A stretch of DNA of 43,019 nucleotides from a virus. Both the position numbers and the translations under genes were made by a program. Shown here piece after piece: positions 1 to 43,019 of the stretch; position 1 is the first letter of the stretch; each line of letters begins with the position of its first letter. The stretch is taken from the IMG/VR virus record IMGVR_UViG_3300042914_002314, positions 1 through 43,019 of that record; one strand, given 5' to 3'. Under the pieces are notes generated by a model. That model made no database searches. It saw only the letters and a list, made by a program, of their open reading frames with translations, and was not told where the DNA came from.

Positions 1-1194
1 GTCAACTATTCCGTTCCCGTCAATATCCCATGGTCCTGGTGTCCCACTACCCCAATTTGCTAAAAGCACACCCAAATCATTGCTGTCAACTATTCCGTCA
101 CCATTAATATCTCCTGTAATAGAAGATCCCCCTTGTTGAACAAAATTGTTATTTGAGGGAGTACCCCGTCCCTGTGAAATATCCATATTTGTATATTGTT
201 CCGGACTCAAAGAAACTCTAGTGCTCAAACCTCTTTGTGTTTTTGGTCGCATAGTTGGAGGCATTCTGTTAGGCCCCTCAACATCTCCTTGGGAAACACC
301 TCTATTTTTATTAGAGGCCATTACCTTTGCTTTAGCATTGACAATGTTTCCGGGTGTTGGAGATTGTATTGCTGGAGAAAATTTAGCGGTTGAAGGACTT
401 ATTTCTGGTGAATACGGAGTTTTTGGATTCAATCTTGGCGGGGTTTGCTGTGGTGAAGGTATACCTTGCAATATCATTGCTAGGTCATCACCATCAATAA
501 CTCCATTTCCATCTGCATCATAAAGTGACGTTCCATTTATTGAAGTGTTGTTCCAACCAGGAGCATTTCTTGGAACACCACTTATTTGAGATGTGGTTTG
601 AGATGGACTTGCTAAATTTACTTGTGATACATTAGGAGAAAATTTATTTTTGAATTGCTTTGTTCCTGTTGAAGACGGGATGTTGGGTGGTCCTAATTGG
701 GGTGTTTGATTTTTTTTTTCACCAACTGGTACACCTGCCCCAGCATCAAACATTCTTCCTACTTTACCACTTGCGAGACCTGGTTGATCCAATGCTTTAG
801 CGGCTCTACCTGCTTTTTGACCACCACCAAAAGTTTCAGTCTCTGGTGTTCCAGGTAATGCAGTGCTAGCCATGGTAGTTGGTGATGACTGTCCTCTATT
901 AAGCATATTTGCCAAGAACAATCCAAGATCATCTCCATCAACTACACCGTCTCGGTTCAAATCAAATTGAGGGTTTGAAGAACCCCATGCTTGAAGCAAA
1001 GCATTTAAATCATTAGAGTTGTTATTTTGATTTGTTGTGGTCCCTGTTCCAACCCCAGCACCTGGTCCAGCACCCTGCTCTATAGTTCCGGATGCCAAAT
1101 CTTCAGATAAAAAATTTACATATTTTTCTAAGTGATTTAATTTTTCTTGTAATTGTTCTGATAAGTTCTTGTAGTAATTTGTTAGGTAGTTCAT
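1..1194 (-). CDS. Probable virion protein with dockerin-type calcium-binding repeats (partial, C-terminus beyond left edge)
   Basis: The frame is open from an ATG at 1194 to base 1 with no stop, giving 398 residues of a longer protein. Residues 1-35 look like a short coiled coil. Dockerin-type loops follow the pattern D-x-(N/D)-x-(D/N)-G-x-(V/I)-(D)-x-x-D. They lie at residues 78-89 (DLNRDGVVDGDD), 226-237 (DADGNGVIDGDD) and 362-373 (DINGDGIVDSND), and a fourth begins at 390 and is cut by the edge. Each is followed or preceded by a helix of the LGLFLAN / LGVLLANWG type, as in dockerin half-repeats. Linkers are rich in Pro, Ser, Thr and Asn. In known families such loops bind calcium and dock to cohesin domains or stabilise extracellular proteins. 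A virion role is inferred from the neighbouring large low-complexity genes. No cohesin partner was recognised in the window. Confidence 0.8.
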   Translation of the reverse strand, partial: MNYLTNYYKNLSEQLQEKLNHLEKYVNFLSEDLASGTIEQGAGPGAGVGTGTTTNQNNNSNDLNALLQAWGSSNPQFDLNRDGVVDGDDLGLFLANMLNRGQSSPTTMASTALPGTPETETFGGGQKAGRAAKALDQPGLASGKVGRMFDAGAGVPVGEKKNQTPQLGPPNIPSSTGTKQFKNKFSPNVSQVNLASPSQTTSQISGVPRNAPGWNNTSINGTSLYDADGNGVIDGDDLAMILQGIPSPQQTPPRLNPKTPYSPEISPSTAKFSPAIQSPTPGNIVNAKAKVMASNKNRGVSQGDVEGPNRMPPTMRPKTQRGLSTRVSLSPEQYTNMDISQGRGTPSNNNFVQQGGSSITGDINGDGIVDSNDLGVLLANWGSGTPGPWDIDGNGIVD

Positions 1195-1196
1195 TT

Positions 1197-1964
1197 TTAT
1201 CTTCCTAGTTTAATTTTTCCTGATTGATCTGGGTTTTGAGACCACATATTTCCCATTCTTTCCTTTTGTCCTTGTGAAAGTTGTCTCACATAACCTGTAA
1301 CATCTTTTCCTCTTGATTTACTTGGTTTCCCTAAAATGTTGGTGACGGTATCTTCAACTGCTTTTTGTGCTCTTTTTCCAACAACAAATCTTTGATATGT
1401 GTCTGGAACACCTTGGGAATAGGGATCCGAAACATTTCCATTAAATAAATGGTTTTGTGACAATTTTTCTTTAATTCTTTGTGTGCTGTGAGCAGAAACA
1501 GCATTATTTAATCTTTTCCAATCTAACGCAACACTTTGCTCTGGATCATCTTTTTCTGCAACGCCACCATCTACAGGGCTATACATATTCATAAATTCTT
1601 TGGCTCTTGCAAATGTAGCCATATCTACACCTAAGCCCATCATAGTTGCAAGATTATTCGAATAATAAGGTTGATATTTTACAACTCTTGGATCTGCATC
1701 TGGTAAAATTTTTCCCTTTGCTGCTGCAAGAACATTTGGGTTCATTACGATTGCAGAGGGGTTTGCTGCAGCACCTACACCAAAACCAGCAAAACCACCT
1801 ATGTTTGGTTGTAGAACACTGTAATCTGCGCTATAATCTGCTTTTCCAAAACTAGGATCTGGTGCTTTTTCAAGCAATTGCTTTTTGTTTTTAATTTCTT
1901 TTTGTAAATCTAATACTTCTTTTTCTAAATCTTCAGAAAGGAGTTGAAAGTTTGATTTGTTCAT
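1197..1964 (-). CDS. Unrecognised protein, probably virion-associated
   Basis: This encodes 255 residues of no family I recognise. The first 35 residues (LSEDLEKEVLDLQKEIKNKK) form a heptad-like coiled coil, similar in style to the N-terminus of the next gene downstream. A Gly/Ala/Asn-rich segment (FAGFGVGAAANPSAIV) follows, and then a mixed alpha-helical, Lys-rich C-terminus. The start overlaps the stop of the upstream small gene as ATGA, so translation is probably coupled; no clear Shine-Dalgarno is seen. The stop lies two bases before the start of the dockerin-repeat gene, so these genes form one minus-strand operon driven from the late box at 2171-2178. Confidence 0.75.
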   Translation of the reverse strand: MNKSNFQLLSEDLEKEVLDLQKEIKNKKQLLEKAPDPSFGKADYSADYSVLQPNIGGFAGFGVGAAANPSAIVMNPNVLAAAKGKILPDADPRVVKYQPYYSNNLATMMGLGVDMATFARAKEFMNMYSPVDGGVAEKDDPEQSVALDWKRLNNAVSAHSTQRIKEKLSQNHLFNGNVSDPYSQGVPDTYQRFVVGKRAQKAVEDTVTNILGKPSKSRGKDVTGYVRQLSQGQKERMGNMWSQNPDQSGKIKLGR

Positions 1965-2158
1965 GTTTGATCCAGAGTTTGCCCAAAAGTTTTTGTTATT
2001 ACTTCTTCAATATTTGGAACATTTTGTCTTCGAAGTTGATCTATGATTTGTTTTCTAATTTCCATTTGAAGTCTAGAAATACCTGTGAAAGAAGCATCAG
2101 TTTTATCCTTAACTTCATCCTCAATATTATATAGATTTCCTTCTTTTAGATGTCTCAT
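1961..2158 (-). CDS. Small unrecognised protein, first gene of a late operon
   Basis: This is 65 residues starting MRHLKEGNLYNIEDEV, charged and helical, with no family recognised. The frame also has an in-frame ATG at 2167. The T4-late box TATAAATA at 2171-2178 ends only three bases before that codon and would initiate RNA near 2165, so the ATG at 2158 is preferred. The stop overlaps the start of the next gene (ATGA). It is the promoter-proximal gene of the minus-strand group that continues to the left edge. Confidence 0.6.
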   Translation of the reverse strand: MRHLKEGNLYNIEDEVKDKTDASFTGISRLQMEIRKQIIDQLRRQNVPNIEEVITKTFGQTLDQT

Positions 2159-2170
2159 CGTATACATTAG

Positions 2171-2178
2171 TATTTATA
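2171..2178 (-). promoter_or_regulatory. T4-type late promoter box TATAAATA (minus)
   Basis: A perfect TATAAATA reads leftward toward the 2158 start. It overlaps by four bases an identical box on the other strand, so the 12-bp string TATTTATAAATA serves both directions. T4 late boxes are read by RNA polymerase with the gp55 sigma factor and initiate about six bases downstream. Confidence 0.7.
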
Positions 2179-2182
2179 AATA
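2175..2182 (+). promoter_or_regulatory. T4-type late promoter box TATAAATA (plus)
   Basis: A perfect TATAAATA reads rightward, eight bases before the ATG at 2191. It overlaps the minus-strand box at 2171-2178, so two polymerases could not occupy both at once. Confidence 0.65.
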
Positions 2183-2190
2183 ATTATAAC

Positions 2191-2424
2191 ATGTACGACA
2201 AATATCAAACCGGAAATACATTTATAGCCTCAACAACAAATAGAATTCCAAAGCATAAGGGATTTCTAATAAATGGTGGTGCAACTAGTTCATTTTACTT
2301 TGTAAATGATCAAGGAAATACATTTTCATTTAACCTAAATTTTCCAAGTGGAATGAATATTTTACCAGTTCAAGCTTTTATGGTTACTAGTTTAGGTGGA
2401 AATACCGCTCTTTATTTAAATTAA
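2191..2424 (+). CDS. Small beta-rich unrecognised protein
   Basis: This is 77 residues, MYDKYQTGNTFIAST through to ALYLN. It is rich in Phe, Asn, Gly and Ser with alternating hydrophobic residues, suggesting a small all-beta domain of the kind found in phage structural proteins. I do not recognise the family. It stands alone on the plus strand among minus-strand genes and has its own late box ending eight bases before its ATG, giving a very short leader without a Shine-Dalgarno. Its stop codon shares the palindrome TTAA (2421-2424) with the stop of the converging gene, leaving no space for a terminator. Confidence 0.65.
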   Translation: MYDKYQTGNTFIASTTNRIPKHKGFLINGGATSSFYFVNDQGNTFSFNLNFPSGMNILPVQAFMVTSLGGNTALYLN

Positions 2425-3533
2425 ACTTTTCTTTTTGAGACAACTCTATCCAAGTAATTTCTTGCTTGAGATGGTAGGCTTTTCTTAGATTTAAGATTTC
2501 TATTTATTTCTCTCTCTATGTCTTGTCTCTCTATTTGTCTTAGAGCATCAAAAATAGTTTCCGATTCTGATCTTGGTTCATATGAGGGAACAATATTTAC
2601 AAACTGACCTACCTTATCGGTAATCTTATCTGCAGCATTTTTATTGCTAGTTTGTACTCCATTTACCAAACTTTGATCGAATGGATTATCTTGTCTTTCT
2701 GAATAAGGCATTGAACCTGAGTCAGTTTTAGGTTGTAAATTTAATTTTGATTTTTGTTCTGGTGTTAAAGTTTCTGGTGCAAATGTTTGAACAAATTTTA
2801 ATAAATTATCCTGATTTTCTAAAGGATTTGGTTGTCTTTCAGAATAAGGCATCACACCAGGCTTTTTTATTTGTTGTCTGCTTATTCCCAATAAATTCAT
2901 TTGCCTATCAAGGGCTAGATTTTTATCTACCTCTTGTTGAATAAGACGCCTTGGTTGGTCACTATAGGAACCATCATATTTTTCAGCATCTTTGAAGTCT
3001 TGTATACTTTTAAAACCCAAATCTCTTGCTCTTTTTTGTTCCTTTGCCGTATAACCCAAGGCAGATTCTGGAACTTTGACTCCATCGACATCTTGAAATG
3101 TTGGAATAAATTCCGGTCTTTGTCTTGAAGCAATTGGGGCACCAGAATCTGCACCAGCAACATCTGTTCTTCTTCTCATTCCCGGCGCATTCTTTACCAA
3201 TGAAAAGAAATCTTGGCGATCTGTTTCATTCATTGGGTTATAATTTCTACCAAATGCTTGCTTAAAATCATTTTGAGTTACCCAATATACGGGACTTATT
3301 CTTTTATTAGGAGCATTATTATCTACAGTATCATCTACAGTATAGCCAGCTTTTCTGCGTGCTTCTCTAGCATTTTCAGCTGTTGCTTGTATTTGTGATT
3401 CGGGCACCTTAGACGTGATTTGATATAATAATTCTTCAGCAGCCTTATATGCTGCTTCTTTATTAGGATCACTGGTAAAATATGATGCCCCTCTTGGCAA
3501 TGGTTCTAATGATTTTTTTGATTCATTTATCAT
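2421..3533 (-). CDS. Unrecognised protein, probably virion-associated
   Basis: This encodes 370 residues that are highly charged and Pro/Gln/Asn-rich, with no recognised domain. An internal repeat centred on MPYSERQ-x-NP occurs twice (GVMPYSERQPNP and GSMPYSERQDNP), about 60 residues apart. The C-terminus is basic (NYLDRVVSKRKV). It lies two bases after the stop of the upstream gene and is cotranscribed with it; a GGCGGA purine stretch before the ATG may act as Shine-Dalgarno. A structural role is inferred from operon membership and composition only. Confidence 0.75.
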   Translation of the reverse strand: MINESKKSLEPLPRGASYFTSDPNKEAAYKAAEELLYQITSKVPESQIQATAENAREARRKAGYTVDDTVDNNAPNKRISPVYWVTQNDFKQAFGRNYNPMNETDRQDFFSLVKNAPGMRRRTDVAGADSGAPIASRQRPEFIPTFQDVDGVKVPESALGYTAKEQKRARDLGFKSIQDFKDAEKYDGSYSDQPRRLIQQEVDKNLALDRQMNLLGISRQQIKKPGVMPYSERQPNPLENQDNLLKFVQTFAPETLTPEQKSKLNLQPKTDSGSMPYSERQDNPFDQSLVNGVQTSNKNAADKITDKVGQFVNIVPSYEPRSESETIFDALRQIERQDIEREINRNLKSKKSLPSQARNYLDRVVSKRKV

Positions 3534-3535
3534 TT

Positions 3536-4357
3536 TTATCCGCCTAAAATTCTTCCCATTCTACGCAAATCATCTTCTGTTGGACGTGGACCTTGGGCAG
3601 GATTACGAGACATAATTTCTCTTGCAGCAGCCTCAAGTCCTAAATTTGATTTAAAATCTCTTACTGCTTGTTTTCCTGCTTCTCTTCCGGCTTGATTTGC
3701 GGATGCTGGAAGTTTTCCTTCTTTTTGTGCTTGGCCTTTGGCACGCAATGCAGCATCAACAGCCATTTGATTTTGAAGATCTTGTAATCTTCTGGTTTTT
3801 CTTTGAGGAATTATACCTCTGTTAATAGCATCTTCAGTTCCTGTTCTTGTTATTTCATTTGGAGACATATTAGGTGGAAATCTAGCAGGCGGAACTGGTG
3901 CAGATGGTGAAGGGGTCATACCAACATTGGGGAATGTTGGTGGACCACTCATTCCTAAATTTTCATAGTCTGTTGTAGTATCTCCATCCCCGGCTTCCCA
4001 ATCTTGAGCATCAGTTGCAACTTCATTTGCGGTGCCTTGACCATCACCATCAACATCTGAATTATTAGGATTTAAATCTCCCTTTCCTTTAAATCCTGGA
4101 AGATCCAATCCAACTCCTTGAAATCCACGAAGTGCTTCAGCTCCTCTACGATTTTTTGGAAATTCAGCACCTATAGCTTTAAAGAAGTCTAAAACACCTT
4201 TCATACCTTCTTCGGTTGCTTCATTTAAAGTTTGTTGTTGTTCAATTAAAAATTCATGATGCTTGGCATATTGCTCTGCTTCATTCAATAGTTTGGCCTT
4301 CATGGCTGCTGCATTGAGTTCGTGAATCCATGAGTATTTCTTAATTTTCTTGTCCAT
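3536..4357 (-). CDS. Probable virion protein with one EF-hand-like calcium loop
   Basis: This encodes 273 residues from MDKKIKKYSWIHELN. The upstream in-frame ATG at 4378 lies before the late box at 4363-4370 and would not be in a transcript from it, so 4357 is chosen. The N-terminal third is helical and charged. The middle carries DVDGDGQGTANE, which fits the EF-loop pattern D-x-D-x-D-G-x-x-x-x-x-E, although position 8 is Gly rather than the usual Ile/Leu/Val. A Pro-rich linker (PSPSAPVPPARFPP) and a basic helical C-terminus follow. The family is not recognised. It heads the minus-strand operon that continues to 2421. Confidence 0.7.
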   Translation of the reverse strand: MDKKIKKYSWIHELNAAAMKAKLLNEAEQYAKHHEFLIEQQQTLNEATEEGMKGVLDFFKAIGAEFPKNRRGAEALRGFQGVGLDLPGFKGKGDLNPNNSDVDGDGQGTANEVATDAQDWEAGDGDTTTDYENLGMSGPPTFPNVGMTPSPSAPVPPARFPPNMSPNEITRTGTEDAINRGIIPQRKTRRLQDLQNQMAVDAALRAKGQAQKEGKLPASANQAGREAGKQAVRDFKSNLGLEAAAREIMSRNPAQGPRPTEDDLRRMGRILGG

Positions 4358-4362
4358 GAAAA

Positions 4363-4370
4363 TATTTATA
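4363..4370 (-). promoter_or_regulatory. T4-type late promoter box TATAAATA
   Basis: A perfect late box with its last base six bases before the ATG at 4357 (TATAAATA-TTTTC-ATG). Initiation six bases downstream would put the RNA 5' end at or next to the start codon. It is back to back with a sigma70-like promoter for the plus strand. Confidence 0.7.
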
Positions 4371-4371
4371 C

Positions 4372-4399
4372 TTGACATTTGTTTAGTCTGAGTTATTGT
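4372..4399 (+). promoter_or_regulatory. Sigma70-like promoter for the small-gene cluster
   Basis: TTGACA at 4372-4377 is followed after 16 bases by TATTGT at 4394-4399 (four of six matches to TATAAT). Expected initiation is about 4405, at the ATG at 4406, so the first gene would have almost no leader. The -10 match is moderate. Confidence 0.5.
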
Positions 4400-4405
4400 A
4401 TTGGT

Positions 4406-4546
4406 ATGAGTAACGCAGGTAAAGGTGATTCGTACAGACCCGTAAATTATAAAATTTACTGTGAAAATTGGGAGAAAATTTTTGGATGCGAGAAGAAAAA
4501 GAAATCAAGAAACTCAAAGAACAAATCCAAGAACTCCAAAAAGTAA
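4406..4546 (+). CDS. Small conserved phage protein of the MSNAGKGD type
   Basis: This is 46 residues beginning MSNAGKGDSYRPVNYKIYCE and ending in a Lys/Ser/Asn-rich basic tail. The N-terminal signature SNAGKGD-x-x-RPV-x-Y-x-x-Y occurs in small proteins of unknown function in many phages; I recognise the pattern from general knowledge, not from a search. The first codon lies directly at the predicted start of transcription from the sigma70-like promoter. The last 61 bases also encode the start of the next gene in another frame. Confidence 0.75.
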   Translation: MSNAGKGDSYRPVNYKIYCENWEKIFGCEKKKKSRNSKNKSKNSKK

Positions 4547-4632
4547 ACCGAGAGATTACTGTGGCTGCAGGAAAACTGGCTGCTGAAAACATGGATTTAA
4601 AGAAAAAACTTGACAAGAAACAAAGAAAGTGA
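4486..4632 (+). CDS. Small coiled-coil protein overlapping its upstream neighbour
   Basis: This is 48 residues, MREEKEIKKLKEQIQELQKV onwards, with clear heptads over almost the whole length and ending KKLDKKQRK. It starts inside the upstream gene in a different frame (61-base overlap) without an obvious Shine-Dalgarno, so it may rely on translational coupling. Its stop codon overlaps the spacer of the next promoter. Function is unknown; a small dimerising protein is likely. The alternative that it is a chance frame is less likely, given the clean coiled coil and its position in a tightly packed cluster. Confidence 0.55.
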   Translation: MREEKEIKKLKEQIQELQKVNREITVAAGKLAAENMDLKKKLDKKQRK

Positions 4633-4638
4633 TATAAT
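4610..4638 (+). promoter_or_regulatory. Consensus sigma70 promoter
   Basis: TTGACA at 4610-4615, a 17-base spacer, and TATAAT at 4633-4638: both hexamers are perfect and spacing is optimal. The expected start is about 4645, exactly the ATG of the next gene. The -35 and spacer lie inside the end of the coiled-coil gene. It predicts strong expression by unmodified host polymerase early in infection. Confidence 0.8.
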
Positions 4639-4644
4639 ATAACT

Positions 4645-4818
4645 ATGCCTAATTCAAAACAACGCGTTACTAATCGTAAGCATAAAAGAAAGCATGAGCG
4701 TCAAAAGCGTCAGCGGGCTGCTAGCCTAATGAACGCCAAGGTTGGTACACTCCGAGAGCTTGACCGGATTGGCCAACTTCCTAAGTCTGTCAAGCAAAAG
4801 AGATTGCCCAATGGCTAA
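4645..4818 (+). CDS. Small, very basic protein, probably early and leaderless
   Basis: This is 57 residues from MPNSKQRVTNRKHKRKHERQ, with Lys, Arg and His making up over a third of the chain and no recognised domain. The composition suggests nucleic-acid or ribosome binding, but that is inference only. The ATG coincides with the expected start site of the consensus promoter just upstream and there is no Shine-Dalgarno, so the mRNA is predicted to be leaderless. The last eight bases overlap the start of the following gene. Confidence 0.65.
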   Translation: MPNSKQRVTNRKHKRKHERQKRQRAASLMNAKVGTLRELDRIGQLPKSVKQKRLPNG

Positions 4819-5107
4819 TGCTACTCAAATGAACATCACAGATGTTCGTAAAAAGTTTGATAATATCGATTGTTTCTTTACTTATTATGATGGTGAAAAG
4901 TCCACCTTTGATTTTTATGGAACTAATGCCACCGGCGTAGAAGTTCGTATTTCCTTGGGTGGATGTCCTGCATGGATCAAGAATCTGTCTTTTGGTCCGA
5001 ATGATGCCATAAATATAAATGATGCACTTGATCGTCATGTGCGTTATATGTCAGTTACAGACCCAACTGGCAAAGTTTTGTATGAACAGTTTTTTGATAT
5101 CAAATAA
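4811..5107 (+). CDS. Small unrecognised early protein
   Basis: This is 98 residues from MANATQMNITDVRKKFDNID. The frame is open upstream to 4742, but that region is the coding sequence of the basic protein in another frame, so the ATG at 4811, overlapping that gene's end, is preferred. Predicted structure is mixed alpha/beta (CFFTYYDGEKSTFDFYGT, GVEVRISLGG), a compact single domain of unknown function. It is followed after eight bases by the next gene of the same plus-strand cluster. Confidence 0.65.
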   Translation: MANATQMNITDVRKKFDNIDCFFTYYDGEKSTFDFYGTNATGVEVRISLGGCPAWIKNLSFGPNDAININDALDRHVRYMSVTDPTGKVLYEQFFDIK

Positions 5108-5115
5108 AGGAATAT

Positions 5116-5520
5116 ATGGATAATTTTGAAAATAACGAGTTTGAGGAATATAACAACCCAGACCACATCTATCGTCCAAAGAATGGATTTTTCTATTTCA
5201 ATGGCAGCAAAGAAGAATTGAGAAAGATGTGGGAGAAGATGATTCAGAACCAAACTCCAATGGATTACCTTCAAGAGTACATGAATTTTCATGATATTGA
5301 TAATCTAAAGAAGCCAGAGGTTACTAGTAAATTTGGTGATAAACACCAAAAGAAAAGCCAAAAGCCTAAGCCATCTAAGGTTGTACAGTTCACACATGAT
5401 GAATATCTCAAACTAATTGAGATTCGTGGCTACCTTGCCATTACTGAGCAATATGCTCACGTTAAGGCATTGGATAAAGTTATTAATCATATTAAGGTAG
5501 ATGGAAAGGATATTATATGA
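5116..5520 (+). CDS. Unrecognised early protein
   Basis: This is 134 residues from MDNFENNEFEEYNNPDHIYR. It has an acidic N-terminus, a Lys-rich linker around residues 75-90 (HQKKSQKPKPSK), and a C-terminal helical part (HDEYLKLIEIRGYLAITEQYA). The Shine-Dalgarno AAAGGAAT precedes the ATG at good spacing. The stop overlaps the next start as ATGA. The family is not recognised; its place in the sigma70-driven cluster suggests early expression and perhaps a host-takeover role, which is inference. Confidence 0.7.
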   Translation: MDNFENNEFEEYNNPDHIYRPKNGFFYFNGSKEELRKMWEKMIQNQTPMDYLQEYMNFHDIDNLKKPEVTSKFGDKHQKKSQKPKPSKVVQFTHDEYLKLIEIRGYLAITEQYAHVKALDKVINHIKVDGKDII

Positions 5521-5732
5521 GTGGTTATAAACCCGGTGAAGGTTATGACAAAGGTTTTACTTGTCGTATGGGTGGTGGTGAACTCCCCAATCAAGCAATT
5601 TATTCAGTTGATCCATTTTGGAAAGAATATAAAACTGGATGGGAAGACACAAAGATTATAAATGAAGCAAGAGAAAGAAATTCTTGCACAAAACCTAAGT
5701 GCTGTAAAAAGAAAGATTTTATCCAAGACTGA
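5517..5732 (+). CDS. Small Cys-containing unrecognised protein
   Basis: This is 71 residues from MSGYKPGEGYDKGFTCRMGG. The C-terminus has a Cys cluster (CTKPKCCKKK, giving C-x4-C-C) which, with C16, could bind a metal, but no standard zinc-finger spacing is seen. It overlaps the upstream stop by four bases and is the last gene of the plus-strand cluster; the terminator hairpin starts two bases after its stop. Confidence 0.65.
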   Translation: MSGYKPGEGYDKGFTCRMGGGELPNQAIYSVDPFWKEYKTGWEDTKIINEARERNSCTKPKCCKKKDFIQD

Positions 5733-5733
5733 T

Positions 5734-5757
5734 AAATCCCCGAAAGGGGATTTTTTT
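5734..5757 (+). terminator. Intrinsic terminator with a GAAA tetraloop
   Basis: AAATCCCC-GAAA-GGGGATTT: an eight-base-pair stem closed by a C(GAAA)G tetraloop and followed by a T run to 5757. It ends the small-gene cluster. The converging minus-strand gene has its stop codon inside the T run (5756-5758). On that strand the hairpin is followed by only a short T stretch, so it should work mainly in the plus direction. Confidence 0.85.
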
Positions 5758-7498
5758 ATCCAATATCACGTAAAATTTTTTCATACTCGGCAGCGACATC
5801 CGCATTAAGATGTGGTTTGATTACATTCCAATCTTGCTCACCGATTCTTAAATCATAAATTTCTTGCCCTCTAGATTTACCATAACGATTCACATCTTGA
5901 AAACTTGCACTCCAATTTCGTATTGGTTCTCCCGGTTTTAAGCCACTCAATTGTCTCATTCTTTCCATAGCACCTCTACTAAAAGGATTTCCACCTCTTA
6001 CAAAGATTTCACTTTCCGGTGGCATTTGTTTTCCATCTTTAATTTTTCTTTGAAATACTCTCGTATTAAAAGTTGCTCTAGATTCACCACTTGCTGCTGA
6101 AAGAACCTCTTTTGGAACAAGAGGAACCGTTCCGGTACCCCAATAATTTGGAGTTTTTTTCCCTGGTGTTCTTATAAATGCTTGAGGCATTGTAGGTGTT
6201 CCAGCAACAAATTTTGTTAATATTGTTTGATTGGCTGATTGTTGTGGAGACAATTTTGAAGGGTCGCTTATTGTGCGTACACCGGGTGCAATTTGTTTTG
6301 TTTGTTCTCTGAACCTTCGATTTAAACCCTTCAACGCTTCAATTGGTGCGCCAGATCGCAACCCTTTCATTAAATCTTGATATTCAGGCAATCCAGCAAT
6401 TAATTCATGTGGTTCATCACCGGGATAAATTCTTCTTCCACGATCTGCGTCAACTTGTTTTGCATCAACTTCTTGAAAATCTCCATCGGGAGTCCAAAGA
6501 TATGCATCTGTTCCGTGTTTGGCAACTGGTTTGTCTGCTTGTTTTTGTGCTATTTCAATAGATTTATCTACAACATCAGATTGAATCCCTGCGTGTTTTA
6601 TTGCATTACTAAGATTGGAAATATTTGCAACAATTTGAGCAAATCTTTCACCTGATTCACCTCTAGTGACCTTCCCATCATTATCGGTTTCATTACCTCT
6701 CCTTAGAGCATCCAAAGCAGCTCGGAATGGTTCTGTAAAATCTCTTTGTTCACTCAAAATAGATAATCCTTCTAAATTAAACTCTTCCATAAAACTTTTT
6801 TCTTTGTACGGTACAAAGAAAATTTCACCACTTGATTCATCACGAACTGCCATTTTACCTTCTTTGTTTCTTCTTTGGAAACGCTGAAGATATCTTTTTG
6901 TTGGACTATCTGGCAAATGTCTCCATGTCTTTGATTGTTTAAATGCTTTAAATTCTTGAGATGGAACACTAAACATTTCAACATTGGCGAACATGTTAAC
7001 CGGTTGACTTCTAGTAAGTATTTCACCTAAACGAGGATCATAACCAGATACATTTCCTTTATTTGCCTCTGGAGCCTCCGCTGGTGTGCCCAACTCTCCA
7101 GGATTCGAACCAGTTGACATAGCACCAGTACCAATATCTTCAAGCAACTCTATAAAACTTACAGTATTATCACTGTTTAATATTACATGTGCTTCAATAA
7201 GACATATTAATTGTTCTTGTGTTATTCCAATTTTTTCAATTTCTTCTGAAAATAATTGCATTATAGAAGAAACATTGGTGAGTCTACTTTTTGTTAATCC
7301 TGGTGGAAGATCTTCAAAGATTTTTTTTAACTTTATTACAAAATACTCAAAGTCATCTAAAGAACCTTCATTTGAAATTATATTTCCACTTTCATCAATT
7401 AAACCATTACTGTATGCACTCAATGCAGTATAAGGAGCACTTATAGCATTTGCAAACTTATAAAAATAGAATGAAGGTATATACTGAATATGGTTCAT
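5756..7498 (-). CDS. Large unrecognised protein, probably virion structural
   Basis: This encodes 580 residues from MNHIQYIPSFYFYKFANAIS. Residues 1-125 are ordered and helical (DDFEYFVIKLKKIFEDLPPG; QEQLICLIEAHVILN). A Gly/Pro/Ala linker follows (TGSNPGELGTPAEAPEANKG), and then a basic mid-region and a charged C-terminus. No enzyme motif was found. The N-terminus overlaps the end of the upstream gene by 41 bases in another frame. The spacing ACTAAATA-ATTTAG-ATG before the start is identical in its last 11 bases to that before the 11964 gene, which suggests a shared promoter/start module. A structural role is inferred from size and neighbours. Confidence 0.75.
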   Translation of the reverse strand: MNHIQYIPSFYFYKFANAISAPYTALSAYSNGLIDESGNIISNEGSLDDFEYFVIKLKKIFEDLPPGLTKSRLTNVSSIMQLFSEEIEKIGITQEQLICLIEAHVILNSDNTVSFIELLEDIGTGAMSTGSNPGELGTPAEAPEANKGNVSGYDPRLGEILTRSQPVNMFANVEMFSVPSQEFKAFKQSKTWRHLPDSPTKRYLQRFQRRNKEGKMAVRDESSGEIFFVPYKEKSFMEEFNLEGLSILSEQRDFTEPFRAALDALRRGNETDNDGKVTRGESGERFAQIVANISNLSNAIKHAGIQSDVVDKSIEIAQKQADKPVAKHGTDAYLWTPDGDFQEVDAKQVDADRGRRIYPGDEPHELIAGLPEYQDLMKGLRSGAPIEALKGLNRRFREQTKQIAPGVRTISDPSKLSPQQSANQTILTKFVAGTPTMPQAFIRTPGKKTPNYWGTGTVPLVPKEVLSAASGESRATFNTRVFQRKIKDGKQMPPESEIFVRGGNPFSRGAMERMRQLSGLKPGEPIRNWSASFQDVNRYGKSRGQEIYDLRIGEQDWNVIKPHLNADVAAEYEKILRDIG

Positions 7499-7880
7499 CT
7501 AAATTATTTAGTTTTTGAATACGGGGATCTGTATTAATTTTATGATATTGTGCTTCTGGTATATTAGTAATTTTATATTCTAAAAATACTAAAAAAGATT
7601 TTAGATAAGAATGCAATTTTGGCTCTAACTTAAAAAAAAGTATTCTCGCTGAATTTTCTTCACCAAAAACATTTTTTAAAATGATGATATGATTTAATAT
7701 CAATCGTTCTCTTATGGATTTTATAGTTTTATATTTGTGAATTTTTTGAATTAATCTTTTAACGTATTTTACACGTTTTAAATCATCAATAAATTCTGTT
7801 TTCCCAGAACAATGAGAATTAAAATAATTCTTTTGACAGAAATTAATAAAATTAATCTCAGTTAAAGAATCTTTCTCCAT
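7458..7880 (-). CDS. Conserved helical phage protein of unknown function
   Basis: This is 140 residues from MEKDSLTEINFINFCQKNYF. Upstream ATGs at 7913 and 7934 lie inside the preceding gene, so the ATG at 7880, seven bases after that gene's stop, is chosen. The core (RERLILNHIIILKNVFGEEN followed by SARILFFKLEPKLHSYLKSF) resembles a short protein I recall as common in T4-like aquatic phages near head and neck genes. That is recollection rather than a search result. It is predicted all-alpha, without catalytic motifs, and its last 41 bases overlap the following gene. Confidence 0.7.
   Translation of the reverse strand: MEKDSLTEINFINFCQKNYFNSHCSGKTEFIDDLKRVKYVKRLIQKIHKYKTIKSIRERLILNHIIILKNVFGEENSARILFFKLEPKLHSYLKSFLVFLEYKITNIPEAQYHKINTDPRIQKLNNLDEPYSVYTFILFL
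7505..7512 (-). promoter_or_regulatory. Possible late box ACTAAATA
   Basis: ACTAAATA then ATTTAG then the ATG at 7498. The box lies inside the end of the upstream gene. It differs from TATAAATA at the first two positions, but it shares the downstream string TAAATAATTTAGATGAAC with the 11964 start. Weak on its own. Confidence 0.35.
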
Positions 7881-7887
7881 ATTTTTT

Positions 7888-8421
7888 TCAGTGCATACAA
7901 CCACAATTTTCATCAGAACCCATATCTGGCACAATTACCATTTGAACTTTACGAAGAGAATTAGGTTGCTTTATTACAGTTGCTAATAGTTTTAATCCAT
8001 GACCCATCTTTTCAGATATGCCATCACCTTGGCTAAAACCAGTTTTATTTACATCTTGATATGGATTTTGACCATATACTCCAATGTAAGGACTACCGTA
8101 TTGATATAATTTATATGAATTTTCGCCGTCTTGTAGAGAAGACTTATATTCAAAATCTAAACCAAAGTGATTTAATTTTTCTTTTACTGTTGATAAGATG
8201 CTATCTGGATCAATATAATCTCTCTGACTTAATCCAAAAAGAAGTGCATTGATTGCATCAATTGATCGTGGAAGTTTAAGATTAAAAGTGCCCTTATCTG
8301 TTAAGGGACTTGGCATTCTTGGTGCTTGTGGATCACCGATGAATAAACCACCACCAAAGGTTTGCTCACCTGAATTTTCATTTATTGGTTCGATTTTTTT
8401 AAGTAATTGTTTGAATTTCAT
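7888..8421 (-). CDS. Unrecognised protein, probably virion-associated
   Basis: This is 177 residues from MKFKQLLKKIEPINENSGEQ. It has a Gly/Pro-rich N-terminal part (GGGLFIGDPQAPRMPSP), then a helix-rich centre (RSIDAINALLFGLSQRDYID), a beta-rich part with aromatic residues (YKLYQYGSPYIGVYG), and a C-terminal tail ending CGCMH. No recognised fold. The basic, helical N-terminus MKFKQLLKK resembles those of neighbouring structural genes (MNFKDLLNLLEQK at 11964), possibly a shared sorting or scaffold-interaction signal; that is speculative. A purine-rich Shine-Dalgarno (AGAGAAG) lies between the late box and the ATG. Confidence 0.75.
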   Translation of the reverse strand: MKFKQLLKKIEPINENSGEQTFGGGLFIGDPQAPRMPSPLTDKGTFNLKLPRSIDAINALLFGLSQRDYIDPDSILSTVKEKLNHFGLDFEYKSSLQDGENSYKLYQYGSPYIGVYGQNPYQDVNKTGFSQGDGISEKMGHGLKLLATVIKQPNSLRKVQMVIVPDMGSDENCGCMH

Positions 8422-8432
8422 GGCTTCTCTTT

Positions 8433-8440
8433 TATTTAGA
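8433..8440 (-). promoter_or_regulatory. Late-type promoter box TCTAAATA
   Basis: TCTAAATA, an 11-base leader containing AGAGAAG, then the ATG at 8421. The box sits immediately beyond the stop of the upstream gene (8441), in an intergenic position. Confidence 0.5.
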
Positions 8441-9592
8441 TCAATTAAATTTTCTTTGTTTTATTAAATTAAACAAATCTGGATCGTATTTTTTATCTTT
8501 AAGGCTGTTGTAAATTTCTTCGGCAATGCTTTCAGACACTGCTTTCCATTTACCACCCTTACTCTTATAGCATTTAGCAGCCCATGCATTGGCATAAGCA
8601 CTTGGATAAACATCAAATTTTTGTTTTGCTTGTGCGATACAGGAACTCCATTTTTTTGGATCTTTAGCTTTATTTTTCTTTCCTTCTTCCAAGCACTCTA
8701 GTTCCTCTTTTAACATAGAACTAACCGGCGTGGCACTCCATGTTTTGCAAGCCCAATATCTTGCTTTCCAACGAGGACCAGGGTTATCACAGTTATGACG
8801 GGCACGGAAGTTCTTTCTGCGTGCTGGGTCATCCCGCTTGATTTCCATGTTGGGATCACCGAAGTTTACCTTAACAACATTGCCCTTATCATTTTTTACA
8901 TAAACTTTATACTTCTTAACATCACCGCGCATTATCTTGTTGAGTTTAACTTTTTTACCTTCAGATTCATATATTTCGATTTTATCACCAAATTCATTGA
9001 ATGCTGCTTCTTCTAAATTATCTAAAAATCCCATAACAGTATCTTTAGAAAAGTTTTCAGTAATGAATTCTCCGTCTTCATTTGTCATTACAACTAGTAA
9101 ATTATCATTAGACTCTTCTATATAATCGATATCAAATACTTCTCCAGATTCATTAATTATAAGATCACATGGAAGTAGTTCCCATGCTTCTATTGGAGTA
9201 AAATTCATTTGAAAAACATTTGAATGGCTTTCAACGATAAAGGTGTCATATGTTTCCTTTATATCAGTAACACCAGTCTTTACAAATACTGGCTTTTTTC
9301 CTTTTCCTTTTATAGATCCCTTTTTACCACGGCCTGCTTTCTTTTGAGCAGATCTCTTGCGACGAACAAATGATGCAATGCCACCCTTTCCTAGTTTATC
9401 GGCCTTCTGACGGCTTAGACAAGCGGAGTAGGCATCTCCCTCATCTGCATCACCACACTTACCAACACGCTCTCCCTTGGTATTATAACGATCCCAGCCG
9501 GGGCCACCACCAGCAGATTCCTTATTGAACCACTTACCTAAACCGGAGCGTTCAAAGACTTTTTCAACTAGTAATTTTGTCTTGCGGTTCAT
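8441..9592 (-). CDS. Multi-domain basic phage protein with two Cys-containing small domains
   Basis: This is 383 residues from MNRKTKLLVEKVFERSGLGK. The frame also allows a TTG at 9601, but the ATG at 9592 forms a TAATG junction with the upstream gene. An N-terminal module (KWFNKESAGGGPGWDRY, GKCGDADEGDAYSACLS) is followed by a Lys/Arg/Gly-rich stretch (QKKAGRGKKGSIKGKGKKP). The centre is acidic (about 120-220). A conserved-looking module contains KVYVKNDKGNVVKVNFGDPN and RRKNFRARHNCDNPGPRWKA, and a C-terminal module contains AQAKQKFDVYPSAYANAWAA. I recall similar modules in other phage and virus proteins of unknown function (DUF5872-like), without certainty. A virion or head-associated role is inferred. 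Confidence 0.75.
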   Translation of the reverse strand: MNRKTKLLVEKVFERSGLGKWFNKESAGGGPGWDRYNTKGERVGKCGDADEGDAYSACLSRQKADKLGKGGIASFVRRKRSAQKKAGRGKKGSIKGKGKKPVFVKTGVTDIKETYDTFIVESHSNVFQMNFTPIEAWELLPCDLIINESGEVFDIDYIEESNDNLLVVMTNEDGEFITENFSKDTVMGFLDNLEEAAFNEFGDKIEIYESEGKKVKLNKIMRGDVKKYKVYVKNDKGNVVKVNFGDPNMEIKRDDPARRKNFRARHNCDNPGPRWKARYWACKTWSATPVSSMLKEELECLEEGKKNKAKDPKKWSSCIAQAKQKFDVYPSAYANAWAAKCYKSKGGKWKAVSESIAEEIYNSLKDKKYDPDLFNLIKQRKFN

Positions 9593-11964
9593 TACTTCCA
9601 ATCCTTATCTTGTTTCTCGCCTTTTGAGTGGCCATTGTCTGATCTATTTTCCGATTTATTGCGAACTCGTAAATTATTTATGCCATTAGAACCACCATGT
9701 CTTAAGGCTTTTTTATGATCTATGTCTTTCCCATCACCTTTTTTAACACGGCCCTTTTTTATCATTTGCTCACGCGCTTTAGTTCTTTTGGCACGCTCTT
9801 TTCTTTGTTTTGGTTTGCCATGATAATTTCTATATTCCATGGCATAATTTCTTTTCTTTGCTTCTTGTAATTGTTTTTCTCTTTGATTTAAAACTGCCAT
9901 CAACATTTCTGGAAAGGCAATGGCACGGGAAGAAACTTGATGAAAAATATTTTTTAAAGTGCCATTGTCTTCAGTTAATATCCCAGGTTGTACTAGTGCA
10001 GCAGCTTCAGCATCTGTTAATAACTTTGAATTCAATAATGAAGAAAGAATAAAATTATTTGTAAGAGATTCTGTTAAGAGATAATTTATAAACAAAACTG
10101 CATTTTCATTTACAAATGTTTTTAGTGTATCTGTTTTTTCAACTGGTATTTTTATTGTTTTACCATTGATTCTTACATAATTGTATTGTATAGTGTTTAG
10201 ATCAGATGTTTTAAATCCTGGTATCAAACTTACATTTATATCAAAATCCATATTATTAGCAATATAGTCCATAGCAATTTGAACTGGATTTATATTGTCT
10301 TTTGATACGAATAAAGAATTTAAATCTAACTCTTGTTTTTGTTCTACAACAGTTGCAAATCTTCTAGTTATCTCTGATTGACTATCTTGCCTTTGTTTAA
10401 TATTATCTTTTGATGTGATTGTAGAAGATGATTTAACAGAGACAGATGCTGATTTTGCAATTTCATCAAAATATTCGTCACTCATTGGAAATATTCCATT
10501 TTGTGTAACTAAGTGTGTTGGTGACTCTTCTGGCTTCTTCAACATATCACCACGATAATATGTTTTTAAAATATTTTTCACGAATACATCACTAAACTCA
10601 GAAATTTTATTTTGGGCATTTTTAAATAACGAAGGAGCAGATTTTGTTATCTCTTGTTGATAACCATCTAATGATGCCAATTTATTTACTTTTCCATTTT
10701 CATCAAATAGTTTACCGATTTCTCTTCCTTCACTATCTGTTAGACTTACATTTTCTAACTGAGAAGCCAATTGCGGGTTATTTTGAATGGCTGATATTGC
10801 TTCTTTAGAAAGCAACATAGTTGAAAACTTTGATCCAACCGTAGATATTGTTTGAGCAAACTTAGAAAATTTTGGATCTTTTTCTAAATTTGTGGTGGAC
10901 AAAGCTGTAGCCAAAGAATTTTTAATTAATCCTCTAAAAGACTTACTGCTTTGATCAAATTTATCTGTGGTTAGGGAAAACTCACCACCAGCAGATATAT
11001 TGAATTTATAGTTCCCACATTCCATATCCACGTTACCTTCCGCAAATATGGTCTTTGAACCACTTTCAACGCTTGCAACAAGATTTTGAATGCACGCTTC
11101 ACCAATTTGTGAAAGAATTTTTTTGGCTTGTTCAAAGGCGTTTTTAGTGAAATCTAATGCATTTGGAGCAATTGCTGTATAAGATTCAAGTTCTTGTTCT
11201 CCAGCGCCAGCCTTTATCTTGGCCAAAAATATCAATGCATTCAATACTTGTTGATTATAAGATGCTGTAGATAGTGGATTGATTCCAAACTTATTGGCTA
11301 ATGCCTCAAAGGTCATAGAATCAAAACTACTGTTTGTCGGTGGATTTCTTACCATTTTGAAATACTCTTGACGCATTTCAAATGGAATTTGATTTAATTG
11401 CTCAGGAGTCATCTGAGTCATCAACTCAAAGATATCTTGTTTAGATAATTTCTTTGCTTCTTTTTGCTGAGGTTTTCCCTCAGCCCCCTCGGATTCAGAA
11501 TCTTGTGACTGTGTTACCTTTTTATCTGTTTCTTTTCCAGAAATTTTACCTTTATCGGTTTTCTTGGATTCTTTTTCTCTTACATTTCCAAACAAAAGTT
11601 TTGATGCACCTGTTTGTTCAAACTTTGGATCACCCGTCAATGCACGGGCTTCTTCCATAGTCATACTTTCATTTTTATTAATTTTTTGATGCTTACTCTT
11701 ATCAAATGAATCCTTGAAGATAAGTTGAACTCTTCCAGATGGTGTTTTTACTGCGATTACTTCTTTAATGAGTTGGTCTTTTGACCTACGCTCTCTTGGA
11801 ATTTGTCTAGCACGCTCTTTGCGCTTTCTTTCTGCATCTTTTTGCTTATCGGTGGCAGAAGAAGACTTTATCTTATCCTTTTCCATGGCTTCACCAGTAG
11901 TACGGAAAGAATCGGCTGTAGAACGCTTTTGTTCCAATAAATTTAGTAGATCTTTGAAGTTCAT
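9592..11964 (-). CDS. Large probable virion protein with a C-terminal HNH-like domain
   Basis: This encodes 790 residues from MNFKDLLNLLEQKRSTADSF. Residues 1-190 are very basic and charged (RKRKERARQIPRERRSKDQ), low in complexity and probably disordered. A long helical and mixed body runs to about residue 700. The last 80 residues resemble compact HNH domains found in phage proteins: YRNYHGKPKQRKERAKR, then GDGKDIDHKKALRHGGSNG and INNLRVRNKSENRS. These give the D-H, N and N/H positions, with no zinc-binding Cys pairs. Whether the nuclease is active is unknown. The late box CATAAATA ends six bases before the ATG. A structural or co-packaged role is inferred from the large body and the operon. 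Confidence 0.75.
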   Translation of the reverse strand: MNFKDLLNLLEQKRSTADSFRTTGEAMEKDKIKSSSATDKQKDAERKRKERARQIPRERRSKDQLIKEVIAVKTPSGRVQLIFKDSFDKSKHQKINKNESMTMEEARALTGDPKFEQTGASKLLFGNVREKESKKTDKGKISGKETDKKVTQSQDSESEGAEGKPQQKEAKKLSKQDIFELMTQMTPEQLNQIPFEMRQEYFKMVRNPPTNSSFDSMTFEALANKFGINPLSTASYNQQVLNALIFLAKIKAGAGEQELESYTAIAPNALDFTKNAFEQAKKILSQIGEACIQNLVASVESGSKTIFAEGNVDMECGNYKFNISAGGEFSLTTDKFDQSSKSFRGLIKNSLATALSTTNLEKDPKFSKFAQTISTVGSKFSTMLLSKEAISAIQNNPQLASQLENVSLTDSEGREIGKLFDENGKVNKLASLDGYQQEITKSAPSLFKNAQNKISEFSDVFVKNILKTYYRGDMLKKPEESPTHLVTQNGIFPMSDEYFDEIAKSASVSVKSSSTITSKDNIKQRQDSQSEITRRFATVVEQKQELDLNSLFVSKDNINPVQIAMDYIANNMDFDINVSLIPGFKTSDLNTIQYNYVRINGKTIKIPVEKTDTLKTFVNENAVLFINYLLTESLTNNFILSSLLNSKLLTDAEAAALVQPGILTEDNGTLKNIFHQVSSRAIAFPEMLMAVLNQREKQLQEAKKRNYAMEYRNYHGKPKQRKERAKRTKAREQMIKKGRVKKGDGKDIDHKKALRHGGSNGINNLRVRNKSENRSDNGHSKGEKQDKDWK

Positions 11965-11970
11965 CTAAAT

Positions 11971-11978
11971 TATTTATG
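11971..11978 (-). promoter_or_regulatory. Late promoter box CATAAATA
   Basis: CATAAATA-ATTTAG-ATG at the start of the 790-residue gene: seven of eight matches to TATAAATA, in the short intergenic gap. The six-base gap predicts a leaderless transcript. Confidence 0.55.
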
Positions 11979-11984
11979 ATAATT

Positions 11985-12563
11985 TTAGGTCTCCAAAGGA
12001 TTATACAATTTTAAATTTTTATAACTTTTTGCCTTCCCAGTTGCTACTTTATAAAGATTACTGCTGCACAACCCATTGTCCTTGCAAAATTGAAAAATAT
12101 TATCTATGTAAAATACTTCTTTGGTCACTATATTTTGAAATGTAGCACCGTTATAAGATTTTATCTTTATTTTCTTTTTCTCTTTTTCTTTTATGTTGGA
12201 GCCCACCCCTTCCTTTACGGCTCGTATTTCTACAGCAGTCCAGCCTTTATATGTTTTTCTTTTTCCATTCAATAATTCACAAATTTTTACTGGAGTTAAA
12301 CCATGCTTGTTTCCAAATTCAGTCATGCTTTCAAAAAATACTTTTTCTTGGGTATCTACCCTTTTTAGCCAATACCCATTTTTTTCAGTTACAGGAGATC
12401 TCCATTTCCAAGTTCTACCATCTCTGTAAAAAGATCCACCATGTTTTGAAATAAATTGATCTCTTAAAATTTTTGCCTTTGAATTATCATTCATCATTAA
12501 CCAGATTCTTGAACCGGGTCTGTTAACTTCATCTGTTTCAGTTCTGATGTTATGAATTTCCAT
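11985..12563 (-). CDS. IENR/NUMOD-type DNA-binding protein without a nuclease domain
   Basis: This is 192 residues from MEIHNIRTETDEVNRPGSRI. Two copies of a short helix-turn-helix-like motif, of the kind found in intron-encoded (homing) nucleases, are visible. The first is at residues 73-109 (FESMTEFGNKHGLTPVKICE then LLNGKRKTYKGW) and the second at 148-184 (FQFCKDNGLCSSNLYKVATG then KAKSYKNL). No GIY-YIG, HNH or LAGLIDADG motif is present, so it may be a solitary DNA-binding remnant or a regulator. The start overlaps the upstream exonuclease gene by 14 bases with AAGGAA before the ATG. Its place among structural genes suggests insertion with its neighbour. Confidence 0.65.
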   Translation of the reverse strand: MEIHNIRTETDEVNRPGSRIWLMMNDNSKAKILRDQFISKHGGSFYRDGRTWKWRSPVTEKNGYWLKRVDTQEKVFFESMTEFGNKHGLTPVKICELLNGKRKTYKGWTAVEIRAVKEGVGSNIKEKEKKKIKIKSYNGATFQNIVTKEVFYIDNIFQFCKDNGLCSSNLYKVATGKAKSYKNLKLYNPLET

Positions 12564-13212
12564 TGGATTCCTTATATTTTTTTATTATTTTATGCAATTC
12601 TTTTACATATCTAATTGGTTTATCTTCAAATACTTGTCTTATACCATCTTCACAAGCAATTAAAATTGCAAAATTATCTATTTTAATTCCAGTCCTCTCT
12701 TGAAACATTAATGAATATGCTGTTGCTTGTGTAAAATAATTGTCTACGTGGCTTTTTTTCTTTTCTTTGCTGCTGGCTTTAAAATCTATTATTGATAATT
12801 TACCATCGTATTCTGCAATACAATCAGTACGACCAGCAAGCCCAACAGTTTTTGACCAAAGGGCTGTTTCTAATGCTAGAATGTTATCAATTTTATCAAG
12901 TTCTGGTTTTAATAATAAAAATAAAGCCTTATTTCCTGGTAACATATTCTCTAAGTCTATCGGTTCATTTCTCAAATAGGATTCAATCGTGCTATGAAAT
13001 TTTGTACCACGAACTGTAACCCTTTTGCTTTCTTCTGGATTCTTTTCTCGCCATTCAGCAAAAAATTGTTTTTTCTCAAATCCAGTAACAGTTGTTACAC
13101 TAGGAAATACACCACCGGGAGTAGAATAAAAACGTTTTCCGTCTACTTCTACTTCTTTAATTTCGGATTTTATATCGATGAATTTATGATTAAAAGTTTT
13201 AAATGTACACAC
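12550..13212 (-). CDS. PD-(D/E)XK exonuclease (RecB/Cas4/MGME1-like)
   Basis: This is 220 residues, probably a single-strand DNA exonuclease acting in replication or recombination. The motif order fits the PD-(D/E)XK superfamily: H73 and E77 (GTKFHSTIE), E115 (ALETALWS), D130 (GLAGRTD), D143-x-K145 (IIDFKAS) and Q162 (TQATAYS). This layout, with GT-x-x-H and LAGRTD-x(12)-DFK, resembles MGME1-like nucleases found in T4-like phages. The chosen start is a GTG at 13212; no ATG is available and no Shine-Dalgarno is visible. An AT-rich string (ATATAATATATTATA) lies just before it and could contain a -10 element. It overlaps the IENR-type gene and may have entered with it. Confidence 0.75.
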   Translation of the reverse strand: MCTFKTFNHKFIDIKSEIKEVEVDGKRFYSTPGGVFPSVTTVTGFEKKQFFAEWREKNPEESKRVTVRGTKFHSTIESYLRNEPIDLENMLPGNKALFLLLKPELDKIDNILALETALWSKTVGLAGRTDCIAEYDGKLSIIDFKASSKEKKKSHVDNYFTQATAYSLMFQERTGIKIDNFAILIACEDGIRQVFEDKPIRYVKELHKIIKKYKESNGNS

Positions 13213-13226
13213 TATAATATATTATA

Positions 13227-15089
13227 TCACGCTAATTGATAATATCCACTAATTTGACCTAACTGGCCTCTTTTTAGTGCTGTTCTTAATTCTTCACTAT
13301 CTGGAGCAAGTAAAGCCACTAAATCTTGTAAATCCGATGGTTGTTTCTTTTCTTGTTTTGTTGGTTCAATTTGGAATTTTCTTTTTGCCAAAGGTTCTCT
13401 AGGTATTTGTGGTATTTCTTTAGGGGGAAGATTTGGTGAACCTTTAAACGGAAAGAAAAGACTTGCAGCAGCAATTGCTGGAGTTATTTGATTGTATTGA
13501 TCAATTTGCTTTTGTTGTTCTTTAGTAACCTCGGAATCTTGAGAAGTGTCAACTTGTTTTTCTTTTTCTGGTTCTTCAGAAGAAACTGGTTTTTCTTCTG
13601 AAGAAACTGGAACTGGAATTTGTGTGGTAGATTTTGCAGTGCTTTGTGTTTTGCTTACACCAGTTGTTGGTCTTGTTTCTGGAACACTTGGAACTTTAGT
13701 TGTTTCAATGGCTCTTGATGTTGAAGGTACTACTTCTACAACCGCAGGTGGTTGTGGAGGCGGAATCTCTACAGTTTTTGCTCCACCCGTTGTGGCCAAT
13801 TCCACTGCAACACCTGCACCACTTGCTGCTTTTCTTAGTGTTTCGGGCATAGGTGCCTTTTTAGAAGTAAACCCATCAGAATATTCTACACTGTGAACTG
13901 GTTCAATAGGAAGTGTTCTTGCGCCATATCCTGCGTGTCGTACAGATTCGTCATAAACTTTTGAAAGTTCGGCTATTTCTTCATCAGTTAATTTCTTACG
14001 CACTTCTTTTTGAACTGCTTGAATATATTCGGCTCTATTTGAATATTGATATGGCTGGAGAACAATCACAGGTCTCATTACAATTTCTGGTTGTTTTGGT
14101 TGTGTTATTTCAAGAGGAACTACTGGTATTCCAGATCTCCTAAATGTTTCTCTGGCTTGACCAATAGATGGTTCTTGGGGAGCCCAGCCCGCTTCTCTTT
14201 GAGTTTGATAATATTTGTCTACAACTCCCTTTATAAAGGGGCTTTCAGATGAAGCGATTCTTTCTCCTACTTCACCACCTATTGCTCTTCCTACTTTTCT
14301 TTGTTTTGCTTTGGAGATTATATCTTTTTCTGCAGCGTTTCCAAATTTTTCAATTCTTCTTATTTCTTTATCAGTTAAACCATATGGTGATACCCGTGTA
14401 GGCTTTCCATCAACACCTCTTACCGTAGTCCCAGGCATACCTTGTCTCGGTGGTGAAGTCAAACGCATTTCTGCTTGAACTAATTCCCACGGGGTAAGAG
14501 GTGGTAATTCAGAAACTCCTTTGCTTGCATCCCATAATACATCAGCAAATTCTTTTGGTGGTTTTGGTTCGGGAATTTTAAAAGCAACATCTGGTGGTTG
14601 TTGGGCTGCTTGCATTCTTTGTCTAAGATTTGCAAGCACTGATGGAGAAGCGGCTGCTTCTGGTGCAGCAACAGGTCTTGCTCTAACATTCTTTGCTGCA
14701 CCGGGTTTAAAAGATGCTCTTCCACCCTTGGTTCCTAGAGGTAACACGCCTAGTCCAACATCAACTGCTGCTGCTCCATAGTTACCAGATTGGGCTTGTT
14801 GATATGCACTATATGTACCAGCACCAGCAGCCCCTGCTATTATAAAGGGAATAGATGGTGGAAATGCTATACCAAGTAACGTGGCAAGAGCTGCCATTTT
14901 GTATGTTTCAGGATCAGTTCCAATTTCTTTTAATCTCTCTAAAGCCTGTCCTCCAAATTCACCAACAGCTTTATATCTTGGGTATTGCTCCAAGAATGGA
15001 TCTTCTTGCTCTTTTCTTTTTTCCAAGAGCACCTTATTTTCATATCTTTGTTTTAAGATATGTTGAAGTGTTGGAGGCAAATTACTCAT
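13227..15089 (-). CDS. Large Pro/Ser/Thr-rich probable virion protein with a hydrophobic segment
   Basis: This is 620 residues from MSNLPPTLQHILKQRYENKV. Residues 65-93 (MAALATLLGIAFPPSIPFII then AGAAGAG) are hydrophobic and Gly/Ala-rich like a membrane-inserting segment; a second weaker one follows to about 119. The rest is Pro-rich and low in complexity (PPPQPPAVVEVVPSTSRAIE; VSSEEKPVSSEEPEKEKQVD), ending in a helical tail. No enzymatic motif. Such a mix could suit an internal virion protein ejected into the cell, but that is inference. It starts just after the stop of the 96-residue gene (TGATATG) and is probably cotranscribed with it. Confidence 0.75.
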   Translation of the reverse strand: MSNLPPTLQHILKQRYENKVLLEKRKEQEDPFLEQYPRYKAVGEFGGQALERLKEIGTDPETYKMAALATLLGIAFPPSIPFIIAGAAGAGTYSAYQQAQSGNYGAAAVDVGLGVLPLGTKGGRASFKPGAAKNVRARPVAAPEAAASPSVLANLRQRMQAAQQPPDVAFKIPEPKPPKEFADVLWDASKGVSELPPLTPWELVQAEMRLTSPPRQGMPGTTVRGVDGKPTRVSPYGLTDKEIRRIEKFGNAAEKDIISKAKQRKVGRAIGGEVGERIASSESPFIKGVVDKYYQTQREAGWAPQEPSIGQARETFRRSGIPVVPLEITQPKQPEIVMRPVIVLQPYQYSNRAEYIQAVQKEVRKKLTDEEIAELSKVYDESVRHAGYGARTLPIEPVHSVEYSDGFTSKKAPMPETLRKAASGAGVAVELATTGGAKTVEIPPPQPPAVVEVVPSTSRAIETTKVPSVPETRPTTGVSKTQSTAKSTTQIPVPVSSEEKPVSSEEPEKEKQVDTSQDSEVTKEQQKQIDQYNQITPAIAAASLFFPFKGSPNLPPKEIPQIPREPLAKRKFQIEPTKQEKKQPSDLQDLVALLAPDSEELRTALKRGQLGQISGYYQLA

Positions 15090-15090
15090 A

Positions 15091-15381
15091 TCATTTAATT
15101 CTAAAAGGATTTAGATTTATATTTGCACTTGTTTTGAATGATTGTGGTTTTTGTCTATTTAAACTATTTTGATATTTTTGAATAGTTTCATTTACAGAAT
15201 TTTTTAATTGTGAGGAACTATTTACCATATCATTGACTGGCGCTGAAACTGATGGAATATTTGATGTCACTTCTTTAATTGTATTTTGTAGTTTATTGGG
15301 TGCTGGTGTTACAGGATTTGTCTTTTTTTGCATAAAATCCTTGACTTCCCAATAAAATTGTCTATCTTGTTTATTATCCAT
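15091..15381 (-). CDS. Small unrecognised protein, first gene of a late operon
   Basis: This is 96 residues from MDNKQDRQFYWEVKDFMQKK. It has a helical N-terminus, then Ser/Asn/Thr-rich sequence. The motif FYWEVKDF recalls small proteins in related phages, but no function is known to me. It is preceded by TCTAAATA and a ten-base leader containing AAAG, and it is divergent from the HNH gene: the two starts are 41 bases apart and share the AT-rich promoter region. Confidence 0.65.
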   Translation of the reverse strand: MDNKQDRQFYWEVKDFMQKKTNPVTPAPNKLQNTIKEVTSNIPSVSAPVNDMVNSSSQLKNSVNETIQKYQNSLNRQKPQSFKTSANINLNPFRIK

Positions 15382-15391
15382 GGCTTTAAAA

Positions 15392-15399
15392 TATTTAGA
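15392..15399 (-). promoter_or_regulatory. Late-type promoter box TCTAAATA
   Basis: TCTAAATA, ten bases, then the ATG at 15381. It is part of a divergent pair with CATAAATA on the plus strand, four bases away. Confidence 0.5.
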
Positions 15400-15403
15400 T
15401 TTT

Positions 15404-15411
15404 CATAAATA
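15404..15411 (+). promoter_or_regulatory. Late promoter box CATAAATA
   Basis: CATAAATA, then CTTAAAAGGT, then the ATG at 15422. It supports that start over the ATG at 15380, which would lie upstream of the transcript. Confidence 0.55.
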
Positions 15412-15421
15412 CTTAAAAGGT

Positions 15422-15910
15422 ATGACTAAGCAGGTCCTCTTGCTCAATCAAGACAATACACCGCTCAATATTATTACCGTTGGAAAAGCATTTAAACTTA
15501 TTTCAAAAGATAAAGTATGGGTTGACGAACAAACTCCCGAATACTATGAAGTTGTTTCAGTTTCTAAAATTGTTAAAATTCCAAAGGTATTAATTTTAAA
15601 ATACTACGTCAAACTTCCTTTTAAACGAGTAGTTCCAAATAGAAAAAATGTATTCCGCAGAGACAATTATACATGTCAATACTGCGGAATAGATCTTTGT
15701 GATAAAACAGCAACTGTAGATCATATCGTTCCCAAGTCAAAAGGCGGTGGATCTACTTGGGTCAATATGGTAACTTCCTGCAAAGATTGTAATCTTGCAA
15801 AAGGAAATAAGACACCCAAAGAAGCAAAAATGCCTCTTAAAAATAAACCAAAGGAACCATCCTATGGGTTCTTGTTTGATCACATGCTAATTACTTTTAG
15901 GAAGAAATAA
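15422..15910 (+). CDS. HNH endonuclease with a zinc-binding core
   Basis: This is 162 residues from MTKQVLLLNQDNTPLNIITV. The C-terminal half is a classic McrA-like HNH domain: C85-x2-C88 (YTCQYCG), D100-H101 (TVDHIVPKSKGG), N115, and C120-x2-C123 (SCKDCNLAKGN). The four Cys bind structural zinc and the DH/N residues form the beta-beta-alpha-metal site. The N-terminal part (about 70 residues) matches the usual extension of phage and bacterial HNH proteins of this size. The start at 15422 is preferred to 15380 because of the late box and AAAAGG. It could be a free-standing homing nuclease or a DNA-processing enzyme. It is followed after one base by the zinc-ribbon gene. Confidence 0.85.
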   Translation: MTKQVLLLNQDNTPLNIITVGKAFKLISKDKVWVDEQTPEYYEVVSVSKIVKIPKVLILKYYVKLPFKRVVPNRKNVFRRDNYTCQYCGIDLCDKTATVDHIVPKSKGGGSTWVNMVTSCKDCNLAKGNKTPKEAKMPLKNKPKEPSYGFLFDHMLITFRKK

Positions 15911-15911
15911 T

Positions 15912-16214
15912 ATGCCAAACTATGCTTTTAAGTGTGAAAAATGTGATCATGAATTTGAATTGTTTTTAAAAATGTCTGAAAGTGATGCCCCCATCAAACA
16001 AAAATGCCCTTCTTGTGGAAAGAAAAAAGTTGTAAAAAATTGGGAAGGACAAAGAAATTCCATTGCATATGATATGGCTTTAACTCCAACAAAAGTGTGT
16101 GGAAGTGCTTGGAATGAAGTAGTTGATAGAATTAAAAATAATGGGATGGTCCCAAAAAGATATCATGATAGATTAGACAGTGCGGGCAAAGGTATAGGAA
16201 GATTTGTAAGATAA
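15912..16214 (+). CDS. FmdB-type zinc-ribbon protein
   Basis: This is 100 residues from MPNYAFKCEKCDHEFELFLK. Two Cys pairs (CEKC at 8-11 and CPSC at 32-35) form a zinc ribbon of the FmdB regulatory-protein type, whose members usually begin M-P-x-Y-x-F-x-C-x-x-C. The remaining 60 residues are basic (DRIKNNGMVPKRYHDRLDSA). The role in phages is unknown; binding of nucleic acid or protein is possible. It follows the HNH stop by one base, so the two are cotranscribed from 15404-15411. Confidence 0.8.
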   Translation: MPNYAFKCEKCDHEFELFLKMSESDAPIKQKCPSCGKKKVVKNWEGQRNSIAYDMALTPTKVCGSAWNEVVDRIKNNGMVPKRYHDRLDSAGKGIGRFVR

Positions 16215-16217
16215 ATA
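16210..16217 (+). promoter_or_regulatory. Possible late box GATAAATA
   Basis: GATAAATA-TTATT-ATG before the 16223 gene. It overlaps the stop codon of the zinc-ribbon gene, so chance similarity is possible. Confidence 0.4.
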
Positions 16218-16222
16218 TTATT

Positions 16223-16519
16223 ATGAACTATAAACTTCAGAAAATTTTGCTTGCAGATTGCACTGTTTACAATATTTTATTTGAAAACAAAATTTTGGGT
16301 CATGTTATTGTTAAAAATGATAATATGACTCTTATTCAGACCGATGATTTAAATATCGTTGCTTTAGCAGAATCTTTTGGTTTCTCGGGTAAAGCATATA
16401 TGGCGGATGAAAATGGTTATCATCTTGTTGTATTGGAAGAAACAAAAGAACTAAAACCAATTTATGAATATAAAGTTATTAATTTGCAAGATCAGTTTTT
16501 AACTGAAGAAGTGATTTGA
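16223..16519 (+). CDS. Small unrecognised protein
   Basis: This is 98 residues from MNYKLQKILLADCTVYNILF. It is predicted alpha/beta with alternating hydrophobic strands and no motif I recognise. It starts eight bases after the zinc-ribbon gene and overlaps the converging RuvC-like gene by 41 bases at their 3' ends, so there is no terminator between them. Confidence 0.65.
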   Translation: MNYKLQKILLADCTVYNILFENKILGHVIVKNDNMTLIQTDDLNIVALAESFGFSGKAYMADENGYHLVVLEETKELKPIYEYKVINLQDQFLTEEVI

Positions 16520-17030
16520 GAATATAATAACTGTCTACAATATCCGTTATCGGATTTGACAAAGTTCTTTGATTAAAAGTAAACGCTAAATTTGTTCCAG
16601 TCTCCTCAGAGAAGGCTTTATACATTGCCACTTTATCGGCGTTTCCTTTGCCTGTGGCGAGTTTCTTTGCCTTAGACGGCTCTATGACCGTTACGGGAAT
16701 CCCGGCCTTATACAGCTTATGCTTGAAGATTCCCATGTTCTCTGCCAAATTGAACACACGGCCTTTAGATCCGTAGGAATAGCCTTCTACGGCTACATCC
16801 GAGGCTCCTATGCATAACTTACTTGACCAATCTGAGATCGTATCAAACCGATCCACATCCATCACATATTCTTGAAAACTTTCACCATTAATGTTTGGTA
16901 AAATTTTATCTGCAAATTTTTTAACTGTTGTCAAATAATAGAACGAACAATTTTCAAATTTAAATTCTTTACGCTCATCATAGAGACATAGGCAGGGGCA
17001 AGTTATTGAGTAGTCAACACCTACGAGCAT
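16479..17030 (-). CDS. RuvC-like Holliday-junction nuclease
   Basis: This is 183 residues from MLVGVDYSITCPCLCLYDER, with an RNase H-like fold of the RuvC family. Acidic motifs are present in order: D6 (GVDYS), E (VAVEGYSYGSKGRVFNLAEN), the Lys/Gly-rich segment (IEPSKAKKLATGKGNADKVA) and a C-terminal D (DIVDSYYI). Such enzymes resolve branched DNA during phage replication and packaging. T4 uses gp49 for this, which is unrelated, so the phage replaces it with a RuvC type, as other marine phages do. The frame has an earlier ATG at 17039, but the late box at 17043-17050 would start RNA near 17037, so 17030 is preferred. The 3' end overlaps the converging gene by 41 bases. Confidence 0.8.
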   Translation of the reverse strand: MLVGVDYSITCPCLCLYDERKEFKFENCSFYYLTTVKKFADKILPNINGESFQEYVMDVDRFDTISDWSSKLCIGASDVAVEGYSYGSKGRVFNLAENMGIFKHKLYKAGIPVTVIEPSKAKKLATGKGNADKVAMYKAFSEETGTNLAFTFNQRTLSNPITDIVDSYYILKSLLQLKTDLAN

Positions 17031-17042
17031 ATAGAACATAGA

Positions 17043-17050
17043 TATTTATA
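17043..17050 (-). promoter_or_regulatory. T4-type late promoter box TATAAATA (proximal, RuvC-like gene)
   Basis: A perfect box, 12 bases before the preferred ATG at 17030. A second identical box lies about 97 bases upstream. Confidence 0.65.
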
Positions 17051-17139
17051 CCTCGCACAGGGGAGTGTTTCTTGGTTCTCTGTCAAGCGTACTTCGAACA
17101 CTTGAGAAAAAACGCGAGCCCCATCTCCCCCGGCAAAAT

Positions 17140-17147
17140 TATTTATA
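17140..17147 (-). promoter_or_regulatory. T4-type late promoter box TATAAATA (distal)
   Basis: A perfect box just downstream of the hairpin that follows the tRNA. It would transcribe toward the RuvC-like gene with a leader of about 100 bases. Confidence 0.5.
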
Positions 17148-17150
17148 ACA

Positions 17151-17184
17151 AAAATTCTCCTTTTTGGGGAGAATTTTGTTTTTT
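17151..17184 (-). terminator. Hairpin terminator after tRNA-Asn (probably bidirectional)
   Basis: A perfect ten-base-pair stem (17151-17160 with 17168-17177) with a seven-base loop, extendable past a one-base bulge. On the minus strand it is followed by TTTTTGTT and begins about ten bases after the tRNA 3' end. On the plus strand it is followed by TTTTTT. It separates the nucleotide-metabolism operon from the RuvC-like gene. Confidence 0.75.
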
Positions 17185-17187
17185 AAA

Positions 17188-17261
17188 CTCCTCGGGTTGG
17201 GATCGAACCAACGACATCAAAATTAACAGTTTTGCGCTACTACCAGCTGAGCTACCGAGGA
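17188..17261 (-). tRNA. tRNA-Asn (anticodon GTT)
   Basis: A cloverleaf folds by eye. The acceptor TCCTCGG pairs with CCGAGGA (seven base pairs) with discriminator G. The D arm is GCT/AGC with a GG-containing loop. The anticodon stem CAAAA/TTTTG encloses loop CTGTTAA with anticodon GTT. The T arm GTTGG-TTCGATC-CCAAC is perfect. CCA is not encoded. It lies seven bases after the RNR stop on the same strand and is probably processed from the same transcript. Phage tRNAs usually supplement codons common in phage genes. Confidence 0.92.
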
Positions 17262-17268
17262 TTACATA

Positions 17269-19158
17269 TTAAACTATCTGACAACCTCCTGCAGAACATG
17301 CAAATTCCTTTGCTGCTTCTGTATTGTCTTGTGACTCGTATTGTGACAACTCCTTGAAGTTAACCTTGATCTTTGGGTGTTCATTATAAGTTGCAGCGTC
17401 AATCTGCTCAAACGGAGCCTGAGCATATGTATGATTGTCACCACCTGGCAAGAAGGAGATTCCCGTTGCAACATCAAAGTTTTCCCATAACCATTGACCA
17501 ACTTCAAGGAATTCGCTGTCACGGTAGTTTACGGTTACAGAGGGCTTGTGTTGGCAATAATGTTCTTGGTATGTCTTCCAAAGATCCAAGTGATCAAGTG
17601 CACGCAGATCTTCAGTAGTTACTGTGCCACGCGGAGCCTTCATTGCAAACGTAAAGACAGCAGTGTTGTTTGGATTGATTACATCGTCTTCACAAGGAAC
17701 TCCTTGATCTTTCATGAGTTGATAGATTGGATCTTTCTTGTCAATACGAACTCTGCGATAATAATAATCTGCATATCTTGGGTGTAGACCTGATGCAGAA
17801 TCTACCAAGCAAGAAGTAGTTCCCTCTGGCTTGACGCATGTGATGGACTTGCTTGGATTGATACCCAACTTCTCTGCCCATTGCATATTAGTTGCCGTTG
17901 CATGATCACGAAGACTTTCAAGCAAACGAATAAGTTTTGGCTTGCCCTCAAGACCACTGGTTAACTTGTTGTCATATATACCCGTCATGCTAACACCAAG
18001 AAGTCTCTCGTCCTCACAGTTCTTCTTCCACTCTGGACGAAGATACGGGAATTTAGTAAATGTAGATTGAACGGTGCCAATGATTGTGGCCATCTCAATC
18101 TTCTTCTTGAGTGTTGCAGCAGTATCATCAGGTCGAACAACAACAGTTGAAAGATTGCAGAACTCAAACGGTTTCAAGATGATCTCTGAGCATGGATTCG
18201 TTCCGTACTCAGCATCGATATCCCGGCCCCATTTGGCTGCTTGCTCTTGGAGAGCTTTACGATTGATCATTCCACGCTCACCACTATGGCTGTTGTATAG
18301 TGAAGTCCATTCCTCAAGGAATTGGCCCATCGGTGGGCGACCACGGTAAACAGCAGAGTTGTTTGCGTAGGAACGGAAGCCTGCTTGCTCCCACCACGCA
18401 CCGCTCTTACATAGAGCCATCTCACGATCAGAGAGATCGCTGAGTGAAATCATGGCAGAACGACGAACACCACCTACAATAACAGCGTTTGCAATAGCAC
18501 AGCAAACATCGTGGCACTCAAGAGCAGTTAACTTACGACCTTGTGCGCTATAGAAAACCTTTACGATTAACTTAAAGAGATTATCAAGAGGAGCAGGACC
18601 ACTAGCCCTACCGCCAAAAGTCTTAAGTCTAGCTCCAGCGGGTCTGATCCCGGACACATCCCATTTAACGTGACGACCCGAATACAGATGTCGTAGAATT
18701 TCTTTAAGAGCGTTTCCCCAACCTTCTTTAGAGTCTTCAACTTTGACAACAACATTAAAATCCTTTTCTATTTTATTAGCGACAGTTGGAAGTTTATCAG
18801 TGTACTGACGCTCAACACTGTAACCGACTCCTGTTCCATTCATTAGAATTACAAACAGTTCTGCAAATGATTCAACAGAATCAATTGGCAAGTATGAACA
18901 GTTGTACAAACAAGTATTGTCATGATCTAGTGCAGGTCCAGCAGTCATCAAACTTCTCATTGAAGGAAGAACTTCAAGATTAATAATTGCCTTCTTAATG
19001 TCTGGACGATCTGCAAGTGCGGGAACTTTGTCCGTGAAATAATTCCACCATCTTTCTACACACTCATCCCAAGTTTCACGACGACCATCTGATGGAAGCC
19101 AACGTGAATAGCGCGAGATGAAAATAAACGATTGGAATGGTGATAAAATTTCTGGCAT
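17269..19158 (-). CDS. nrdJ: Adenosylcobalamin-dependent (class II) ribonucleoside-triphosphate reductase, monomeric type
   Basis: This is 629 residues, making deoxyribonucleotides for phage replication with a B12-derived radical. Its cysteine pattern fits the Lactobacillus leichmannii RTPR type: C87 (YNCSYLP) and C334 (EFCNLS) as redox pair, C323 in NPCSEI as thiyl-radical site, and a C-terminal pair C621/C626 (ACSAGGCQIV). The 11-residue spacing C323-C334 and the three residues after the last Cys match RTPR (C408-C419 and C736 of 739). It is about 110 residues shorter than that enzyme. No class I subunits are visible. AAAGG precedes the ATG. It implies the infected cell contains adenosylcobalamin. 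It lies between thyX and the tRNA. Confidence 0.9.
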   Translation of the reverse strand: MPEILSPFQSFIFISRYSRWLPSDGRRETWDECVERWWNYFTDKVPALADRPDIKKAIINLEVLPSMRSLMTAGPALDHDNTCLYNCSYLPIDSVESFAELFVILMNGTGVGYSVERQYTDKLPTVANKIEKDFNVVVKVEDSKEGWGNALKEILRHLYSGRHVKWDVSGIRPAGARLKTFGGRASGPAPLDNLFKLIVKVFYSAQGRKLTALECHDVCCAIANAVIVGGVRRSAMISLSDLSDREMALCKSGAWWEQAGFRSYANNSAVYRGRPPMGQFLEEWTSLYNSHSGERGMINRKALQEQAAKWGRDIDAEYGTNPCSEIILKPFEFCNLSTVVVRPDDTAATLKKKIEMATIIGTVQSTFTKFPYLRPEWKKNCEDERLLGVSMTGIYDNKLTSGLEGKPKLIRLLESLRDHATATNMQWAEKLGINPSKSITCVKPEGTTSCLVDSASGLHPRYADYYYRRVRIDKKDPIYQLMKDQGVPCEDDVINPNNTAVFTFAMKAPRGTVTTEDLRALDHLDLWKTYQEHYCQHKPSVTVNYRDSEFLEVGQWLWENFDVATGISFLPGGDNHTYAQAPFEQIDAATYNEHPKIKVNFKELSQYESQDNTEAAKEFACSAGGCQIV

Positions 19159-19183
19159 AATGGGCCTTTCTATGGTGGTGTCT

Positions 19184-19906
19184 TTATTTAGTTGTTAGAG
19201 TTTGCCACGAAACTGGGAAAAGTGGAGCAATTATTTTACCAATTGCTTTGGCATATTCCTGAATTTCCCATTGTGCGTGGGCATCGATTCTCAAATTATA
19301 AATACGGGCAAATGCATAGAGAGAACCAGTCCACACAAATTCCGTGTAAGTTCCTTGCGGTAAAATTGATCTCGCTTGCTCAGGTGCAACACCATCAGCA
19401 AGAAGATCATTGTAAAGTTTTACACAATCCTTTGCAACAGAATCATATTCTTGTCTCAACTTAATACAGAGATCCATATCTTCAATTCTTCCGCTGCTTC
19501 CCTGCTTTGCACCATTGATTGGTGCCGACCTCCAAAGAGGAATGTAAATTTCGGGATCAAATGTTACATATCTTCTGCTCACCTCATTCATAGTAAGACC
19601 AATCTGATGCTTACCAAGTTGAGCACGAACAAAAATTGGACATTTAACTCTGAGTGTTACAACTGCATGACAAAATGGAGTAAAGTGATCATGCTTAGAA
19701 AGATAATTAATAAGTTTAGCATCTCGTTCTGCAAGAGTACCATCTTCATTCAATTGACTTGTCTTGTTGAAAGAAACGCGGGCAGCATCACAAACAGAAA
19801 GATCTGTGCCCATACAATCAACTAGTTGTACATGACCATAATCAAGAACTTTAACTTCAGTCAGCTCCGGACTTGTTTCCATCATTTTTGTCATTAGTAT
19901 CTTCAT
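19184..19906 (-). CDS. thyX: Flavin-dependent thymidylate synthase ThyX with an atypical signature
   Basis: This is 240 residues, methylating dUMP to dTMP with FAD and methylene-tetrahydrofolate. Family features are AARVSF (41-46), KHDHFTPFCH (71-80), NEVSRRY (107-113) and the C-terminal NLR-x(5)-AQWEIQEYA. The usual RHR-x7-S signature is altered: the segment reads LGKHQIGLTMNEVS, so with the final Ser aligned the RHR positions are H100-Q101-I102. The first 50 bases overlap the upstream gene; later ATGs at 19885 and 19882 are possible starts, since M9 lies closer to where ThyX homology begins. It follows primase and precedes RNR in one nucleotide and replication operon. Confidence 0.88.
   Translation of the reverse strand: MKILMTKMMETSPELTEVKVLDYGHVQLVDCMGTDLSVCDAARVSFNKTSQLNEDGTLAERDAKLINYLSKHDHFTPFCHAVVTLRVKCPIFVRAQLGKHQIGLTMNEVSRRYVTFDPEIYIPLWRSAPINGAKQGSSGRIEDMDLCIKLRQEYDSVAKDCVKLYNDLLADGVAPEQARSILPQGTYTEFVWTGSLYAFARIYNLRIDAHAQWEIQEYAKAIGKIIAPLFPVSWQTLTTK
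19185..19192 (-). promoter_or_regulatory. Possible late box ACTAAATA before nrdJ
   Basis: ACTAAATA, 26 bases before the nrdJ ATG, overlapping the last codons and stop of thyX. Because the codons there explain the sequence and RNR is normally an early function, this may be chance. Confidence 0.25.
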
Positions 19907-20096
19907 CCTTATCTACAAGTTCAACAGTAACACCAGGGATCTTTGTAAAGTCAGCAGCATATTCTCTAGCCTTTGACCATAGAACAAAATCCATTTCCTT
20001 TACATATTCAGAAAATCTCTGAACAAACATGAGATAGGCTTCGCTTGCCTTTAAAATCTCATCTTCAGTCATGTCTTCATCATCATCATGTTCCAT
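19857..20096 (-). CDS. Small acidic unrecognised protein
   Basis: This is 79 residues from MEHDDDEDMTEDEILKASEA. The ends are strongly acidic (DKDEDTNDKNDGNKSGAD) and the middle is helical and amphipathic (AYLMFVQRFSEYVKEMDFVL). No family recognised. It starts one base after the primase stop and overlaps thyX by 50 bases. Its place between primase and ThyX suggests a replication accessory role, which is inference only. Confidence 0.65.
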   Translation of the reverse strand: MEHDDDEDMTEDEILKASEAYLMFVQRFSEYVKEMDFVLWSKAREYAADFTKIPGVTVELVDKDEDTNDKNDGNKSGAD

Positions 20097-20097
20097 A

Positions 20098-21084
20098 TTA
20101 AACTTTCTTCCAATAAGTGTACTTCATCTTTGCTACAAGTCCAGAATAAACATTATTAATTATTAGTTTCATGGTAGTGTTGATTCCATAAGCCAATACC
20201 ATGTCGTTTATGTCTTTCTTGTCGATCTCTGATGGCCAGATTACTACGTTTCTTCCAGCCTCTACATATTTTCCAATCAGCGCAACAATCTCGGCATTTC
20301 TTGGTTCATTGTCAAATATAAAAATAACTTTAGACTTCTTTAATTTATCCGGTAACTCAGCCAACCATCCAGCGCCCTGCATTGCCACACCATTTGGTAT
20401 AAACATTGAATCGATAGGACCTTCAGTTACATATACCGTGTCGTGTGGCTCTATCTTATCTAGGTTGTACCAAAGTCTCTCTTCTCCTTCGCGCTTCAGC
20501 GTGATATAACGAATCGCTTTGCCAGTTGGGTCAAGAGAGCGACCCTGAACTCCAATAAGCTCCCCAGAATCGTTATAGAATGGTATGACCAATCGGGGCT
20601 CTTTGGTCCCTTCACGATTAAAGGAGTGCATGATCTTTCCAAAGTCAGTGCAATAATAAAAGTTACAATATTTTTCTTTAGGTATTTCACGGGACTTGAC
20701 ATATTTTATCGCCGTATGGTCTGCATTGAGTAGGTCAAGCCTCGTTCCGAGATTAGTAAACACTTGTTGGCGGGGAGCATCTTGTTTTTTCTCAACTGGT
20801 TTCGGATTCGCATCTTTAAATTTTTCAAACGCATATTCTTTTGCGAGTGATGGGCTAATATTTTCAAGTACAGAATATAGGTTGCAAGAAAAACCGCAAT
20901 TATGGCATTTGTAAACATAATGGCCTTTGTGCTCAAAGAAGTATCCCCTTGTCTTGGACTTATTCTTCTGTGAGTCGCCACACTTGAAACATCTACATGT
21001 GGCTAGTGTATCTTTCTTCCACTTAAACTTCTCAAGTGAACCAGATACCAAATTTACAAACTTCTTATCAATATATAGCGTCAT
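20098..21084 (-). CDS. 61: DNA primase, T4 gp61 / DnaG type
   Basis: This is 328 residues, making RNA primers for lagging-strand synthesis with the gp41 helicase. The N-terminal zinc site has two Cys pairs (CFKC at 32-35 and CHNC at 60-63). The TOPRIM part contains VYVTEGPIDSMF (about 217-228, catalytic Glu) and IFDNEPRN (about 254-261, metal-binding Asp). The size matches T4 gp61 (about 340 residues). The start overlaps the helicase stop as ATGA, so the two partners are translationally coupled. Confidence 0.9.
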   Translation of the reverse strand: MTLYIDKKFVNLVSGSLEKFKWKKDTLATCRCFKCGDSQKNKSKTRGYFFEHKGHYVYKCHNCGFSCNLYSVLENISPSLAKEYAFEKFKDANPKPVEKKQDAPRQQVFTNLGTRLDLLNADHTAIKYVKSREIPKEKYCNFYYCTDFGKIMHSFNREGTKEPRLVIPFYNDSGELIGVQGRSLDPTGKAIRYITLKREGEERLWYNLDKIEPHDTVYVTEGPIDSMFIPNGVAMQGAGWLAELPDKLKKSKVIFIFDNEPRNAEIVALIGKYVEAGRNVVIWPSEIDKKDINDMVLAYGINTTMKLIINNVYSGLVAKMKYTYWKKV

Positions 21085-22496
21085 TTGGCTTCTTCAAAAG
21101 TCCAATTGATTGCTTTATTCTTTTTCTTTCCAAATTGAGGATTGAACGTGCTGGCATCTGATCCAGATCCATAACCCTCTTCATCGGTGTTGTTAGAGTT
21201 TACAAGATTGGAATTCGTGTTGTCAACATCATAGAATTTCATCTTGGACTTATTAACTCCAACTAAGAACTTCCTGTTCTTGGTAGTGTCATTACCACGA
21301 TTCTTCAACTGCTTCACCATGAGTTGCCCAGACTCGGCAAGTTCTTCGTTCTCAATAAGAGCAAAGAAGAAGTCCGCAGTCTGTGGCAACCCAAAGCTCT
21401 CTGATGTGTCAGTCATTTCCATGTCGCTGCTCTTGGCACCTTCACGGTTGACCTGAGTGGCAGTCCAAAGAGGAATATTAAACTGCTTGGCCATACCACG
21501 TAGTTCCTCAGCAATTCCCTTGACATAGGTGTAACTGTTCATACCATTACCAAGTTTAAACCTGGCGCAGGAGCAGATGTTTAGATAATCTACAAAGATC
21601 ACATCTGGAACAAACTTCTTCTTGATCTTAAGTTCTTCCATAAGATTGCGGAAGTGGGTTACATTTGCAGCGGCTGTAGGATACTCTTTGATGATAAGTT
21701 TGCCACGGCAAGTTCTCTTGAGATTTTCCACCTTTGATTCATACTGAGTCAATGGCATAGTCTCAAGGTGATGCATGTCTGTGTCAAGAAGATTGGCATC
21801 GATACGTTTTGCAATTTCTTCTTCTGCCATCTCAAGTGTGATGTAAAGAACATTCAGGTTTTGTGACAAGCACGCTGCCGCATGATGGCACAGAAAGGCA
21901 CTCTTGCCTACACCGGATGCTGCCATTACTACATTGAGAGTTTTCTTGCGCGTACCACCACGGGTGATCTTGTTAAACATCTCAAGATCAAATGGAACCT
22001 TCTCCTCTACTCTGTGATAATACTCATATCGCTCATCAACATCTTCCAAAAAGTCATGGCCAACTCTAGTATCAAAAGAAACAGAAAGAGCCTTTGACAT
22101 GATATCAGGAATAGCATTCTGAGTCTTTTCCTTGTCTTTGCCCTCAATAATTCCAATGGATGCCATGATACCATTGTAGATTGCCTTTTCCTTGCAGAAC
22201 TTTTCTGTCTGTTCAACTAGCCAGACTGTATCAGACTTCTCACCTTCTTTGTACATCTCATCAGCAATAGATGTGCACTTCTTAAATTCAACTTCACTGA
22301 GTGCTTTCTCGTCGCCAAGCGAAATGAGTACAGCATCCTTTGTAGGAATGCTGTTGTACTTTAAAATAAATTTGCCAACGATACCGAACACAGTCTTTTC
22401 AGACTTGTCGTGAAAATATTCCTCTTGGAGGAACGGGACAACTTTGCGAGCATAGTCCTCATTGAGGACCAAGTTCTTTAGAATTACTGATTCCAT
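21081..22496 (-). CDS. 41: Replicative DNA helicase, T4 gp41 / DnaB type
   Basis: This is 471 residues forming the hexameric helicase that moves ahead of the polymerase and recruits primase. An N-terminal domain of about 150 residues precedes a RecA-like core. Walker A is AASGVGKS (192-199) and Walker B is DVIFVDYLNI (about 297-306). A downstream GIAEELRGMAKQ helix and the WTATQVNREGA segment match the family's sensor region. Length is close to T4 gp41 (475). No strong Shine-Dalgarno is visible before the ATG. It lies between the 105-residue gene and primase in the core replication operon. Confidence 0.92.
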   Translation of the reverse strand: MESVILKNLVLNEDYARKVVPFLQEEYFHDKSEKTVFGIVGKFILKYNSIPTKDAVLISLGDEKALSEVEFKKCTSIADEMYKEGEKSDTVWLVEQTEKFCKEKAIYNGIMASIGIIEGKDKEKTQNAIPDIMSKALSVSFDTRVGHDFLEDVDERYEYYHRVEEKVPFDLEMFNKITRGGTRKKTLNVVMAASGVGKSAFLCHHAAACLSQNLNVLYITLEMAEEEIAKRIDANLLDTDMHHLETMPLTQYESKVENLKRTCRGKLIIKEYPTAAANVTHFRNLMEELKIKKKFVPDVIFVDYLNICSCARFKLGNGMNSYTYVKGIAEELRGMAKQFNIPLWTATQVNREGAKSSDMEMTDTSESFGLPQTADFFFALIENEELAESGQLMVKQLKNRGNDTTKNRKFLVGVNKSKMKFYDVDNTNSNLVNSNNTDEEGYGSGSDASTFNPQFGKKKNKAINWTFEEAK

Positions 22497-22533
22497 GTTT
22501 TAATTATGTCTTGGTTTTTTAAGAAGTCCAGTA

Positions 22534-22851
22534 TCAATCCGTATGAACATCATCTTCAAGATCGACTGCTTCTTCAAGTTCTCGCTCTGACTGCTCTTCT
22601 ATGATCTTAACAAAAATTTCACCAACTGCATTTGTAAATTCTGGTGTATCTTTATTAAAGTTTTTAGGACCCTTCACAATTTCAAGCTCCATAGTAACCT
22701 TTACATTGTCATTGTCGTGTTCTGAAACATTAATTGTTCCATAACGAAAAACAATTCCTGCAAATTCTCCATCCACAATTTCTATTGGGCATGTTTTGTT
22801 TGTGTCTGTGTCTGATTCTGGTGTGTAACGATAATTAGGAACCTTGTCCAT
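22534..22851 (-). CDS. Conserved small protein between uvsX and gene 41
   Basis: This is 105 residues from MDKVPNYRYTPESDTDTNKT. It is predicted beta-rich (CPIEIVDGEFAGIVFRYGTI, VKVTMELEIVKG) with an acidic C-terminus (EEAVDLEDDVHTD). I recall a similar small gene in the same place in related aquatic T4-like phages, with unknown function. It overlaps the uvsX end by 17 bases and has AAGGACTT before its ATG. Position argues for a role with recombinase or helicase. Confidence 0.75.
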   Translation of the reverse strand: MDKVPNYRYTPESDTDTNKTCPIEIVDGEFAGIVFRYGTINVSEHDNDNVKVTMELEIVKGPKNFNKDTPEFTNAVGEIFVKIIEEQSERELEEAVDLEDDVHTD

Positions 22852-23857
22852 ATTTGAAGTCCTTTTGAATCTCTGCGTCCAATCTATCTAGGATTTCCTT
22901 AGTATAATACTTCTCTGGGTCTTCGTCAATATTTTTTTCAAATGCTTTTGTTCCATCCGGCAATTCAATTCGTGTTGATACCTTTTTAAAAATACCATAC
23001 TTGATTGCCAAATCGGTTAGGCCATAGTATCTGCTTAGACCAGAAGTGTAGTTTAGACGCGTCTCTACATTCATGTTCTCCTTAACAAACCTGTTCTTAT
23101 AGTTTGTGCACTTGATGAAGATTCCAACAACACCCTCATCAGTCTTGTCTTTGCTCTTTGAGAGCGTTAGGATGTTGCTTGCTGCATACTTCAAACCAAT
23201 ACCACCACCAAGTTCCTTGGTTGGAACATACGCACCGATGACTTGGTATGTGTGATTAGTCATCAACATGGGAATCTTGGCTTTCCCTAGTTTTAGAGTT
23301 AGCACACGGAATGTTGCCTTGGTCTGCTGTGCCTTGGTCATGTCACGGACATTCTTGCCTTCAGCAGAGTCATTCATTTCTTTCTCTGTAGACAACATAC
23401 CAAGAGAATCAAGAACAAATAAAACTGGCTTGCGCTCATCTTCAGGTTGCTCTAGAATGTCATTCACAATCTTTAGAGATTGTGTCTTGAATTCCTCAAT
23501 GGTTGCCACAGGAACAACGGCTACTCTTTCGGTGTCAATACCACGCTGCTTGAACATATCAGTCGTTACAGCCTGCTCAGTGTCGAAGTAAACCACAACA
23601 CCATCTTTATTGTCCTTTAAGAACTGTGACGCAATACCAATCGCATAAAAGGTTTTACCAGTAGCAGGGTCACCAGCCAAGCATGATATTTTATTGTTTG
23701 GTAGTCCACCATAAATGGTTCCAGAAAGAAGTGCGTTTAATACATAAGATCCGGTGTCAATAAAACCAGTGACATCAGATCCATCCAGTCCCTCTTCAAC
23801 AATTTTTGCGTCAGGGTTATTTATTTTTCCGATTAGACTTTTTAGATACTTTGACAT
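22835..23857 (-). CDS. uvsX: UvsX, RecA-like recombinase
   Basis: This is 340 residues, coating single-stranded DNA and driving strand exchange for recombination-dependent replication. Walker A GDPATGKT is at 62-69. An acidic strand DTEQAVT follows the nucleotide site, with Walker B (VLFVLDSLGML) and the loop region MTNHTYQVIGAYVPTKELGG. This pattern matches T4 UvsX and cyanophage homologues (about 340-390 residues). The Shine-Dalgarno AAGGAAAA lies just before the ATG. The gene overlaps both neighbours, so uvsX, the 105-residue gene and helicase are likely coexpressed. Confidence 0.92.
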   Translation of the reverse strand: MSKYLKSLIGKINNPDAKIVEEGLDGSDVTGFIDTGSYVLNALLSGTIYGGLPNNKISCLAGDPATGKTFYAIGIASQFLKDNKDGVVVYFDTEQAVTTDMFKQRGIDTERVAVVPVATIEEFKTQSLKIVNDILEQPEDERKPVLFVLDSLGMLSTEKEMNDSAEGKNVRDMTKAQQTKATFRVLTLKLGKAKIPMLMTNHTYQVIGAYVPTKELGGGIGLKYAASNILTLSKSKDKTDEGVVGIFIKCTNYKNRFVKENMNVETRLNYTSGLSRYYGLTDLAIKYGIFKKVSTRIELPDGTKAFEKNIDEDPEKYYTKEILDRLDAEIQKDFKYGQGS

Positions 23858-24113
23858 TATTTTCCTTTACATATAAAATACAACCAGCGACACCTTCGGG
23901 AGTGTCATGAAGAACCTTGATGGATTCGATGATTACATCATCTTTAACATCAAGTAGTCGGTCACCAACGATAAAGCATGGCCCACCTTCAAAATCGAAT
24001 AGACCATCGCCAAAGCGAGAATACAAAGACCTACCTTCGACTTTGTAAGATCCGTCTTCAAGAAGTGTGATAATTCTTTCATCACCATATCTAGATTTAA
24101 TTTTCTTTACCAT
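23817..24113 (-). CDS. Small basic-tailed unrecognised protein
   Basis: This is 98 residues from MVKKIKSRYGDERIITLLED. It has a beta-rich body (GDGLFDFEGGPCFIVGDRLL) and a Lys-rich tail (NNVKVSKKSNRKNK). Family not recognised. The last 41 bases overlap the uvsX start in another frame. Lying between DNA polymerase and uvsX, it is likely an accessory replication protein; that is inferred from position only. Confidence 0.65.
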   Translation of the reverse strand: MVKKIKSRYGDERIITLLEDGSYKVEGRSLYSRFGDGLFDFEGGPCFIVGDRLLDVKDDVIIESIKVLHDTPEGVAGCILYVKENNVKVSKKSNRKNK

Positions 24114-24129
24114 ATCTTAACAATATACC

Positions 24130-26634
24130 TCAAACAAAGAACTCTTCAAGTGTTACTTCTTTATTTAATTTCCAATTAATGGATTCCAAAATATTATCAA
24201 GTGGCTCCTTGAATGTTTTGTCAAACTGTAGCTCTCTGTCAACATACTTTTCAAGATTGAATTCCTTTGGTGGAGAATTTATAAAGCCAATCACATTTTC
24301 CTTTCCCATTGTTCCATAAGGATTTGGAACCTTTAAGAAAACAAATTTAATCTTGTCGTTCTCTTTCACTTCAGGATATTGCTTATCAATCTCAATCTTC
24401 TTTATGTATGCATTGTGTAACAATGCAGCCTTGGTAGCGATTGGTGTACCTGACTTGTAGACTTTGGTTCTATCTTCATACTTCTTGATACCCTTGACTC
24501 CCCGAGGAGATGCAATCGTAGACAAAGGTAGATTCATAAATTCATCATGGAATTCATTCACATACTCTCGCAACTCCTCGGGGGTTTTGGTCAAGATAAT
24601 CTTGATGCAATCTTTCAGTTTATTACGGACAACGAGTGGGGTGCTGCTCCGTGCAGTTTCCAGACCCATGATCTTTAGTTTGGGTTCTTCAAAGCGAACA
24701 CCCTCTAGATCTTGAACAAGCAGTGCATATCTCTTCTTGGCGATAAAGATTGCTGCCGAAGCAATGGCTTCACGCTTGAAGAAGATTTTATTTTCACTGC
24801 AGTTTAAAGTCTTTGTAAGAAGGTTCATTTCCTTCGTTAGTTCGACTTGGATGTTTTGTTCGCAGATTTTATCAACAAAATCTGTGATGTTTGGGATCTT
24901 GGTCTTGCTTGAAATTTGTGTGACAATATCTTCCAGATTGATGTACACAGAATCCGTATCCACCGCGAGAACAAAGTCTTTACTTTCATTCTTTGTTAAT
25001 TTCCTGATGTATGAATTCATTGCATTCTCTGCAGAACGAATGATAACTTGACCAGTCACCGTGACTGCGGTGGCCAATTCGGGAGAAGAGTAAATGAATG
25101 CTGGATTACCAAGGCACCCATATAAACTGTTGGCCAAAATCTTCTTAACTGATTGACGAATCTTCAAGGCAGCAATTCGTGGAAGAAGATCTTTGTTCTT
25201 TGTTTGCTCATATTCCTTCTCCAAATCCAACATCTTGGACTTTGCTTCTTTTCTTTGATTGAAAGTTATTTCAATCAATATGGGAATAAATCCTTTGGAG
25301 TTGTTGCTAAAGACAGAACCATTGCAGGCCAAGCATCCGTTCTGTTTCATTGCATCTTCAATTAGAGATGGAATTTCTTTTCTCTTGCTACGCAAGAAGT
25401 CGTCTGCATTGAGAGACGAATCCTTGCTGATGCAGGTTTCTGGAGAAATGTTCCAACCCATTATGATGCTCGGATACAGACTTGTGGCATCAAAGCTGAC
25501 AACATTCTTGTAAAGACCTGGCGTGATCTCTTTCACATACGCACCGACAAATTGTTCATCCTTGGCGTATGTAGTCTGAATAGGCGGAATAATATTACGC
25601 TGCAATAGGTAATCGCAGCAGATGGTTCCCCAAATGCGAGTAGCAAAGAAGACAACATCAAATGGAATCTTGGCTTCATAGGCAATAGACACCGCCAAGT
25701 CAATGAGACGAAGTTTATTGTCCAGTTTCTCAACTAGTTCAACGTCTTGGATGTTATACTCTGCAAATCGTTGAAAGTCTTTAGTATAGAATTCCTTCAG
25801 TGATCCATACTCAGCATAGTCCAACTTCTGCTCGTCAAGTTCTGCTTTGGCAATGAAGTTTAGAGCATAACTCTCTTGGCTGGTTCCTGAGAACTTCTTG
25901 TATAGATCCATGTAGTCTAGGATGGTGTATCCGGGGAACTCAAACAAGCGATAATCCACACCACCGATGTTTGTCTCCCGCTCCTTCATCAGATTGAAGG
26001 GCATCCATGACTGAATCTCCTCGTCTTCAAAGAAGAGTTTGGCTCTTCCAATGATGTAGGGGATATCGAACAACTTGACATTCCAGCCGGTTATGACATC
26101 AATATCCTTCTTTCGAAGAAGTTCAAAAAACTTCTGGATTAGATCCTTCTCGCAACTTGCAAGAATAAGTTTACAGTTGGGGATATTAATCTGCTTGCAT
26201 GTGATAGCATAGTTAACACCACAGATGCGAACACCTATGATATTAATCTTTTCATTTGGATTCCGAAGATCCGGGAATCCCGATTCGCACTCGCTTTCAA
26301 TATCAAAATAGGCTATTTTGATTTGGGAAAGATCGTATAATACCTCACCCTCATAAGTCTCCAAGAGATATTGAGTGACGAAATCAGTATTTCCATAAAT
26401 TGGCGAATCTTGTAGGCTAGCATATTGTTTCAAGAACTCCCTGCAATCGTATAAACTATCAAATATCATCTTCTTCACCGGAACTCCGGTGAGAGTCTTA
26501 TACTTGGTGTTTGCATCACTCTGAATAAAGAGTGATGGTTTAAAAGAGACGGTATCCGTAAATCGGACACCATTCTTATAACCACGAACAAGTATTTTGT
26601 TCCCCTTGATACCGCAGGCAGTATAAAATTTCAT
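24130..26634 (-). CDS. 43: DNA polymerase, family B, T4 gp43 type
   Basis: This is 834 residues with 3'-5' exonuclease and polymerase domains. Exo I is D111/E113 (AYFDIESE), Exo II is D190 (GWNVKLFDIPY) and Exo III is Y293/D297 (YNIQDVEL). Polymerase motif A is D382 (DATSLYPSII), motif B is KKILANSLYG (about 497-506) and motif C is D559/D561 (VDTDSVYI). All catalytic acids are present, so the enzyme should be active and proofreading. T4 gp43 has 898 residues. The start overlaps the stop of the DUF1599-type gene as ATGA, so they are coupled and probably driven by the sigma70-like promoter at 26962-26989. Confidence 0.96.
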   Translation of the reverse strand: MKFYTACGIKGNKILVRGYKNGVRFTDTVSFKPSLFIQSDANTKYKTLTGVPVKKMIFDSLYDCREFLKQYASLQDSPIYGNTDFVTQYLLETYEGEVLYDLSQIKIAYFDIESECESGFPDLRNPNEKINIIGVRICGVNYAITCKQINIPNCKLILASCEKDLIQKFFELLRKKDIDVITGWNVKLFDIPYIIGRAKLFFEDEEIQSWMPFNLMKERETNIGGVDYRLFEFPGYTILDYMDLYKKFSGTSQESYALNFIAKAELDEQKLDYAEYGSLKEFYTKDFQRFAEYNIQDVELVEKLDNKLRLIDLAVSIAYEAKIPFDVVFFATRIWGTICCDYLLQRNIIPPIQTTYAKDEQFVGAYVKEITPGLYKNVVSFDATSLYPSIIMGWNISPETCISKDSSLNADDFLRSKRKEIPSLIEDAMKQNGCLACNGSVFSNNSKGFIPILIEITFNQRKEAKSKMLDLEKEYEQTKNKDLLPRIAALKIRQSVKKILANSLYGCLGNPAFIYSSPELATAVTVTGQVIIRSAENAMNSYIRKLTKNESKDFVLAVDTDSVYINLEDIVTQISSKTKIPNITDFVDKICEQNIQVELTKEMNLLTKTLNCSENKIFFKREAIASAAIFIAKKRYALLVQDLEGVRFEEPKLKIMGLETARSSTPLVVRNKLKDCIKIILTKTPEELREYVNEFHDEFMNLPLSTIASPRGVKGIKKYEDRTKVYKSGTPIATKAALLHNAYIKKIEIDKQYPEVKENDKIKFVFLKVPNPYGTMGKENVIGFINSPPKEFNLEKYVDRELQFDKTFKEPLDNILESINWKLNKEVTLEEFFV

Positions 26635-26954
26635 TTTGCTTTGTTTGTTTCTCTATCCTTCAGGAGGCCAGCAAGTATGACACTATAGTTGATCATGTCA
26701 ACAATTGCATCATAAACACTCTCGTTTTCAAGAGAGAGTTGACCTCTATTGAGGAAGGTAGATATTCTAGACATCTTATCTGTCATTCGAATTAGCACGC
26801 CCATCTCAGCCGTGCTAAATCCTAAAAATTCAGCTCTACGAAAATTCATGAAAGGATCTTCACTACATGCGTAGTCTGCATTCTTTTTCTTCATCAATTC
26901 CTTGGCACCCGTGCAAATTTCTTCATGTAATTTAAAAAGTTCTTCTCTCGTCAT
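26631..26954 (-). CDS. DUF1599-type protein (nucleotide modification associated domain 1)
   Basis: This is 107 residues from MTREELFKLHEEICTGAKEL. The pattern K-N-x-D-Y (KKKNADYACSEDPFMNFRRA), then LIRMTDKMSRISTFLNRG and DAIVDMINYSVILAGLL, matches the all-alpha DUF1599 family. That family is linked to nucleotide modification and resembles MazG-like NTP pyrophosphatases. It may cleanse or process nucleotides for the polymerase, whose start it overlaps by four bases. It is the first gene of the replication operon, with a sigma70-like promoter placing the RNA 5' end next to its ATG. Confidence 0.8.
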   Translation of the reverse strand: MTREELFKLHEEICTGAKELMKKKNADYACSEDPFMNFRRAEFLGFSTAEMGVLIRMTDKMSRISTFLNRGQLSLENESVYDAIVDMINYSVILAGLLKDRETNKAK

Positions 26955-26961
26955 AACTGTG

Positions 26962-26989
26962 AATATAGCCCATCTTTATGCGCTGTCAA
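26962..26989 (-). promoter_or_regulatory. Sigma70-like promoter of the replication operon
   Basis: On the minus strand: TTGACA (26984-26989), a 16-base spacer, then TATATT (26962-26967). The start is expected at about 26955, immediately before the ATG at 26954. It is divergent from the late box for the lysis cassette only four bases away. Confidence 0.6.
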
Positions 26990-26992
26990 GAA

Positions 26993-27000
26993 TATAAATA
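26993..27000 (+). promoter_or_regulatory. T4-type late promoter box TATAAATA (lysis cassette)
   Basis: A perfect late box 28 bases before the ATG at 27029. A leader of about 23 bases contains GGAG (27015-27018). This is one of the few late boxes here with a normal leader, as expected for well-controlled lysis genes. Confidence 0.75.
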
Positions 27001-27028
27001 TTAAAGTCCCTATCGGAGTTTCATTAAG

Positions 27029-27637
27029 ATGTACCTCATTTCCCTAATAGACCCCACAAAATTCCTTGAAGCCACCACATTAATAGTCGCAGGAACCCTC
27101 GGAGTAATTTGGGGAATCATAAAATTTTGGAAAACAAAAAAAAATGATGACAACTTTATTGAAATACATACAGAAATTCATGAACTTCTTACAGAACTTA
27201 GAATTGTCGCAAAGGCAATGAGAGCCAGCATAATTCAGTTCCACAATGGTGAGTATACAATGGATGGAATTTCCATGCGTAAATTCTCGGTAACTCACGA
27301 ATCGACATACAAGGGATATACATCACAGGTAATGAAACTCAAGGGAAATCTCTGTTCGATGTATATTCCCTTATTGACTAAAGTTATTGAAAATAAAAAT
27401 ACAATTCATCACACTAATTTGCTTCCCCACAGTTATGTAAAAGGGTTTTTTGAAGATGAGAATGTCTCCCAATATGCATGTTTACCATTAAAGAATAAGG
27501 GTGCAAACGTAGGTTTTATCTTGCTTCAATGGCATCACGATTTTGAAATACCAAGTGAAGCACAAGAAGAGGCCATGAAAAATTTTGAACATATTCGTGA
27601 TTCAATAGAAATGCAACTTTCACAACAAAAGAATTGA
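27029..27637 (+). CDS. Membrane-anchored GAF-like domain protein
   Basis: This is 202 residues. Residues 15-33 (TTLIVAGTLGVIWGIIKFW) form a transmembrane helix followed by a Lys-rich stop (KTKKN), then a short coiled coil (44-62). The remainder resembles a GAF-type sensor domain, including ASIIQFHNGEYTMDGISMRK, a conserved-looking FHNG segment, and QYACLPLKNKGANVGFILLQ. The positive-inside rule puts the domain in the cytoplasm. GAF domains bind small ligands; no output domain is present. It is first in a three-gene late cassette with a holin-like and a spanin-like gene, so regulation of lysis is possible but unproven. Confidence 0.7.
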   Translation: MYLISLIDPTKFLEATTLIVAGTLGVIWGIIKFWKTKKNDDNFIEIHTEIHELLTELRIVAKAMRASIIQFHNGEYTMDGISMRKFSVTHESTYKGYTSQVMKLKGNLCSMYIPLLTKVIENKNTIHHTNLLPHSYVKGFFEDENVSQYACLPLKNKGANVGFILLQWHHDFEIPSEAQEEAMKNFEHIRDSIEMQLSQQKN

Positions 27638-27644
27638 GGAATTT

Positions 27645-28079
27645 ATGCCAACAGAATTGATATCATTATTGGGTGGAGGTGTCACAGGATTCCTGTTCCG
27701 CTATTGGGCTCAACAAGCCCAAGATCGCAAGGAAATGTTTGAGATGGCAATGGGAGCCAATAAACAAACTACAGATAATCAAAATAAGGCTGTTCAGAGA
27801 GTGCCAATTGATGTTGGTAAGGGTGTGAGACAACTTATTGTTTTGGCCTGCTTGTTTGCTGTTGTAGCAGCACCATTTGTTCTTCCATTCTTTGGAATCT
27901 CAACTTTTGCTGAATTTACACAAGAACAACCTTCAAGCTTCTTTGGACTAATTCCTGAAACAACTAGAAAATATTTTGTAGAAATCCCAGGATACTTGTT
28001 TGCAGAAGAAAACAGACAAGTTCTATTGGCAGTGGTTGGATTCTACTTCGGGACAGCCGCAGGAGGAAATAAGTCATGA
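27645..28079 (+). CDS. Holin-like protein of the three-TM type
   Basis: This is 144 residues with strong Shine-Dalgarno GAGGA. Hydrophobic segments are at about 4-20 (weak, ELISLLGGGVTGFLFRYW), 62-84 (RQLIVLACLFAVVAAPFVLP) and 125-140 (QVLLAVVGFYFGTAAGG). The C-terminal VVGFYFGT pattern resembles the 3TM holin family known from gene transfer agents and marine phages. It would form holes in the inner membrane at lysis. The stop overlaps the start of the lipoprotein gene as ATGA, so the two are coupled. No endolysin gene is visible in the window. Confidence in the holin role is moderate. Confidence 0.65.
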   Translation: MPTELISLLGGGVTGFLFRYWAQQAQDRKEMFEMAMGANKQTTDNQNKAVQRVPIDVGKGVRQLIVLACLFAVVAAPFVLPFFGISTFAEFTQEQPSSFFGLIPETTRKYFVEIPGYLFAEENRQVLLAVVGFYFGTAAGGNKS

Positions 28080-28342
28080 AATATCTTCTCTCACTTCTAT
28101 TACTGGCCTCTTGCACAACTCCACAAATTATTTCTCCTTTGGACAAAAAGGGAAATCCAATTCACAGCGTTCTTAAGGAACCATTCTTTGGTAGCCCAAG
28201 TCAGGCTTCTGAATGGACATTTTGGTATGTTCTAATTTGTGTATTTACACTTTGGCTAGTATGGAAAGAATTTAAATCTGTTAAATGGCCAAAGAAAAAA
28301 TCAGAACCTGCCAGTGCTACCAAACCCACCGACACGGTTTGA
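28076..28342 (+). CDS. Small lipoprotein with a C-terminal TM segment, u-spanin-like topology
   Basis: This is 88 residues with strong Shine-Dalgarno GGAGG. A signal peptide (MKYLLSLLLLASC) ends in a lipobox L-A-S-C with the lipidated Cys at 13. A single hydrophobic helix (47-64, WTFWYVLICVFTLWLVWK) is followed by a basic tail (KSVKWPKKK), predicting an outer-membrane lipid anchor, a periplasmic segment and a helix in the inner membrane with the C-terminus in the cytoplasm. That is the topology of unimolecular spanins such as T1 gp11, which fuse the membranes after holin action. The periplasmic part is only about 33 residues, shorter than usual. The 3' end overlaps the converging dUTPase gene by 42 bases. 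Confidence 0.65.
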   Translation: MKYLLSLLLLASCTTPQIISPLDKKGNPIHSVLKEPFFGSPSQASEWTFWYVLICVFTLWLVWKEFKSVKWPKKKSEPASATKPTDTV

Positions 28343-28816
28343 TTTCTGAGTAGGCTTTTCCCAAGTTTCTTCAATTGAAACTTGTTCATAGCGAATTAGT
28401 TCACCTTGGGCAAGTCTATCACCATGGTAAATTTTCATAACATCATCTGATGTGTTAAGAATTATCAATTGGGTTTCGTTGACATAATCTTCATCAATAA
28501 CCCCTTCGCAATTAGCAAGCACCAGACCGTACTTTAAAGCCATTCCAGACCGGGGGTGAAGACGAAGTGTGTAGCCTTCAGGAATATCAAAGATAAGCCC
28601 AGTGCGGATCATAGCCCGTTCATTGGGGCATATACTGATATAGGTCTTACCAGTTTCCCCATCGTGGTCTGTGGGAAATTCTTTTGAAAATTTTCCGGAC
28701 CAAATTATAACTTTTGAATTTTCTGGAATGTATGCTGCTAAATCAAAACATGCAGCTTTACGAGTTTGATAATTTGGAATCTGTGCGTCTGGTTCTACTT
28801 TATATACTTTGAGCAT
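28301..28816 (-). CDS. dut: dUTPase (trimeric type)
   Basis: This is 171 residues, hydrolysing dUTP to dUMP and so supplying ThyX and keeping uracil out of DNA. Motifs are in order: I AACFDLAAY, II PRSGMALKYGL, III GVIDEDYVNE (catalytic Asp in VIDEDY), IV GDRLAQGELI and V RVGGFGSTGRF. An insertion between motifs I and II (GKFSKEFPTDHDGETGKTY) makes it longer than typical 150-residue enzymes. The frame opens upstream from a TTG at 28834, but the ATG at 28816 fits the family N-terminus. It is isolated from the other nucleotide genes, lying after the fibre operon and converging on the lysis cassette. Confidence 0.92.
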   Translation of the reverse strand: MLKVYKVEPDAQIPNYQTRKAACFDLAAYIPENSKVIIWSGKFSKEFPTDHDGETGKTYISICPNERAMIRTGLIFDIPEGYTLRLHPRSGMALKYGLVLANCEGVIDEDYVNETQLIILNTSDDVMKIYHGDRLAQGELIRYEQVSIEETWEKPTQKSNRVGGFGSTGRF

Positions 28817-28846
28817 ACAAATAAAATACTTCAATAACTAAAGAAG

Positions 28847-31800
28847 TCAAATATCACCGCTAACACTAAATATATTAGTTGCAATTTGTATTATTTTTGC
28901 TCTTTCGCCACCAAAACTTGAATCTGTTAATTCTGGATTGTTTCCTGATTTTGATTCTATTGTAGTTCCACTTTCAAAAATTCTTATTCTGGTACCATTA
29001 GATGCTGGCCTTCTTATCATATCACAATTAAATCCGTTAGGTAACCCTGTTGGAAGATATATGAAAACCGTTGCGGTATTTCCCATCAAGAAAATTTTAC
29101 CATTATCAGCAGCAGCCAATGTAAACCCTGCTGTCTTTGTTTCAAATACTGAAGAAGTGGTTGTATATCTGTTTGCTGTAACTAAAGAACTTAATGTAAT
29201 TCCACCAGATGCGCTGATTCCATTTGGAGAATTTATTAAAGAATTTATAGTAGTACTAGTTCCACTTGTGTTTATTATAAAATTTCCACTTGAATCTACG
29301 TCTAATCCAACATTTGCTGCAGTTGAACCAGCCATACCAGCATCTTTGTCATTGAAAACCAAACTTATGTTCTTTCCTGTTTTGCTGTTCACTTCCATTG
29401 CATAAGTGATGCCTACAGCAAAAGATGAGGATGGGGTTCTATTTACTAAAAAATTACCTTCTGTGACACCAGTAGTATCCCCGAAATATAATGCTTTTCT
29501 AGCATTATCTAAAACTAATTGTTGTCCATTAGACTGTTTTGGTACCGAATTATCACCGACCTGAAATGTTGTGGATCTAATAGCAAGAGAAGTTGTTGCA
29601 GTATTTCCAAAAGAAATTGAAGAGTTTGAAATAACCGCTGCTGCAGTTGTTGTATTATTGTCTGAAGCAGCATAAATACTCAGAGATCCTGCAGAATTTT
29701 CAATGTAAGTATTGTTGCCTGATGTGCTCATTCCAAGCCGTATTCCACCAATTCTGCTATTTGCTCCAGTTGTTGCTCTAGCAATTCTCAATCCAGCGCC
29801 ATCCGTACTTGCAATTATGTTTACTGTATTTGTCGTAGAGCTAAAAGTGGAGCCACCAGATGCGCTGATTCCATTTGTAAAACTTTGAAGAGGTCCAAAG
29901 GTATTGGCGTTTCCTGTTGTTACGCCAGTTACTTGTCCTGTAAGTCCATTAAATCTTGTTACTACATCGTTTGTAAGTGCAAGAGTTCCACTTGTTGATG
30001 GGAGTGAAAGCGTGTTTCCTGATCCAAATCCTACTTGTAATAAAGTATTGTAGGATGTTGAAAGCATGCTATTATAACCCAAGAATCTTATACCAGTTTG
30101 ATAATCAACTGATGACTTATTGGCTAAACCTGTATCTATTGTAACTGTGGATGTGGTTGGGGCTATTGTAATGTTTCCACCGCTTGAGCCGATATCAAAT
30201 TCATTTGCATCACCAGAACCAATTCCAAATGAAACTTGATTTCTTATTTTAAAACTTGCCCCTCTAATGCCTTGCTGACTAATATGGGTTCTTGTTCCTG
30301 CTGTGTTTGTAAGAGTTATTCCGGATGCAACACACATACCACCTAAGAAGTTTACAATTCCTGCGAATGTTCCACCAGCAGCAGAAACTCCACCATTTGT
30401 TGAGAGCGTTCCAAATACTCTTGTGGAAGTTGTTGAGGAATTTCCGATGACTGTGGTGTTGGAACCGTCTCCTAAACCATCTACTCCAGAAATTACTATT
30501 TGATTTGTTTCACTATTGGCTGATGCGCGAGACCCATTTCCAATGAAAACGCTATTACTTGCAACAGTAAGAGTATCTGTTCCAGCGCCTCTATATCTAC
30601 CTGCATTTAAACCAACAGCAACATTATTGTCTCCAGTAGTGGTATTTACTAATGCAGTAGTTCCAACAACGGTGTTACTGTTTCCTGAAGTTAAAGCTCC
30701 TCCAGCATAAGAACCAATAGTAACATTTTGACTTCCAGTGCCAGTTAGATTTGAGGCATATCCAATTGAAACATTATCATTTCCACTTACGCAATTTCTC
30801 AAAGCCTGTTGACCGATAGCAATTGAATTTAATCCAGTTTGCATATCTCTTGCAGCAAAAGATCCAATTGCTACAGTGTTAGTTGATGTTGTAATAGATG
30901 TAGCAGCGTTATGTCCAATTGCTGTATTGTCTGTCCCTGTGGTGTTTGCATCCAACGCACCAGAACCAACAGCAGTATTATTGGATTGAGTGTTTAGATA
31001 AAGAGCCCTATAACCAACAGCAGTAATATCAGAAGCAGTTTGACCAGTATAAGCGGCCTGATAACCTACTGCAGTATTTTCGACTCCTTGGCAGTTACCG
31101 TAAAGAGCCTGAGATCCAACAGCAGTGTTGAATGATTGCTGGTTGTAATATAATGTATTATATCCTACTGCAGTTACATCAGAGGCCGTTTTTCCATTAT
31201 AAGATGTATTAGCCCCAATATTTGTATTTTGAGAACCTGTTGTGTTACCAAATGCTGCTTGATAACCTAAAGAGGAATTAAGACTTCCAGTAGAATTTGC
31301 CCAAGAAGAATTAAAACCATAAGCAGAATTATTATTACCTGATTTATTATATACAAGCGATTCTCTACCAAAAGCGCAATTTTGTCCCCCTATTGTGTTT
31401 AACCCTAAAGCATAATTTCCAACAGCAGTATTATAACCACCTGTTGTAGTACTATACATGGCAAGAGCACCAACAGCAACATTTTGTACTGCTGTTGTTG
31501 CGCTTCCTAGTGCAGAAGAACCAACCGCAGTATTACTGGATTGTGTATTTACAGTAAGGGCGCCATGACCGATAGCAGTAATATTTGAGGCTGTTTGTCC
31601 AAGCTGAGCAGCCCGATAACCTACAGCAGTGTTTGAAGTTCCTTGGCAGTTACCGTAAAGAGCCTCTGCCCCAACTGCAGTGTTAAAAGATTGATTATTA
31701 TAATAAAGTGTCCTATAACCAAGAGCAGTTGTGTAGGAGGCTGTGATTCCTGTAAGGGATGCTTGATATCCAACTGCATTATTATAATTTCCAGTAGTGT

Positions 31801-32404
31801 TATTTTGTAATGCAGATCCACCAAATGCCGCATTTAACACACCAGTTGTATTTGATCCAAGTGAACTGTTTCCAAATGCATCATTTCCTATTCCTGTAGT
31901 GTTATCATTTAATGCACCATAACCAACAGCACTATTTGGACCAGCAACGGATAGAGCCAATGCTTGAAACCCAATTGCAACGTTATTTGTTGCTGTACTG
32001 CCAGTTTGTAGTGCTTGATATCCTATTGCAACATTACCAGCACCAGTAGTATTTGCATTTAGTGCACTTTGACCAACTGCAACGTTGGTAGAAATAGATC
32101 CACCACCCTCACCAACTCTGACTCCATTTACAACAATGTCATTTGCAAAAGTTCCACCACTGGAAGAAATCCCGCTAGTAAAACTTTGAAGGGGACCAAA
32201 TGTATTTGCAACACCAGTGGTAACACCAGTAACAGCACCAGTCAATCCATTGAACGAGTGTACACCACCACCAGCAACACCTATAAGAGCACTGCCACCT
32301 GTAATGCCTACATACAATCTGCTATTTGTAATGTCAAATGCAGGTTCTCCAAAGGTAAGTCCACTCGGTATACCCGATCCTCTTTTAAATTTAATACTGG
32401 CCAT
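28847..32404 (-). CDS. Large fibre/adhesin with YadA-head-like repeats
   Basis: This is 1185 residues, probably a trimeric tail fibre for host recognition. The N-terminus MASIKFKRGSG matches that of the 34488 gene and is probably the virion-attachment domain. Residues about 105-640 are many 14-15-residue repeats of the form N-x-A-(V/I)-G-x-x-A-L, like the head of trimeric autotransporter adhesins such as YadA. A module FNGLTG-x-VTGVTTG-x-ANTFG occurs near residue 50 and again near 820. The C-terminus (GKIFLMGNTATVFIYLPTG onwards) looks like a tip domain. No secretion anchor is present, as expected for a phage protein. GGAG precedes the ATG. Confidence 0.85.
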   Translation of the reverse strand: MASIKFKRGSGIPSGLTFGEPAFDITNSRLYVGITGGSALIGVAGGGVHSFNGLTGAVTGVTTGVANTFGPLQSFTSGISSSGGTFANDIVVNGVRVGEGGGSISTNVAVGQSALNANTTGAGNVAIGYQALQTGSTATNNVAIGFQALALSVAGPNSAVGYGALNDNTTGIGNDAFGNSSLGSNTTGVLNAAFGGSALQNNTTGNYNNAVGYQASLTGITASYTTALGYRTLYYNNQSFNTAVGAEALYGNCQGTSNTAVGYRAAQLGQTASNITAIGHGALTVNTQSSNTAVGSSALGSATTAVQNVAVGALAMYSTTTGGYNTAVGNYALGLNTIGGQNCAFGRESLVYNKSGNNNSAYGFNSSWANSTGSLNSSLGYQAAFGNTTGSQNTNIGANTSYNGKTASDVTAVGYNTLYYNQQSFNTAVGSQALYGNCQGVENTAVGYQAAYTGQTASDITAVGYRALYLNTQSNNTAVGSGALDANTTGTDNTAIGHNAATSITTSTNTVAIGSFAARDMQTGLNSIAIGQQALRNCVSGNDNVSIGYASNLTGTGSQNVTIGSYAGGALTSGNSNTVVGTTALVNTTTGDNNVAVGLNAGRYRGAGTDTLTVASNSVFIGNGSRASANSETNQIVISGVDGLGDGSNTTVIGNSSTTSTRVFGTLSTNGGVSAAGGTFAGIVNFLGGMCVASGITLTNTAGTRTHISQQGIRGASFKIRNQVSFGIGSGDANEFDIGSSGGNITIAPTTSTVTIDTGLANKSSVDYQTGIRFLGYNSMLSTSYNTLLQVGFGSGNTLSLPSTSGTLALTNDVVTRFNGLTGQVTGVTTGNANTFGPLQSFTNGISASGGSTFSSTTNTVNIIASTDGAGLRIARATTGANSRIGGIRLGMSTSGNNTYIENSAGSLSIYAASDNNTTTAAAVISNSSISFGNTATTSLAIRSTTFQVGDNSVPKQSNGQQLVLDNARKALYFGDTTGVTEGNFLVNRTPSSSFAVGITYAMEVNSKTGKNISLVFNDKDAGMAGSTAANVGLDVDSSGNFIINTSGTSTTINSLINSPNGISASGGITLSSLVTANRYTTTSSVFETKTAGFTLAAADNGKIFLMGNTATVFIYLPTGLPNGFNCDMIRRPASNGTRIRIFESGTTIESKSGNNPELTDSSFGGERAKIIQIATNIFSVSGDI
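30966..31190. repeat. Direct duplication inside the adhesin gene, copy 1
   Basis: This stretch is closely similar to 31517-31740, including a shared 20-base run CCTTGGCAGTTACCGTAAAG. It encodes four to five YadA-head-like repeats, and the two copies share the unusual ALYGNCQG motif. It indicates duplication by recombination. Confidence 0.65.
31517..31740. repeat. Direct duplication inside the adhesin gene, copy 2
   Basis: Partner of the copy at 30966-31190, offset by about 550 bases in the same orientation. Third positions have diverged more than the protein. Confidence 0.65.
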
Positions 32405-32451
32405 TCATGCACTCCAATAATTAATAAACAATCTTTATATAACCATACTAT

Positions 32452-32667
<216 letters not shown>

Positions 32668-32688
32668 TCACAATTCTCCTTTTAAATT

Positions 32689-34488
32689 TTAGAATGCACC
32701 GCCGTCAACAACTCCTTCAAGTTTTCCAAGACCGGATCCTAATGTCAGAGTCAATGTCCCAGGGTTCCAGTTAATGTCTTGGCTAGAATCCGTGTATAGT
32801 TGTTGATAACCAGAAGTTCCTCCAGCAAATACTAGTGGGTATGAAGAACTATTTTTTACACCAACTAGGCTAGCAAATAATGATCTTTCTGCGCCGTATG
32901 CAGTAAACCCTGATGCTTGAGGATTGATCCAAGAGTTTACTGTGGTTGCACCAGCACCTCTCAATATCCATCCAGATGTAGCACCACCAGCATCAGCAAC
33001 AACACCTGTACCCGTAATATTTGGTAATGTGAATGTTTTATTACTTATTCCTGCACCACTTTGAATAACTGAATATGCTCCACCCGAATCACTACTTGAT
33101 AATTCAATTGTAGGTTGAACAAAAACACTACTAGAATTAAATATATTTCTTGCAGAAGTATAAACAATAGTACCGTCCACTGGTCCAGAATTAACGTTAA
33201 TAGTTGAAACTACAGAACCCGCACACAACCCAGCCAAAAGCAAAGATCCCTGTGGTCCGTAAATACCAGCAAATTCTGCAATACCAGCCGTACCTGTTAC
33301 TACTTCACCAGAAACGGATGTTGTTGCTGGAAGATATGTGAATCTTCCCGTACTGGTATCATGACCAAAGAATCCAGTTCTTCCAACTGTAGCAAAGTGT
33401 TGGAAAAGAATACCACGATCTTTTACGTCTCCTGTTACTGGAGGAATATTACCTGTTAGACCACCAATTGCAATAAGTGGATCTTGAACGGTAACTGATG
33501 TAGAGTTTACCGTTGTTGTTGTGCCGTTTACTGTGAGATTTCCAGAAACAGTGACATTTGATGAAGCAGTAAGAGCACCAGTGACTGTGAAAGAACCCGG
33601 TGTTGTAATTGCGCTTGGTAAAGATAAAGTAACGGAACCAGTTGTACCACTTACAGTAACTTGATTAGCTGTCCCGGTTATTCCAACTACACCAGTGTTT
33701 GCTAAAGTTATTCCTTTATTTGCACCTGTTGGAAGAGTTATGGAAATTCCTGTACCAGCAATTATATCTACTGCACCAGTTACACCGTCTACTGATGTAA
33801 CTCCGTTTGCTGATGTAAGCACAGATAAACCGTTTAATGTTATTCCACCTGCAACAGAAATTCCAGCAGTAAATGTTTGTTGTGCAGTAAATGGTGTCGT
33901 GGTTGCTAAACCAGCAAGTCTTGTTGCTGATTGCGGGAGTGTTACTATATGGTCTGTAAATGTATCTACATATAGAGTTGTGGTGAAATTTGTACCACCA
34001 TCCTGAAAAACAATTTTATTTAAAGCAGGATCTAGTGTGATACTATCACTAGTGCTCGTATCGGTAAGAAGAAGTGTTGAACTTGTACCAGAGATAATTT
34101 GGCTAGCTGTAAAGGTATTTGTTTTATTCGTAAGAGGAACTATAGAACTTGTAAATAGTGTAATTCCTCTTGCAGAAGTAGAAGTAGAAATTGAAATTCC
34201 TGTTCCACCACCAATAGTGACTGCACCTGTAGCACCGTTTAATGAGGATACTGCACCACCTGCAACTTGACTGTCAACGTAAGTTTTTACTGCCCTTTGT
34301 GACGGAATAAAATAAGCACAGTTTCCGGCAAGAGTTGTATCATCTACAACTTGTGAACCGATCCACATTGCCGTAGTCCCTGCATGGATAAACAAACGAT
34401 TAAACGTTGTATCCCACGCTGGTTCGTATGCTGTAAGTCCTGTTAGGTTTGGTTGACCAGATCCACGCTTAATCTTAATAGTTGCCAT
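32689..34488 (-). CDS. Tail-fibre-like protein, paralogue of the 1185-residue adhesin at its N-terminus
   Basis: This is 599 residues. MATIKIKRGSGQPNLTGLTA matches the N-terminus of the larger adhesin (MASIKFKRGSG). It is followed by YVDSQVAGG and repeated LNGATGAVTIGGGTGI / VDGVTGAVDIIAGTGI modules typical of beta-helical fibre shafts. The centre has beta-strand-rich, Thr/Ser-rich repeats (GTTTTVNSTSVTVQDPLIAI), and the C-terminus a small beta domain. Predicted to be trimeric and part of the same fibre set. GGATTT precedes the ATG. No enzymatic motif. Confidence 0.85.
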   Translation of the reverse strand: MATIKIKRGSGQPNLTGLTAYEPAWDTTFNRLFIHAGTTAMWIGSQVVDDTTLAGNCAYFIPSQRAVKTYVDSQVAGGAVSSLNGATGAVTIGGGTGISISTSTSARGITLFTSSIVPLTNKTNTFTASQIISGTSSTLLLTDTSTSDSITLDPALNKIVFQDGGTNFTTTLYVDTFTDHIVTLPQSATRLAGLATTTPFTAQQTFTAGISVAGGITLNGLSVLTSANGVTSVDGVTGAVDIIAGTGISITLPTGANKGITLANTGVVGITGTANQVTVSGTTGSVTLSLPSAITTPGSFTVTGALTASSNVTVSGNLTVNGTTTTVNSTSVTVQDPLIAIGGLTGNIPPVTGDVKDRGILFQHFATVGRTGFFGHDTSTGRFTYLPATTSVSGEVVTGTAGIAEFAGIYGPQGSLLLAGLCAGSVVSTINVNSGPVDGTIVYTSARNIFNSSSVFVQPTIELSSSDSGGAYSVIQSGAGISNKTFTLPNITGTGVVADAGGATSGWILRGAGATTVNSWINPQASGFTAYGAERSLFASLVGVKNSSSYPLVFAGGTSGYQQLYTDSSQDINWNPGTLTLTLGSGLGKLEGVVDGGAF

Positions 34489-34499
34489 AGTTTAAATCC

Positions 34500-35075
34500 T
34501 CAATATTCTCCACCATCAAGAGTAACGTGTTCGATAGGCTCTAATTCTGCTGTACCCGTGTACCCTTGGAAACCTGTTTTTGTTATTATAAGACCGTCAA
34601 CAATTAAGGTTCCTGTAGTATTTATATTTCCGAATATATCTAATCCACCAGCAATATATAAATTTCCACCACTAACTCCTATAGTAATTCCAGCAATATT
34701 TAAAGTATCTGTAATATTTACTGAATTCGGTAGCCCAATAGTCACGTTTCCTGTTGGGCTTGAAACTTCAATTTCATTTGGAGTTCCTGTTATAGAAGAA
34801 ACTGCTCCGGTTCCTCCACCACCAGAACCACCAATAAATTCTATCCAATAAGAATTTCCAGTACCACCCGAAAGATAATAAAATTTATTCTCTTCAGTAA
34901 CATACGTCATCATACCAACTTCACGACGTTGAGAAATAATTTCATTTCTTGCAGTGATACCAGCAACAGTTCTTAGACCACCTAAACCATATCTTGGGTT
35001 TGTTACAAAATAAGGATCGTTATCGACATTTGGGCCGATAGGTAGACCAACGGAGATGTATCCTGTAATTGGCAT
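34500..35075 (-). CDS. Fibre-associated structural protein
   Basis: This is 191 residues from MPITGYISVGLPIGPNVDND. Residues 1-80 form an ordered domain (EVGMMTYVTEENKFYYLSGG). A Gly-rich hinge (GGSGGGGTG) follows, and then a beta-rich shaft (VTIGLPNSVNITDTLNIAGI) like that in the neighbouring fibre. It ends about ten bases before the 34488 fibre gene starts and follows the collagen-like gene by one base, all in one operon. It is probably a short fibre or adaptor; family not recognised with certainty. Confidence 0.75.
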   Translation of the reverse strand: MPITGYISVGLPIGPNVDNDPYFVTNPRYGLGGLRTVAGITARNEIISQRREVGMMTYVTEENKFYYLSGGTGNSYWIEFIGGSGGGGTGAVSSITGTPNEIEVSSPTGNVTIGLPNSVNITDTLNIAGITIGVSGGNLYIAGGLDIFGNINTTGTLIVDGLIITKTGFQGYTGTAELEPIEHVTLDGGEY

Positions 35076-35076
35076 A

Positions 35077-37398
35077 TTAAGAACCTGTTATCTCATAAAT
35101 TCCAGTAGTTGGATTACTAACTTGATACCAAGTCCAAGAAATAGAAACATTATATGCGTTTGTTTGTGTAAAAGTTCCTGTAACTGGTGTTACTGTAAGA
35201 TTATTTGCATCTTTCCATGATGTATATGTTCCTGGAGATCCGGGAGAGGTGGGAAGAATTACATAACAATATTCTGGGCTCCCGGATTCAATGAATGTAT
35301 ACTTATATGATCCAAGTCCAGTAAGGCTTGAAGTAAATCTATTGCTAGAACCTGTAGTTAAATCGGAAAGTGATGTCGGTGAAGCCGAAGCACTCTTGCC
35401 CCAATAAATTTTATGACGCCAATCAAAAGATGTATTGCGAGAAACAACAACTCCAGATTGTTGTTGTCCTGTTAAACCAAATACAAGTTGTGTTGGTGTA
35501 GAATAACCATATTGGTTTAAACTAATTGTTGCCGGTGTACTATTGTAGTTTAGTCCAGATTGAATTACAAGAGAATTTGTATTGTCTCTTATCACCAAAG
35601 ATCCAGCAATCCAATTTGCTGCTGGGCCAGTTGGGCCCCAAGTAGCAGTATAAGAACCCGCACCAAAAGTTCTTCCAAGATCGAATGGAGATGTTCCAAG
35701 ATTTATTGAGAATGATGTAAACGATACTGGTTGATAAGGATAAATTAATTGTTCTAAAACTTCTATAGCATTTAACCCTAATGCAAAAGTTATTCCACTA
35801 GCAATTCCATTTGCTGCACCTGGATCTGGATTTGTCCATGTAGATTCTGTCCCAGAAAATGCAGAACCTTGAGTTGTGCCATCCGGGAATGTAATAAATC
35901 CATCTACACCAAGACTAACACCTTTTGGTAAAATTAACTCACTGTTATCTTGATTTAAGAAAAATGCATTATTACTTTCTAAATCTGTGTTGTCTGTGTT
36001 AGAATATTGAACAACACCGGGTTTACTACTTTTTACGCTAATAGTATTGCTGATTACTTTGCTTCCAGCAGTTATTCCATCAGTGATACTGATTCCAGAA
36101 CCAGCAAATACACTTGTTGCTGTATTTGGTGCAATGGTAACACGAACATCTTTTCCTTCTCTAGTTACATTTACATCACCAGCAAATTTAATATCGTTAA
36201 CTGAACGAATTAATCTTTTTCCTTCAAATACGATTCCTACAGCCCCACCACCTGTTGGAATGATGGAAGAAGTCAATTTTGCTATTGCTTCTTGTATGTC
36301 TTTGCTTGCAGTTGTTTTTATTAACTTATTGAATTTGTCTGTCTTGAAAGAAAGAATTCCATTTTCTAGCGTTAGTGGTTCTGAAACAGAAATAATACCG
36401 CTATCTCCTTTTTCTCCTTTTTCTCCTTTTTCACCGGGTATGCCTTGTGGTCCTTGTGATCCTTGTGGTCCTTGTGAGCCCATGATTCCTTGTGGACCTT
36501 GTCTACCCTCTGGTCCCATATCTCCTTGTGGACCGGGTTCTCCTCGTTCACCTTGTATCCCTTGTTCGCCTTTTGGTCCAACCGATCCTTGTATACCCGG
36601 CTCACCTCTTTCCCCTTGTGGTCCAATTTCTCCTTGTGGACCTCGTTCTCCAACATCACCCTTTTCACCTTTTGGTCCCATTGGTCCTCTAGGACCAATT
36701 TTTCCTTCTTTTCCCTCTGCTCCTATTGGTCCAGATGGCCCCTGTTCTCCAACATCTCCTTTTGGTCCAACAGGTCCTTCTGGTCCGATTGGTCCTCTAG
36801 GACCTGGAATTCCTTGTTCTCCCTTTTCTCCTTTTTCTCCACGCAGTCCTTGAGCCCCGATTGCTGGAATGGATTCTTTTATTATAGTTTTTTCTATAAT
36901 TTTAACTTCGGGTTTTATTACTTTTGATTCAGAAATTATTTTAGGTTGTGGTGGGGGAGTTATATCCTCAATCAAATTGTTTATTTGATTTGAGTTTCCA
37001 TATAATTTAATTACTTTATTATTATTTTTTTGAATAAAATAAAGTTCTGTGACACCATGCCCGAGTTGAAATTTTTCATCATATTGGCATGGTTCAATCT
37101 TTTTAAGAACTTGATTCTCAAATAAATTACCAAAAGATCTTTTTACTTTAAAAATTTCACCTTCCATTCCTTCATAAGTTTTTAAAGGAATAAAAAGATC
37201 TTTTATTTTAGTAAAATTTCCTTCAATTAAATATTCTTCACCATCAGAACTTCTTAAAAATAATTGAGTTATACCAGAACCAACTTTTATTTTTTTTGGA
37301 TTTAACGCGGATTCAATTATATGATATTGACAGCCTAAAGGCAGATCTGGGTGTGCCTTTGATAATTTTAAAGTTGTTTTGTTCTTTCCAAAGAACAT
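35077..37398 (-). CDS. Collagen-like fibre protein (mixed Gly-X-Y)
   Basis: This is 773 residues. Residues 1-145 hold two related domains ([20 protein letters not shown] and [20 protein letters not shown]). After a helical linker, residues 181 to about 333 are some 50 uninterrupted Gly-X-Y triplets rich in Pro at X and Lys/Glu ([17 protein letters not shown]), compatible with a charge-stabilised collagen triple helix. The C-terminal 430 residues are beta-rich, with a binding-type domain ([18 protein letters not shown] onwards). Phage collagen-like proteins usually form fibre shafts. It is followed closely by the 191-residue gene and preceded by the GAT-repeat gene. Confidence 0.87.
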
Positions 37399-37401
37399 AG
37401 G

Positions 37402-39147
<1,746 letters not shown>

Positions 39148-39148
39148 T

Positions 39149-39538
39149 TTATGTTCTTGTTACATCTAAAATGGTGTTTATCTTTCCTCTTAAAAGAGTT
39201 ATGGTATCTCCACCAGATGATATCTGTTGAAGATCATAAAAAATTTGAGTATATGGTGGAAAATTTTTAGTATAATTAGAACCAACACAGATATTTACAG
39301 AACCACCTGTGGCTGCAGCTAAACCACCAGTAGAACCTTCTGGTATTGAAATTATAGTCCCTGCTGTTATTCCGGTACTGTATGATACTAAAACGGAACT
39401 AGGATAATATCCAGATCTAATTTGCATAGATAATGTGGATCCAGTTAGATCATAACTGGATCCAGCACTATTTTTGATAGCCATAGACCAACGTAAAGTA
39501 TCACCTAATACTACATTTGGGTCATAAATATTTTCCAT
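39149..39538 (-). CDS. Small structural protein, likely baseplate or fibre adaptor
   Basis: This is 129 residues from [20 protein letters not shown]. The layout [20 protein letters not shown] - [12 protein letters not shown] - [20 protein letters not shown] - INTILDVTR is the one I recognise in small phage tail proteins with an immunoglobulin-like fold, related to upper-baseplate proteins. Its end meets the start of the collagen-like gene, so it is the likely attachment partner of the fibres. The late-type box TCTAAATA lies eight bases before the ATG, making it the first gene of the fibre operon. Confidence 0.75.
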
Positions 39539-39546
39539 TACAAAAA

Positions 39547-39554
39547 TATTTAGA
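39547..39554 (-). promoter_or_regulatory. Late-type promoter box TCTAAATA (fibre operon)
   Basis: TCTAAATA, eight bases, ATG at 39538, in the 22-base gap after the glycosyltransferase stop. It would drive the adaptor, both collagen-like genes and the other fibres. Confidence 0.55.
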
Positions 39555-39560
39555 TTTTAA

Positions 39561-40781
39561 TTAAAGAACGGCTGGTACTTTATTTGGGTCTACATTTAAA
39601 GTAGTTTTATTGGCTTTTTTCTTTACTTCATCTAAAAGTTTTTTCTGCTGTTCTTCAATTTGGCTTTGATGTTGCATAACTGCTTTTAAATAAAGTTCTC
39701 TATTTTGTTTTACTCGGTCTCTTTGGTCTTCTGGAAGATGTGGTTCTGCCAATAATTTTTCACAAGCAGCCAATCCCATGTGGAACTTTCCTACATGAGC
39801 TGCAGTAGTAGCAACCTCATCTAGAATTCCCCAAAGATAATTTCCAGTATCTACGAAAAGAATTTGATCTTGTGGGATAGCATAAGACAAACCTTGTGAT
39901 GACATGATGAAAGCATTTCTTGGTCTATTATGCTTTCTATAGATGCAAGACATATGATACAAGGGTTCTACTCTATTTGGAAGACACTCAAACGCTTGCA
40001 TAAAGGCATCGATTACATTTTCTAATGGCTTATTTAAAAGTTCCCGACACATTCCAACGCGCATCCAAGAATAAAAAACTTCTTCTATCCATTGTCCCAT
40101 TTTTGCTCTTTTTTCATACTCAACCTCTGCAACCTCAAACATGTGAGCATCAAATGCGGATTGGGCTAGATAAAATTGTTTTCTTGGTTGATTTGGATTT
40201 TCATCAATATATTTTTTTAGAATATAATAATCTCTTCTATATTTTTCTCTATCATCTCCATTTGTTTCTCTAAATCTACAACCCTCTGTTCGAACTTCCC
40301 AACAATAATCTCCTTCAAGTTTACCAATATTCATTGGCTGTTCACAGACAGAGTATTCATGTAGAGGTTCTTCATACCACCATTTCTTTTTGGCTAGATG
40401 GAATATCTGTGCACGATACCATTCAAATGGTCCTCGTTTGATCTTTACAACATAACCATCTAAATTTTCATCAAATTTATCAACTGGAAGTTTTCCAGAA
40501 ATAAAATCATCTGCATCGATCATCAGAGCCCATTTTGTTTTGCCCATGCAAAGTTCAAGAGCCTTTGATCGGTTGATTCCAAAGTCAGACCATTCATGGT
40601 CGTGAATTTCACCGGGGATTCCCTTTTCATCAAAAAACTTTTTAATAATTTCCTTAGTGTTATCTGTAGAACCAGTATCACAGATTACATAGTAATTAAT
40701 AAATGGTGCGACAGACTCCAAACATCGTTGAATATTTGGTGCCTCGTTTTTGACGATCATACTTAAAGTTAAATTGTGCAT
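39561..40781 (-). CDS. GT-A glycosyltransferase, family 2-like, with a helical repeat C-terminus
   Basis: This is 406 residues. The N-terminal half has family 2 features: LSMIVKNEAPNIQRCLESV, VICDTGSTDNTKEII (nucleotide-binding Asp) and MIDADDFI (DxD-type metal site). The C-terminal half is helical with TPR-like spacing (AQSAFDAHMFEVAEVEYEKR; EPLYHMSCIYRKHNRPRNAF) and a Lys-rich tail. It is a soluble cytoplasmic enzyme. Between RegA and the fibre genes it may glycosylate the collagen-like fibres or another virion protein; modification of DNA bases or host glycans is an alternative. AAGGATTA precedes the ATG. Confidence 0.85.
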   Translation of the reverse strand: MHNLTLSMIVKNEAPNIQRCLESVAPFINYYVICDTGSTDNTKEIIKKFFDEKGIPGEIHDHEWSDFGINRSKALELCMGKTKWALMIDADDFISGKLPVDKFDENLDGYVVKIKRGPFEWYRAQIFHLAKKKWWYEEPLHEYSVCEQPMNIGKLEGDYCWEVRTEGCRFRETNGDDREKYRRDYYILKKYIDENPNQPRKQFYLAQSAFDAHMFEVAEVEYEKRAKMGQWIEEVFYSWMRVGMCRELLNKPLENVIDAFMQAFECLPNRVEPLYHMSCIYRKHNRPRNAFIMSSQGLSYAIPQDQILFVDTGNYLWGILDEVATTAAHVGKFHMGLAACEKLLAEPHLPEDQRDRVKQNRELYLKAVMQHQSQIEEQQKKLLDEVKKKANKTTLNVDPNKVPAVL

Positions 40782-40789
40782 AATAATCC

Positions 40790-41215
40790 TTATGAATTAA
40801 AAAATCTACGTAATGAACCGGGATTAAATTTTGGAATTAATTCCCAGTCATCCTTCTCACCGTAACGAATAATCTTTAGCCCACTTATAGGCATTTTGTC
40901 TTTTATTTTATCTTTGTCAATTACTTCTATTAGTTCCCATTCTTCAAGAAGATTTACAATAGCATTTCTTCTTTTAATATCCTCTTCACTAACATTTGAT
41001 GGCAATCCATCAAGTGCAAAAAGTTCTTTAAAGTGCGCTACAATATATACGTTGTTTTTATGAATCAAATGGCAAGATTGATACAAAACTTTTTTGCCTT
41101 TTGGAGAAACACCTATTCTTGAAAGGGTTTCTCTGACCACCATAAAGTCTTCATCATCAAATAATTTGACGTGAACACCAACGTTATTAAATGTTTTATC
41201 TGATAATTCTGACAT
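40790..41215 (-). CDS. regA: RegA translational repressor
   Basis: This is 141 residues, binding start regions of early phage mRNAs to block translation. The central stretch (VRETLSRIGVSPKGKKVLYQ then SCHLIHKNNVYIVAHFKELF and NAIVNLLEEWELIEV) follows T4 RegA (122 residues) closely, with a slightly longer N-terminus. It comes after gp45, gp44 and gp62 in the same order as in T4. Its targets here are unknown, but T4 RegA controls clamp-loader and other early mRNAs, including its own. Confidence 0.93.
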   Translation of the reverse strand: MSELSDKTFNNVGVHVKLFDDEDFMVVRETLSRIGVSPKGKKVLYQSCHLIHKNNVYIVAHFKELFALDGLPSNVSEEDIKRRNAIVNLLEEWELIEVIDKDKIKDKMPISGLKIIRYGEKDDWELIPKFNPGSLRRFFNS

Positions 41216-41226
41216 ATCAACACCTG

Positions 41227-41607
41227 CTAATTCTTAGTTCCACCTTTATATAAAGACTGCTTTAATTTTGCTATGTCTTTTGAACTAAGTATATTTAGCA
41301 CTTCTCTAGCCTTCTCATTTGTATACCCATAAACTTCCTTAATTAAGGCTATATTTTCCTCGGTTTCTTTTCGCAACCAAGGTGAGAAACGCTTCTTTTT
41401 GCGTACAGATAAACGATGAAAATCAAACTGAGATTTGGGGTCAAGCCAAGGATGGCAATTCATTTCATTGGAATGAAAAATGGTGTCTGGAAAATAAGAC
41501 AGACACCGATTAACCACAAATGGAGGATAATAACGAACTGCTGTTTCTTCGTCTAGTAAAGGTTTCTTGTCGTGATTTATGCTGTTAAGAAATTCTTTAA
41601 GTTCCAT
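41227..41607 (-). CDS. 62: Clamp-loader small subunit, T4 gp62 type
   Basis: This is 126 residues from MELKEFLNSINHDKKPLLDE. The motif YPPFVVNRCLSYFPDTIFHS and the later SVRKKKRFSPWLRKETEENI match the small gp62 proteins of aquatic T4-like phages, shorter than T4's own 187 residues. It binds gp44 in the complex that loads the gp45 ring. The start overlaps the gp44 stop by one base (TAATG), so the two subunits are translationally coupled. Confidence 0.9.
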   Translation of the reverse strand: MELKEFLNSINHDKKPLLDEETAVRYYPPFVVNRCLSYFPDTIFHSNEMNCHPWLDPKSQFDFHRLSVRKKKRFSPWLRKETEENIALIKEVYGYTNEKAREVLNILSSKDIAKLKQSLYKGGTKN

Positions 41608-42551
41608 TAATTAAACTCACAGTCCATCATAATTTGAACCAACATAGCCATGGTATTGATTTCTTGGTCTGCTGCAAACGCAGACTTGTATTGATATTCA
41701 GCAATGATAAGAATGGCTTGTGGAATAGAACTCTGCTTTAAAGCGGTATATAGTTCGGTATACAGACGCTTAAAGAACTCTGTGGTATTGAGATCTAGAT
41801 TTTGCACAACCCACTTGCGACAAGAAGCAAAGTCTTTGTTCTTCATAAAGCCAAGAAGTTCTTTAAAAGACTCGCTACTGTTTTGTGCAAGAATACCTAC
41901 ATCAATCTTTCCAGCAGAAGAATATTTCTGTAGTTCATTGATGATTCTACGAAGGTCTGGAAAGTGTTTCTTGATAAGGTTTGCAACCACAGCCTTGTCA
42001 AAGGCTACAGATTCATTGGTCAGAATCTGTTCAATCCTAGCGAGCATAGCCCCAGCCATTTGGGATTTCTCTGCTGTAGGAATGGTAAAATCAATTCCAG
42101 TGCAGCGAGAATGAAGAGGCTCAATAACACGATTCTTGTAGTTGCAGGTTATAATGAACCGGCAATTCTTGTGAAACTCCTCAATTGCTCCACGCAAAGC
42201 AGGCTGAATAGACTGAGCATTTGCGTAATCAAACTCATCAAGAATAACAATCTTTTGACCACCGTTCAACGAAACCGTAGACGCATAGTTTCTAATTTTG
42301 ATTCGAAGAGTATCAATACCATTCTCTTCGGAGCAGTTGATAAGAATGTATTCTGAGTCTAGATCATGTGCAAGAGCACGGGCAACTGTAGTCTTGCCCG
42401 TTCCTGCCTTGCCATAGAACATCATGTTTGGGATTGATCCCTGCTTCAACATGCCATTAAACATGGCCTTTGTGTCGATAGGAAGAATACAATCGGATAG
42501 TGTCTTGGGTCGATACTTTTCGACCCAAAGAATGCTGTTTACATCAGTCAC
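41607..42551 (-). CDS. 44: Clamp-loader ATPase, T4 gp44 type
   Basis: This is 314 residues, an AAA+ ATPase that opens and loads the sliding clamp. Walker A is GKAGTGKT (47-54), Walker B is ILDEFDYA (about 107-114), and the arginine-finger SRC motif lies in LHSRCTGIDF (about 151-160). Length agrees with T4 gp44 (319). It starts two bases after the gp45 stop and overlaps gp62. Confidence 0.95.
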   Translation of the reverse strand: MTDVNSILWVEKYRPKTLSDCILPIDTKAMFNGMLKQGSIPNMMFYGKAGTGKTTVARALAHDLDSEYILINCSEENGIDTLRIKIRNYASTVSLNGGQKIVILDEFDYANAQSIQPALRGAIEEFHKNCRFIITCNYKNRVIEPLHSRCTGIDFTIPTAEKSQMAGAMLARIEQILTNESVAFDKAVVANLIKKHFPDLRRIINELQKYSSAGKIDVGILAQNSSESFKELLGFMKNKDFASCRKWVVQNLDLNTTEFFKRLYTELYTALKQSSIPQAILIIAEYQYKSAFAADQEINTMAMLVQIMMDCEFN

Positions 42552-42553
42552 AA

Positions 42554-43019
42554 TTAACCTCGCTTGATTGCGATATAGTAGGCAAGATCCTGAGAAGTAT
42601 GTGTAAATCTAGAAATGATACTTGTAGTCAGTTCGACTTTGTATGAACCTGGTAGGAACTTAATATCAGACACATCAAGAGACCCGATGTAATCCGGCCC
42701 ATTATAATTCTCCTCCACAGTGATTGCAAAGCTGTTCATGGTTCCCTTCTTTGCGTCATCTACGGTAATTTTGATCTTACCATCACCAGCAACGATGTTT
42801 AGATCGCTGACTTGAAGAATACTAGATGCCTTTAGAATCTCATTTAGATCCTTTTCCTCAAGATCAAAAGAGAATAGAATACTAGGCATCTTTACATCTC
42901 TAGTTGGCACAGTGAGTAGTGCTGCCTCAGAGTAGTAATAATGAATAGATGAGTTTCCATTGGAAACCTCAACATAGTTGTCATGGAACTCAAGATCTGG
43001 ATTATTAAACATACTAATA
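42554..43019 (-). CDS. 45: Sliding clamp, T4 gp45 type (partial, N-terminus beyond right edge)
   Basis: The visible frame encodes about the C-terminal two-thirds (155 codons) and is still open at the right edge. An internal Met at 43012 is not the start: the preceding in-frame codons (Ile-Ser) and the following FNNPDLEFHDNYVEVSNG fit the middle of gp45-type clamps, where a strand-loop LS-M-F-(N/D)-(N/D)-P-(D/E)-L is usual. C-terminal family features include VELTTSIISRFTHTSQDLAYYIAI. The ring holds the polymerase on DNA and in T4 also activates late transcription, which matters here because of the late boxes. T4 gp45 has 228 residues. Confidence 0.9.
   Translation of the reverse strand, partial: ISMFNNPDLEFHDNYVEVSNGNSSIHYYYSEAALLTVPTRDVKMPSILFSFDLEEKDLNEILKASSILQVSDLNIVAGDGKIKITVDDAKKGTMNSFAITVEENYNGPDYIGSLDVSDIKFLPGSYKVELTTSIISRFTHTSQDLAYYIAIKRG

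Follow-up and report, generated by a model that had tools for sequence, protein, structure and literature searches.

Internal proteins of phage T4 associate with the core through a capsid-targeting sequence (CTS). Those of the T-even phages are highly diverse, the CTS alone being conserved (PMC3012670); they bear an N-terminal packaging signal, by which they are often recognised, and are injected, and three of the T4 proteins inhibit GmrSD restriction enzymes (PMC12373910). In giant phages of the SPN3US/phiKZ type, which have processed ejection proteins, N-terminal propeptides of head proteins are cut C-terminal to glutamate (PMC5694885). The phage lysin LysGH15 has an EF-hand-like calcium-binding site (PMC4022735).

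The locus described here lies at the edge of a whole viral contig of 43,019 bases with linear ends (the window), and encodes a protein in which dockerin-type calcium loops follow an N-terminal leader (Table 1). Its loops resemble those of GC-type (NF041540) and type I (PF00404) dockerins, with a D-x-N-x-D-G-x-V-D-G-x-D loop and then an LGxxLANWG helix. Unlike such dockerins, however, the protein is phage-encoded, is not part of a secreted enzyme, carries a phage leader and has no known cohesin, and its modules are scattered in a low-complexity linker, often as one loop plus a degenerate half. The leader recalls T4 IPI-III and Alt in being a short N-terminal signal on unrelated bodies, in its clustered variable genes and in what looks like an end site of the prohead-protease type; it differs in being about 23-31 residues long and strongly helical, as against 10-20 residues, in its sequence and bodies, and in that packaging is predicted. 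The SPN3US propeptides end in A-x-E and often exceed 100 residues, whereas the clade of the window is T4-like with [LI]xE. LysGH15, like the window protein, is phage-encoded and contains a calcium loop, but it is an endolysin, not a dockerin, and has no leader.

Table 1. Features of the dockerin-loop locus in the window (a slash marks a predicted cut, here and in the text)
Feature	Positions	Strand	Remark
Dockerin-loop ORF, 398 codons	1..1194	-	ATG at 1194; runs off the contig edge without a stop
Candidate capsid-targeting propeptide: N-terminal leader helix, residues 1-31, ending LSE	1102..1194	-	
Predicted prohead-protease cut after E31 (LSE/DL); E31 codon 1102-1104	1101..1104	-	From a motif match alone
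Dockerin unit 1, residues 52-98; its first half (NSNDLNALLQAWG) is degenerate, its second loop full	901..1041	-	
Calcium loop 1, DLNRDGVVDGDD, residues 78-89	928..963	-	
Calcium loop 2, DADGNGVIDGDD, residues 226-237	484..519	-	Within the 87-residue module missing from L001
Calcium loop 3, DINGDGIVDSND, residues 362-373, with LGVLLANWG helix	76..111	-	
Calcium loop 4, DIDGNGIVD, residues 390-398	1..27	-	Cut by the contig edge
Conserved upstream neighbour, similar helical N-terminus ending LLE32	1197..1964	-	Gene order kept in 9 related loci
Cluster gene, leader-like N-terminus (LNE33/A, LNE53/A), one EF-type loop at 4022-4057	3536..4378	-	

Reading of the translations identified a T4-type clamp, clamp loader and polymerase, a UvsX-like recombinase, a helicase and a primase among the window genes. 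Compared with the polymerases of cultured phages, that of the window reaches at most 42% identity, and T4-like cyanophages supply the nearest ones. A scan of viral contigs yielded, besides more distant homologues, a full-length homologue of the dockerin-loop protein (L001:10001-11149, 382 aa, 85% identical where aligned) on a contig of 64.7 kb, where the gene lies in a late gene block, upstream of and near a T4-type neck gene (T4 neck protein, 1.8e-43). These T4-like genes bear out the assignment of the protein to a phage. The fibre region of the window also holds collagen-like proteins (35077-37398 and 37402-39147), one of them with long GAT repeats (GATGATGAT...), and positions 28847-32404 encode a 1185-aa protein with many NTAVGxxAL-type repeats, which resemble the head repeats of trimeric autotransporters.

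Profile searches confirmed the dockerin-type repeats in the window ORF. The window protein (P0001) scored 35.5 bits against NCBIfam NF041540 (dockerin_GC), passing the cut-off of 29, and its best match, residues 52-95, joins a half without a loop (NSNDLNALLQAWG) to a half with an intact one; among the homologues, L002 reached 31.6 bits, L001 fell under the cut-off with 25.1, and more distant proteins failed. Pfam Dockerin_1 (PF00404) gave the truncated window protein 21.4 bits (E = 2.9e-4) over three stretches, the best being residues 361-396, against a gathering cut-off of 22.9 that was passed by L001 (23.7), L003 (25.1), L005 (33.6) and L006 (34.0). Eleven related proteins contain 25 dockerin-type loops, compared with 0.022 expected per shuffle, and the loops are therefore not due to chance. 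None of the 25 departs from D1, G6 and D12, so that the ligand positions 1 and 12 are filled in 25/25; the remaining ligand positions hold N, D or T (position 3), D or N (position 5) and D, N or T (position 9). A sequence search of the PDB reached dockerins only at E 0.36-0.76.

The sequence-only reading had called these repeats dockerins of the LLANWG kind found in environmental bacteria, and this call is upheld by the GC-type model and by the loop-helix pairs predicted below. It had also described at least three complete loops and a cut fourth, with the adjoining helix: the three complete loops and the cut one were found, but a DLGxxLANxx helix follows only loops 1 and 3, loop 2 being followed by DLAMILQG. 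Loops occur in tandem at the C-terminus of L001 and, as far as the edge permits, at window residues 362-398, whereas unit 1 has one loop only; in the homologues the loops are mostly single and widely spaced, unlike the canonical pair. Judging by L001, in which loop 4 reads DFNQDGFVDGTDMGLLFANWG in full, the second half of the loop pair, a glycine-rich linker and the C-terminus QRRRKK lie beyond the contig edge. A K/R-rich tail ends all full-length homologues. The predicted mature form of L001 has an overall pI of 4.9, an acidity that sets it apart from most of its homologues.

AlphaFold2, run on the window protein with ten sequences, predicted a helix at residues 2-34 and loop-helix units at 78-99, 226-242 and 362-380, with helices at 61-72 and 87-99 in dockerin unit 1; confidence was low outside these elements (mean pLDDT 49.9). 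When the L001 pair was modelled alone, two loop-helix units with short bridging strands were obtained, with a core pLDDT of about 70-83. The best Foldseek match in the PDB was a dockerin (2ozn_B), at a non-significant E of 0.43 and a probability of 0.69. The models thus do not lack a paired loop-helix fold, the absence of which would have refuted the dockerin call, and the support that they lend is moderate.

Ten homologues could be aligned (the window protein, L001, L002, L003, L005, L006, L010, L103, L104 and L123; L004 is the same protein as L003). The order YSWIHELN gene, coiled-coil gene, dockerin gene is kept in nine loci besides the window, L123 being the exception, and in six homologues of the upstream neighbour L30, L31 and E32 are invariant. 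Synteny scans from the neighbour gene revealed no loci beyond those already found. Because L001 lacks the 87-residue module around loop 2, and because loop number differs among homologues, modules have evidently been gained and lost. Between the window and L001, unit 1 shows one change in 141 bases (dS = 0), while dS is 0.39 in the leader and the last unit is saturated, a pattern that points to mosaicism or recent conversion; no claim about selection is therefore drawn from dN/dS. In L006, a second dockerin-loop gene (11116-12465; 449 aa, three loops, G-rich linkers) adjoins the first and starts with a diverged leader-like sequence, MNPRLLYLKNLTQVLQEKVVVLENQLNLLHE.

The first 31 or so residues of the window protein (MNYLTNYYKNLSEQLQEKLNHLEKYVNFLSE/D) belong to a leader of about 23-31 residues that starts 146 proteins of uncultured T4-like phages, and the bodies behind it fall into 62 unrelated clusters (by BLAST from residue 41 on). 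Of 60 representative bodies, almost none matched a named family in Pfam or PHROGs. In many cases the leader closes with [LI]xE and then A, S, G or D, of which Ala is the commonest. With one representative per cluster, [LI]xE/[ASGD] was found at residues 19-38 in 28.3 of 62, compared with 5.3 (maximum 10) after shuffling, and in 0 of 62 at residues 39-58; with looser dereplication (84 sequences) the site was present in 63% versus 9%. A helix with many L and E residues is more likely to contain LxE by chance, but shuffling the same residues still gives far fewer sites. All ten dockerin homologues have [LI]xE at the leader end (FLSE/D, NLNE/D, MINE/S, FINE/A, QLNE/A, MINE/A or ILSE/A), and E31 is an invariant alignment column. 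Across the leader set, the position of LxE varies (E23, E27/28 or E31), and the strict form is missing from about half of the body clusters. The genome-wide excess of the N-terminal motif in G004, a related contig with the leader, was modest (19 of 107 proteins versus 10 in each control window), and this test was therefore kept out of the main evidence.

Leader genes commonly stand in tandem. In dozens of viral contigs (e.g., L024, L026, L030, L032 and L038), up to about five genes lying near one another form arrays in which the leader MNYLTNYYKNL is all that is shared, the bodies being unrelated and mostly family-less; such arrays are a source of candidate injected proteins.

The protease expected to act on such a site was sought in the same contigs. 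Of 20 leader contigs, 11 encode both a T4-type prohead protease (PF03420) and a major capsid protein (MCP; PF07068), whereas neither was found in the other nine; G004, one of the 11, carries a dockerin gene as well. PF03420 was not found in the other dockerin contigs tested, and the MCP was also missing where tested; because the window, like its closest relative, is a fragment, the link to protease and MCP rests on relatives. T4 gp21 favours a small residue after [LI]xE. In 11/11 MCPs of related contigs, HL[TIY]E/DM (HLTE/DM, HLIE/DM or HLYE/DM) is found near residue 55, which we take to line up with the T4 gp23 cut, and in most contigs read a short peptide ending LLE/A, LVE/S or LTE/G opens the gene that follows the protease. 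As a motif, the LSE/D of the window protein therefore fits the kind of site that the protease of this clade, judging by these MCPs and peptides, probably cleaves.

A strict EF-type pattern was matched by 4 of 155 genes in G004, 3 of 76 in G001 and 2 of 45 in the window, small numbers obtained with a pattern picked after the dockerin loops had been seen. In each genome these genes belong to a single cluster, and all nine start with a leader-like sequence, which argues for a calcium role specific to the leader-bearing gene cluster.

Taken together, these data favour, with a probability of roughly 0.55, a head-interior protein of an uncultured T4-like myovirus that would be packaged into the prohead and processed at its leader, that has a basic tail, and whose dockerin modules would depend on calcium. 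The loops, the shared leader, the LxE site, the basic tail and the conserved gene order are established at the level of sequence; recruitment, cleavage and head location are what we infer for the window protein from the parallel with T4 internal proteins. The leader looks like a prohead-targeting and processing signal: residues 1-31 would form a helix that brings the precursor to the prohead core as the head assembles, and a gp21-type prohead protease would then cut after LSE31. The mature chain, a flexible linker rich in G, P, Q, N, S and T with one to about four dockerin-type modules and the basic C-terminal tail, would remain in the head with the DNA, and the tail may help. More speculatively, the modules could fold on calcium in vivo and then bind a partner. 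This could be a second head protein or, should the chain leave the head along with the DNA, a target inside the host.

This reading draws on one leader being shared by 62 unrelated body clusters, as in T4 internal proteins, on the enrichment of [LI]xE/[ASGD] at the leader end and its conservation in the dockerin homologues, on the co-occurrence of protease and MCP together with the MCP site, on the confinement of EF-type loops to leader-like cluster genes, and on the K/R-rich tail and the predicted helix followed by loop-helix units. Counted against it are the reliance on relatives for protease and MCP, the varying position of LxE, the absence of the strict form from about half of the clusters, the modest genome-wide excess and the acidic mature form of L001.

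The strongest rival is structural glue in the neck or head, in which the leader helix would anchor the protein to a neck, portal or baseplate component and the calcium loops would stabilise that component, with no proteolysis. A single long N-terminal helix with heptad-like leucines (AlphaFold2) and the late gene block upstream of the neck gene in L001 would suit such a part, and virions are commonly stabilised by calcium; a leader shared by 62 unrelated bodies, however, is hard to square with a fixed structural part, and the invariant E31 with [LI] at -2 would go unexplained, so we regard glue as unlikely. A role outside the virion, in which the leader would be a helical tag that directs the protein to a different assembly site of the infected cell, where the loops would act, would accommodate the many leader-bearing bodies that lack a known family, but fits poorly with LxE/[ASGD] at the leader end and with the gene block beside neck genes; it seems improbable.

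The sequence-only reading had suggested that a virion protein with dockerin modules could dock onto cohesin-like host surface proteins or use calcium to stabilise an appendage. Calcium may indeed stabilise a part of the virion, but a receptor or appendage role is not supported. The modules are of dockerin type, and structural genes lie nearby (the T4 neck gene in L001, the collagen-like fibre genes in the window). Surface docking to cohesins nevertheless has the domain name as its sole positive evidence: no fibre, adhesin or carbohydrate-binding domain was found in the protein, no cohesin was found in 12 viral contigs of relatives, the loops seldom form the canonical pair, and the leader, which dozens of unrelated proteins have in common, ends in what looks like a prohead-protease site. 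Because the leader resembles a head-loading tag, internal cargo is likelier than a surface receptor, which we consider the least probable of the readings weighed here.

Beyond the head-interior reading itself, a broader proposal can be put forward tentatively, as possible rather than probable: the leader, an amphipathic helix of 23-31 residues ending in [LI]xE, would be a new capsid-targeting class that loads a large, quickly changing set of at least 62 unrelated proteins into the heads of an uncultured T4-like clade. A calcium-switched dockerin protein would be one conserved cargo, which may be kept unfolded in the head and fold on calcium at or after ejection. If the leader acts in this way, it offers a sequence handle for packaged, possibly injected proteins of this phage group, comparable to the T4 signal that let many ip genes be recognised. 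Because T4 internal proteins inhibit restriction enzymes, the 62 body clusters would be candidate anti-defence or takeover proteins, and a calcium-dependent docking module would be placed in an unexpected compartment, the phage head.

Dockerin cargo in T4-type internal proteins was not described in the papers searched, nor was a dockerin protein in such a leader-bearing arrangement, and the papers that mention dockerins in phages concern other proteins. The leader consensus gave one spurious match (tblastn, E = 9) in 50,697 phage records, in which searches with the dockerin homologues, or with a GC-type dockerin pair built as a consensus, found none (low-complexity filter on), and neither the leader nor dockerin unit 1 was confirmed in 84,980 prokaryote genomes. 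A phage dockerin in itself is not new, since viral protein sets already hold dockerin-like annotations, such as the BFVD match 'Dockerin type 1 [Myoviridae sp. ctCL221]'. A 190-aa protein with a dockerin-like pair (DLNADGVVDGDDAGLVLAAWG...DLDGSGTVDGGDAGHVLAAWG; L039:4468-5040) was set aside, as it has no leader and lies on an unrelated viral contig. Finally, L001:16267-16989 and L002:14321-15043 encode nucleotidyltransferase-like proteins (NTP_transf_2, sub-threshold) whose starts, MKTFGQFITE/S and MKTFGEFINE/S, resemble a T4-type capsid-targeting sequence, making each a candidate packaged enzyme.
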